Shown here piece by piece: positions 1-42,320 of a DNA stretch of 42,320 nucleotides. The stretch comes from Desulfobacterales bacterium (GTDB taxonomy: Bacteria > Desulfobacterota > Desulfobacteria > Desulfobacterales > SURF-7), in NCBI GenBank assembly GCA_018693105.1, contig JABHLN010000022.1:1-42320 (forward strand). Reading direction: 5' to 3'. Made by a program: the position numbers and the translations under genes. Below the pieces are notes generated by a model. The model ran no database searches. It saw nothing but the letters and a program-made list of their open reading frames with translations, and was not told where the DNA came from. The number at the start of each line of letters is the position of its first letter. Position 1 is the first letter of the stretch.

Positions 1-140
1 AAAAGTCCCCATCTACTGCGTTATAGCGGTTGATCATAAGTTCGACATACTGCATGTATGCCTTCACTCCTGATCAACCACTATGCCTTGTATATGAAGA
101 TATTTACTTAGCCATCGGTTATACTTTTTACGAGTTCATC
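1..140 (-). repeat. Palindromic MITE-like element, copy A (truncated by window edge)
   Basis: Read on the minus strand it starts GATGAACTCGTAAAAAGT and runs off the window at its other end (position 1 is AAAAGT). The inner stem is perfect over nine bases (GGTTGATCA against TGATCAACC) around a central CATAC/GTATG. It shares long blocks with copies at 5.9 kb and 33.6 kb. The visible outer flank is AAGTTTGATG; the other flank lies outside the window, so a duplication cannot be tested. About 12 bp seem to be missing compared with the 152 bp copies. It sits just downstream of the KamA-like gene's stop codon, so it could also end or stabilise that transcript. Confidence 0.85.
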
Positions 141-176
141 AAGTTTGATGCATACTTAAATTATATACTCTTAATC

Positions 177-1238
177 CTAGTCTGAAGGGTATTCAAACAT
201 TTTCCCTTCATAGTTTTTAACCTGAATTTTTCCGTTTTTACAGTCTTTAATATACTCAGGAAGAAGCGGTACTTTACCACCTCCACCAGGTAGATCTATC
301 ATATATTGAGGGACTCCGGTTCCGGAAATAAATCCGCGCAATTTTTCAAGAATATCAAGGCCTGTTTTTATTGGAGGGCGAAAATGCCGAGTCCCTTTTA
401 CAGGATCTATATGATGAAGGTAATATGGCTTAACCCTTATCATCAACAATTTTCTCATTAATTTTTTTATCACTTCGGGGCTGTCATTTATACCTTTTAA
501 CAATACTGTCTGACACCCCAAGGGAATTCCGACATCAGCAAGTCTTGCGCATGCTTCCGAAGCTTCCTGTGTAATCTCATCAGGATGATTGAAATGTGTA
601 TTTACATATACAGGCTGGTACTTTTTCAATATTTCAGACAGATTTTTAGTTATTCTTTGTGGTAGTGTACAAAGTACCCTGGTATGAATTCTTACGACTT
701 GAATATGTGGTATTCTCCTTATCTCAGAAAGCAAATTATTTATTGCATCATCTTCAAGAAGAAGGGGGTCCCCTCCGGATAGAATGACTTCACTTATATT
801 TTTGTGTTTTCTAATATATTTTATTCCATCATCAATAAGCTTACCTGAAATATCAAAATCATGGCCTACATTTCGTTTTCGCAGGCAGAACCTGCAATAC
901 ATTGCACAGCGGTTTGACACGATGAATAAAACCCTATCGGGATAACGGTGTATTATAGTATTTGGAACTGGAGATTGCATTTTTTCCTTAAGAGGATCAT
1001 TAAGAAAAATATCATTATCAATTTCCCTTATATCAGGAACAGACTGTCTCCATATAGGATCTCCAATATTTTTTATCAGGGAAAGATAATACCTGTTAAT
1101 CCTCATCGGGAAATTCATAACGACTTTGTCAATTTCATCAACATCTATCGGAAAATATGATACTAATTCTTTAGAATCTTCAATACTATTTTCAAGAATG
1201 TCTTGCCAGTCTGAACTATATTTTATATTTGAATTCAT
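177..1238 (-). CDS. KamA-family radical SAM aminomutase (lysine 2,3-aminomutase-like)
   Basis: Predicted PLP- and SAM-dependent enzyme that shifts an amino group from the alpha to the beta carbon, with lysine as the likely substrate. The radical SAM triad CAMYCRFC gives C111, C115 and C118. SGGDPLL (from residue 154) is the usual GGD-type SAM-binding element. DLPGGGGK places the PLP lysine at K322 and a substrate-binding Asp at 315; HIDPVKG gives the second Asp (278). The DxPGGGGK form resembles clostridial KamA rather than EpmB, which has a different PLP-lysine context, although the 353-residue length is closer to EpmB. Some anaerobes use beta-lysine as a precursor of the osmolyte acetyl-beta-lysine, but no AblB-type acetyltransferase is adjacent. 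It is monocistronic, facing palindromic copy A. The family call is firm; the substrate is inferred. Confidence 0.88.
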   Translation of the reverse strand: MNSNIKYSSDWQDILENSIEDSKELVSYFPIDVDEIDKVVMNFPMRINRYYLSLIKNIGDPIWRQSVPDIREIDNDIFLNDPLKEKMQSPVPNTIIHRYPDRVLFIVSNRCAMYCRFCLRKRNVGHDFDISGKLIDDGIKYIRKHKNISEVILSGGDPLLLEDDAINNLLSEIRRIPHIQVVRIHTRVLCTLPQRITKNLSEILKKYQPVYVNTHFNHPDEITQEASEACARLADVGIPLGCQTVLLKGINDSPEVIKKLMRKLLMIRVKPYYLHHIDPVKGTRHFRPPIKTGLDILEKLRGFISGTGVPQYMIDLPGGGGKVPLLPEYIKDCKNGKIQVKNYEGKMFEYPSD

Positions 1239-1619
1239 TTTAACCTTAATTACAATTTAATATGGTAAATTTTATCAGTGCAAATTCAGCTGTTCAAATA
1301 GTCGACTACCATAAAAACGTATCAGCAATCTTTTACTTTTTTCATTCTGTCCATTTTATGTCTCTTCAAAATATTTATAATAAAGAGATATAAGAAAAAC
1401 AAAAGAAATAAAAATAGAAATCAATTTCCCATTCACAAGTGAACTTTTCACTTTATGAATTTTGTCAAAAATTCTATTACCTTGACTCTTTTATACCTTT
1501 CGAGCATACTGCCTACATTATAAATTACAAAACAAATATTGATCCTTTGGTTATTATCTAAGCTGACGAACATAAATCCTTAAAACTGTTTTTTACTCAA
1601 ATAAATCAATAGAGGATAC
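1239..1619. other. Intergenic region between divergent genes
   Basis: This AT-rich stretch of about 380 bases lies between the divergent KamA-like gene and the REC/H-box gene. I see no credible ORF, RNA gene or strong inverted repeat. It must hold promoters for both genes, but no convincing pair of -35/-10 boxes stood out. Confidence 0.5.
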
Positions 1620-2321
1620 ATGAACGCATCACAGAATGAAACCATATCAATATCTGATTCATCACCATTAATTCTTGTTGTTGATGATGACCAGATTACT
1701 GTCAAATTATTACAAAAATTAATTACAAATGAAGATTATAGAGCTGAAACAGGAAGAAATGGTGAAGATTGCCTGAAAATGGCGAAAGAATTATCTCCGG
1801 ATATCATACTTCTAGATATCAGCATGCCGGTAATGGACGGCATTGAGGCATGTAAAATTTTAAAAAAAGAAGACTCTACAAAAGACATACCTGTTATTTT
1901 TATAACTTCATACACAGATAATGATACATTAAATGCTGCATTCAGTGCAGGAGGCACAGATTATATAAGAAAACCTGTGAACAGTGTTGAATTGATGGTA
2001 AGAATAAAATCAGTTTTAACCCAGCAAAAACTAAAAAGCGAACTCATAGAAAAAGAAAAGTTAGAAGGGGTTCTTGAAATGGCTGGTGCCATCTGCCATG
2101 AAGTACGACAGCCGCTTCAAATTCTTTATGCATATATTGAAATTATTAAAGATGCTGCAGCGGAAAATAAGCTTTCAAATGATGATATTGAAAAAATCAA
2201 GGGCCAGCTCCAGCGATTAAATGAAATAACAATAAAAATCAGCAGAATTAGAAAATATGAAAGTTTTGACTACCTCGAAGGTGTAAAAATCATCGATATT
2301 GACAAAGCTTCACTAACATAG
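1620..2321 (+). CDS. Response regulator: receiver domain plus orphan histidine-kinase H-box domain
   Basis: Residues about 17-135 form a CheY-like receiver: acidic pocket VDDDQ (D22-D24), phospho-acceptor D66 in LLDISMP, conserved T/S at ITS (96), and K118 in RKP. After a linker helix (about 135-150) comes a DHp-like segment, with H160 in an H-box (GAICHEVRQPLQ) and a second helix to about 210. The protein ends at 233, so there is no HATPase_c domain and it cannot autophosphorylate. It may dimerise or act as a phosphotransfer intermediate or decoy for other kinases. No kinase gene is adjacent. The upstream SD is GAGGA just before the ATG. The domain assignments are clear; the biochemical role is inferred. 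Confidence 0.85.
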   Translation: MNASQNETISISDSSPLILVVDDDQITVKLLQKLITNEDYRAETGRNGEDCLKMAKELSPDIILLDISMPVMDGIEACKILKKEDSTKDIPVIFITSYTDNDTLNAAFSAGGTDYIRKPVNSVELMVRIKSVLTQQKLKSELIEKEKLEGVLEMAGAICHEVRQPLQILYAYIEIIKDAAAENKLSNDDIEKIKGQLQRLNEITIKISRIRKYESFDYLEGVKIIDIDKASLT

Positions 2322-2376
2322 AAGTAATAAAACCACTATTAATGTAAGTCACGCCACAAAAAAACATCAATATTTC

Positions 2377-3054
2377 TTACCCGGAAGTCGTCTGGTCAAC
2401 ACGTTTCATCCAGGACAAAAGATTTGGTAAACGATTAATAATTTCAGCCCCCTGCGGCGCGAAATTAATTGCATAAACCTGGACAAATACTGCTATATCG
2501 GCAAGAGTTATTTTATCTCCAACCAGCCAGTCAGAATCATTTCCAAGGTAATCTGATATAGAAGTGAGATGTCTTTCAATATCTTCCAAAAGCATTTCAC
2601 GGGGCTTAAGCCCAACTCCTTGCGCATTAATCTGTTTCCTCGCAAAAGTCGGCCCCATCTTTTGCATAAACTTCTTTTTCCAGCCTTTTTCATGTTCCGC
2701 AATAGCATTTATACGAGATTCGTTCTCACGAAGACTGAAATGAATAGCTATATCATAATTATAAAGGCTCTCATCAGCCCAGTCTTCAAAAAAATGACAA
2801 AGGGCTCTATGTTTTAAGTTTTCCGGAATCAATGCCGGTTCAGGAAATTTTTCTTCAAGATAATAAAAAATCTGCGTAGAATCCTGAATAAGTGTTTCAT
2901 TATGTTTTAGAGCCGGTACTTTCCCGATACTGGCAACCTTTTTTATGGCAAAAGCGGAAAGCTCTTCCACTTCATAAGTCTGTTTCTTGAAGTTTAAAAC
3001 TCTCCTGATTTTGTCACAATACGGTGATACCTCCATCTGGTAAATTTTGATCAT
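2377..3054 (-). CDS. Glutathione S-transferase family protein
   Basis: A 225-residue protein with an N-terminal thioredoxin-like GST domain (about 1-78) beginning MIKIYQMEVSPYCDKIRRV. SPYC (residues 10-13) is in the catalytic/G-site position, and the cis-Pro segment IGKVPALKHNET plus IQDSTQIFYYLEEKFP is the usual glutathione-binding region. A helical C-terminal domain (about 95-220) contains the N-capping-type motif KITLADIAVF. The length is normal for the family. A GST in an apparently anaerobic genome may use another thiol or have a disulfide/maleylacetoacetate-type role; the substrate cannot be read from sequence. It converges with the preceding response-regulator gene. SD GGAGGAGAAA lies upstream of the ATG. 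Confidence 0.85.
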   Translation of the reverse strand: MIKIYQMEVSPYCDKIRRVLNFKKQTYEVEELSAFAIKKVASIGKVPALKHNETLIQDSTQIFYYLEEKFPEPALIPENLKHRALCHFFEDWADESLYNYDIAIHFSLRENESRINAIAEHEKGWKKKFMQKMGPTFARKQINAQGVGLKPREMLLEDIERHLTSISDYLGNDSDWLVGDKITLADIAVFVQVYAINFAPQGAEIINRLPNLLSWMKRVDQTTSG

Positions 3055-3453
3055 TTTCTCCTCCCATATTTTTTTGTGTTTATTCAGGATCTCTTAAGAA
3101 TATAATAAAATTAATTTTACCGCACAACAACTTTTTTTCTGTCTGTTTAATTTAAAATTCTTGGGTTTGAATAAAAAATATTTACTGGTTCTTATTGTTA
3201 TAAAAGAATTTGAAAGATATTTTAATTTAACCCCCAAAATTATGTTTTTTATGCTTGACTTATAATTTTATTATCCATAATGTGCTTCCATCATATGATG
3301 GATGTTTTTGCCATATATATGAGATAGAAAGATATATAAAAGCTTCTTGCTAAAATTTTTTTATATTATTCTTCAGTTCTACTGAGGTTCCCATAATGTT
3401 ATTACTTTTCTAAAACCGGGTAATATTTCCCCGGAATATTAAAGAGAGAAACT
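3055..3453. other. Intergenic region upstream of flavoprotein gene
   Basis: About 400 bases with no credible gene. It contains the candidate promoter/operator listed separately and a small hairpin (CCGGG against CCCGG, about 3416-3433) just upstream of the ribosome-binding site of the following gene. Confidence 0.5.
3255..3301 (+). promoter_or_regulatory. Candidate promoter with adjoining palindromic operator
   Basis: A sigma70-like TTGACT is followed after 17 bases by TAATGT (3278-3283). Four bases later is the perfect 14-base palindrome CCATCATATGATGG (3288-3301). The position over the expected start site suits a repressor operator controlling the flavoprotein gene that starts at 3454. This is inferred from sequence only; the -10 match is moderate. 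Confidence 0.4.
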
Positions 3454-4188
3454 ATGAAAATCCTTGCTTTTAATGGAAGTCCCCGAATGACAAACGGAGT
3501 AACCGATCGTGTTCTTCAGAAATTTATGGACGGTGCCAAAGAGGCAGGAGCTGAAACAGAAATTATATATCCCGCTAAAGAAAATATAAAATTTTGTGCT
3601 GGATGTTTCAGCTGCTGGATTATTCATCCAGGGAAATGTATCCACAAGGATGATATGCCAATAATTATTAAAAAATTTAAGGAAGCAGATACCATAGTTT
3701 TTGCCTCACCTGTTTATGTTGACGGTATTACAGCCCAGCTGAAAAAGTTAATTGATCGTCTTATAACCGCTTCATCACCATTTATAGAAGAACGTGACGG
3801 GCATCAACGACATCCTAACAGTGATGACAATAATGCTACAAAAATTGCTTTTATTTCAACCAGCGGCTTTGGAGAAAAAGATAATTTTGACCCTCTAATC
3901 CATCATATTCAAGCTATGGCTAGCAATATGGAATCAGAATTTGTAGGATCACTTCTCAGGCCTATGGCCCCTGGCATGGAAGACTATTACAATCCGGACC
4001 CGGAAATAGTAGAATTAATATTAAATTCTTTCAGGCAGGCAGGACATGAGCTTGTAACAAAAGGAAAGATATCCGAAGATATTCAGGAGGCATGTTCTAC
4101 TCCGCTTTTTACTATGGAAGAGTTTCAAAGAAGAGCAAACGATATGTTTGAACGGTTCATTAAAAAAGCAGATACGAAAAAAGAATAA
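3454..4188 (+). CDS. Iron-sulfur flavoprotein / NAD(P)H-dependent FMN reductase family (paralog 1)
   Basis: A flavodoxin-fold oxidoreductase of 244 residues. FNGSPRMTNGVTDRVL near the N-terminus is the FMN phosphate-binding loop. CAGCFSCWIIHPGKC gives Cys48, 51, 54 and 62 in C-x2-C-x2-C-x7-C spacing, matching the compact 4Fe-4S motif of archaeal and anaerobe Isf proteins. FASPVYVDGITAQLKKLIDR is the second flavin-contact region. The expected role is cytoplasmic electron transfer with ferredoxin or reduction of quinone-like or oxidised species. A close paralog lies at 37488-38249. It appears monocistronic; SD AGAGAG lies 5-8 bases before the ATG. The physiological partner is unknown. Confidence 0.85.
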   Translation: MKILAFNGSPRMTNGVTDRVLQKFMDGAKEAGAETEIIYPAKENIKFCAGCFSCWIIHPGKCIHKDDMPIIIKKFKEADTIVFASPVYVDGITAQLKKLIDRLITASSPFIEERDGHQRHPNSDDNNATKIAFISTSGFGEKDNFDPLIHHIQAMASNMESEFVGSLLRPMAPGMEDYYNPDPEIVELILNSFRQAGHELVTKGKISEDIQEACSTPLFTMEEFQRRANDMFERFIKKADTKKE

Positions 4189-4263
4189 TAGTATACAGAT
4201 AGTTGTCTTTTCCCTCATGCGATGGAAGTTAATATACAGTTGATGTTAACCAGTTTAATAATT

Positions 4264-4432
4264 AATAATTGATGAACTCGTAAAAAGTCAACTCGGGATG
4301 GCAAAGTAAAAAGTTCAAAATCAAGGCGCCGCAAATCCTGAGGAATGAGGCATACTTATCGTACGCCGCAGTGACGAGGGATGCAGCGCAACGCAGATAT
4401 TGGACTTTTTACGAAGCCATCAATAATTGATG
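4264..4432. repeat. Palindromic MITE-like element, copy B, with flanking direct repeats
   Basis: The element body is 4271-4421 (151 bp) with ends GATGAACTCGTAAAAAGTC and, on the complementary strand, GATGGCTTCGTAAAAAGTC. The 11-base repeat AATAATTGATG flanks it at 4264-4274 and 4422-4432. The inner arms (GCGCCGCA.. / ..TGCAGCGC) are complementary around GGCATAC...GTACGCC. This copy shares its termini with copies A, C and D, but its inner arms and part of the subterminal blocks differ. It shares two subterminal blocks with the 18.5 kb palindrome. Confidence 0.9.
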
Positions 4433-5170
4433 GGTTTACAAAAGCCATAACTTGTTGCAAAACAACCTACCCTGACGGGGCATAAGTACATTACTCCGTG
4501 CTTATAGTAAAAAAAGTTATGTGCCGGCAGTCCATATATAGCTGGAGTTACAACACCAAAATATAATTAATTCTCTTACCTCATATCAGGAATTAAAATA
4601 AAATATCATCAATTTACCTGTTAATTTTTCATGTGTTAAAATTTGTTGTGATATCCTCAGGATCATGTTATTTTATAGGAAACAATAAGACTTGTCAGTA
4701 TCTAAGTCTCAGGTGTAATTCCTCTTGAATTGATTTAGGATTATAATCTATTGATATCTTCCTAAACAAACCTTAAACCACGATTTTTGTTTCAGTGCCG
4801 AGCTTAACAGCTGTTATTGAATAGAGGGTTTTATAAACCCTGACAACTACAAACAAATATATTTCATCAAATTTTAACACCGGAAAACACTGTCATTGAA
4901 TTGTTGATAATTTGATTCGTCTCATATTTTCAAAATTCAAGCTCGAAACTACTGATTAATAGTCGCAAAATAAATTAGGTAAAAAAAACTTATGAAAAAA
5001 ATACTTAAATACCCGGAACAAAGCCTCCGGAGAATCTATGTTCTATACCCGGAGGCATTAAATGTTTCTCCTTTTACAGCATAGAAGTTTATTTGAATGC
5101 TTTCACATCAATGATGCCGTGGAGTAAATTATTCTTGAATTTATGAATAATTCAAAAAAAGGAGGGTAAT
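4433..5170. other. Long intergenic region
   Basis: About 740 bases without a convincing gene. Immediately after copy B is a looser inverted repeat (CATAACTT 4446-4453 against AAGTTATG 4514-4521), with an inner ATAAGTAC/GTGCTTAT pairing, possibly a decayed palindromic element. At 5023-5056 is a clean hairpin, listed separately. A 30-codon ORF starts at about 4992 but has no clear ribosome-binding site and overlaps the hairpin. Confidence 0.5.
5023..5056 (+). promoter_or_regulatory. GC-rich hairpin in leader of GAF-protein gene
   Basis: GCCTCCGG and CCGGAGGC are perfect 8-base complements separated by 18 bases, which stands out in AT-rich surroundings. There is no immediate T-run, so it is not a standard terminator. 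A following TCTCCTTTT stretch could pair with the AAAAGGAG of the downstream ribosome-binding site at about 5158-5166, suggesting translational control. This is speculative. Confidence 0.35.
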
Positions 5171-5788
5171 ATGGAAAAACATGCTTTACATTATGAGACT
5201 TTTATAAAGGTTTCAAGGGCTATCTCTGAGAGCAAGGACCCTGAAGAAGTTGTCCTTATGACAGCTGAAAGTATCAAAACAGCAATGAATGTGAAAGGAT
5301 GTTCCATCTTTCTTATTAATAAAAAAACAAATGAACTTGAGCTGGCAGCGTCTCATGGGTTGAGCGGTGAATATATTCAGAAAGGTCCTATAAATTATAT
5401 GCATTCCATACGGGAATCAATGGAAGAGGGACCTGTGGCAATCTTTAATGTTCATGACGATCCTAGAATCCAATATCCTGAAGAGGCTAAAAAAGAAGGA
5501 ATTTCTTCAATTCTGGGTGTACCTATCATTATCCGCGGGAAAGTTACCGGTGCACTTCGGGTTTATACTGAGGAGCCTTGGGATTTTACACTAAGGGATG
5601 TGGATCTTATTCAGGCAGTTGCTCAAATCTGCGGAATGGCAATAGATGTCTGCCGTCTGCACAGGGGGTATATGACAAGCATCGAGGTCCTGAAGAATAT
5701 GCGTGATCCCAAGGAATTCAAATCCAACAAGTGGACACCTTATGAAGGAGTGCCGAAAAGTGTTTCGCCTTCTATATGTGATTATTAA
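5171..5788 (+). CDS. GAF domain protein
   Basis: A 205-residue soluble protein with one GAF domain (about residues 20-165). Recognisable parts are ISESKDPEEVVLMTAESIKTAM, GCSIFLINKKTNELELAASHGLSGEYIQKGP, and GISSILGVPIIIRGKVTGALRVYT near the end of the sheet. There is no output domain (kinase, GGDEF or HTH), so it is a stand-alone sensor or adaptor. The C-terminal tail (about 170-205) is not recognised. A strong SD (AAAGGAGGG) lies five bases before the ATG. Upstream there is a hairpin-containing leader, and a palindromic element follows about 80 bases after the stop. The ligand is unknown. Confidence 0.85.
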   Translation: MEKHALHYETFIKVSRAISESKDPEEVVLMTAESIKTAMNVKGCSIFLINKKTNELELAASHGLSGEYIQKGPINYMHSIRESMEEGPVAIFNVHDDPRIQYPEEAKKEGISSILGVPIIIRGKVTGALRVYTEEPWDFTLRDVDLIQAVAQICGMAIDVCRLHRGYMTSIEVLKNMRDPKEFKSNKWTPYEGVPKSVSPSICDY

Positions 5789-5863
5789 CTCGAAAAAGTT
5801 AAATTATACTGGTTCATATTTGTTATGGTCCAGTATAATTTAACTAAAAGTTTAGCATTGATT

Positions 5864-6030
5864 AAATATGATGAGCTCGTAAAAAGTATAACCGATGGCT
5901 AAGTAAAAATCTTCATATACGAGGCATAGCGGTTGGATAGATGTGAAGGCATACATGTAGTATGTCGAGTGTCTGGCTAAACGCTATAACGCAGTAGATG
6001 GAGACTTTTTACGACGTCATCAAATATGAT
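5864..6030. repeat. Palindromic MITE-like element, copy C, with flanking direct repeats
   Basis: The element body is 5870-6021 (152 bp). Ends are GATGAGCTCGTAAAAAGT and, on the other strand, GATGACGTCGTAAAAAGTC. The 9-base repeat AAATATGAT is present on both sides (5864-5872 and 6022-6030). The inner stem TAGCGGTTGGATAGA faces TCTGGCTAAACGCTA with only two mismatches plus wobbles. The loop side is GGCATACATGTAGTATGTC. It sits between the convergent GAF and RidA-like genes. Confidence 0.9.
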
Positions 6031-6035
6031 ATTTT

Positions 6036-6446
6036 CTAATTACCTATAACAGCAATTGCCTCGATTTCTATAAGGATACCTTCAGCCGCAAGAGATGTAA
6101 CACCCACCCAGGTACTTGCCGAAGGTGGATTGTCACCAAAAAAGTCAGAAAGCGGGCCTGACAATATTTCGCCATGCTCGGGTTTAAGATTTACGATGTT
6201 TGCACGCATCATAGTTACATCAGAATGTGACGCTCCCGCTGCCTTCAATGCATAACTAACATTTCTCAAAGCTTGCTCTGCCTGTAATTTAAGGTCAGAT
6301 TCACCGACAAGTTCAAATTTACTATTATAAGCAACCTGACCCGATATAAAAACAAGTTTCCCGGGTTGAGACGTGACAACCTGTGAAAAACCAAACGACT
6401 GGCCATCAAATAATTCTTTTGGCTGAATATACTCTTTTCCTGACAT
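6036..6446 (-). CDS. RidA/YjgF/UK114 family protein (atypical, catalytic Arg replaced)
   Basis: A 136-residue member of the Rid family, normally a homotrimer that deaminates reactive enamine/imine intermediates. Family landmarks are FISGQVAYN, the QALRNVSYALKAAGAS helix, MRANIVNL, and the terminal IEIEAIAV strand. In classical RidA an arginine in the P-A-R-S/T-x-V segment binds the substrate carboxylate; here that segment reads PSASTWVGV, so the position is Ser111. It is therefore probably a Rid subgroup with a different or no deaminase activity. SD GGGAGG lies upstream of the ATG. It starts five bases from the direct repeat of palindromic copy C and has no operon partner. Confidence 0.85.
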   Translation of the reverse strand: MSGKEYIQPKELFDGQSFGFSQVVTSQPGKLVFISGQVAYNSKFELVGESDLKLQAEQALRNVSYALKAAGASHSDVTMMRANIVNLKPEHGEILSGPLSDFFGDNPPSASTWVGVTSLAAEGILIEIEAIAVIGN

Positions 6447-6598
6447 TACATACCTCCCTTTCTTACGCTATTTTAAATTCACGATATTGAACTACTTTCT
6501 TACTCTTTCAGATATAAAATCCAATAAAAAATCGTAATCTTTTGATTTTTGTAATAACTAAATATGATACAAAATGTTCACCTGCAATTCATTTTGAT

Positions 6599-7216
6599 TT
6601 AACCCATCAAACTGTTAAGGTCAAATAACGTTCCTTTATCTTTTACCGTTATCCCGTCAAGATGATCCATTTCATGCTGAACAACCCATTCATTATAATA
6701 GTATGATGATAATACCGGTTCTTCACCTCCATCAAAATCTTTTGACCCATACTCCAGTTCAAGATACTTCTTTTCTAAAGTATATCCTGAGATAGATACA
6801 TATGGTTTTCTTTTGACCATATAGTTGTTTTCGGGAACTGAACCACAAGCTTCAATGCTGTTGAAATATTTCCCTTCCAGCTTGAGAACTTTCGGGTTTA
6901 CTATTGTAGAATATCTTCCTTCACTTATCGGGATATGTATCACCCTGATCGGGTTCTGAGTCAAATTCCAGAACATGTTGTTAGAACTAACACCTGCAAA
7001 TGAATATAATTTTTTGAAATGTTTCATTATTATATCAAGTTCCCTGGCTAAAAAGAGTTCATTATCTAAATCAATTTCTCTTGCCCTGGTTATCACCCAA
7101 TCAATATTGTTAACAATAGTAGCAATCGTGACATTGTGTTTTTTTATCATTTGACTAATACCCATAATCTTGTATTTTATTATTAAGTACTTAAATAAGC
7201 AAAGAGTTTTTCCCAC
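6599..7216 (-). CDS. Divergent peptide deformylase-like metalloprotein
   Basis: It retains the metal-binding parts of peptide deformylase: EACGSVP (motif 2, Cys124 as ligand, canonical EGCLS) and QHEMDHLDG (motif 3, His181, Glu182, His185). VNPKVLKLEGKYFNSIEAC matches the strand before motif 2. Motif 1 (GxGLAAxQ) is not recognisable; the region reads FAGVSSNNMFWNLTQ. The 205-residue reading starts at GTG. An ATG at 7165 (188 aa) or 7150 is an equally likely start, and no strong SD decides. It may act on N-formyl or other acyl peptides, or be catalytically altered. Solitary gene, divergent from the ligase operon. Confidence 0.7.
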   Translation of the reverse strand: MGKTLCLFKYLIIKYKIMGISQMIKKHNVTIATIVNNIDWVITRAREIDLDNELFLARELDIIMKHFKKLYSFAGVSSNNMFWNLTQNPIRVIHIPISEGRYSTIVNPKVLKLEGKYFNSIEACGSVPENNYMVKRKPYVSISGYTLEKKYLELEYGSKDFDGGEEPVLSSYYYNEWVVQHEMDHLDGITVKDKGTLFDLNSLMG

Positions 7217-7492
7217 TAAGTAGAAATGGATACTATAAAATTATTACTTGAATAAAAACCGATAGAAGAGTATGTTTCCCTTTAGCACTTCCTAAGTACA
7301 ATAAACCTGATATTATACTAATTATGATAAACCAAGCCACATCACATCTGGATTTAAGGTTAAATAGCAGATGCCGCCTTAGAAATAGGAATACATTAGG
7401 TATCTGAAGTATTTAACGCTTCAGGAAGTTTTGCCAGCTTAAAACAGGTAAAGATTTAAAATGTCGCAAGAATTACTAAACAAGGAGCTTAC

Positions 7493-9073
7493 ATGAAAGA
7501 ATTAATTTTTCAAAATCCGTTCATGGGAGCAGTAGAGAGATATCCCGATAACACAATAGTGAAGTACGGTGATTATTCGGCAACATACACACAGCATCTT
7601 GAAAGGATTTACAGGCTTACAGGTATGCTTCGTAACGAACTTGGTGTCGGAAAATCCGACCGTTTCGGAATTCTTTCCAACAACAATCATCAATACCTCG
7701 AATTGTGGCATGCAGGCCTTTTTGGAGCTGCAGTTATAAACCCGCTCAATATAAGACTTAATGCAAGCGAAATAAAATATATTTTAAACGATTCAGGAGC
7801 AAAGGTAATCTTTGTTGACTCAACATTTGCACCTGTTATCGACTCCATAAGATCTGAATTAAATCATATCCGCCATGTTGTACTCATTGATAATGATAAT
7901 GAAAATAAAGATGTGCCCCATGATCTGAGTTATGAACAACTGATTGAGAGAACAACGCCTGTTATGCCGGAAGAACCTGAGGAGGAGGATCCCTGCCTTC
8001 TCATGTACACTGGCGGCACAACAGGATTACCAAAGGGAGTTCTTGTTGATCATAGGGCTATCACTCTTGGTATTTTCCACTTTTCTATCGAATACGAATT
8101 TCTAAACATGCATAAATCAGACAATCCATGTCACTTCCTGCTTTTCATGCCGATGTTCCATGTAGGAGCCCTGGTTGGAATGCTTGCCCCGTCTATTTCC
8201 GGTGGGAAGGTTATAATTATTCAGGGTTTTGATGATAAGACAGTAATTGAAACAATTGAAAAAGAACGTGTGACAGTTACAGGCCTGGTTCCTACAATGC
8301 TGTCCTTGATTATCAACCACCCTGAATTCCATCCGGACAGGCTCTCATCTCTTGAAACTATTGGATACGGTGCAGCACCAATGCCCGAAGGCTTACTAAA
8401 ACGCTGCACGGAAATATTGCCACACTTAAAATTATATCAGGGCTATGGTTTAACAGAATCCGGTGGCGCTGTAAGTTACCTCTCTCCTGAAGATCATCGC
8501 AAAGGAGGCAAGCGCCTTCGTTCTGTTGGACGACCGATGTTTGGTATCCGTTTCAGTATCAAGGACTTTGACGGGAATGCGCTTCCATCAGGCGAAATTG
8601 GCGAGGTATGCATAAAATCTGGCACGGTGATGCAATGCTACTGGAAACAACCTGAGGCAACCGTTGAAGTGATAAAAGACGGCTGGTATCATACCGGCGA
8701 CATGGGTTACCTTGATGAGAATGGATACCTGTATCTTGTTGATCGTGCAAAAGATATGATAATTTCAGGGGGCGAGAATGTTTACAGCATAGAAATTGAG
8801 AGTGTTGTTTCAATGCATCCTGCAGTAGCCGAAGTTGCTGTGATCGGTATCCCTCACGAAGTCTGGGGTGAAGCCATCCACGCAATTGTGATAGCAAGAG
8901 CAAATATGTCTGTCACAGCTGAAGAAATAAAAGAACATGCACGTAAAACCCTGTCTGGCTATAAAGTGCCAAAAACAGTAGAAATACGGAAAGAACCTTT
9001 CCCGCTCTCCGCAGCAGGAAAAATCCTCAAGCGTGAATTAAGGAAAAAATACTGGGAAGAAAGTGATGAATGA
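7493..9073 (+). CDS. AMP-forming acyl-CoA synthetase (class I adenylate-forming ligase)
   Basis: Activates a carboxylic acid to its CoA thioester with ATP. A 526-residue ANL enzyme with all core motifs: the phosphate loop MYTGGTTGLPKGV (A3), YGAAPMPEG (A4), YQGYGLTESGG (A5), GWYHTGDMGYLDENGYLY with the Asp that binds the AMP ribose (A7), DRAKDMIISGGENVYSIEIE at the hinge (A8), and the C-terminal catalytic lysine in SAAGKILKRELR (A10). The chain length and aliphatic or aromatic nature of the substrate cannot be fixed. It is the first gene of an apparent operon with a crotonase-fold protein and AOR, so it may activate an acid made by the AOR. SD AAGGAG lies before the ATG. Confidence 0.93.
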   Translation: MKELIFQNPFMGAVERYPDNTIVKYGDYSATYTQHLERIYRLTGMLRNELGVGKSDRFGILSNNNHQYLELWHAGLFGAAVINPLNIRLNASEIKYILNDSGAKVIFVDSTFAPVIDSIRSELNHIRHVVLIDNDNENKDVPHDLSYEQLIERTTPVMPEEPEEEDPCLLMYTGGTTGLPKGVLVDHRAITLGIFHFSIEYEFLNMHKSDNPCHFLLFMPMFHVGALVGMLAPSISGGKVIIIQGFDDKTVIETIEKERVTVTGLVPTMLSLIINHPEFHPDRLSSLETIGYGAAPMPEGLLKRCTEILPHLKLYQGYGLTESGGAVSYLSPEDHRKGGKRLRSVGRPMFGIRFSIKDFDGNALPSGEIGEVCIKSGTVMQCYWKQPEATVEVIKDGWYHTGDMGYLDENGYLYLVDRAKDMIISGGENVYSIEIESVVSMHPAVAEVAVIGIPHEVWGEAIHAIVIARANMSVTAEEIKEHARKTLSGYKVPKTVEIRKEPFPLSAAGKILKRELRKKYWEESDE

Positions 9074-9190
9074 TTTGGATTTCATGCATCTGAATCAAAC
9101 ACAATTTTTATAGACGGTAAGTTAAAAATAATTACATAAATATGAAAAAGAGGCCCGAAAAGAAGCCCATAGTTTAGGAGGTTTATTACA

Positions 9191-9964
9191 ATGGATTATA
9201 AGACAATAAAATATGAGACTGAAGGAATGATCGGCATACTTACCTACAACAGGCCGGGAACAGTAAATGCCTTAAACACCCAAATGGTAAATGAACTGAT
9301 CGATTTTTGGCGGGAAAGAAATGAGGATCACGCAGTACGGGTGATCATAACCAGAGGAGCCGGCGAAAAAGGTTTCAGCTCCGGTGTGGATTTAAAAGAG
9401 GTCGTTGAAAAGTCCCAAAAGGAAGGAGGGACACCCCCTGACAGAGTCTATTACGATCAGACAAAATTTGCCTTACTTTATCGTTTAATGCGCGCATGCC
9501 CCCAGCCGATAATTGCAGCAGTCCATGGTCCTGCAATGGGCGCCGGACTTTCTTTTGCTCTTGCTTCAGACATACGCCTTGCAAGCGAAGATGCAATGTT
9601 TTGTGCACAATATATTAATATAGGCCTTGGTGGCGCAGACCTTGGTTCCAGTTATTTTTTATGGCGCATTGTCGGCTGGGGGAAAGCGGCGGAAATGTGT
9701 CTCACAGGAAAAAGATTTTATGCCGAAGAAGCCTTACGCATCGGACTTGTGAATTATGTATATCCAAAAGAAAAACTCATGCATGAGGCTATGGAAATTG
9801 CAACGACTATGGCATCGAAAAGCAAGATGGCATTGCATCTTACAAAAGAAGCATTGAACTCTTCACTTAACGGGATCAGCCTTGAAGATGCAATGCGAAT
9901 TGAAGATCGTAACCAGGCACTAATGGCCATGATGGGTGAGGTTGATACGGAAATAAAACGATAA
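9191..9964 (+). CDS. Enoyl-CoA hydratase/isomerase (crotonase) superfamily protein
   Basis: A 257-residue crotonase fold. RPGTVNALN, KGFSSGVDLKE (first oxyanion-hole NH) and VHGPAMGAGLSFALASDIRLAS (second) fix the superfamily. The two glutamates that add water in classical enoyl-CoA hydratase are absent: GGGCELA becomes GAGLSFA (Ser121) and QPEILLG becomes AQYINIG (Tyr141). Asp150 in GGADLG is near the position of an acidic residue used by dienoyl-CoA isomerases. It probably binds a CoA thioester, but hydration should not be assumed; isomerase, hydrolase or decarboxylase chemistry is possible. SD TAGGAGG lies before the ATG. It is second in the ligase-crotonase-AOR operon, 117 bases after the ligase. 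Confidence 0.88.
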   Translation: MDYKTIKYETEGMIGILTYNRPGTVNALNTQMVNELIDFWRERNEDHAVRVIITRGAGEKGFSSGVDLKEVVEKSQKEGGTPPDRVYYDQTKFALLYRLMRACPQPIIAAVHGPAMGAGLSFALASDIRLASEDAMFCAQYINIGLGGADLGSSYFLWRIVGWGKAAEMCLTGKRFYAEEALRIGLVNYVYPKEKLMHEAMEIATTMASKSKMALHLTKEALNSSLNGISLEDAMRIEDRNQALMAMMGEVDTEIKR

Positions 9965-10024
9965 TACAGCCAGAGTTGAAAATATTGAATAGTTTAATAA
10001 TATAAACAATCTTGGGGAATAATT

Positions 10025-11938
10025 ATGAGAGGATACAAGGGATATACTGGAAAAGTTTTACGTGTCGACTTGTCAACCGGCAGCTTTGTTGAACTCGAAA
10101 CAGATTTATATTCCAATCGTTTCATAGGCGGTCGGGGAATAGCAGCTAAGGTGCATTTTGATGAAGTGTCAATAGATACTGATGCTTTTGATCCTGAAAA
10201 TCGCTTGTGCATTATGACCGGCCCTTTGTGCGGAGTCCCCGGAATTGCAGCTTCCCGATGGCAGGTTTCAGGAAAATCACCTCTTCATAATACTTTCTCC
10301 TATTGTAATCTGGGCGGTTCCTGGGGTGCACACCTTAAATTCACCGGTTACGACGGTCTCATCATTCAGGGAAAATCGGATGAACTTGTTTATCTGATTA
10401 TCGATAATGGAAAAGTAGAACTCAAGAATGCTGCTTTTCTTAAAGGTTCTGGTGCTATAAAAACCCGAATGAAACTCAAGCAGGAATACGGTAAATCTTT
10501 ACGAGTTGCTGCGATAGGTGCAGCCGGGGAAAACATGGTTCATTTTGCCACCCTGACGGCAGACTCAGATTCAAGTGGTTCATCAGGTATGGGTGCTGTT
10601 TTTGGTTCAAAAAACTTGAAAGCCATCGCTGTAAGGGGGTCAGATAAAATAGAGGTTGCAGACCCGGACCGACTTTCACAGTTGCGAAAAACCATTCGAA
10701 AAATTAAGGTCGGAGCATTTAGCTGGCCGACAATTTTACCCCGGCAGCAAATCAAAAAACAGCTTTGCTTCGGCTGTATCAACGGCTGTGGACGACAGAC
10801 CTTTTCTACAGAGAAAGGTGAATCAGGAAAATACATGTGTCAGTCTGCTGCATTCTATGAAACCCGGGCTCAACGCTATCACGGTAAAATTACCGATGTG
10901 TCATATTATGCTGCAAAGCTATGTGACGATTTAGGCATAGATACTAAAGCTATTGAAACTATGAACATGTGGCTTAGCCGATGCTATAAAGAAAATATTC
11001 TTACAGACGAAAACACCGGCATCCCTTTATCCAAAATAGGTAGCCTCGAATTTATTGAAACCCTGCTTCACAAAATTGCATTAAGGGAAGGAATCGGTGA
11101 CACCCTTGCCCAGGGCGTATTCAAAGCTGCAGAAATTATAGGCCAGGATTCCGCCAGTCTTATAAAAGATTACATGATCGCCACAGGAGAAAACGAAGTA
11201 TACGGTCCAAGGCTCTATATAACAACCGGCATTCTTTATGCCATGGAGCCACGTCAGCCAATTCAGCAGCTTCACGAAATCAGTGTACCGTTAATGTTTT
11301 GGGCTTCGAGAGAATCGGGTTATATGGAAAATTTTATGACTACAAAAGTAATAAGAAGCATTGGTGAGCGGTTCTGGGGTTCGGAGATAGCGGCTGACTT
11401 TTCCACATATGAAGGTAAGGCTCTGGCAGCATCGATGATACAGGATAGACAATATGCCAAAGAGGCTTTAATCTTTTGTGATTTTTCATGGCCCATCATC
11501 TTCAGCCCTGTAACACAGGGTAATGTGGGAGATCCTACATTTGAGTCCAGGATTTTTGAAACCGTAACCGGGCGGGAAATGGATGAAACCGGCCTGTATC
11601 ATATTGGAAAACGTCTTTTTAACTTGCAGAGATCAATTTTAGTCCGTGAAGGCTACGGAGGACGTAAATATGATGGGTTGCCTGAATTTTGTTTTACTAC
11701 ACCCCTTAAAGGCGACTTCGGCAATCCCGAATGTCTGGTTCCCGGTGAGGATGGAGAAACTATTTCCCGTAAAGGTATGATAGTCGAACGTCATGAATTT
11801 GAAAAAATGAGAGATGAGTTTTATGAAATTCGTGACTGGGATGTAACTACCGGTTTGCAAACCGGCACACAGCTTGAGGCTCTGGATTTATCCGATGTAG
11901 CCGATTTAATGGATAAAGATGGTCTGTTGTCAGTTTAA
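10025..11938 (+). CDS. aor: Aldehyde:ferredoxin oxidoreductase (tungsten pterin enzyme)
   Basis: Interconverts aldehydes and carboxylic acids using ferredoxin; cytoplasmic. The 637-residue length fits the family. The N-terminus GYTGKVLRVDLSTG and FIGGRGIAAKVHFDEV, followed by the AASRWQVSGKSPLHNTF region, are typical tungstopterin-binding domain segments. The 4Fe-4S cluster ligands are Cys248, Cys251 and Cys255 (CFGCINGC) and a distant Cys485 (LIFCDFSW), in the C-x2-C-x3-C...C pattern. LCDDLGIDTKAIE matches the pterin-contact region. It follows the crotonase gene by 60 bases and is the last gene before convergent mazG. With the ligase it could supply acyl-CoA from aldehydes; the substrate is unproven. 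Confidence 0.93.
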   Translation: MRGYKGYTGKVLRVDLSTGSFVELETDLYSNRFIGGRGIAAKVHFDEVSIDTDAFDPENRLCIMTGPLCGVPGIAASRWQVSGKSPLHNTFSYCNLGGSWGAHLKFTGYDGLIIQGKSDELVYLIIDNGKVELKNAAFLKGSGAIKTRMKLKQEYGKSLRVAAIGAAGENMVHFATLTADSDSSGSSGMGAVFGSKNLKAIAVRGSDKIEVADPDRLSQLRKTIRKIKVGAFSWPTILPRQQIKKQLCFGCINGCGRQTFSTEKGESGKYMCQSAAFYETRAQRYHGKITDVSYYAAKLCDDLGIDTKAIETMNMWLSRCYKENILTDENTGIPLSKIGSLEFIETLLHKIALREGIGDTLAQGVFKAAEIIGQDSASLIKDYMIATGENEVYGPRLYITTGILYAMEPRQPIQQLHEISVPLMFWASRESGYMENFMTTKVIRSIGERFWGSEIAADFSTYEGKALAASMIQDRQYAKEALIFCDFSWPIIFSPVTQGNVGDPTFESRIFETVTGREMDETGLYHIGKRLFNLQRSILVREGYGGRKYDGLPEFCFTTPLKGDFGNPECLVPGEDGETISRKGMIVERHEFEKMRDEFYEIRDWDVTTGLQTGTQLEALDLSDVADLMDKDGLLSV

Positions 11939-11976
11939 CTTAGTAACCTTTTTGTTTCATGTAAATGCCGAACCTT

Positions 11977-12795
11977 CTATGTTTCTTTTTTTGCTTTCCC
12001 CCACAGCTGATCGAGTTTTTCTCTTGATGTGGTATCAACAGTTTTCCGATTCACAGCAACACATTTTTCAAGATGCCTGTATCTTTTTTCAAATTTCGCT
12101 GTTGAATCTTTTAGGGCTGTTTCAGGATGTAAACCGGCAAAACGGGCTACATTTACTAGGGTAAAAAAGACATCTCCCAGTTCCATGGAAATAGATTCCT
12201 TGTCACCTTTACCAAGTTCCGATTTGAGCTCCCCCCACTCTTCATCCACCTTTTTTATTACACCATGAATATCATCCCAATCGAACCCTGCCCTGCCTAC
12301 TTGAGAAGAAACTCTGTAAGCACGCATCAAAGCCGGAAGACCGGAAGGCACCGAATCAAGAATTGACTCTTTTACAGCATGACTTTTTTCTTTCATCTTG
12401 ATCTCATGCCATCTTTTTTTTATATCGTCCACATTATCGGAATCAACCTCCCCAAATACATGCGGATGTCTTCTAATCATCTTTTCATGAATGCCCGATA
12501 CAGCATCATTTATGCTAAAATGTCCTTTTTCATTATAAATTGAAACAAGAAACATGATTTGAAAAAGCACATCCCCAAGTTCTTCACAAACCTCGTCAGG
12601 TGTTCCTGACTCGATAGCTTCTACAAGTTCGAACATTTCCTCAATAAGGTATAAGGACATGGTTTTAGGGGTTTGCTTCCTGTCCCATGGGCATCCGTCT
12701 TTACCCCTCAATGTTTCTATTATACCTGTTAAGGATTCTATTTTTTTTGAATTACCTTGTTCAGGTTTTCTTTGATCTTGTCGCTTTTTTCCCAA
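11977..12795 (-). CDS. mazG: Nucleoside triphosphate pyrophosphohydrolase MazG
   Basis: Hydrolyses (d)NTPs to monophosphate and pyrophosphate; house-cleaning and ppGpp-related. At 272 residues it has two tandem MazG folds. The first contains CPWDRKQT and EEMFELVEAIESG...EELGDVLFQIMF; the second contains EEWGELKSELGKG...MELGDVFFTLVN. These give the EExxE/ExxD magnesium-binding helices in both halves. The tracked start is TTG and overlaps the 3' end of cvpA by 58 bases; the next in-frame ATG would delete CPWD, so this long start (or another rare codon inside the overlap) must be used. The overlap suggests translational coupling to cvpA. It converges on AOR with a 38-base gap. Confidence 0.92.
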   Translation of the reverse strand: MGKKRQDQRKPEQGNSKKIESLTGIIETLRGKDGCPWDRKQTPKTMSLYLIEEMFELVEAIESGTPDEVCEELGDVLFQIMFLVSIYNEKGHFSINDAVSGIHEKMIRRHPHVFGEVDSDNVDDIKKRWHEIKMKEKSHAVKESILDSVPSGLPALMRAYRVSSQVGRAGFDWDDIHGVIKKVDEEWGELKSELGKGDKESISMELGDVFFTLVNVARFAGLHPETALKDSTAKFEKRYRHLEKCVAVNRKTVDTTSREKLDQLWGKAKKET

Positions 12796-13304
12796 ACCTT
12801 TTTTAATTCCTTAATTTTTAAATCAAATTGTTTTTTCATATCATCCGGCACAACAGCAATCATCTGCTCAGATATACTTATAGCATATGGGGAAAGCTTG
12901 GAATTTTTTATAACAGGTGATCCTTTACTAAGAAATGTTGTAAGCGGAATAAGAAGAACCGATATTATCATAACCGCTTTAATAACACCAAAACCAACTC
13001 CGAGCGTTTTATCAACCCAACCAAGGAATACAATTTTCAACAAATACCTGATCAGCACGCCAAGAAGGCTGATAATAATAAAAACACCACCAAAAACCGC
13101 AACGAAACTGAGGATATTCAGATATGCTGAATCTGAAATCCATCTTTCAAGATAATTAGCAGCTTCAATATAATATGTATATGCTGCATAAAATCCCCCA
13201 AGCACGCCGACAATTGAAGACAATTCCTTAATAAATCCCCTGAAAAACCCTCTTATCAGGCAATAAGCAAGAATAACCACAATTACCATATCAATAGGAT
13301 TCAT
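12738..13304 (-). CDS. cvpA: CvpA family membrane protein
   Basis: A 188-residue inner-membrane protein of the colicin V production family. Four hydrophobic helices are visible: about residues 5-25 (MVIVVILAYCLIRGFFRG), 30-48, 62-88 (YLNILSFVAVFGGVFIIISLL) and 105-125. A charged, lysine-rich cytoplasmic tail follows. The DxxxxxxxxxxxxxRGFxRGFIKE arrangement at the N-terminus is characteristic. Its biochemical function is unsettled; family members are linked to envelope stress and biofilm traits. The SD GGAG lies seven bases before the ATG. The 3' end overlaps mazG, forming a two-gene operon. Confidence 0.88.
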   Translation of the reverse strand: MNPIDMVIVVILAYCLIRGFFRGFIKELSSIVGVLGGFYAAYTYYIEAANYLERWISDSAYLNILSFVAVFGGVFIIISLLGVLIRYLLKIVFLGWVDKTLGVGFGVIKAVMIISVLLIPLTTFLSKGSPVIKNSKLSPYAISISEQMIAVVPDDMKKQFDLKIKELKKVWEKSDKIKENLNKVIQKK

Positions 13305-13711
13305 AATACTCCTGCTCCTGTAAAATAATTGAATATATTATAAAAAACTAATTTCTTATTATTCCATTCAAAATATTTCAACAAACTAACAAAGCGGTTT
13401 TTTTGAGTCAAGTTAATATACAACAAATAATATTAGCCGGTTTGCAAATGTATGTTAACTTCGATAAAATTAAACAATAACAATCATATATATTCTCATT
13501 CATGACTTTCAAAAAGTCGGTACAAACTAATCACTCCTTATTTCTACATCATAATTTGCAAATATTTTTCATTCTATGATATATGTTGGGGTATGTATTG
13601 GGATATTTGTTGGAAAAAAATAAACCGATTTTCTTTAAAATTTAACATACAGGGAAGAAGTTTTACTCTGTGATTTTTTTATTTTGAATAATATATGAAA
13701 CGAAATACTTT
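13305..13711. other. Intergenic region between divergent cvpA and phoH
   Basis: About 400 AT-rich bases with no credible gene. There is one inverted repeat of moderate quality: GTTAATATAC (about 13410) against GTATGTTAAC (about 13451), 9 of 10 pairs with a roughly 30-base gap. A similar AAGTTAATATACA string occurs at about 4227. Promoters for both flanking genes should lie here. Confidence 0.45.
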
Positions 13712-14689
13712 ATGAAAAAACAAAACAATAATAATCAGAACCAGTTAATATTCTCGAACAACGATCTTGCAAAACAACTTTTCGGTGAACATAATAAAAA
13801 CCTGAAGCGAATAGGTAATAGACTTGATGTTTCAATAAATGCAAGAGGTAGTAAGGTAGATATCCGTGGTGATAAAATCGCAACGAATCTTGCAAAAAAT
13901 ATTCTTAATCAACTTTATGAATTATTGGAAGAAAAATACCCGGTTTATCCCAAAGATGTTGACTACGCACTAAGCGTATTGAGCAGTAATGACAGGATCA
14001 AACTGAAAGATATCTTCCTTGATACTGTTTATATTACATCAAAAAAAAGATCTATTACACCTAAAAATCCTGCTCAGAAAGAATATATAGACGCCATAAG
14101 AAACCATGACATTGTATTCGGCATTGGACCGGCAGGAACCGGCAAGACATACCTTGCCATGGCTATGGCTATTTCAGCACTTACAAAAGGAGTAGTTGAC
14201 AGAATTATTCTCACCCGCCCGGCTGTTGAAGCAGGTGAGGCTTTAGGTTTTCTACCAGGTGACCTTGCAGAAAAGATTGATCCGTATCTAAGACCTCTCT
14301 ATGATGCATTACATGATATGATGCAATTTGAAAAAGCTTCCGGCCTTATACAGCAGGGAGTAATTGAAGTTGCTCCTCTTGCATTTATGCGAGGCAGGAC
14401 CCTTAATGATTCTTTTGTAATTCTTGATGAAGCACAAAATACAACATCCGAACAGATGAAAATGTTTTTAACACGAATAGGATTCAGTTCAAAAGCTGTC
14501 ATTACCGGTGATATTACCCAAATAGACCTTCCTTCAGGAAGACCATCAGGTCTTATCGAGGCAAAGAATATTCTTCAGGATATAGAAGGGATTAATTTTT
14601 CGTTTTTTTCAAAAAAGGATGTTGTACGCCATCATCTTGTTCAGGAAATCATAAGAGCTTATGAAGAAATAGAACAAAATAATCATTGA
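13712..14689 (+). CDS. phoH: PhoH-like P-loop ATPase (YbeZ type)
   Basis: A 325-residue PhoH family protein. An N-terminal KH-like segment (about 15-75, with LDVSINARGSKVDIRG) precedes the ATPase domain. Walker A is GPAGTGKT (139-146), Walker B VILDEAQN (236-243). TRPAVEAGEALGFLPGDL and GDITQIDLP are family signatures. It is thought to be an RNA-associated ATPase or helicase acting with YbeY in rRNA and ribosome quality control, which fits the local order phoH-pgpH-ybeY. The ATG has no strong SD (only weak purines). There is a 253-base gap to pgpH. Confidence 0.93.
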   Translation: MKKQNNNNQNQLIFSNNDLAKQLFGEHNKNLKRIGNRLDVSINARGSKVDIRGDKIATNLAKNILNQLYELLEEKYPVYPKDVDYALSVLSSNDRIKLKDIFLDTVYITSKKRSITPKNPAQKEYIDAIRNHDIVFGIGPAGTGKTYLAMAMAISALTKGVVDRIILTRPAVEAGEALGFLPGDLAEKIDPYLRPLYDALHDMMQFEKASGLIQQGVIEVAPLAFMRGRTLNDSFVILDEAQNTTSEQMKMFLTRIGFSSKAVITGDITQIDLPSGRPSGLIEAKNILQDIEGINFSFFSKKDVVRHHLVQEIIRAYEEIEQNNH

Positions 14690-14942
14690 TTTTTGGTTCA
14701 ACTTATCTTTATATTACGCTGTTTTTTTCAACCAACGCACAACTCACTGCAAATTGGCTTATTTTACAGGTATTTACACGTATACCACGGTTTGTAAAAT
14801 TCATTTTTACAACAGCCGGTTTTGGCTTGCTAAATATTTAATGGATTGATAAATGTATGCGCTAGGTTTTCATGTGCATGGTATAAATGAAAAACGTTTT
14901 TATTTTAAAAGCAGTTAAAGATAGAAATATATTATCAAAACT

Positions 14943-17354
14943 ATGAGTACCGATAAGAATAAAGAGTCAGCCTTTAATATATCCTTTTCTAAAGATATTT
15001 TTCTTTGGGGGATTCTTATAGCTGCTACAATCATATCCACTATAATACTTCACCCGGACCTTATAGTATCAAAACGTTCTTATGAGTTAGGCGATGTAGC
15101 CGAACATGACGTAAAAGCACCAAAGAATTTCTTCATTGAAGACAGGGAAGCAACCGAGAGCAACCGCAGAAAATCTATAGAAAATGTTCTTACTGTATAT
15201 GACCATGACAAAACACTTTCATCGAGCATCACCAATAATATAAACGAAGCGTTTGCCGAACTTCAGAAAATAATAGAAACTGAAAAAGATATTGAGGATG
15301 AATTTACTGCAGAAGCAATTGAAAAGTCTCAAACAAATGAAACTAATCCCATCAAGATAAAAAAAACTTCAGTACAAAAAAAGAAGATTTTTGAAGAAAA
15401 AATAGGCACTATATTAAGTTCCGGCGCTTACAACATTCTTGACAATGAAAATTTTTCTCAGGAAATTGCAAATATTATTAACAAAATATTAGTTGATATT
15501 CTTAAAAACGGTGTTGTAGGAAACAAGGAAATTCTTCTCAGAGAACAAGATAAGGGAATAATACTTAGAACCGTTGGAGAAAAAACGGAAACTTTTGTTA
15601 ACTCACTAAAAAAATTTTACGGGCCTGATCAGGCAAAAACCATGGTCAGAATTATCGGCCAACCTCTCCTCAAAGATAAAAACTATACATTGCGGAACCT
15701 TATAGTTGATTTTTCACAACAACTTATATCACCTAATATAACTTTGAACAGGAGCGAAACCGAAAAAAGAAAGGAAACCGCATCAAAAAAAATCAAACCT
15801 GTCATGTACCAGATTAAGACTGGTGAAATGATTTTACGCGAAGGAGAAAGAGTCAATACAAATATACAACTCCTGAAACTCAAAGAAATGGAGGTGCAGA
15901 CAAAAACGGGCCGATTATTAACAAGGAGCATAGGTACCACTATGATGCTTCTATGTCTTCTGACAACAATCTATGTCCTTTATATAAGACATCCAAATCT
16001 TATAAAGTATGATGTTAATAAAAATGTTCTGTTTATACTCACAGTGTTTTTATTCTTCATTATTATTGCAAAGATTTCAGGACCTCTTTCTCAATCCCTT
16101 TCTCCAAACACATCATTTTCAATACCTCCCGTATCCATGTTATACGGAATACCTGTTGCAGCAGGTGCTATGATCATATGCCTTTTTATGGGCCTTAATG
16201 TCGCCCTACCCTTTGCCCTTGTAATATCAGTTTGTACAGCCATTATTTTTAAAAACAGGTTGGATGTTTTTATATTCTTCCTTCTAAGCAGTTCTATGGC
16301 GGCATTCTGGATTCAGAATTGTAATGAACGTAAAGTTTTCATCAAAGCAGGTCTAAAGCTTGGTCTTTTCAATATTCTTGCCGTAACTGCAACAGATATT
16401 TTCACGGTGGACTTTTCAGGAATGAAATTATTCTGGGACTGGACATTCGCATTTTCTGGTGGAATAGTTTCGGGCATTGTTGCTGCAGGGCTTGCACCTC
16501 TTGTAGAACTGGCATTTAATTTTACAACAGACATTAAACTTCTAGAACTTGCTAATCTTGACCAGCCTATTCTACGAAAACTGATTATGGAGGCACCAGG
16601 TACATATCATCATTCAATAATAGTCGGGAATATGGTTGAAGCAGCAGCATCAGAAATTGATGCAAACCCGCAACTTGCAAGAGTATGCGGATACTACCAT
16701 GATATTGGAAAAGTAAAAAAACCACTGTATTTTATTGAAAACCAGGCAAAAGGCAGGAATAGACACGACAAGCTCGCACCATCAATGTCAAGCCTTATAC
16801 TTATAGAACATATAAAAGGGGGCGTAGAAATAGCTAAAGAAAACAAACTCGGCCAGCCTATAATTGACACAATAAGGCAGCACCACGGTACAAGTTTGAT
16901 CAGTTTCTTTCACAACAAGGCTATTCAGCTTAAGGGTGAGGATAATATCAATATTGATGATTTCAGATATCCCGGCCCCAAACCCCAGACAAAAGAGGTT
17001 GCACTTGTTATGCTTGCAGACGTAATTGAAGCTGCTGCAAAAACAATTGATAACCCGACACCTTCAAAAATCCAGGGACTTGTTCAGAATCTTACAAACA
17101 AGATTTTTTCTGAAGGCCAGTTGGAGGATTGTGAACTTACACTGAAAGATCTTAACCGCATTGCGAAAAGTTTTACGTCCCTGCTCATAGGAATATATCA
17201 TCACCGCATTGAATATCCTGACAAGCTTATCACAACTAATGGTAAACCAAAAAATGGCAATCCTGATAGACAACAGACAAAACATTCAAAAGATACATCT
17301 GAAGAAGGTTCAGCAAAAGGCACAAGTCATCTTAAACGCCTTGGACAATCCTGA
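14943..17354 (+). CDS. pgpH: PgpH-type 7TM-HD cyclic-di-AMP phosphodiesterase
   Basis: An 803-residue membrane protein of the 7TMR-HD class. A single TM helix near residues 18-40 (DIFLWGILIAATIISTIIL) is followed by a large extracytoplasmic domain (to about 320), then seven hydrophobic helices (about 325-520). A cytosolic HD domain follows, with GTYHHSI (about 555) and the metal-binding H586-D587 in YYHDIGKVKKP, plus HHGTSLISFF further on. Homologs hydrolyse c-di-AMP; that substrate is taken from the family. Members lie next to phoH and ybeY in many bacteria. A poorly conserved Lys/Thr-rich tail overlaps the start of ybeY by about 100 bases. Confidence 0.92.
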   Translation: MSTDKNKESAFNISFSKDIFLWGILIAATIISTIILHPDLIVSKRSYELGDVAEHDVKAPKNFFIEDREATESNRRKSIENVLTVYDHDKTLSSSITNNINEAFAELQKIIETEKDIEDEFTAEAIEKSQTNETNPIKIKKTSVQKKKIFEEKIGTILSSGAYNILDNENFSQEIANIINKILVDILKNGVVGNKEILLREQDKGIILRTVGEKTETFVNSLKKFYGPDQAKTMVRIIGQPLLKDKNYTLRNLIVDFSQQLISPNITLNRSETEKRKETASKKIKPVMYQIKTGEMILREGERVNTNIQLLKLKEMEVQTKTGRLLTRSIGTTMMLLCLLTTIYVLYIRHPNLIKYDVNKNVLFILTVFLFFIIIAKISGPLSQSLSPNTSFSIPPVSMLYGIPVAAGAMIICLFMGLNVALPFALVISVCTAIIFKNRLDVFIFFLLSSSMAAFWIQNCNERKVFIKAGLKLGLFNILAVTATDIFTVDFSGMKLFWDWTFAFSGGIVSGIVAAGLAPLVELAFNFTTDIKLLELANLDQPILRKLIMEAPGTYHHSIIVGNMVEAAASEIDANPQLARVCGYYHDIGKVKKPLYFIENQAKGRNRHDKLAPSMSSLILIEHIKGGVEIAKENKLGQPIIDTIRQHHGTSLISFFHNKAIQLKGEDNINIDDFRYPGPKPQTKEVALVMLADVIEAAAKTIDNPTPSKIQGLVQNLTNKIFSEGQLEDCELTLKDLNRIAKSFTSLLIGIYHHRIEYPDKLITTNGKPKNGNPDRQQTKHSKDTSEEGSAKGTSHLKRLGQS

Positions 17355-17697
17355 TGCCGAACTTTCCATCTTGATAGTTGATGACCCTCAAATCGAGATA
17401 TTAAACAGAAAATACCTCAACAGAGAAGGTCCAACCAATGTTATAGCCTTTCCGATGCTGGAAGGTGACTTTTCACAAATATCACCACAACTTCTTGGAG
17501 ATGTTGTAGTGTCAATAGAAACAGCTGAAAGAGAGAGAATAAATTCCGGTCTCAGTTTGGAAGAACGTTTTACGCAACTCATTATTCATGGTATTCTACA
17601 TCTTTTCGGCTATGATCATGAAGAAGATGAGAATGAAGCAGAACTTATGGAACGAAAAAGTAATGATTTATTAAAATTTATAGAATCCGGAGGATAA
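17254..17697 (+). CDS. ybeY: Endoribonuclease YbeY
   Basis: A single-strand-specific, zinc-dependent endoribonuclease for 16S rRNA 3'-end maturation and ribosome quality control. It has the complete H-x3-H-x5-H signature in HGILHLFGYDHEEDE and upstream elements LNRKYLNREGPTNVIAFPM and LLGDVVVS. The tracked ORF begins at 17209, but the start at 17254 (147 aa, MAILIDNRQNIQ) gives the usual length and N-terminus; an ATG at 17239 is possible. No clear SD precedes either ATG. The gene overlaps the pgpH tail by about 100 bases, which suggests coupled translation. Its stop lies three bases before the pdxJ start. Confidence 0.92.
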   Translation: MAILIDNRQNIQKIHLKKVQQKAQVILNALDNPDAELSILIVDDPQIEILNRKYLNREGPTNVIAFPMLEGDFSQISPQLLGDVVVSIETAERERINSGLSLEERFTQLIIHGILHLFGYDHEEDENEAELMERKSNDLLKFIESGG

Positions 17698-17699
17698 CA

Positions 17700-18422
17700 A
17701 TGGCTCATTTGTCGGTAAATATTGATCATGTTGCAACCCTAAGACAAGCCAGAGAAAATGTACAATACCCTGAACCGGTATCTGCTGCAATGATTGCAGA
17801 GATTGCCGGTGCAGAGGGCATCGTTGTCCACCTCCGTGAAGACAGGCGTCATATACAGGATCGTGATGTAAAATTACTGAAACAGGTTATTCAGGGAAAA
17901 CTTATTCTTGAAATGGCCGGTACAAGTGAAATGATTGGTGTAGCACTTGATATTCAGCCTGATGTGGTAACTCTTGTACCCGAAAAAAGGAATGAACTTA
18001 CTACAGAAGGCGGGTTGGATCTAATATTAAACAAGGCTTCAGTGTCAAAAGCAGTAAGCACTTTACACGATAGTGGTATTAGCGTATGTATTTTTATTGA
18101 CCCAGAACCGGAACAGATCAAGATAGCTCATCATATAAATGCTGATATGGTTGAAATCCATACAGGCACATTTTGTGATGCTTCTACTTCCTCAAAAAAA
18201 GAACGGGCATTTTCAAGAATTGTTGATGCAGTAAAATTTGCCCACAAATTGAAACTTGTTGTCAATGCCGGCCATGGAATCTGCTACAATACAATCAAAG
18301 CATTCAAAGGTCTTAAAGAAATTGAGGAATTCAGCATTGGCCACAGCATTATTTCAAGAGCCGTACTTGTAGGTATGGATAAGGCGGTTAGAGAAATGCA
18401 CAAACTTGTTAAAGAGTTATAA
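17700..18422 (+). CDS. pdxJ: Pyridoxine 5'-phosphate synthase PdxJ
   Basis: Condenses 1-deoxyxylulose 5-phosphate with 3-amino-2-oxopropyl phosphate to make pyridoxine 5'-phosphate (DXP-dependent vitamin B6 pathway). At 240 residues it is full length for this TIM-barrel homo-octamer. LSVNIDHVATLRQAR at the N-terminus, GIVVHLREDRRHIQDRDV, EMAGTSEMIGVALDI, EIHTGTFC and NAGHGICYNT cover the phosphate- and substrate-binding loops. SD GGAGG lies in the last codons of ybeY, two bases after its stop is the ATG, so the genes are translationally linked. PLP enzymes in the window (KamA-like, YggS) would use its product. Confidence 0.95.
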   Translation: MAHLSVNIDHVATLRQARENVQYPEPVSAAMIAEIAGAEGIVVHLREDRRHIQDRDVKLLKQVIQGKLILEMAGTSEMIGVALDIQPDVVTLVPEKRNELTTEGGLDLILNKASVSKAVSTLHDSGISVCIFIDPEPEQIKIAHHINADMVEIHTGTFCDASTSSKKERAFSRIVDAVKFAHKLKLVVNAGHGICYNTIKAFKGLKEIEEFSIGHSIISRAVLVGMDKAVREMHKLVKEL

Positions 18423-18467
18423 AACAAATCAATTTTTTTGGTGAAATAAAAAAATATAACTGATAAA

Positions 18468-18612
18468 TAGTGTCCATCTGGAAATGAGGATGTTTATTCA
18501 AGATCAAGGCATGCGAAAAAAATAACCACCGGCATATGTATGATATTCCGAGGATTATTTTTTGAGCATAACGGAGATATTGGGCAAAAAGACCATTTCC
18601 GGATGGGCACTA
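18468..18612. repeat. Second palindromic element type (copy E), between pdxJ and nnr
   Basis: 145 bp with terminal inverted repeats TAGTGTCCATCTGGAAATG and, on the other strand, TAGTGCCCATCCGGAAATG (17 of 19 identical, both differences transitions). The inner arms (AAAAAATAACC... / ...GGATTATTTTTT) pair around a central CGGCATATGTATGATATTCCG. Its termini are unrelated to copies A-D, but two subterminal blocks match copy B: TTCAAGATCAAGGC on the left and AACGGAGATATTGG on the right. I could not see a clear flanking direct repeat. It occupies the pdxJ-nnr gap. Confidence 0.8.
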
Positions 18613-18707
18613 ACTAAGCACCCCGGGATTGGTGGGCATGTACAAGTAGTAGATTCGCTATAGTGGGACTTACCAAACCATCATTTTCATTCATCCAGGA
18701 GAAAATC

Positions 18708-20267
18708 ATGTATATTGTCACTGCAGATGAAATGCAGGAAATGGACAGGCAGACAATTGAAGACTTCGGCATTCCTGGTAGAGTACTTATGGAAAATGCC
18801 GGCCGTGCAGCAGCACAAGTTTTTTTAGACAAATTTTCTCCTTTTGATAAGAATGTAGGAATTATTGCAGGAAGAGGCAATAACGGCGGCGATGGTTTTG
18901 TGATTGCCCGTTACCTTTATGAAAATAATATAAATGTCACAGTATATCTTTTATCCAGAAAAGAACTTGTAAGCGGTGATGCAGAAGCAAACCTAAATCT
19001 TCTCTCAGGTCTGGATATAGAAGTACTTGAAATACCTGACAATGAATCATTTATAGAAAACAGGATGTCAATAATACATCAGCATATCCTTATAGACTCA
19101 ATATTTGGAACAGGCCTTAATTCTGATGTAAAAGGCTTTTATCGTGAATTCATTGAATTTATTAATAGTCTTAAAAGACGTGTCTTTGCAGTTGATATTC
19201 CTTCAGGCCTTAATTCAGACACAGGACAGCCTTGCGGCACATGTATCAAGGCAGAGGCTACTGTAACTTTCGGACATCCCAAAATCGGTCACTTTCTTCT
19301 TCCGGGAGCTGAATATTCCGGAGAACTTGAAATAATTGATATTGGTATTCCAGGGCATATAACTAAAAATGCTAAACCCTCACATCATCTTTTAACCCCT
19401 GAAGTTATTAACTCATATTTTAAACCAAGACCTCTTGAATCCCATAAGGGAACTACCGGTCACCTTTTTGTAATTGCAGGCTCTCCTGGAAAAACAGGAG
19501 CGGCCTCACTCACAGCCATGTCGGCAATGCATGTCGGTGCAGGTCTTGTTACACTTGGAATACCAAAAAGTCTGAATTCTGTTCTGGAAACACAAGTCCT
19601 GGAAGTAATGACCTGCCCTCTTCCTGAAACCAAAACCGGAGAACTATCAAAACAGGCTTTTGAAGATATAAATAAAAAGTTAATAGACAAGAAATGTCTT
19701 GCTATAGGGCCAGGAATAGGAACATCAGAAGAGACAAAACAACTAATACTTAAAGTTATTAACAATATAAATATCCCCATTATAATTGACGCAGATGGTC
19801 TCAACTGTCTTGCCGGAAACACCAGAATTCTGAAAAAAATGAATACACCTGCGATATTAACGCCCCATCCAGGTGAAATGGCTCGTATGATAGATTGCAG
19901 CACAAAAGCAGTTCAGCAGGACAGAATAAAACATGCAAGATCTTTTGCCGTTGAGTTTAATTCAATTATTGTTCTGAAAGGAGCAAGGACATTAATTGCT
20001 CATCCTGACGGCAGGGTCTTTATAAATACAACAGGTAATCCAGGTATGGCATCAGGAGGAATGGGTGATGTTCTAACAGGCATCATTGCCGGTCTGCTAA
20101 CACAGGGTTTCACCCCTGAAAACGCATGTCATGCAGGTGTTTACCTTCATGGTAAAGCAGCTGATACTCTTGTACTTTCAAAAGGTCCTTTCGGGTTTAT
20201 AGCTTCAGAAGTTATGAAAGCTGCACCTGAACAGATAAGTAACTTTTTTACAAATTCTTTTATTTAA
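18708..20267 (+). CDS. nnr: Bifunctional NAD(P)HX epimerase / ADP-dependent dehydratase
   Basis: Repairs hydrated NAD(P)H. The N-terminal NnrE/YjeF_N epimerase domain (about 1-215) has GRVLMENAGRAAA, GRGNNGGDGFVIARYL and DSIFGTGL. The C-terminal ribokinase-fold NnrD/YjeF_C dehydratase domain (about 225-515) has KGTTGHLFVIAGSPGKTGA, GPGIGTSEE, LTPHPGEMARM, and the nucleotide/catalytic segment GNPGMASGGMGDVLTG. The tracked ORF starts at 18663; the ATG at 18708 is preferred because AGGAG sits seven bases upstream and MYIVTADEMQEMD is the family N-terminus (519 aa). It is followed by tsaE after ten bases. Confidence 0.95.
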   Translation: MYIVTADEMQEMDRQTIEDFGIPGRVLMENAGRAAAQVFLDKFSPFDKNVGIIAGRGNNGGDGFVIARYLYENNINVTVYLLSRKELVSGDAEANLNLLSGLDIEVLEIPDNESFIENRMSIIHQHILIDSIFGTGLNSDVKGFYREFIEFINSLKRRVFAVDIPSGLNSDTGQPCGTCIKAEATVTFGHPKIGHFLLPGAEYSGELEIIDIGIPGHITKNAKPSHHLLTPEVINSYFKPRPLESHKGTTGHLFVIAGSPGKTGAASLTAMSAMHVGAGLVTLGIPKSLNSVLETQVLEVMTCPLPETKTGELSKQAFEDINKKLIDKKCLAIGPGIGTSEETKQLILKVINNINIPIIIDADGLNCLAGNTRILKKMNTPAILTPHPGEMARMIDCSTKAVQQDRIKHARSFAVEFNSIIVLKGARTLIAHPDGRVFINTTGNPGMASGGMGDVLTGIIAGLLTQGFTPENACHAGVYLHGKAADTLVLSKGPFGFIASEVMKAAPEQISNFFTNSFI

Positions 20268-20277
20268 CAAAATCCTA

Positions 20278-20751
20278 ATGAAAAACTTCACCAAAAGTAT
20301 AATTACAAATTCACCTGAAGAAACTCAAAACCTTGGTATAAAAATTGGGAAGCTTGTCGAGTGCGGAACTGTTATTGCACTGACAGGTGATCTCGGTAGT
20401 GGGAAGACAGCCTTTGTTCAAGGACTTGCGCGTGGTCTTGAAATTTCTGAGGATTATTATATAACAAGTCCTACCTTTACAATAATAAATGAATACCCGG
20501 GAAGATGCAGGCTTTTCCATGTTGATCTTTACAGGGTGAACGATCCTGAAGAACTCGAAAATATTGGCTTGATTGACATAGTAAACGGTATTGGTGTTAC
20601 TGCTATCGAATGGGCTGATTTGCTGCCTGATAATTTCATCCAAAATCACCTTACTTTGAGAATAGTCCGGGTTGACGACACATCAAGGGAATTATCTTTT
20701 TTTTCATATGGACATAAGATAGAAGAACTGATAAACAAAATCGTTTTATAG
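20278..20751 (+). CDS. tsaE: tRNA threonylcarbamoyladenosine biosynthesis ATPase TsaE
   Basis: The ATPase partner of TsaB/TsaD in making the t6A37 modification of ANN-decoding tRNAs. At 157 residues it is standard size. Walker A is GDLGSGKTAFVQGLARGL; SPTFTIINEY and FHVDLYRVNDPEELENIGL are the conserved switch and Walker B-like regions, and AIEWADLLPD follows. It sits between nnr and the aspartate kinase in a tight run (ten bases after nnr), an arrangement common in bacteria. No strong SD; probably translated by coupling. Confidence 0.93.
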   Translation: MKNFTKSIITNSPEETQNLGIKIGKLVECGTVIALTGDLGSGKTAFVQGLARGLEISEDYYITSPTFTIINEYPGRCRLFHVDLYRVNDPEELENIGLIDIVNGIGVTAIEWADLLPDNFIQNHLTLRIVRVDDTSRELSFFSYGHKIEELINKIVL

Positions 20752-20779
20752 GAAAAAATCACAAAACTGGGGTGAGATA

Positions 20780-21997
20780 ATGGGTTTAATAGTACAAAAA
20801 TATGGCGGAACTTCTGTTAAAGATGTTAAACATATACAAAATGTTGCTCAAAGGGTAGCTAATTCACGTGATCGGGGCAATGATGTCATAGTTGTTCTTT
20901 CCGCAATGGCGGGCGTTACGGACAACCTGATAAAGCTTGCAGAGGAGGCTTCGGAATCCCCTGACGAAAGAGAGATGGATACTCTCCTTGCCACAGGTGA
21001 ACAGACAACTATTGCCCTTTTATCAATAATTCTTAATTCAATGGGTTATCCTGCCAAGTCGTTACTAGGTTTTCAGGCAGGTATTACGACAAACTCCAGT
21101 TTCAGCAGGGCGCGTATTGTTAATATTAACGGACAAGTAATCAAGGACCTTCTAAATGACGGCAACATCGTTGTTATAGCCGGTTTTCAGGGTTGGGACG
21201 ACAACAGAAATATTACAACTCTTGGTCGTGGAGGTTCTGATACATCGGCAGTTGCAATTGCCGCATCAGTTAATGCTGATGCTTGTGAAATATATACAGA
21301 CGTTGACGGTATATATACTGCTGATCCAAATGTGTGTGATAAATCAAGAAAATTAAAAAAAATATCCTACGACGAAATGCTCGAAATGTCGAGCCTCGGG
21401 GCAAAAGTACTGCAAATACGCTCAGTTGAATTTGCCAAAAAATATAATGTACCGATTCACGTAAGATCATCATTTAATGAGGAGGAGGGAACCATGGTTG
21501 TTAACGAAGATGCTGACATGGAACAACTGGTAGTATCAGGAGTAACATGCAATAAAAATGAAACCAGGATTACCCTTAAAAAAGTTCCTGATCAGCCCGG
21601 AATTTCTGCAAAAATTTTTACACCTATTTCAAAAGCCGGAATCGTTGTAGATATGATTATTCAGAACACTCGATCAGGTGGTGATACTGATCTGACATTC
21701 ACTGTTCAGAAAACTGATTTTAAAAAAGCTGTTGAAATATCGGAAAAGATTGCAAAAGAGGTTAATGCTGCTGAAGTTGTAACTGCTGAAAACATTGCAA
21801 AAGTTTCCGTAACAGGTGTCGGGATGAAAAGCCATGCAGGTGTTGCAGCAACAATGTTCACGGCTCTTGCAAATGAAAATATCAATATAAGGCTGATAAG
21901 CACATCTGAAATAAGGATATCCTGCATGATAGAAGAAAAATATTCCGAACTTGCTGTTCGCGTCCTTCATTCAGCATTCGGCCTTGACAAAGAATAG
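20780..21997 (+). CDS. lysC: Aspartate kinase
   Basis: Phosphorylates L-aspartate, the first step to Lys, Thr, Met and diaminopimelate. A 405-residue monofunctional enzyme. The N-terminal amino-acid kinase domain has KYGGTSVKD, LSAMAGVTD, GRGGSDTSAVAIAA and EIYTDVDGIYTADP. Two C-terminal ACT domains (about 260-400) carry the GISAKIFTPISKAGI and GVAATMFTALANENINI segments, consistent with feedback inhibition by Lys and/or Thr. It may be made with an internally initiated regulatory subunit, as in some homologs; a GGAGGAGGGA string just upstream of an internal in-frame ATG at 21494 would fit this. SD GGGGTGAGA lies before the main ATG. It is last in the phoH-to-lysC run. Confidence 0.95.
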   Translation: MGLIVQKYGGTSVKDVKHIQNVAQRVANSRDRGNDVIVVLSAMAGVTDNLIKLAEEASESPDEREMDTLLATGEQTTIALLSIILNSMGYPAKSLLGFQAGITTNSSFSRARIVNINGQVIKDLLNDGNIVVIAGFQGWDDNRNITTLGRGGSDTSAVAIAASVNADACEIYTDVDGIYTADPNVCDKSRKLKKISYDEMLEMSSLGAKVLQIRSVEFAKKYNVPIHVRSSFNEEEGTMVVNEDADMEQLVVSGVTCNKNETRITLKKVPDQPGISAKIFTPISKAGIVVDMIIQNTRSGGDTDLTFTVQKTDFKKAVEISEKIAKEVNAAEVVTAENIAKVSVTGVGMKSHAGVAATMFTALANENINIRLISTSEIRISCMIEEKYSELAVRVLHSAFGLDKE

Positions 21998-22012
21998 GAA
22001 TAAAAATTCAGA

Positions 22013-22038
22013 GATACTATAAAAAATATTATAGTATC
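22013..22038. terminator. Perfect inverted repeat downstream of lysC
   Basis: GATACTATAA and TTATAGTATC are perfect 10-base complements with a six-base loop, starting 15 bases after the lysC stop. There is no clean T-run after it, so it is either a weak terminator or an mRNA 3'-end stabiliser. Confidence 0.45.
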
Positions 22039-22056
22039 ATTTAGTTTATACAATTA

Positions 22057-22097
22057 ATGGGGTCGTAATCCCTTTATAAAGGGATTTTCAACCCCAT
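22057..22097. repeat. Nested palindrome downstream of lysC
   Basis: AATCCCTTTATAAAGGGATT (22067-22086) is a perfect 20-base palindrome, enclosed by ATGGGGT (22057-22063) and ACCCCAT (22091-22097). It can fold as one long hairpin. It lies only 18 bases after the 22013-22038 hairpin. The sequence ATGATGGGGTT on its minus strand recurs at about 41719, next to another inverted repeat. Confidence 0.65.
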
Positions 22098-22532
22098 CAT
22101 CGCTTAAATTATTAAATCAGATAAATATGTTTTCAAATGATCAACTGATATTTTCCATTATTCTTTGCATCTTCGCTATTATAGTTATTTTTTGCAAAAA
22201 ATTTCATATATTCTAAATCTAAATTCATTGATCAAAACCTTTGCAAAATATTTACTTTATTTTAAGTCCCAAAAAGACTTTTTCCAAGAATCTATGCTCA
22301 GGACAATTACATTTACCTGAAGGAATGTTGTAAGATATTAACTGAATATTATTTTAATATTATACATACTATATTTAACTCCTTCCTGGTTGACACATTT
22401 ATTACTTTCTTTTATATTTTTCGGTTTTTTTTAATTTATATTTTATGAAATCGTAAAAATATAACTAATGACTCGGCTTCAATATAACAGGCTTCTAATA
22501 CTGATCCAGCCTTAAAATTACAGGACATTTGA
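22098..22532. other. Intergenic region before ABC-F gene
   Basis: About 435 very AT-rich bases. No ORF or RNA gene is evident in either direction. It presumably contains the promoter of the ABC-F gene. Confidence 0.4.
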
Positions 22533-24404
22533 ATGATAAGTGTAGAAAATATTACAAAAGGCTTCGGTGATGAAATACTTTTAAAGGGTATTACATTCAG
22601 GGTGAATTCTCGTGAAAAGATCGGTCTTGTTGGAAGAAACGGACACGGGAAAACAACCTTAATTCGTATGATCACCGGAGAAGAAAAACCTGACAGCGGT
22701 TCAATTATCAAACCAAAAAATTATCGCATAGCCTCTGTAAGTCAACATATTGATTTTACAGAAGATACAGTTATGAAAGAAGGAGTGAAAGGGCTTCCTG
22801 AAAATGAAAAGGACCATTACTGGAAAGTAGAAAAAATTTTATCAGGGCTTGGTTTTACTGAAAATGATATGAAACGTCATCCTGAAGAATTCTCAGGGGG
22901 TTACCAGGTAAGATTAAATCTTGCAAAGGTTCTCGTTTCAGACCCCGACCTTCTCTTACTTGACGAACCGACTAACTATCTTGACATAACCTCAATACGC
23001 TGGATTCAAAATTTTCTCAAAAAGTGGCCCCATGAACTCATTCTTATTACTCATGACAGAAGCTTTATAGATAATGTTGTTACGCACATTGTCGGGATAC
23101 ACAGGAAAGATATTCGAAAAATTCCTGGAGAAACCGGAAAATACTATTCTCAGATTGCGTTAGATGAAGAGGTTTATGAAAAAACACGTTTAAATGAAGA
23201 ACGCCGGCGAAAGGATATGGATCTTTTTATCAATAGATTCAGGGCTAAAGCAAGACTTGCAAATATGGTCCAGTCCCGAATTAAAACACTTAACAAGCTT
23301 GATAACAAGGAAAAGCTCGAAGCCATTAGTAATCTGGACTTTTCATTTCGAAACAAACCATACAGCGGTAAATACTCAATGAAAGTTCAGGATCTCTCGT
23401 TTTCATATGAACCTGAAAAGCCATTAATACAGGACATGAATATCACTGTAGGGGCTCATGACAGGATCTGTGTTATTGGAAAAAACGGCAAAGGAAAAAC
23501 AACACTGTTAAAGCTGTTAGCTGGAGTATTAAAGCCGCAAAAAGGCGAAGTTGTATATAACCCGGGAATTGTTAAAGGATTTTTTGAACAGACAAATGTT
23601 AAAACACTTGTAGATTCAAGAACCATTTTGGAAGAAATCCTTTATTCGGATTCAGGTGTAGATCAACAAATGTCTAGGAATATAAGCGGGGCAATGATGT
23701 TTGAGGGAGATAACGCTCTTAAAAAAATCAAAGTTCTCTCAGGTGGGGAAAAAAGCAGAGTCATGTTGGGAAAACTACTTGTAACTCCTGTAAACCTCTT
23801 GATTCTTGATGAACCTACAAACCATCTAGATATGGATTCCTGCGACGCCTTACTTGCAGCAATAGATAACTTTGATGGTACAGTTATAATGGTAACTCAT
23901 AACGAAATGTTTCTTCATGCACTTGCTCAGAGGCTTATCGTTTTTCAAAACGATAAAACATTTATTTTTGAAGGGAATTACCAGTACTTTCTTGAGAAAC
24001 AAGGCTGGAATGAAGAAGAAGCTAAACGAAAGCCTTTTCAAAGTGAACCCGACAAAAAAGTTTCCGGGGAAAAATTTTCCAAAAAGAAACTTAGAAAGAA
24101 AAGATCTGCAATTATATCAGAAAAGTCCAAGGTTCTGAATCCCATTAAGAAACGTATCGAAAAAATTGAAAATAACATTGAAAATAATGAGATAAAGTTA
24201 GAGCATTTAAATAATGAAATTGAAGAAGCTTCAAAGTTGCAGGATAGTAAAAAAATTGTCAGTTTGTCACAAGAAATCCACAACTCACATTCTGAAATAG
24301 AAAAACTTTTTGAAGAACTTGATATATTAACAACCAAATTTGAAGAACAGGACAAGATATATAAAAAGGATCTTGAAATACTCGAAAAAATGGATAATAC
24401 TTAG
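22533..24404 (+). CDS. ABC-F family ATP-binding protein (Uup-like)
   Basis: A soluble duplicated ABC ATPase of 623 residues without membrane domains; ABC-F proteins bind the ribosome E site or DNA structures and modulate translation. Domain 1 has Walker A GRNGHGKTTLIR, signature FSGGYQVRLNLAKVL and Walker B LLLLDEPTNYLD. Domain 2 has GKNGKGKTTLLK, LSGGEKSRVMLGKLL and LLILDEPTNHLD. The linker between them (about 215-275) is the charged P-site tRNA interaction helix pair. The C-terminal segment (about 525-623) is Lys/Glu-rich coiled coil, as in Uup. Whether it is Uup, EttA-like or another member is not resolved. It is preceded by a 435-base AT-rich gap. Confidence 0.92.
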   Translation: MISVENITKGFGDEILLKGITFRVNSREKIGLVGRNGHGKTTLIRMITGEEKPDSGSIIKPKNYRIASVSQHIDFTEDTVMKEGVKGLPENEKDHYWKVEKILSGLGFTENDMKRHPEEFSGGYQVRLNLAKVLVSDPDLLLLDEPTNYLDITSIRWIQNFLKKWPHELILITHDRSFIDNVVTHIVGIHRKDIRKIPGETGKYYSQIALDEEVYEKTRLNEERRRKDMDLFINRFRAKARLANMVQSRIKTLNKLDNKEKLEAISNLDFSFRNKPYSGKYSMKVQDLSFSYEPEKPLIQDMNITVGAHDRICVIGKNGKGKTTLLKLLAGVLKPQKGEVVYNPGIVKGFFEQTNVKTLVDSRTILEEILYSDSGVDQQMSRNISGAMMFEGDNALKKIKVLSGGEKSRVMLGKLLVTPVNLLILDEPTNHLDMDSCDALLAAIDNFDGTVIMVTHNEMFLHALAQRLIVFQNDKTFIFEGNYQYFLEKQGWNEEEAKRKPFQSEPDKKVSGEKFSKKKLRKKRSAIISEKSKVLNPIKKRIEKIENNIENNEIKLEHLNNEIEEASKLQDSKKIVSLSQEIHNSHSEIEKLFEELDILTTKFEEQDKIYKKDLEILEKMDNT

Positions 24405-24692
24405 TAAATTTATTATTCCATCAGATATGTTTTTCACAAAACAAATACATTTACTGACCTGACATGAAGGCATATATTTAACAAGCCAAACTTATTACAT
24501 GACTATAACTCAATTATATAATTATGGTGTGTTTTACAACCCTATCAAATTTATAAAGCTGCATATTTTTATAAAAAAAATCATTTTTATAATGTTTTTG
24601 TTGTCATATTGATATTAATTTGACACAAACAGTTGATAGAGTTATAAAAATCAGATAATAATAAATAAAATCTAAAGCAAAAATTGTTTTTT

Positions 24693-24941
24693 ATGGATAA
24701 CAATAATAGATCGGTTCAACTTGTATGGGGAATTGCAATTCTTGTAGTCGGTTTAATGATGTTCTTAAATATTCCGGCAAAAATGAACCAGATATCAAAC
24801 CAGTTGCAGGGATTATCATCTTCTAAACTTAATCTCATACGTTTTTCTTTCTACATGATTAGTACAATACTTATTGGTGGTGGAACGAAAAAATTATATA
24901 AAAATATAAATTATAAAAAAACTGACGATGGCAATAGTTGA
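24693..24941 (+). CDS. Small two-TM membrane protein, unknown function
   Basis: An 82-residue protein from ATG 24693 (the tracked TTG start adds three residues and is less likely). Two hydrophobic segments, VQLVWGIAILVVGLMMFLNI (about 7-26) and IRFSFYMISTILIGGGTKKLY (about 46-66), flank a polar stretch with KMNQISNQLQGLSSSKL. The C-terminus is basic and polar. I do not recognise a family. It lies 124 bases upstream of the GAF-PilB-type ATPase on the same strand and may be co-transcribed. No strong SD is visible, so the gene call is moderate. Confidence 0.6.
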   Translation: MDNNNRSVQLVWGIAILVVGLMMFLNIPAKMNQISNQLQGLSSSKLNLIRFSFYMISTILIGGGTKKLYKNINYKKTDDGNS

Positions 24942-25065
24942 TATTTTTTATGATAATTTTAGATAAAATCAATGCACCTTAAAATTCTTATTTTAAAAAT
25001 CGGCATTATTTAAAATAACCACACAGGTTTTTTAAATTCTGCTGATACATTTTTGAGGATTTATT

Positions 25066-27372
25066 ATGGCTACAGCAACCGCAAAAAAACAAGACAATCA
25101 GGCCGTAAAACCAGACCTGGATTATAAGACCAGATCACAGAATCTTAATAAGAAAATATTTGCAGCATCAAATCTTGATGAGATCCTGATTGACCTAAAA
25201 GAAGAAATCGCTCAACTTTTTGAAGCTGAAAGAATAACAATTTATTATGTAGACGGTGTTAAACGTGAGCTTGTTTCCAGGTTTAAATCAGGAGCAGAGA
25301 TATCTGAAATTCGAGTCCCTCTCTCAGGGAGCAGTATTTCCGGATATGCTTCATTTAAACAACAACTAGTAAATATAAAAGATGTCTACGACAAAAAGGA
25401 ACTCGCTTCCATAGACCCGGGTTTAAAATTTGATAGCAGCTGGGATCTGAAAACCGGCTTTCAAACAAAACAGGTACTTGTCGTACCGATAATTTTTAAA
25501 AGGCTTTTGCTTGGTGCAATTCAGTTAATCAACCGTAAAGACGGATCATCCTTTTCAAAAAACGATGAAAAAAATGTCCTTGAACTTGCTGAAAACATGG
25601 GCATCGGCCTCTATAACCAGAAAAGGATGGCAAAAGCAACCAAGTCAAAGAGAAACAAGTATGACCATCTTCTTGAGAATCATATTCTGACCCAGAAAGA
25701 ACTCAAAAAAGCCATAATGGATGCCAGGGAAAAAAATGTAACTACCGAAAGCATACTTATGGAGGATTATAAAATCCCCAAAAGTGATGTGGGCGAATCC
25801 CTGAGTAAATATTTTAATGTGCCATTCATTGAGTTCAACAAGCAGATGCCCATTCCAACAGACCTTCTTGAAGGGATAAAAGTTCCCTTCATGAAAAAAA
25901 ACAAATGGGTCCCCCTGCGATCAGAAGATGATGATGTTATTATAGCAGTGGACAATCCTCATGATCTACAAAAGATAGGTGAAATAAAATCACTATTCAC
26001 CGGCAGAAATGTCAAATTCTACATATCTTTCACGGAAGAAATCATGAGTTACATCGAAATGTTTACTACCGATGAAAAAGAAATGGCTTCCATGGATGAA
26101 ATCCTGGGCCAGCTCGCAGCTGAAGAAGATGAAGTTGAAGAGGCTGCAGGCTCAATGGATGAAGAAAGCAGTGCGGTTGTACAGGTTGTAAACAAAATTA
26201 TTATTGATGCCTATAACAGAGGGGCTTCGGATATTCATATAGAACCCTATCCCGGGAAAAACAATACCCAGGTTCGTATCAGGATTGACGGTTCCTGTAC
26301 TTTATACCAGAACATACCTTATCAATACAGGGCTGCTGTTGCATCTCGTTTAAAGATAATGGCAGACCTTGATATTGCTGAACGGCGCAAACCCCAGGAT
26401 GGTAAGATCAAGTTCAAAAAATACGGGGGTCTGGATATAGAACTCAGGGTCGCCACCATACCGTCCCAGGGTGCTCTTGAAGATATTGTAATGCGTATTC
26501 TTGCAGCAGGCGAACCTATTCCTCTTCCGAATATGGGGCTGGCAAAAAGAAATTACGATGAATTCGTAGAATGCATTACTAAACCTTACGGCATTTGTTT
26601 TGTATGCGGACCCACCGGTTCAGGTAAAACAACAACACTGCATTCAGCCTTAGGTTATATAAACACACCTGAAAAAAAAATATGGACAGCAGAGGATCCG
26701 GTAGAAATAACTCAAAAAGGATTAAGGCAGGTTCAGGTTCAAGCTAAAATTGGTTTTGACTTTGCTGCTGCCATGCGTGCCTTCCTCAGGGCTGACCCTG
26801 ATGTCATAATGGTCGGTGAAATGCGTGACAAGGAAACAACCTCAATTGGTATTGAGGCATCACTTACAGGCCATCTTGTTTTCTCCACACTTCATACAAA
26901 CAGTGCGCCTGAAAGTATCACGAGGCTTCTTGATATGGGTATGGACCCATTCAATTTTGCCGATGCTATTTTATGCATCCTTGCTCAACGACTTGTACGA
27001 ACACTATGCAAAAAATGCAAAACACCTTTTCATCCAACACAGGAGCAGTATGATGAACTTATAAGAGAATACGAAGATATGGCCATGTTTGAAAAACATG
27101 TAAATATTCCTTATACTGATGACCTGGAATTAAATCAACCTGCCGGTTGTGATAAATGCAACCAAACAGGATATTCTGGTCGTATGGGACTCCATGAGCT
27201 GCTTCTTGGCACGGATGAAATGAAAAAAAAGATACAGATTAACGAAAAAATGGAAGTTCTCAGGGCACAGGCTGTTGCTGACGACATGACATCACTTAAA
27301 CAGGATGGTATAGCCAAGATATTTGGAGGCAACTGCGACCTTGTCGAGGTAAGAAAGGTTTGTATTAAATAA
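25066..27372 (+). CDS. GAF-fused GspE/PilB-type secretion ATPase
   Basis: A type II secretion/type IV pilus assembly ATPase of 768 residues. An N-terminal GAF domain (about 28-185; SSISGYASFKQQLVNIKDVYDK, VVPIIFKRLLLGAIQLINRKDG) is fused to a GspE N-terminal domain (about 200-330; ESILMEDYKIPKSDVGESLSKYFNVPFI). The hexameric ATPase domain follows: the Asp/His-box region SDIHIEPYPGKN, Walker A GPTGSGKTTT (from 515), Walker B DPDVIMVGEMRD and the HLVFSTLHTNSA box. The zinc tetracysteine is CKKCKTPF...CDKCNQTGYSGRMGLHELL. GAF fusion suggests assembly controlled by a small-molecule signal. No pilin, PilC or PilM-Q gene is adjacent. SD GAGGA lies before the ATG. Confidence 0.93.
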   Translation: MATATAKKQDNQAVKPDLDYKTRSQNLNKKIFAASNLDEILIDLKEEIAQLFEAERITIYYVDGVKRELVSRFKSGAEISEIRVPLSGSSISGYASFKQQLVNIKDVYDKKELASIDPGLKFDSSWDLKTGFQTKQVLVVPIIFKRLLLGAIQLINRKDGSSFSKNDEKNVLELAENMGIGLYNQKRMAKATKSKRNKYDHLLENHILTQKELKKAIMDAREKNVTTESILMEDYKIPKSDVGESLSKYFNVPFIEFNKQMPIPTDLLEGIKVPFMKKNKWVPLRSEDDDVIIAVDNPHDLQKIGEIKSLFTGRNVKFYISFTEEIMSYIEMFTTDEKEMASMDEILGQLAAEEDEVEEAAGSMDEESSAVVQVVNKIIIDAYNRGASDIHIEPYPGKNNTQVRIRIDGSCTLYQNIPYQYRAAVASRLKIMADLDIAERRKPQDGKIKFKKYGGLDIELRVATIPSQGALEDIVMRILAAGEPIPLPNMGLAKRNYDEFVECITKPYGICFVCGPTGSGKTTTLHSALGYINTPEKKIWTAEDPVEITQKGLRQVQVQAKIGFDFAAAMRAFLRADPDVIMVGEMRDKETTSIGIEASLTGHLVFSTLHTNSAPESITRLLDMGMDPFNFADAILCILAQRLVRTLCKKCKTPFHPTQEQYDELIREYEDMAMFEKHVNIPYTDDLELNQPAGCDKCNQTGYSGRMGLHELLLGTDEMKKKIQINEKMEVLRAQAVADDMTSLKQDGIAKIFGGNCDLVEVRKVCIK

Positions 27373-27392
27373 CTGAAGTAATAAAAAAGTCA

Positions 27393-27436
27393 AAAACTCC
27401 CGTGTAATTATAACTTATCCCCGGGAGTTTTTTTTT
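27393..27436. terminator. Bidirectional intrinsic terminator
   Basis: AACTCCCG pairs with CGGGAGTT, followed on the plus strand by a run of nine T and preceded by an A-run that serves the minus strand. It separates the convergent GAF-PilB ATPase and M48 protease genes and overlaps the stop codon of the latter. Confidence 0.8.
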
Positions 27437-29274
27437 GCTGCAATAAATTTATCCAACTGTTTTCTGAAATAATCCTTCTTTGAAACAGCTTTCTCAAACG
27501 CCATTCTACCTGTTTCAATAGCCTTGTCGTACATTCCGTTTACATAGTATGCTTCCGAAAGTGTATCAAGAACCTGGGGTGAATTTTCAAGCCTTACAGC
27601 TTTTTCTGCATTGAGAACTGCCTCTTCAGGGTTGCGTAATTTTTCATCTTTGCATGTTGCATAAAGCCATGCAAGGTTATTTAATGCATAAAGGTTATCG
27701 GGATTAAGCATTATTGCTGACCGATAAGCTTCAATTGCTCTTTCATAATTTTCATCACTTATATATATATCACCAAGAAGACTGAAAAGACGTTCATCAC
27801 CTTCTCCCTTCTCAATTCTTTTTAATATTGTTTTTTTATAAATGAAACCTGACAGGTTACTTCCTTTTTCTCCAAAGTAAAGATTATAACCAGCAGCTCC
27901 CGCAAAAAGTACAATGAAAATATATATCGACATTATTTTTTTTATCTTTTTGTTATGCAGGGCAATCCATTTCTTGTCATTTTCACATTTTTCAAGATAA
28001 TTAATCCGTTCATTTATGCTGAAATGATGCCAGTTAGGTGTATCCGACGATAGGCCACTTACAGAAACTATTTTATGAAAAGTTGAAATAAGCGGTTTTG
28101 CATTATCCATTAGCCTATACACATAAATATCAGCCTGCCTTTCAAAATTACGCATATAATATCCGAAAACAAAACGGAAAAAAATTATGAAAAGCATAAC
28201 AATGACAATACAATCAAAAGCAGAAGTGATAGAAGCAATGTAGTTTTCTATGAACGAATCACTTATGTTCAGGTAATCAGAATAGATTAAGGATAAATAT
28301 AAAAGTTTTATGGGGGTGTAAACCAGATAAAGTAAAATCATGAAGCTTAAAATAAAAAAAATATAATAAAAAAGGTGACGTTTTTTAACATGACCTATTT
28401 CATGAGAAATGACAGCCCTTATCTCATCCGGTTCAAGGAATCTGAGCATGGCCGGGGTTACCATTATATATCTGAATTTCTTCACAAGTCCCATAACACC
28501 GGCAGTAATCATAGAACCACCAAACATTGGCCAGTATAGAATATCTGCAAACCCTACCCCGCTTTTTCGACATAATTTATCAATTATTTCACGGTCTGAG
28601 CCCTCTTCAATAGATCGGCACCCCCAGATAAATCTAATAATGGCCGGCCCCATTATTACTATTCCAAAAAGACAAACCATTGAATAAATAATCTGTCCCA
28701 TTTCACTTGAAATAAATAGTTTGACCATTTCAAAAGGCTGAACAGAAATTATATCATCCAATATAGAAAATATAAACCATGGAAGAAACACAGGAAACGG
28801 AAACAATATATTTGACAAAACATATGCCTTACGAGACATGTCAGTCATAAAAATTCTGTTATATGGCGTGTATGCACATGCCCATATTACTAAAAAATAA
28901 AGAATAAATATCCCAAGAAAAACAATACCCCGAATAGTGGAAATTCTATGAAAAAAGGAAATATTTTCAACGAGATTGATAAAATAAATATCAAAGAAGT
29001 AAAAAATAAGTGCCAGAAAAGCCAGCCTTGTTATCGAACTATTAATCCTTTTGTCTATATCAGTTAAAGATACTATACCAGAACCCTTCATATCTTCGCG
29101 TGTTGCAAACTTTTCAATATTTCTGAAAGATAAATATGTATATAAAATAAAGAGGAAAAGAAGAGTCAGATAAAACAATATGGATTCAATGGGGGAGAAA
29201 ATGTTTTCCTTCGAAGGCTGATAGGTTGCGAATATAAGTAAACCAACTGCAAAATATAAAAAATTGCTAAACAT
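27415..29274 (-). CDS. Membrane M48-family zinc metalloprotease with C-terminal TPRs
   Basis: A peptidase M48/HtpX-like protein of 619 residues from the ATG at 29274, which has GGGAG five bases upstream; the tracked start at 29301 adds nine residues. Several N-terminal TM helices are followed by the zinc motif in VISHEIGHVKKRHLF (His at about 291 and 295, Glu 292). More TM segments follow, then FERQADIYVYRL supplies the third ligand region. The C-terminal part has TPR-like repeats (LFSLLGDIYISDENYERAIEAYR, then LYALNNLAWLYATC). It probably performs membrane protein quality control, with the TPRs recruiting partners. Solitary gene; it ends in a shared terminator. Confidence 0.88.
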   Translation of the reverse strand: MFSNFLYFAVGLLIFATYQPSKENIFSPIESILFYLTLLFLFILYTYLSFRNIEKFATREDMKGSGIVSLTDIDKRINSSITRLAFLALIFYFFDIYFINLVENISFFHRISTIRGIVFLGIFILYFLVIWACAYTPYNRIFMTDMSRKAYVLSNILFPFPVFLPWFIFSILDDIISVQPFEMVKLFISSEMGQIIYSMVCLFGIVIMGPAIIRFIWGCRSIEEGSDREIIDKLCRKSGVGFADILYWPMFGGSMITAGVMGLVKKFRYIMVTPAMLRFLEPDEIRAVISHEIGHVKKRHLFYYIFFILSFMILLYLVYTPIKLLYLSLIYSDYLNISDSFIENYIASITSAFDCIVIVMLFIIFFRFVFGYYMRNFERQADIYVYRLMDNAKPLISTFHKIVSVSGLSSDTPNWHHFSINERINYLEKCENDKKWIALHNKKIKKIMSIYIFIVLFAGAAGYNLYFGEKGSNLSGFIYKKTILKRIEKGEGDERLFSLLGDIYISDENYERAIEAYRSAIMLNPDNLYALNNLAWLYATCKDEKLRNPEEAVLNAEKAVRLENSPQVLDTLSEAYYVNGMYDKAIETGRMAFEKAVSKKDYFRKQLDKFIAAKKNSRG

Positions 29275-29301
29275 GTTACTCCCAAAAAAAAGTATGACCA
29301 A

Positions 29302-29555
29302 TAACTGTAAAGTAATATAAACAGGAAATTATACCCCTTACAGAATTTATATCCCGAATCAGGATAATATAGGTCATACGCAAAAAACGGTCAAATTAAT
29401 CATTTCTTGACGGGCACCATCCCCATCTCAAAAATACAGATTGAGTTTAAGAACTAAGTGCCTAAAAATGAAAAGTACAGCATGCGGGTAGTAGTAAGCA
29501 TTATAATAGGGTGATAACACAGCAGTCAGACTATAGATGTTTTTTCCGAAAAGTT
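29302..29555. other. Gap between queH and M48 protease gene
   Basis: About 250 bases after the queH stop and before the M48 start on the minus strand. No gene, RNA or convincing hairpin was seen. It should hold the M48 promoter. Confidence 0.4.
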
Positions 29556-30083
29556 CTAACCTAAATACCTTTCCTTTTCACTATATATACAACCGCAGTA
29601 CTGCTGACGATAAAGACCAATGCGTTTTGATTCTTCAACACCCTCTTTCCATCCCTTACGGAAATCGGCATAATAAAAAGGTACACCTATTGACTTTCCT
29701 ATTGACTCTCCTAAAGACCTGAGCATTTCATGCTTCTGGAATTTACTATACAAAAGTGTTGTTGAAAAAAAGTCAAATTTACCTTTTTTTGCGTAAAGAG
29801 CTGTTGATTTCAGACGTTCTTCATAACACAGAAAACATCTATTTGATTCCCTGAATGCTATATTCTGCAGGAAACCTTCTATATCATACCCTTCCGGATA
29901 AATAACTTTAAGATCAATGATCCCGGAATATTTTTCAAGGGATTCCTGTCGCCTTAAACATTCAGTATAGGGATGGATGTTATTTCTGTAATAATACCCC
30001 ATGACATCCATCCCCTCGTTTCGAAGTAATTTAACCGGATAAATCGAACAAGGTGCACAACAAATATGTAGAAGAATTTTCAC
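29556..30083 (-). CDS. queH: Epoxyqueuosine reductase QueH
   Basis: Catalyses the last step of queuosine tRNA biosynthesis, reducing epoxyqueuosine; a non-orthologous alternative to cobalamin-dependent QueG. The 175-residue protein has the N-terminal [11 protein letters not shown] cysteine cluster (C8, C9, C12) and a downstream CFLCYEERL pair (CxxC), which together bind a 4Fe-4S cluster and an extra metal in the family. [20 protein letters not shown] and [13 protein letters not shown] are further family segments. It starts at GTG overlapping the yggS stop by four bases (GTGA), so it is translationally coupled and last in the maf-yggS-queH operon. Confidence 0.93.
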
Positions 30084-30763
30084 TTTCTTTTCCCAAAAAT
30101 TGCGGTTCCGATGCGAACAATTGTTGCACCTTCTTTTATTGCAACTTCAAAATCCCCTGTCATTCCCATTGATAATTCATCCATATATACATTTGATATG
30201 TTTTCAGATTTTATACTATCCCTTAATTCACGAAGCATTGAAAAATAAGGAGCAACCCTTTCGGGTTCATTATATAATGGAGGAATGGTCATCAGCCCAT
30301 CAATTCTGAGATTGGTAAAAACGGAGATCTTCTTTACAAGATCCAATGTTTCATCAGAAAGAGTACCGGATTTTGATGACTCCATACCAGTATTTACCTG
30401 TATCAGTATATCCTGAACCTTGCCTATTTTCACAGCCTCCCTGTTTATAATTGCCGCAAGTTTTAAAGAATCCACAGTATGGATAACATCAAAATATTTT
30501 ACCGCATATTTTGCCTTGTTTGACTGCAGATGTCCGATAAAATGCCATGAGACCGGATATGCCGAAAGCTCGGTTATTTTTTCACGTGATTCCTGAATAT
30601 AATTTTCACCAAAAATAACTGCTCCGGCATTTATGGCTTCCTTAACCTTTTCTATAGGCATAGTCTTGCTCACAGCCACAACTTTTATCTCTTCAGGATT
30701 TCGTCCACATGATAAAGCCGCATTAATAATCCGTTTTTTTATATCATTAAGTCTTTCTATCAA
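30080..30763 (-). CDS. yggS: YggS/PROSC family PLP-binding homeostasis protein
   Basis: A 227-residue TIM-barrel protein that binds pyridoxal phosphate without known catalysis and buffers the PLP pool. The PLP lysine is K33 in [65 protein letters not shown] and [29 protein letters not shown] span the family motifs in order. It lies 18 bases downstream of maf and overlaps queH by four bases. Its role links to PdxJ, which makes the cofactor elsewhere in this window. Confidence 0.95.
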
Positions 30764-30781
30764 TTAAATTTCCTTTGAGTT

Positions 30782-31405
30782 TTACTTATAGTTTTCCGAA
30801 TCAACATCCTCATTAATATTGATTACTTTTTCCTTAATAAGATGCTCAATGACCTCACATACAGGTAACCCGACTACATTTGTATACGACCCGGTAATAT
30901 TCTTTACAATAAAAGTACCGAGCCCCTGTATTGCGTAAGCACCTGCTTTGTCAAACGGTTCCCTGGTATGAATATACCATTCTATCTCCTCTTGGGAAAG
31001 TTTCTTGAATAAAACATCAGTTTTTACAAATTCTGAATAAAAATGTTTTTTATTCATACAGAAAATCGCAAAACCTGTATATACATGATGAACTTTACCG
31101 CTAAGGCTGTTTAACATACTCCTGGCATCATCAACAGAATCAGGTTTCCCCAATATTTCGCCGTTTATCAGCACTATCGTATCCGCACCAATAACCCACT
31201 TATCAGGATATTTTCCGGAAATGCCTCTGGCTTTTGCCTCAGCAAGAATTTTTACATAATCACTCGGGATCGTAACAGGTATTAAATCTTCGTCGACATC
31301 ACTGGGAATAATAGAAAATTTCAGACCTGCCTGCTTTAACAGGTATTCACGTCTTGGTGATTGAGACGCCAGAATTATTATAGGATCTTTATTTGAATTT
31401 TGCAT
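30782..31405 (-). CDS. maf: Maf-family nucleotide pyrophosphatase
   Basis: Hydrolyses non-canonical or excess nucleoside triphosphates (dTTP/UTP type in most members), preventing incorporation; linked to septum control. The 207 residues contain ILASQSPRREYLLKQAGL (substrate phosphate loop), DVDE, KWVIGADTIVLING with the catalytic acidic residue, LGKPDSVDDARSML, HHVYTGFAIF, and DKAGAYAIQGLGTFIV with GSYTNVVGLPV. The YAIQG form suggests the YhdE-like dTTP/UTP subgroup. First gene of maf-yggS-queH. Divergent from tRNA-Leu. Confidence 0.94.
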   Translation of the reverse strand: MQNSNKDPIIILASQSPRREYLLKQAGLKFSIIPSDVDEDLIPVTIPSDYVKILAEAKARGISGKYPDKWVIGADTIVLINGEILGKPDSVDDARSMLNSLSGKVHHVYTGFAIFCMNKKHFYSEFVKTDVLFKKLSQEEIEWYIHTREPFDKAGAYAIQGLGTFIVKNITGSYTNVVGLPVCEVIEHLIKEKVININEDVDSENYK

Positions 31406-31490
31406 GGCGAATCCATATCAAATGGGCTGGGGTTTTACAAGAAACAAGAAAGAAAAAAGCCCAAACGCTTATAAATCATCGTTCATACTA

Positions 31491-31519
31491 TTGACAATTT
31501 TTTAAATAAAATGTAGAAA
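31491..31519 (+). promoter_or_regulatory. Sigma70-type promoter for tRNA-Leu
   Basis: A perfect -35 box TTGACA (31491-31496) is followed after exactly 17 bases by TAGAAA (31514-31519). The predicted start is seven to nine bases before the tRNA 5' end, as expected for a monocistronic tRNA gene. Confidence 0.65.
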
Positions 31520-31533
31520 ATACTTCTGTAAAC

Positions 31534-31621
31534 GCCTGGGTGGCGGAAATGGTAGACGCAAGGGACTTAAAATCCCTCGGAGATATTCTCCGTGCCGGTT
31601 CGATTCCGGCCCTAGGTACCA
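31534..31621 (+). tRNA. tRNA-Leu (anticodon UAA)
   Basis: 88 nt including an encoded CCA. The acceptor arm GCCTGGG pairs with CCTAGGT (G-U at the first and one inner pair). The anticodon arm AGGGA-CTTAAAA-TCCCT gives anticodon TAA. The long variable arm (CGGAGATATTCTCCG) is typical of class II leucine tRNAs, and CCGGTTCGATTCCGG is the T arm. It is followed within 12 bases by a strong terminator. Confidence 0.96.
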
Positions 31622-31632
31622 TATGAAATCAA

Positions 31633-31665
31633 GGGGTTGTGCTTAAAAGCATAACCCCCTTTTTT
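31633..31665 (+). terminator. Intrinsic terminator of tRNA-Leu
   Basis: The stem GGGGTTGTGCTT/AGCATAACCCC (one G-T pair) is closed by a short A-rich loop and followed by a run of T. It starts 12 bases after the tRNA. Confidence 0.88.
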
Positions 31666-32113
31666 CATGTATTAAAAAACAATATACTACACAAAATATA
31701 TAAGTCTTCAGTAAAAAAACGAGTTTGTTTCAATTTATACATCTTGCCACATCACGAAAAAGAGAAATCAACCAGATCCTCAACAGTATACATTTGAAAA
31801 GTTTCGTGGTTTAACATTTTCGCAATTTTAGTTTGACAATATGTTATTAATACAATATTAATAAAACTATTCTACCTTTATCTCAGATAAAATAAATCTA
31901 TTTCTTATGATATTTGATCTTAATTACGATATATAAATTTATAAACGCCATATAATCATACTAAATAAAACCTTTAAACGGCATATAGTCTATTAACGGG
32001 GAAATACAGCCATCGCATGGTGAGATATACCAAAAGAAAATTCTCCTGCCTTACAACTTATAATAAAGTCAAGCTATACAATGAGTAAATTGTATTATTC
32101 TCCTGGAGATTAA
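31666..32113. other. Intergenic region before lineage-specific gene
   Basis: About 450 AT-rich bases with no gene. A consensus-like promoter is visible at 31833-31861 (TTGACA, 17 bases, TATTAA), about 250 bases upstream of the ORF at 32114. If real it gives a long 5' leader. I could not match the leader to a known riboswitch. Confidence 0.4.
31833..31861 (+). promoter_or_regulatory. Candidate sigma70 promoter
   Basis: TTGACA and TATTAA separated by 17 bases. It faces the gene at 32114 and would give a leader of about 240 bases. Chance matches to TATTAA are frequent in DNA this AT-rich, but the perfect -35 box is notable. Confidence 0.4.
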
Positions 32114-32659
32114 ATGAAGAAATACAACTACAAAAATCAGATAAATCCTTTCCATATAAAGGATTACAAATACTACAAGAAACCTAAAAAAATATCAGTC
32201 GATGAAAGAGCAGGAAGACATAATTCTGTCCAGAACCGGAGTTCAGCAAAGATTCAAGAGGGGCTTACGCTTTTAATAAAGGAATTCATCACTGAATCTA
32301 TAGAGAACCAGAAACAGCTGGCTAAAGCTCAAGAACTCAGGGCAAATGCACAAAAACGTATGATTGAGGTAAAAGAAACATTCTTAACATTTATTAATAA
32401 TTATCTGGAAAACTTCAACGATCCTCAACCAATATCGCTTGCGATAAAAGGAAAAAGAATAGAAAATAAATCAAAATATGAAAAAAATGAAATCGTTTAT
32501 GAAATTATTGGGGAAATGAGAGAACTGAACATGACATATAAGGAAATTGCTGAATACCTTGAAAAGGAAAAAGTCCCCACCCTTTCAGGTAATGGCAAAT
32601 GGCACGCACAGTCAATTTGCAGGTTCTACCAGGAGTTTACTTACAAAGATACTTACTAA
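32114..32659 (+). CDS. Unknown protein with coiled coil and recombinase-like C-terminal HTH
   Basis: 181 residues. The N-terminus is Tyr/Lys-rich (MKKYNYKNQINPFHIKDYKY). The middle (about 55-110) is a long amphipathic helix likely to form a coiled coil (LIKEFITESIENQKQLAKAQEL). The last 50 residues (NEIVYEIIGEMRELNMTYKEIAEYLEKEKVPTLSGNGKWHAQSICRFYQE) resemble the helical DNA-binding region of large serine recombinases, where 'gls-yreIA..Ln..giptp.g..W....v..il' is typical. There is no catalytic resolvase domain, so it is more likely a small DNA-binding protein than a recombinase. SD CTGGAGA lies before the ATG. No family name is given. Confidence 0.7.
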   Translation: MKKYNYKNQINPFHIKDYKYYKKPKKISVDERAGRHNSVQNRSSAKIQEGLTLLIKEFITESIENQKQLAKAQELRANAQKRMIEVKETFLTFINNYLENFNDPQPISLAIKGKRIENKSKYEKNEIVYEIIGEMRELNMTYKEIAEYLEKEKVPTLSGNGKWHAQSICRFYQEFTYKDTY

Positions 32660-32728
32660 CTCATGATAAAACTGTTAAAATTATTTTTACTATAATCATG
32701 TATACTATAAAAGTATTTGCTTTTTTAG

Positions 32729-33400
32729 TTAATTCTCTAAAATTTCCTGCTCTACGTCATGATCAAAATCAGCCTCATTTGAAGTTAAATCCAGAGAATA
32801 TAGTTTCTTAAAGTCTTCTTCCATTTTCTCTAATGGAACGTCCTGATACTCTCCACGATGCCTTATATATTCCATATGTTTCTTGCCATCAAGATCAAAC
32901 GGATGATAAATTGAGTCTCTTAGCCCGTCAAAATCAAGTGTTTTTAATCTAAACTTCTCACAAAGCTCTATGTTGAATGCAGGTGTTGCCTTAACCCAAA
33001 TCTTATTCAAATATATTGAAGTATACCCGTGCCAATAAAATACATCATCTGTCATTTGTTTTCGCATTCTTTCCGTTGTGAGATGATTACGCACATCGGC
33101 AAACCCCAGGCGGGAAGGTATTCCAATTGCTCTGCAGCAACTAGCAAGAAGGATGGCTTTAGATACACACCAGCCATGTCCATCCTGCAATGTAGTACTG
33201 GATTTAAGTCCTTCAGCAGATAAATTATATTTATAAGGGTCATAGCGAATACTGTCTCGAACAGCATAATAAAGACTTATTGATTGTTCTATATGGTCGG
33301 TTGTCGAACCTGCATTTTCTTGAGCAAATTTCAAAACAATGGAGTTGTCTGAATCTATAATCAATGTTGGTTGTGTATATTGCATCATATCAGAACTCAT
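32729..33400 (-). CDS. Transglutaminase-like superfamily protein
   Basis: A 223-residue cytosolic protein with a papain-like transglutaminase core (about 45-150). The likely catalytic Cys lies in DGHGWCVSKAILLASCCRAIGIPSR and the His in YWHGYTSIYLNKIWVKATPAFN; the third residue would be in the ATPAFN segment, where many members have Asp and this one has Asn. IPSRLGFADVRNH is the standard strand between them. There is no signal peptide. Bacterial members are usually proteases or amidases rather than cross-linkers. It converges with the 32114 gene. A following C-terminal region (about 160-223) is acidic and unrecognised. Confidence 0.85.
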   Translation of the reverse strand: MSSDMMQYTQPTLIIDSDNSIVLKFAQENAGSTTDHIEQSISLYYAVRDSIRYDPYKYNLSAEGLKSSTTLQDGHGWCVSKAILLASCCRAIGIPSRLGFADVRNHLTTERMRKQMTDDVFYWHGYTSIYLNKIWVKATPAFNIELCEKFRLKTLDFDGLRDSIYHPFDLDGKKHMEYIRHRGEYQDVPLEKMEEDFKKLYSLDLTSNEADFDHDVEQEILEN

Positions 33401-33587
33401 TATGTTTCCCCTTCCCCCAATTGACCTGAATAATATTTATCGACACTAATATTTCTATTATATTATAGATCTTATCGATTTCACTATTTATTTTTTTAAA
33501 TGGCAATTTTTAAGATAGAATATACATTTTTTAATAATTCCCACTCAATATAAAAATTATTTTTACATTAACAAAAAATTCAATGAT
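33401..33587. other. Upstream region of transglutaminase-like gene
   Basis: Highly AT-rich spacer between the minus-strand gene and palindromic copy D. No gene or strong structure was seen. Confidence 0.35.
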
Positions 33588-33756
33588 TCAATTATGATAA
33601 TCTCGTAAAAAATACAACTGATGGCTAAGTATAAATCTTCATATACAAGGCATAGTTATTGATCTGGAGTGAAGGCATACATGTAATATGTCGAATTTCT
33701 GATCAATCGCTATAACGCAGTAGATGGAGACTTTTTAAGACGCCATCAATTATGAT
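33588..33756. repeat. Palindromic MITE-like element, copy D, with flanking direct repeats
   Basis: The element body is 33596-33747 (152 bp). The 11-base repeat TCAATTATGAT occurs at 33588-33598 and 33746-33756. Ends are GATAATCTCGTAAAAAAT and, on the other strand, GATGGCGTCTTAAAAAGTC, more eroded than in copies B and C. The inner stem has ATTGATC facing GATCAAT, with a central GGCATACATGTAATATGTC. Blocks such as TGATGGCTAAG and AACGCAGTAGATGGAG match copies A and C. Confidence 0.9.
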
Positions 33757-34138
33757 GGTATATGATACATTTATTACAGAGCTTCTTCCTGATTATAGGA
33801 TATCAATCTTAAGTTATATAAAGTCAATGCCAATATAGTTTAAATATCTTAGCACGGTCAATATATTTCAATGTCCATAAGGGTTAAATAAAATTTAACT
33901 ACAAAATCTAATTTCAAATGGACAAGTAATGTTTATACGATATTTAAAAAAACCTATTCATAATAATTTTTTCATTATCAGCTTGATTTTTCCATATAAT
34001 ATGATAAAGGTTTATAAATTAATAAGGACCAGCCGTATTTGGCGGTTCAGTTTCGTTCTGAAGGAAAGATTTATTTGTCAAAGTGACAACCTACAGTTTG
34101 GAACTATGAGAATTTTTTTCGAAAAGGAGGATGTCACA
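33757..34138 (+). promoter_or_regulatory. Promoter and long 5' leader of cold-shock gene
   Basis: A perfect TATAAT occurs at about 33994-33999, and more than 130 bases separate it from the cold-shock ATG. The leader contains a GGACCAGCC...GGCGGTTC hairpin at about 34024-34049. Long structured leaders are typical of cspA-type genes and make translation temperature-responsive. The -35 match is weak. The ORF-track extension at 33929 is this leader read in frame. Confidence 0.4.
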
Positions 34139-34339
34139 ATGGCTGACGGAATTGTAAAATGGTTTAATAGTAGTAAAGGTTATGGGTTTATTGAACAAGA
34201 AGATGGTCCGGATGTATTCGTTCATCATTCAGGAATCAATGCAAGCGGTTTCAAATCTCTTGAAGAAGGCGACCGTGTAACATTTGACATCGAACAGGGA
34301 CCAAAAGGTCCGGCTGCAGTTAATGTCACTGTGACTTAG
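34139..34339 (+). CDS. Cold-shock domain protein (CspA family)
   Basis: A 66-residue single-stranded nucleic-acid-binding protein that melts RNA structure. The OB fold has RNP1 KGYGFIEQ and RNP2 VFVHHS, and begins [17 protein letters not shown]. The ATG at 34139 is chosen over the tracked 33929 because AAGGAGG lies nine bases upstream and the length is exactly that of the family. Its transcript has a long leader and ends in a strong terminator 20 bases after the stop. Confidence 0.96.
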
Positions 34340-34358
34340 TTTATCATCTGATTTAAAA

Positions 34359-34412
34359 AAAAGGGCATTCCTTCGAATTTAAAAAAAGAGGAATGCCCTT
34401 TTATTTTTTTAA
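34359..34412 (+). terminator. Intrinsic terminator of cold-shock gene
   Basis: AAAAGGGCATTCCT pairs with AGGAATGCCCTTTT across a loop of about 17 bases and is followed by ATTTTTTTA. It starts 20 bases after the cold-shock stop codon. Confidence 0.88.
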
Positions 34413-34574
34413 GTGTTTATTGAATTTAAACCTTCATCTTCACCGCTATTTATTTTTCATATAATACACTTCAGACTTCATCCACTTAACTGTATATACC
34501 GTTATTTTTTTTGGTCGTAATTTTTAATTAAACAACAAAATTAATATAAGCTTTATCACTTTATGGAGGAGCTC

Positions 34575-34889
34575 ATGCTTCAAAGATACGATATAGTAAT
34601 AGAAAGAGAAAACAATAGCCTGTCAATTGATGAATTTGCAGCACTTGGTAGAACATCAAGAAAAAACGAAAACACCGATCCTCTTAAAGAAGAATTTGTT
34701 TTTATTCAAAAAGTTATCTATGACGGTGATAAAATTCAAGCAGCTATTAATGAAGGAACAGATAGTTTAATTTCGGAACTTAGATCCGACGATTTTTTCC
34801 CAATTCGTCCATGCGCGGAACTTATTGCCAAAAAAGTGACCGATTTATTAGGTGACAAATCAGTAAATTCTTCTGAACTCTTTTTTTAA
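34575..34889 (+). CDS. Small acidic protein, unknown function
   Basis: A 104-residue soluble protein, MLQRYDIVIERENNSLSIDE... The ATG at 34575 is preferred over 34563 because GGAGGAG lies immediately upstream at proper spacing. The sequence has a two-strand start, an acidic centre (DPLKEEFVFIQKVIYDGDKI) and a helical C-terminal part (CAELIAKKVTDLLGDKSVN). There is no signal peptide or TM segment. I do not recognise a family. The single Cys is in RPCAELI. It stands alone after the cold-shock gene. Confidence 0.72.
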   Translation: MLQRYDIVIERENNSLSIDEFAALGRTSRKNENTDPLKEEFVFIQKVIYDGDKIQAAINEGTDSLISELRSDDFFPIRPCAELIAKKVTDLLGDKSVNSSELFF

Positions 34890-34944
34890 ATTTCAACCCT
34901 TCCATACTACGGATGATTATTATAACCAATCTCAAATAATTCAT

Positions 34945-35228
34945 CTATAGCCCTATAGTTGTGTTCTCTTCCGTTCCAAAAGGTTCAATGCTAAGAGTAT
35001 AATACGCTTTGTTATCGTCAGATGCCTTGTCCGCAAATCCAATCTGTATTTTTGAGATAGTTTGTGTAAAATTTTTAAAAATATTGAGACTTTGCCAACT
35101 TCAGTTTTTAAATATCTCCCTGCTCTTACAACATATATCCTGATAAACTGATTATGATTATGATACATAATAAAAGGGACTAATGATTCATTTGTTATCT
35201 TGACATCCACCCTTTTTTGATTATACAT
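34945..35228 (-). pseudogene. Probable frameshifted small gene
   Basis: From ATG 35226-35228 the frame reads MYNQKRVDVKITNESLVPF and continues through QFIRIYVVRAGRYLKTEVG in protein-like sequence, then becomes Arg/Leu-rich. In the adjacent frame the 3' part reads SKIQIGFADKASDDNKAYY then TLSIEPFGTEENTTIGL and stops at 34945-34947. This looks like a natural protein end but has no start codon of its own. Joined near the TTTTTAAAAATTTT run (about 35068-35081), they give one protein of about 95 residues. This suggests a single-base indel, in the genome or in the assembly. The family is not recognised. Confidence 0.45.
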
Positions 35229-35348
35229 ATTTACCAAATAAATTAGTTTTTACTTAAAAACTTCTGTAGCTTCCCTTTTTCTTTTCACTTGCCGTTGATT
35301 TTTACGGCATAAGCGGTATTTTTTTTATTCTATTTAAGGAGAATCGCC

Positions 35349-37436
35349 ATGAAACCAGTTAAAGAAAGTGATCAAGACTATAACCTTAATGTTATTCCTG
35401 AATTTCCCATTAAAATCCAAGATATAAAAATCGATGGTGAAGCAGGTACCAAAACCGGAACAACATCAAAACCGGGTAATGCGGATTTGTTAAAAACCAT
35501 GCATATTATCCGCTTTTTTGAGCTGCACCTGTCAGAGGCGATTTTAACAGGCGTTCTTCCTACTTTTGCCATTCATCTTTCAATTGGCCAGGAAGCAGTT
35601 GCCACCGGTGTATGTATGAACCTTAGAAACACGGATTATCTCAATACAACTCACAGGGGTCATGGCCATATTATTGCAAAAGGTGCGGATCTGAATAGGA
35701 TGATGGCAGAAATTTATGGTAGAAAAGATGGCCAATGCATGGGGCGGGGAGGATCAATGCACGTGACTGATGGCAACCGCGGGATTCTGGGTGCCAACGG
35801 GATAGTTGGTGCAGGATACCTTCTTGCAATGGGTGCCGGATATACTATTAAAAATAAAGGAAGAGATGATGTTTCGGTTGTTATTGCAGGGGATGGCTCT
35901 GTAAACCAGGGCATGTTCCATGAATCAATGAACATGATCTCACTGTTTGATCTGCCTGTTCTTATTGTAGTGGAAAACAATCTTTATGGAGAATTTACTC
36001 CTATAGATAAGCATTCTGCAGTAACAGAAATGTACAAACGAGCACAAGCATATGGAATTGAATCATGCAGGCTTAACGGAAATGATGTAAAAGAAGTATT
36101 TACCGAAACAGGAAAAATAATTGAAAAAATCCGCACTGACAGCAAACCGCGCTTGGTGGAGCTTATGACCTATCGCTGGCATGGCCATATGGAAGGTGAT
36201 GGTGAATTATACCGAACGGAAGAAGAAAAGGAAAGATACAAGAAAGAAGATCCGATATTGCGAATTGAAAATCAGATGCTGCAGGACAAAGAGCTAAACC
36301 AAGAAGAAATTCAAAAGATAAAATCTGATGCTGAAAAACAGGTAAAAGATGCGATTGCTTTTGCAGAGCAGTCTGAAGAACCAAAACCATCAGAACTCTT
36401 ATCAAATTCATATTCCCCGGAACAGGAATTTATTTTTCAGGGCGAAATTTCAATACCTGATAAACAAACAAAAGAAATTACCACTTCAGAAGCAATCAGG
36501 GAAGCCATTTTAGAGGAAATGGAACGTGATGAGAATGTTTTTTTGTGGGGAGAGGATGTAACTCTCGGAGGGTATTTCAATGTTACTGACGGCCTGGTTG
36601 ACCAATTCGGTAAAAATCGAATCATTGATACACCGATTAGTGAAAACGCCATTATCGGTGGTGCTGTAGGTGCAGCCATGACAGGGATGCGGCCTGTTGC
36701 GGAAATTCTTTTTTCCGATTTTTTAACATGCTGTATGGATCCAATTATGAATCAGGCCGCAAAACTAAGGTACATGACAGGAGGACAGGTTTCTATTCCA
36801 TTAACAATAAGAACTCCTGCGGGAAGCGCTTTCGGAATGGCTGCCCAGCATTCACAATCAATTGAAAGAATGTTTGCAGGCATACCGGGGCTCATAGTAG
36901 CTGCCCCTTCAGATGCTGCCACAGCCAAAGGGTTACTGAAAACTGCCATTCGCTCCAACAACCCTGTTCTCTTTTTTGAACACAAACTTCTTTATTTGGA
37001 AACAGCGATGGTTCCTGTTGAAGAGTACACACTTCCTCTGGGGAAAGCCAGAGTGTTAAAAACCGGTAAAGATGTCACAATCGTTACACATCTTTTTGGA
37101 GTTGGTGTTGCACGTGAAGTTGCTAACATTCTTGAAGCATCCGGTATCAGTGCCGAAGTAATTGACCTTATCACTCTTTATCCCATGGACACGGAAACAA
37201 TTCTCAAATCAGTTGCAAAAACAGGCCGCCTTGTCACAATTGAAGAAGGACACGCAACACTGGGTATAGGCTCAGAAGTTATAACACGTATAGTTACTGC
37301 CGGGTTTAACCTTCTAAAATCTGCTCCATTACGTATAGCAGCACAGGAATGCCCGATTCCATATGCAAAAGACCTTGAAAACTCAATGATGCCAGGTCCT
37401 GAGGAAATTGCTGAAAAAATCAAAAAACTTACTTGA
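35349..37436 (+). CDS. 2-oxoacid dehydrogenase E1, alpha-beta fusion (thiamine diphosphate)
   Basis: A 695-residue fusion of the two E1 subunits of a pyruvate/acetoin/branched-chain-type dehydrogenase complex. The alpha part (about 45-350) has LSIGQEAVATGVC, RGHGHIIAKGAD, GRGGSMHVTD, and the ThDP motif GDGSVNQGMFHESMNM...VENN. The beta part (about 375-695) has TTSEAIREAILEEMERDENVF, WGEDVTLGGYFNVTDGL, RIIDTPISENAIIGGAVGAAMTG and AQHSQSIERMF. An extra N-terminal segment of about 40 residues is poorly conserved. No E2 or E3 gene is adjacent, so the acyl acceptor must come from elsewhere. SD AAGGAGA lies before the ATG. It precedes the second Fe-S flavoprotein by 51 bases, possibly as an operon. 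Confidence 0.92.
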   Translation: MKPVKESDQDYNLNVIPEFPIKIQDIKIDGEAGTKTGTTSKPGNADLLKTMHIIRFFELHLSEAILTGVLPTFAIHLSIGQEAVATGVCMNLRNTDYLNTTHRGHGHIIAKGADLNRMMAEIYGRKDGQCMGRGGSMHVTDGNRGILGANGIVGAGYLLAMGAGYTIKNKGRDDVSVVIAGDGSVNQGMFHESMNMISLFDLPVLIVVENNLYGEFTPIDKHSAVTEMYKRAQAYGIESCRLNGNDVKEVFTETGKIIEKIRTDSKPRLVELMTYRWHGHMEGDGELYRTEEEKERYKKEDPILRIENQMLQDKELNQEEIQKIKSDAEKQVKDAIAFAEQSEEPKPSELLSNSYSPEQEFIFQGEISIPDKQTKEITTSEAIREAILEEMERDENVFLWGEDVTLGGYFNVTDGLVDQFGKNRIIDTPISENAIIGGAVGAAMTGMRPVAEILFSDFLTCCMDPIMNQAAKLRYMTGGQVSIPLTIRTPAGSAFGMAAQHSQSIERMFAGIPGLIVAAPSDAATAKGLLKTAIRSNNPVLFFEHKLLYLETAMVPVEEYTLPLGKARVLKTGKDVTIVTHLFGVGVAREVANILEASGISAEVIDLITLYPMDTETILKSVAKTGRLVTIEEGHATLGIGSEVITRIVTAGFNLLKSAPLRIAAQECPIPYAKDLENSMMPGPEEIAEKIKKLT

Positions 37437-37487
37437 GCCTGTAATGTGAACATTTAGATTTCCACAACATAATTAAAGGGGATTAGA

Positions 37488-38249
37488 ATGAAAATTTTAG
37501 CATTTAACGGAAGCCCAAGGGCAAAAGATAGCCATACTGATTACATTCTTCAGCCATTTCTTGAAGGAGCCAGAGAAGCCGGCGCCACTACTGAAACGCT
37601 ATACCTTAAAGATCATAGAATCAAACCATGCACAGGATGTAACAGCTGCTGGCTGCAGACACCCGGAGTGTGTATAATTAAAGATGACATGGCAGGAATA
37701 CTTGAAAAAATCCTTGAAGCAAATGCTCTTATCTTTGCCACGCCTCTTTATAATTGTACTATGACAGCGCATATGAAAGCGCTTCTTGAACGAGAACATC
37801 CTTTGGCTTGCCCTCAACTTCTAATAAATGAAGACGGTGAAATGGCACACCCCCCCCGCTATCCTGATAAAATGAAAAAAAAATGGATACTTATTTCGAA
37901 TGCAGGATTACCTGAAGCCAAACATTTTGATCTTCTTTTGGAAAATATCAAGAGGATGACAATTCTTTCGGGTGGTGGTGGTTATGCCACATTGGTTGGT
38001 ACTATTCTTAAGGGAATGGGAGGCGCTTTTTCCAAAGCCCCCGAAGACCCGGGATCATTAGAATGGTTTTTTGATGCTTGTAGAAAAGCCGGCGCAGAAC
38101 TTGTAAAAGAAGGAAAAATCACTACGGAAACACAGGAAATACTTGATCGCCCCCTGTTCAACTATACAAATCAGGAGTATGTGGACAAACTTAACATATT
38201 TGCTGACAATGTATTGGAAATGTTTGCAGCTGCAAAGAATGACAGCTGA
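37488..38249 (+). CDS. Iron-sulfur flavoprotein / NAD(P)H-dependent FMN reductase family (paralog 2)
   Basis: A 253-residue paralog of the 3454 gene. FNGSPRAKDSHTDYIL is the FMN loop and CTGCNSCWLQTPGVC gives Cys48, 51, 54 and 62 in C-x2-C-x2-C-x7-C spacing identical to paralog 1. IFATPLYNCTMTAHMKALLER is the second flavin contact. The 3' half is more divergent (ILSGGGGYATLVGTILKGMG). It lies 51 bases after the E1 fusion with SD AAAGGGGA, so it may pass electrons from or to that system. Co-function is inferred from spacing only. Confidence 0.85.
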   Translation: MKILAFNGSPRAKDSHTDYILQPFLEGAREAGATTETLYLKDHRIKPCTGCNSCWLQTPGVCIIKDDMAGILEKILEANALIFATPLYNCTMTAHMKALLEREHPLACPQLLINEDGEMAHPPRYPDKMKKKWILISNAGLPEAKHFDLLLENIKRMTILSGGGGYATLVGTILKGMGGAFSKAPEDPGSLEWFFDACRKAGAELVKEGKITTETQEILDRPLFNYTNQEYVDKLNIFADNVLEMFAAAKNDS

Positions 38250-38340
38250 CACTTACATAACTTACAGACTTCAAAGCATAGCAATATCTTTGAAAAACGT
38301 TTCCAGCCATCTGTCAGAAGGACTGGGAGTAGAAGGTCTG

Positions 38341-39477
38341 CTATTCAAGTTGTCCGGTTATCAGTTGAACAAGTATAAGTGAAAAGAGACTTAGAACAGC
38401 ACCTACAACGAACGTAATCCTGTAATCTACCAGCCATAGAAATCCTCCTATGGCTGGTAAAAAAACTGCGGCAATATGATTTATCGTAAATCCCACAGCC
38501 ATACTTGGTGCAATATCTTTCGGGTCGGCAATTTTTTGAAAAAAGGTTCTTATTGCGATAGCAAAGTTGAAAAAAATATGATCCGCAATATATAAAAATG
38601 CCACAATTATTTTTGACTCAACAAAAGCATAGGAAAGAAAAATTATAATCAGGCTGAAATATTCAAGGGACAGAACCTTTCTCTCTCCGAATATGACTAT
38701 GCATTTTCCTATAAAAGGACTTAGAAAAAAGTTAATAACATTATTTACAATGAAAAGTGCGGCTATTTCCTGAACTGAAAAATGGAATTTCTTAACAAGA
38801 AGAAAAACCGCAAAAGCAACAAAAATCTGGCGTCTTGCTCCAGCCATAAAAGTCAGAAAATAAAAGAGCCAGTACCTTTTCTTCAAGATCATTTTTTTGC
38901 GCTGAGGGATAAGATTCTTATCACAGGGGTCCTGGGAAAGCGCCCATAAGCTTGCGACAACAATAAGGCCTCCAAATAAAAGATACAACTGCAGGTAGTT
39001 CAGTATGGGTGCAAGGACAAAAATAATAATTCCTGCACATATATTGCTGGCAGATGCAAAACTTCTAAGTTTTCCAAAAACAAGAGGTGATGTTTTATTA
39101 TCAAAATACTGAAGTGTCAGAGACTGATTAGTTGTCTCGAAATAATGAAAACCGAAACTCATAATAAGAGTAGTAACAAGGATACCATAAAAACTCGGTA
39201 AAAAACCTGTTGCCGCAACTCCGGCACCAAGTATCAAAACTGATAATGCAGACAAACGGTGTTCTTTTATGATAAGGAGTACATAAACGACAAGCAATGC
39301 AAGAAAACCCGGGATTTCACGGACCGATTGTAATATTCCGACATGACTCCCGTTTAAGCCTATTTCATTTACAACAAAATTATCAAAAAGGCTTCGCCAT
39401 ACATATAGCCCTGCTGTTGCGCAAATGGTTAAAACCAGTAAATAACGATACATTTGATTTTTTTTTAATTCAGTCAT
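38341..39477 (-). CDS. Major facilitator superfamily transporter
   Basis: A 378-residue integral membrane protein with about 11-12 hydrophobic helices, among them YLLVLTICATAGLYVWRSLF, FLALLVVYVLLIIKE, LYLLFGGLIVVASLWALS and ITFVVGAVLSLFSLILVQLI. Two blocks of about six helices are separated by the loop QDPCDKNLIPQRKKMILKKR (about 190-210), the usual MFS layout. Acidic and basic residues in the transport path are few, so the substrate is not readable. It converges with the second flavoprotein gene; divergent from the VOC gene. No strong SD precedes the ATG. Confidence 0.85.
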   Translation of the reverse strand: MTELKKNQMYRYLLVLTICATAGLYVWRSLFDNFVVNEIGLNGSHVGILQSVREIPGFLALLVVYVLLIIKEHRLSALSVLILGAGVAATGFLPSFYGILVTTLIMSFGFHYFETTNQSLTLQYFDNKTSPLVFGKLRSFASASNICAGIIIFVLAPILNYLQLYLLFGGLIVVASLWALSQDPCDKNLIPQRKKMILKKRYWLFYFLTFMAGARRQIFVAFAVFLLVKKFHFSVQEIAALFIVNNVINFFLSPFIGKCIVIFGERKVLSLEYFSLIIIFLSYAFVESKIIVAFLYIADHIFFNFAIAIRTFFQKIADPKDIAPSMAVGFTINHIAAVFLPAIGGFLWLVDYRITFVVGAVLSLFSLILVQLITGQLE

Positions 39478-39576
39478 GATAATTCCGTACTACTTACTTG
39501 AATATCTACATAACAATATCATGCCATGTTGGCCTGGATATTATTATTCTTGCATAAAAAAAACAAGGAGTTTGAT

Positions 39577-40035
39577 ATGAAAATAAAAGTGTCACCTCTG
39601 GTGCATATTGAAATAGTCGTACATGATGCTGAAGAGACTTATCAATTACTTAATCGTGTTTTTGGAGCTGAGAAGGTCGAGGAAGATCTTTCATCATATG
39701 CTGAAACCCTATCACCATTTAAAAGGATAATTCATGTCGACCTGGGAGGGACCGTATTACAGCTCATTGAACCGGCAGAATCCGGCACATGGCAAAAGCA
39801 GCTGAAAGAAAAAGGACCGGGTGTACATAATATTACTTTTAAAGTTGATAATATTCAGGATGCGATAAAAGCTCTTCAAAAAGAAGGATGTGAACCCCTT
39901 TGGCAAACATCTTTGGATGCTATTCTTGGCTCTGACCCTTCAAAGCCTGCTGAGCCAAACACCTGTATGATAGATACTATGGAAAAAGTCGGGTTCAGGC
40001 TGGAACTGTTTCAAAAACCGGAAGGCAATACATAA
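39577..40035 (+). CDS. VOC-superfamily protein (methylmalonyl-CoA epimerase-like)
   Basis: 152 residues in two beta-alpha-beta-beta-beta modules. Module 1 (about 5-70) has VHIEIVVHDAEETYQLLNRVFGAEKVEE and ends VDLGGTVLQLIEP; module 2 (about 85-150) has GPGVHNITFKVDNIQDAIKALQKEG and KVGFRLELFQ. Metal-ligand candidates are the His in LVHIEIV, the Glu in QLIEP, the His in GVHNITF and the Glu in RLELF, as in epimerase/glyoxalase folds. The tracked start (39526) adds 17 hydrophobic residues; ATG 39577 has AAGGAG eight bases upstream. Substrate uncertain. Its stop lies one base from the convergent thiM stop. Confidence 0.85.
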   Translation: MKIKVSPLVHIEIVVHDAEETYQLLNRVFGAEKVEEDLSSYAETLSPFKRIIHVDLGGTVLQLIEPAESGTWQKQLKEKGPGVHNITFKVDNIQDAIKALQKEGCEPLWQTSLDAILGSDPSKPAEPNTCMIDTMEKVGFRLELFQKPEGNT

Positions 40036-40036
40036 A

Positions 40037-40846
40037 TCAACCCTTCCTCACCTTAATAAAGGTACTGATATCTTCATTTTCGATGGAATAAAGTGCATCA
40101 AGAAAAGCAACCGAAAAGCTTCCGGGATTGTCACTTGTTATTACCGCTTTTTCAGCACAGAGACCGTAAAAAGCAAAGGCCGATGTGGTGGCCTCGAGAA
40201 GTTTCTCTCCTGCAACAGCGCAGAATGCAGCAGTAACGGCTGTAAGACCGCACCCTGTACCGGTAACCCTTGTCATTAATGGATGACCGTTAGCCACACG
40301 TAAAACCTGGTTACCATCAGTTATAAGATCTTCTTCACCGGAAATTGCAATAATACATTTAAAATCATTTGCGATTTCCTTTGCTATGTCAATATGATCA
40401 GATGTTATTAAAAGTGAAGAGTCAACTCCCCTGGTTTTTACTTCTGAAGAGGCTAATGAAAAAATTTCTGAAGCATTACCACGAAGAACAGAGATTTTGG
40501 TTTCTTTCAAAATTCGCTCTACAGTTTCTGACCTGAGCTTTGTTGCCCCTGCTCCTACAGGATCCAGTATTACAGGAATTCCTTTAGAATTAGCCGTTTT
40601 TGCTGCACATATCATCGATTCAGTCCAGTCTTCCTGAACCGTTCCTATATTAAGCACCAGAGCGCCTGCAATTGAAGTCATTTCTTCAACTTCACTCCGG
40701 CAATGCGCCATAACCGGTGAGGCTCCGATAGCCAAAAGTATATTGGCAGAAGAATTCATTACAACAAAATTTGTTATATTATGAATTAAGGGGGATTTTT
40801 CCCTGATCATATTGATGAGCTCAATCGTGTATGATTTTATCTCCAT
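40037..40846 (-). CDS. thiM: Hydroxyethylthiazole kinase ThiM
   Basis: Phosphorylates 4-methyl-5-(2-hydroxyethyl)thiazole to salvage the thiazole half of thiamine. The 269-residue ribokinase-like enzyme has the N-terminal PLIHNITNFVVMNSSANILLAIGASPVM, GALVLNIGTV, VILDPVGAGATKLR, ILRGNASEI, and TRVTGTGCGLTAVTAAF with the catalytic Cys. No thiE or thiD is adjacent, and I could not match a TPP riboswitch in the 148 bases upstream. ThDP made through salvage would serve the E1 fusion 3 kb away. Confidence 0.95.
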   Translation of the reverse strand: MEIKSYTIELINMIREKSPLIHNITNFVVMNSSANILLAIGASPVMAHCRSEVEEMTSIAGALVLNIGTVQEDWTESMICAAKTANSKGIPVILDPVGAGATKLRSETVERILKETKISVLRGNASEIFSLASSEVKTRGVDSSLLITSDHIDIAKEIANDFKCIIAISGEEDLITDGNQVLRVANGHPLMTRVTGTGCGLTAVTAAFCAVAGEKLLEATTSAFAFYGLCAEKAVITSDNPGSFSVAFLDALYSIENEDISTFIKVRKG

Positions 40847-40994
40847 TATTTCATAATCCTTTTATATGTCCAGCAGCCTGCTCCCATAATGACTATGCGC
40901 CCGCACAGGAACACGAGTGCTTTGCCGGTATGAATTCAACTATTCAAATTTATAGTATAAATTTTTAATATTTGACCAGATTTATGCAAAAGGA

Positions 40995-41315
40995 TTATTC
41001 TTCCATCCTCTCTAACTTGAATATGACAGGCCTGAAATAATCGGTGCAGCCGGTAATCATTGTCCCCTTGCTCTTCATCCATGGCAGGGAACTTCCCGTA
41101 GCAATAGACATTACATCTCCCCGAATATCACCCCAGGCCCAGCTACAGAAACCTTCAGGCATACTGAAGGGATCTTCAACAATAATTTCCTGACCATCGC
41201 TTAGCACCTCACATTCACAAAGATCTCCACCACCTTTAAGATACTCCTCTGCTAAATCACGATTGATCGTTCTCTTTAATACAGTTATTTTGCATTTCGA
41301 GATATTATTCGACAT
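40995..41315 (-). CDS. TIGR04076-type small protein, function unknown
   Basis: 106 residues with a conserved C-terminal pattern PEGFCSWAWGDIRGDVMSIATG and the terminal GCTDYFRPVIFKLERMEE, which I recognise as the TIGR04076 family common in anaerobes. Five Cys (KCKITV, LCECEV, EGFCSW, ITGCTD) suggest a metal or redox role, but none is established. The N-terminal half is basic with ITVLKRTINRDLAEEYL. SD AAGGAGG lies seven bases before the ATG. It lies 148 bases upstream of thiM on the same strand and could be co-transcribed. Confidence 0.85.
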   Translation of the reverse strand: MSNNISKCKITVLKRTINRDLAEEYLKGGGDLCECEVLSDGQEIIVEDPFSMPEGFCSWAWGDIRGDVMSIATGSSLPWMKSKGTMITGCTDYFRPVIFKLERMEE

Positions 41316-41736
41316 ATTGATACCTCCTTAAATTTTTCTCATTACTGCTAAACGCGTAAAAAGTTATATGACCGTACACTTTAATTTTATTAATGGCTGA
41401 CAAATACTTTTCGTTTTGGATAGCCATTTATTATTCTAATATTTCCACAGCTACTTTCAAGCACAGCAATTTAAAAGCTTCTATTTGCATAATTTTTTAA
41501 CTCAGTATAATTCTGAACTAAATATCATAATGTAAGATTAAGCACCAGAGATAATCGGATGGCTGTAACCATTGATATTGACATGCACATAAGTTCACTT
41601 TTCAGGAAGATAAAAAACTGTAGATGCACCTCCCCCCAATAGACGAATATATAAAACTTCAAACTAAAGATTATTTTACTTCAAGTCTAATATTAATAAT
41701 ATTGAAACTATACAAAAATGATGGGGTTCCTGACAA
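41316..41736. other. Intergenic region
   Basis: About 420 AT-rich bases without a gene. At about 41353 there is an isolated CGCGTAAAAAGTTATATGACCG that resembles the terminal repeat of palindromic copies A-D and may be a decayed end; there is no second end nearby. Confidence 0.35.
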
Positions 41737-41804
41737 GGTACAAAGGGGCTAAAAAGCAGAACATGCAAGTAGAATGTGAGCCTTTTGAGCCTCTTTGTAT
41801 TACC
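41737..41804. repeat. 68-bp inverted repeat near response-regulator gene
   Basis: TACAAAGGGGCT faces AGCCTCTTTGTA (one mismatch), inside outer GG/CC pairs, with a partly paired interior. It lies 37 bases after the response-regulator stop on the minus strand, so it may end that transcript. The adjoining ATGATGGGGTT also occurs in the nested palindrome at 22.1 kb, which suggests another dispersed repeat type. Confidence 0.6.
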
Positions 41805-41840
41805 AATGAGGGGCGCTTAAATTTTATTTAGGGAAAGATT

Positions 41841-42230
41841 TTATAGTGTTCTAATCAATTTATCTATTTTTTTTAAAAGCAATTCCTTATCAACAGGTTT
41901 TTCCAGAAAATCATCCGGGCTGAAATATTCTGCATCCCTTGCAGGATCGAATTTAACATCGATCTCATCACTCATACCGGAAATTCCTATAATTGGAATT
42001 GTATTTAGTTCAGAATCTAATTTAACCTGCCTATATACTTCAAAACCGGAATACAAAGTTTCCATCATGACATCAAGTAAAATAAGATCGGGTTTGTCTT
42101 TTTTAATCATATCCATTCCCAGTTTACCGTCAATAGCATTAGTTGTGGTATATCCATTATTTTCTAAAAATTTTTTTAGATATTTTGCAATAACTTCATC
42201 ATCATCTATAATTAAAATTTTTTTTCCCAT
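41841..42230 (-). CDS. Single-domain response regulator (CheY-like)
   Basis: A 129-residue receiver domain with no output domain. Acidic pocket IIDDDE (D9-D11), phosphoacceptor D53 in LILLDVMME, GISGMSDE (S84 as the switch residue) and K111 in FLEKPVD. The loop DVMMETLYSGFEVYRQVK is a few residues longer than the usual MPxMDG form, a variation seen in other stand-alone receivers. SD AAGGAGA lies before the ATG. No kinase is in view; its partner may lie past the window end at 42320. Confidence 0.92.
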   Translation of the reverse strand: MGKKILIIDDDEVIAKYLKKFLENNGYTTTNAIDGKLGMDMIKKDKPDLILLDVMMETLYSGFEVYRQVKLDSELNTIPIIGISGMSDEIDVKFDPARDAEYFSPDDFLEKPVDKELLLKKIDKLIRTL

Positions 42231-42320
42231 AACAATCTCCTTTTATTATTCAATCTATTAAATTAATGGCCCGGTTTTCGCGTTCAGTTTTAAAAAAACA
42301 AATAAATTTTTAATATTGCA

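Follow-up and report, generated by a model that had tools for sequence, protein, structure and literature searches.

A MITE superfamily of Desulfobacterota that probably combines one folding core with the ends of different insertion sequences

A MITE is commonly seen as a shortened copy of a single insertion sequence (IS) whose fate it shares. The bacterial families described so far (RUP, NEMIS/Correia, Chunjie and others) have in common a length of 50-300 bp, no coding capacity, IS-like inverted repeats, target duplications, hairpins, AT-rich intergenic sites and many copies, and each family has one end type and is thought to come from one parent IS (PMC10969869, PMC2229807). TIMEs, which derive from Tn3, are non-autonomous and mosaic, and hybrids with altered core regions are on record (PMC4133298). 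REP/REPIN units are abundant intergenic palindromes of 20-40 bp that carry a GTAG or CGTC tag and are often linked to a RAYT (PMC3733652, PMC3116915). The elements that we describe here resemble each of these systems in part. Unlike the described MITE families, they combine one core with at least eight end types from different parents, and the parent ISs that we identified lack the core. The 5-bp duplications of TIMEs recur in one of our end types (G), but TIMEs keep 38-bp Tn3-type repeats constant while the cargo varies (PMC4133298), whereas here the core is constant and the ends vary. Compared with REP/REPIN units, our elements are longer, have target duplications and have no RAYT nearby. 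Relative to the IS5 family, they are small elements without a transposase that have kept only the IS termini around a foreign core. In the open-licence papers that we searched, we found no description of a core that stays constant while its ends change.

The window, which is the whole stretch of 42,320 nucleotides that was analysed from a Desulfobacterales genome, contains five palindromes. One of them, at 18468-18612, had been described in an earlier note as a second palindrome type with ends unlike those of the other four (copies A to D). Its letters are as stated there, with terminal repeats TAGTGTCCATCTGGAAATG and CATTTCCGGATGGGCACTA. The repeats are real, but the target-duplication statistics given below place the true ends at GTG...CAC, because the outer TA on each side is part of a 6-bp target duplication and not of the element, which measures 141 bp between the duplications (Table 1). 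We refer to these ends as X ends and to those of copies A to D as A/B ends. The X terminal inverted repeats are 17-19 bp long and consistent across 75 X elements. The element folds end to end (RNA -55.9 kcal/mol, z -7.9; DNA z -5.6), and the centre that the note had read as a GGCATA/TAT-type loop is indeed a GGCATAT-loop-ATATTCC stem. A pattern search of the X element for an intrinsic terminator or promoter found none, and Rfam covariance models gave no match at E <= 1 within positions 18000-19000 of the window.

Table 1. Palindromic elements of the window and their parts; bit scores and E values are those of covariance model R1.
Feature	Position	Strand	Remark
X-type MITE proper, GTG...CAC, 141 bp	18470..18610	+	exact 6-bp repeats abut GTG/CAC in 33 of 75 X elements
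Left target duplication TAAATA (consensus TANNTA)	18464..18469
Right target duplication TAACTA	18611..18616		5/6 alike with the left copy
Left terminal inverted repeat, X type	18470..18486	+
Right terminal inverted repeat, X type	18594..18610	-
Conserved folded core	18492..18589	+	101.5 bits, E 1.7e-25
Left block TTCAAGATCAAGGC	18497..18510	+	AAGG opposite AACG across internal loop
Right block AACGGAGATATTGG	18570..18583	+
Central stem-loop GGCATAT-GTATG-ATATTCC	18531..18549	+
Copy A, cut by contig end; core 3-103 on minus strand	1..142	-	41.3 bits, E 1e-8
Copy B, A/B ends, b core 4309-4409, 7-bp flanking repeats AATAATT	4271..4421	+	30.2 bits, E 1.2e-5
Copy C, A/B ends, a core 5910-6004	5870..6021	+	29.0 bits, E 2.7e-5
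Copy D, A/B ends, a core 33633-33733	33596..33747	+	39.6 bits, E 3e-8

X elements occupy about 30 places in this genome, compared with at least 40 B elements and at least 40 A/C/D elements, all of these copy numbers being lower bounds. The elements are 141-155 bp long and no ORF of at least 90 aa spans the X element of the window; 0 of the 85 scored copies lie inside such an ORF, though 78% of these loci is ORF. Records that carry X ends bear mostly the names Desulfobacteraceae and Desulfobacterales. Searches of viral contigs returned 0 and 1 hits, and X, B and G elements were all without a match in plasmids. At two loci of this genome (L102 and L097; G000:C113 and C96), X elements have apparently inserted at the 3' end of a gene, where the TAG of the element would provide the stop codon (TAC TAG TGT and AAC TAG TGT). 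Four loci (L188, L199, L206 and L220) of CAJVZD01, an uncultured Cellvibrionales record that carries a gammaproteobacterial label (or is a mixed bin), have X ends on either side of another palindromic core, TCATTGCGAGCGAAGCGCGGCAATC; model R1 (see below) did not pick up this core at the two loci that were scanned. Positions 5797-5845 of the window, which lie between the end of a gene and copy C, hold a 22-bp inverted repeat with a 5-nt loop (AGTTAAATTATACTGGTTCATA / TATGGTCCAGTATAATTTAACT), which is perhaps a terminator.

The earlier note had reported that two subterminal blocks of the X element match copy B. Each block is 13/14 identical between the two and lies at the equivalent place. A coincidental match, which the note had named as the outcome that would speak against it, is excluded genome-wide: the right-block sequence AACGNAGATATTGG is found without mismatch 77 times in the 3.24-Mb genome, whereas a reversed-pattern control is found once and base counts predict 0.1 matches. 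Each of the 75 distinct occurrences that we examined sits in a palindromic element with X or A/B ends, the matches falling into X ends with a core form that we call x, A/B ends with a b core, and one mixed copy. Both subterminal blocks form the borders of a conserved hairpin core of about 98 nt. The modular family that the note had pictured is supported, and the modularity reaches beyond what the note described. The ends are exchangeable; the blocks are no modules of their own, and form the internal-loop edges of one folded core.

We aligned 23 elements of the X, G, S, V and W types (end types are given below) and found that 20 of the 33 core pairs had changed on both sides, a count that was equalled in 0 of 500 shuffles, in agreement with the note's description of variable but self-complementary arms. 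Pairing and covariation together were above all 500 shuffles and all slid versions of the alignment, although part of the excess over the slid versions is expected, as this alignment was also the source of the predicted structure. The core has two conserved internal loops, AAGG/AACG and ACC..AGG/CGAGGAT, and many of the invariant columns belong to internal loops or border on them (A-G of AAGG, A-C of AACG, ACC, and CGAGGAT).

We then built a covariance model, R1, from the core without any sequence of copies A to D. In the 42-kb window R1 found exactly the five palindromes, all at full length, and matched A to D in one orientation only. Its sole further match was the antisense strand of X, which at 35.1 bits scored above B and C; the scores of those two copies are therefore due in part to palindromic shape. 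A sequence-only model recovered X, the antisense of X and, weakly, B (13.4 bits), and missed A, C and D. Because R1 finds all five and the sequence-only model does not, we conclude that the five palindromes have a common architecture, in which the arms have diverged but remained complementary. The loop motifs and the single orientation of the matches to this model support the view that A to D are true members of the core family. Model R1 also matches 101 of 395 genomes of the phylum, and within the order, 108 of 194 genomes contain a g form of the core.

When the genome itself and 59 relatives were searched with the X element, query positions ~31-132 were also found alone, between quite different ends. 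Across the order and the phylum, the one core is combined with eight or more terminal types: X, G (GAGACCTTTGMAAAATG), S (GAGCCASTTTCAAAACG), V (GAGGCTGTCCGAGAATAGC, adjoining CTAG), W (GTRCCTGAWRAAAAAAT), Z (GGGTACCTCTAAAAATT), Y (TTAGAAGCCATCTCAAAAAT) and others, some of which are single cases. Most end types place GTTCAAG 25-26 nt from the terminal G. We counted the direct repeats adjoining the ends and compared the counts with shuffled flanks. X elements were flanked by repeats of exactly 6 bp with the consensus TANNTA in 33 of 75 cases (shuffled 3.8), with no 7-bp case. A/B elements had 6-bp repeats in 33 of 102 copies (shuffled 1.4) and a few of 7 bp; a duplication of 9-12 bp, guessed from the four window copies, was dropped on these 102 copies. 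G elements had 5-bp repeats in 19 of 34 (shuffled 0.6), or in 30 of 34 if one mismatch is allowed, S elements had 4-bp repeats in 3 of 4, and the sole intact V copy is flanked by CTAG, as read by eye. Direct repeats of this kind are target duplications, and the elements are thus transposons without a gene, that is, MITEs. Since the length of the duplication differs by end type, we conclude that one core was moved by enzymes of different cutting geometry.

The earlier note had suggested comparing each end type with a resident transposase. We found no PF01609 (DDE_Tnp_1) transposase in the host genome, a fragmented MAG that can lack ISs, but the G, Z and Y ends do match IS5-family elements of relatives. 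G ends are the exact termini (GAGACCTTTGCA) of the IS5-family (NF033581) elements L458, L462 and L468, the last of which comes from a genome that belongs to one family with that of the window. The duplications of L458 (GATAT), L462 (AGCCG) and the related L452 (GAGAGCTTTGAA; AAGTT) are 5 bp, the same length as in G elements. Z ends match the termini (AGGG..CTCTAAAAATT) of L145, L446 and L447, and one genome (G003) contains both the Z element L121 and the IS5 element L145, whose termini are 15/16 alike. The end of the Y element L133, TAGAAGCCATCTCAAAAAT, is one terminus of the IS5 element L382 (NF033580) and also matches L394. The three end types thus have IS5-family parents, and they match different IS5 branches. 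The core was present in none of the twelve G-, Z- or Y-type IS loci checked. Neither this genome nor a set of 80 named X-end loci yielded an autonomous element with X or A/B ends; the stretches inspected at those loci were small elements or single ends, with no transposase ORF in X-bounded or X-adjacent stretches, and none of about 90 transposase loci examined had an X-end pair around it. Membership in the TIMEs was rejected, because the X repeats are 17-19 bp and not of the 38-bp Tn3 type, and the G, Z and Y ends are of IS5 type. In another genome (G090; C31, C74, C123, C126, C132 and C142), a fragment of about 120 bp that encodes residues ~225-265 of an IS5-type transposase occurs in six copies; these are perhaps MITEs derived from the 3' end of an IS.

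Comparison of cores with ends gave discordant relationships. A G element (G_L122) and an X element (X_L171) were 89% identical in the core and 53% in the ends; that X element and another (X_L195) were 85% identical in the ends and 69% in the core. On a tree of the cores, the distribution of X ends requires 7 changes, a number no better than that for shuffled labels, and forcing them into one clade costs 57.7 log-likelihood units; the core tree is short with many weak forks, so the magnitude of the p-value is not to be read literally. Within this genome alone, X ends carry three cores, x, g (C166, L424) and b (C117, L095), which together with the eight or more end types on one core bears out the exchangeable ends that the note had proposed. 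The X-ended element with a b core is L095 (C117:44664-44819). Its ends agree with X at 31/33 and 23/24 positions and with B at 18/33 and 11/24, while its core agrees with B at 57/60 and with X at 29/60. The joins fall at the two blocks seen by the earlier note, and the TAACTA duplications are perfect. On the left, its first 43 nt are identical to those of an X copy (L011) that has CATATAG, a rare variant; the core of L095 shows 2 differences from b copies elsewhere over 69 positions. At about 15 nt, the shared blocks are below the usual word lengths of assembly, which, given both junctions and the perfect duplication, makes misassembly unlikely, although only reads could exclude it. Judged from sequence, L095 is a clean chimera of X ends and a B core, and core and ends have separate histories.

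Taken together, we consider it very probable that these elements form a MITE superfamily in Desulfobacterota in which a single folding core has acquired the ends of different ISs. The outer module of about 25 bp would be an inverted repeat recognised in trans by a particular DDE transposase with its own duplication length, and the inner part would be the self-complementary core of about 98 nt with its two conserved internal loops. X elements would be moved by some DDE transposase giving 6-bp duplications at TANNTA. From the one clean chimera and the tree incongruence, we infer that elements may exchange their ends at the adjoining shared blocks, through template switching or conversion. Alternatively, hairpin snap-back in replication could copy one captured IS end to the other side; such copying makes an inverted end pair in one step, so matched ends fit this route too. 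The core may be kept because folding helps the element, either in transposition or through host tolerance, or it may have a host function. We tentatively entertain a stronger version, in which the core is itself a selfish unit, a phylum-wide folding module that replaces its transposon ends and outlives the loss of any one transposase. The internal loops would then be needed for a general step of transposition, such as single-strand folding or bringing the ends together, or for making matched ends via snap-back copying of a single IS end.

Similar cores could also reflect inheritance without any exchange, if the ends of one ancestral MITE were altered stepwise as the transposase changed. This would account for the near-constant spacing to GTTCAAG and for the vague G-G-C-...-AAA pattern that the ends share, but it is a quite unlikely explanation, as X ends occur on x, g and b cores within one genome, the core tree rejects X ends as one clade, duplication length varies with end type, the IS5 matches of the G, Z and Y ends fall on different branches, and the chimera L095 exists. 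An unlikely origin for the core is that of a host structured RNA or regulatory element, such as a 3'-end stabiliser or an attenuator, which transposon ends just spread. The strong covariation and the invariant internal-loop positions would suit such a role, as would copies that are always intergenic and often lie within 50 bp of a gene end; the covariation, however, is equally expected if folding of single-stranded DNA matters, the searches for an Rfam family and for a terminator or promoter pattern were negative, neighbouring genes have no clear orientation bias, and copy numbers are very uneven among relatives.

Movement by a single-strand system (REP/RAYT, IS200/IS605 or attC-like folding as in integrons) is brought to mind by the whole element being one imperfect hairpin with conserved bulges. 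We regard this as highly improbable: the target duplications are clear and their length is end-specific, and the terminal repeats of three end types are common to DDE elements. The genome does contain one full-length Y1 transposase, but this is a lone IS200-like TnpA beside a ferredoxin-like gene (G000:C150:19277-19636, L168) with no such element nearby, and a Y1/RAYT origin was rejected on that ground. A likeness to integron attC sites was also set aside, since the ends, inspected by eye, have no RYYYAAC/GTTRRRY core.

In the superfamily that we favour, a conserved folded core that is absent from the identified parent ISs pairs with the ends of different transposases, which suggests that the core has switched repeatedly from one means of transport to another. 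Such pairing would account for elements that outlive their transposases and for the spread across the phylum, and it offers a natural system in which to ask which part of a MITE interior is under selection. The family also accounts for a repeat class that fragments MAGs of sulfate reducers. In one MAG (G604; C1, C6, C7, C34, C94 and C113) and in others, many contigs end within core-bearing elements, so these repeats are one cause of MAG fragmentation. Lastly, in some X, S and A/B elements, part of one arm is replaced by a tiny perfect hairpin, (A)TCCCGC-nnnn-GCGGGA(T) or ATCCGCC-TGA-GGCGGAT (L097, L098, L100, L017, L019, L023, L185, L239, L109 at 584, L300, L326 and L106). These tiny hairpins look as if another palindrome had been exchanged or inserted within the arms.
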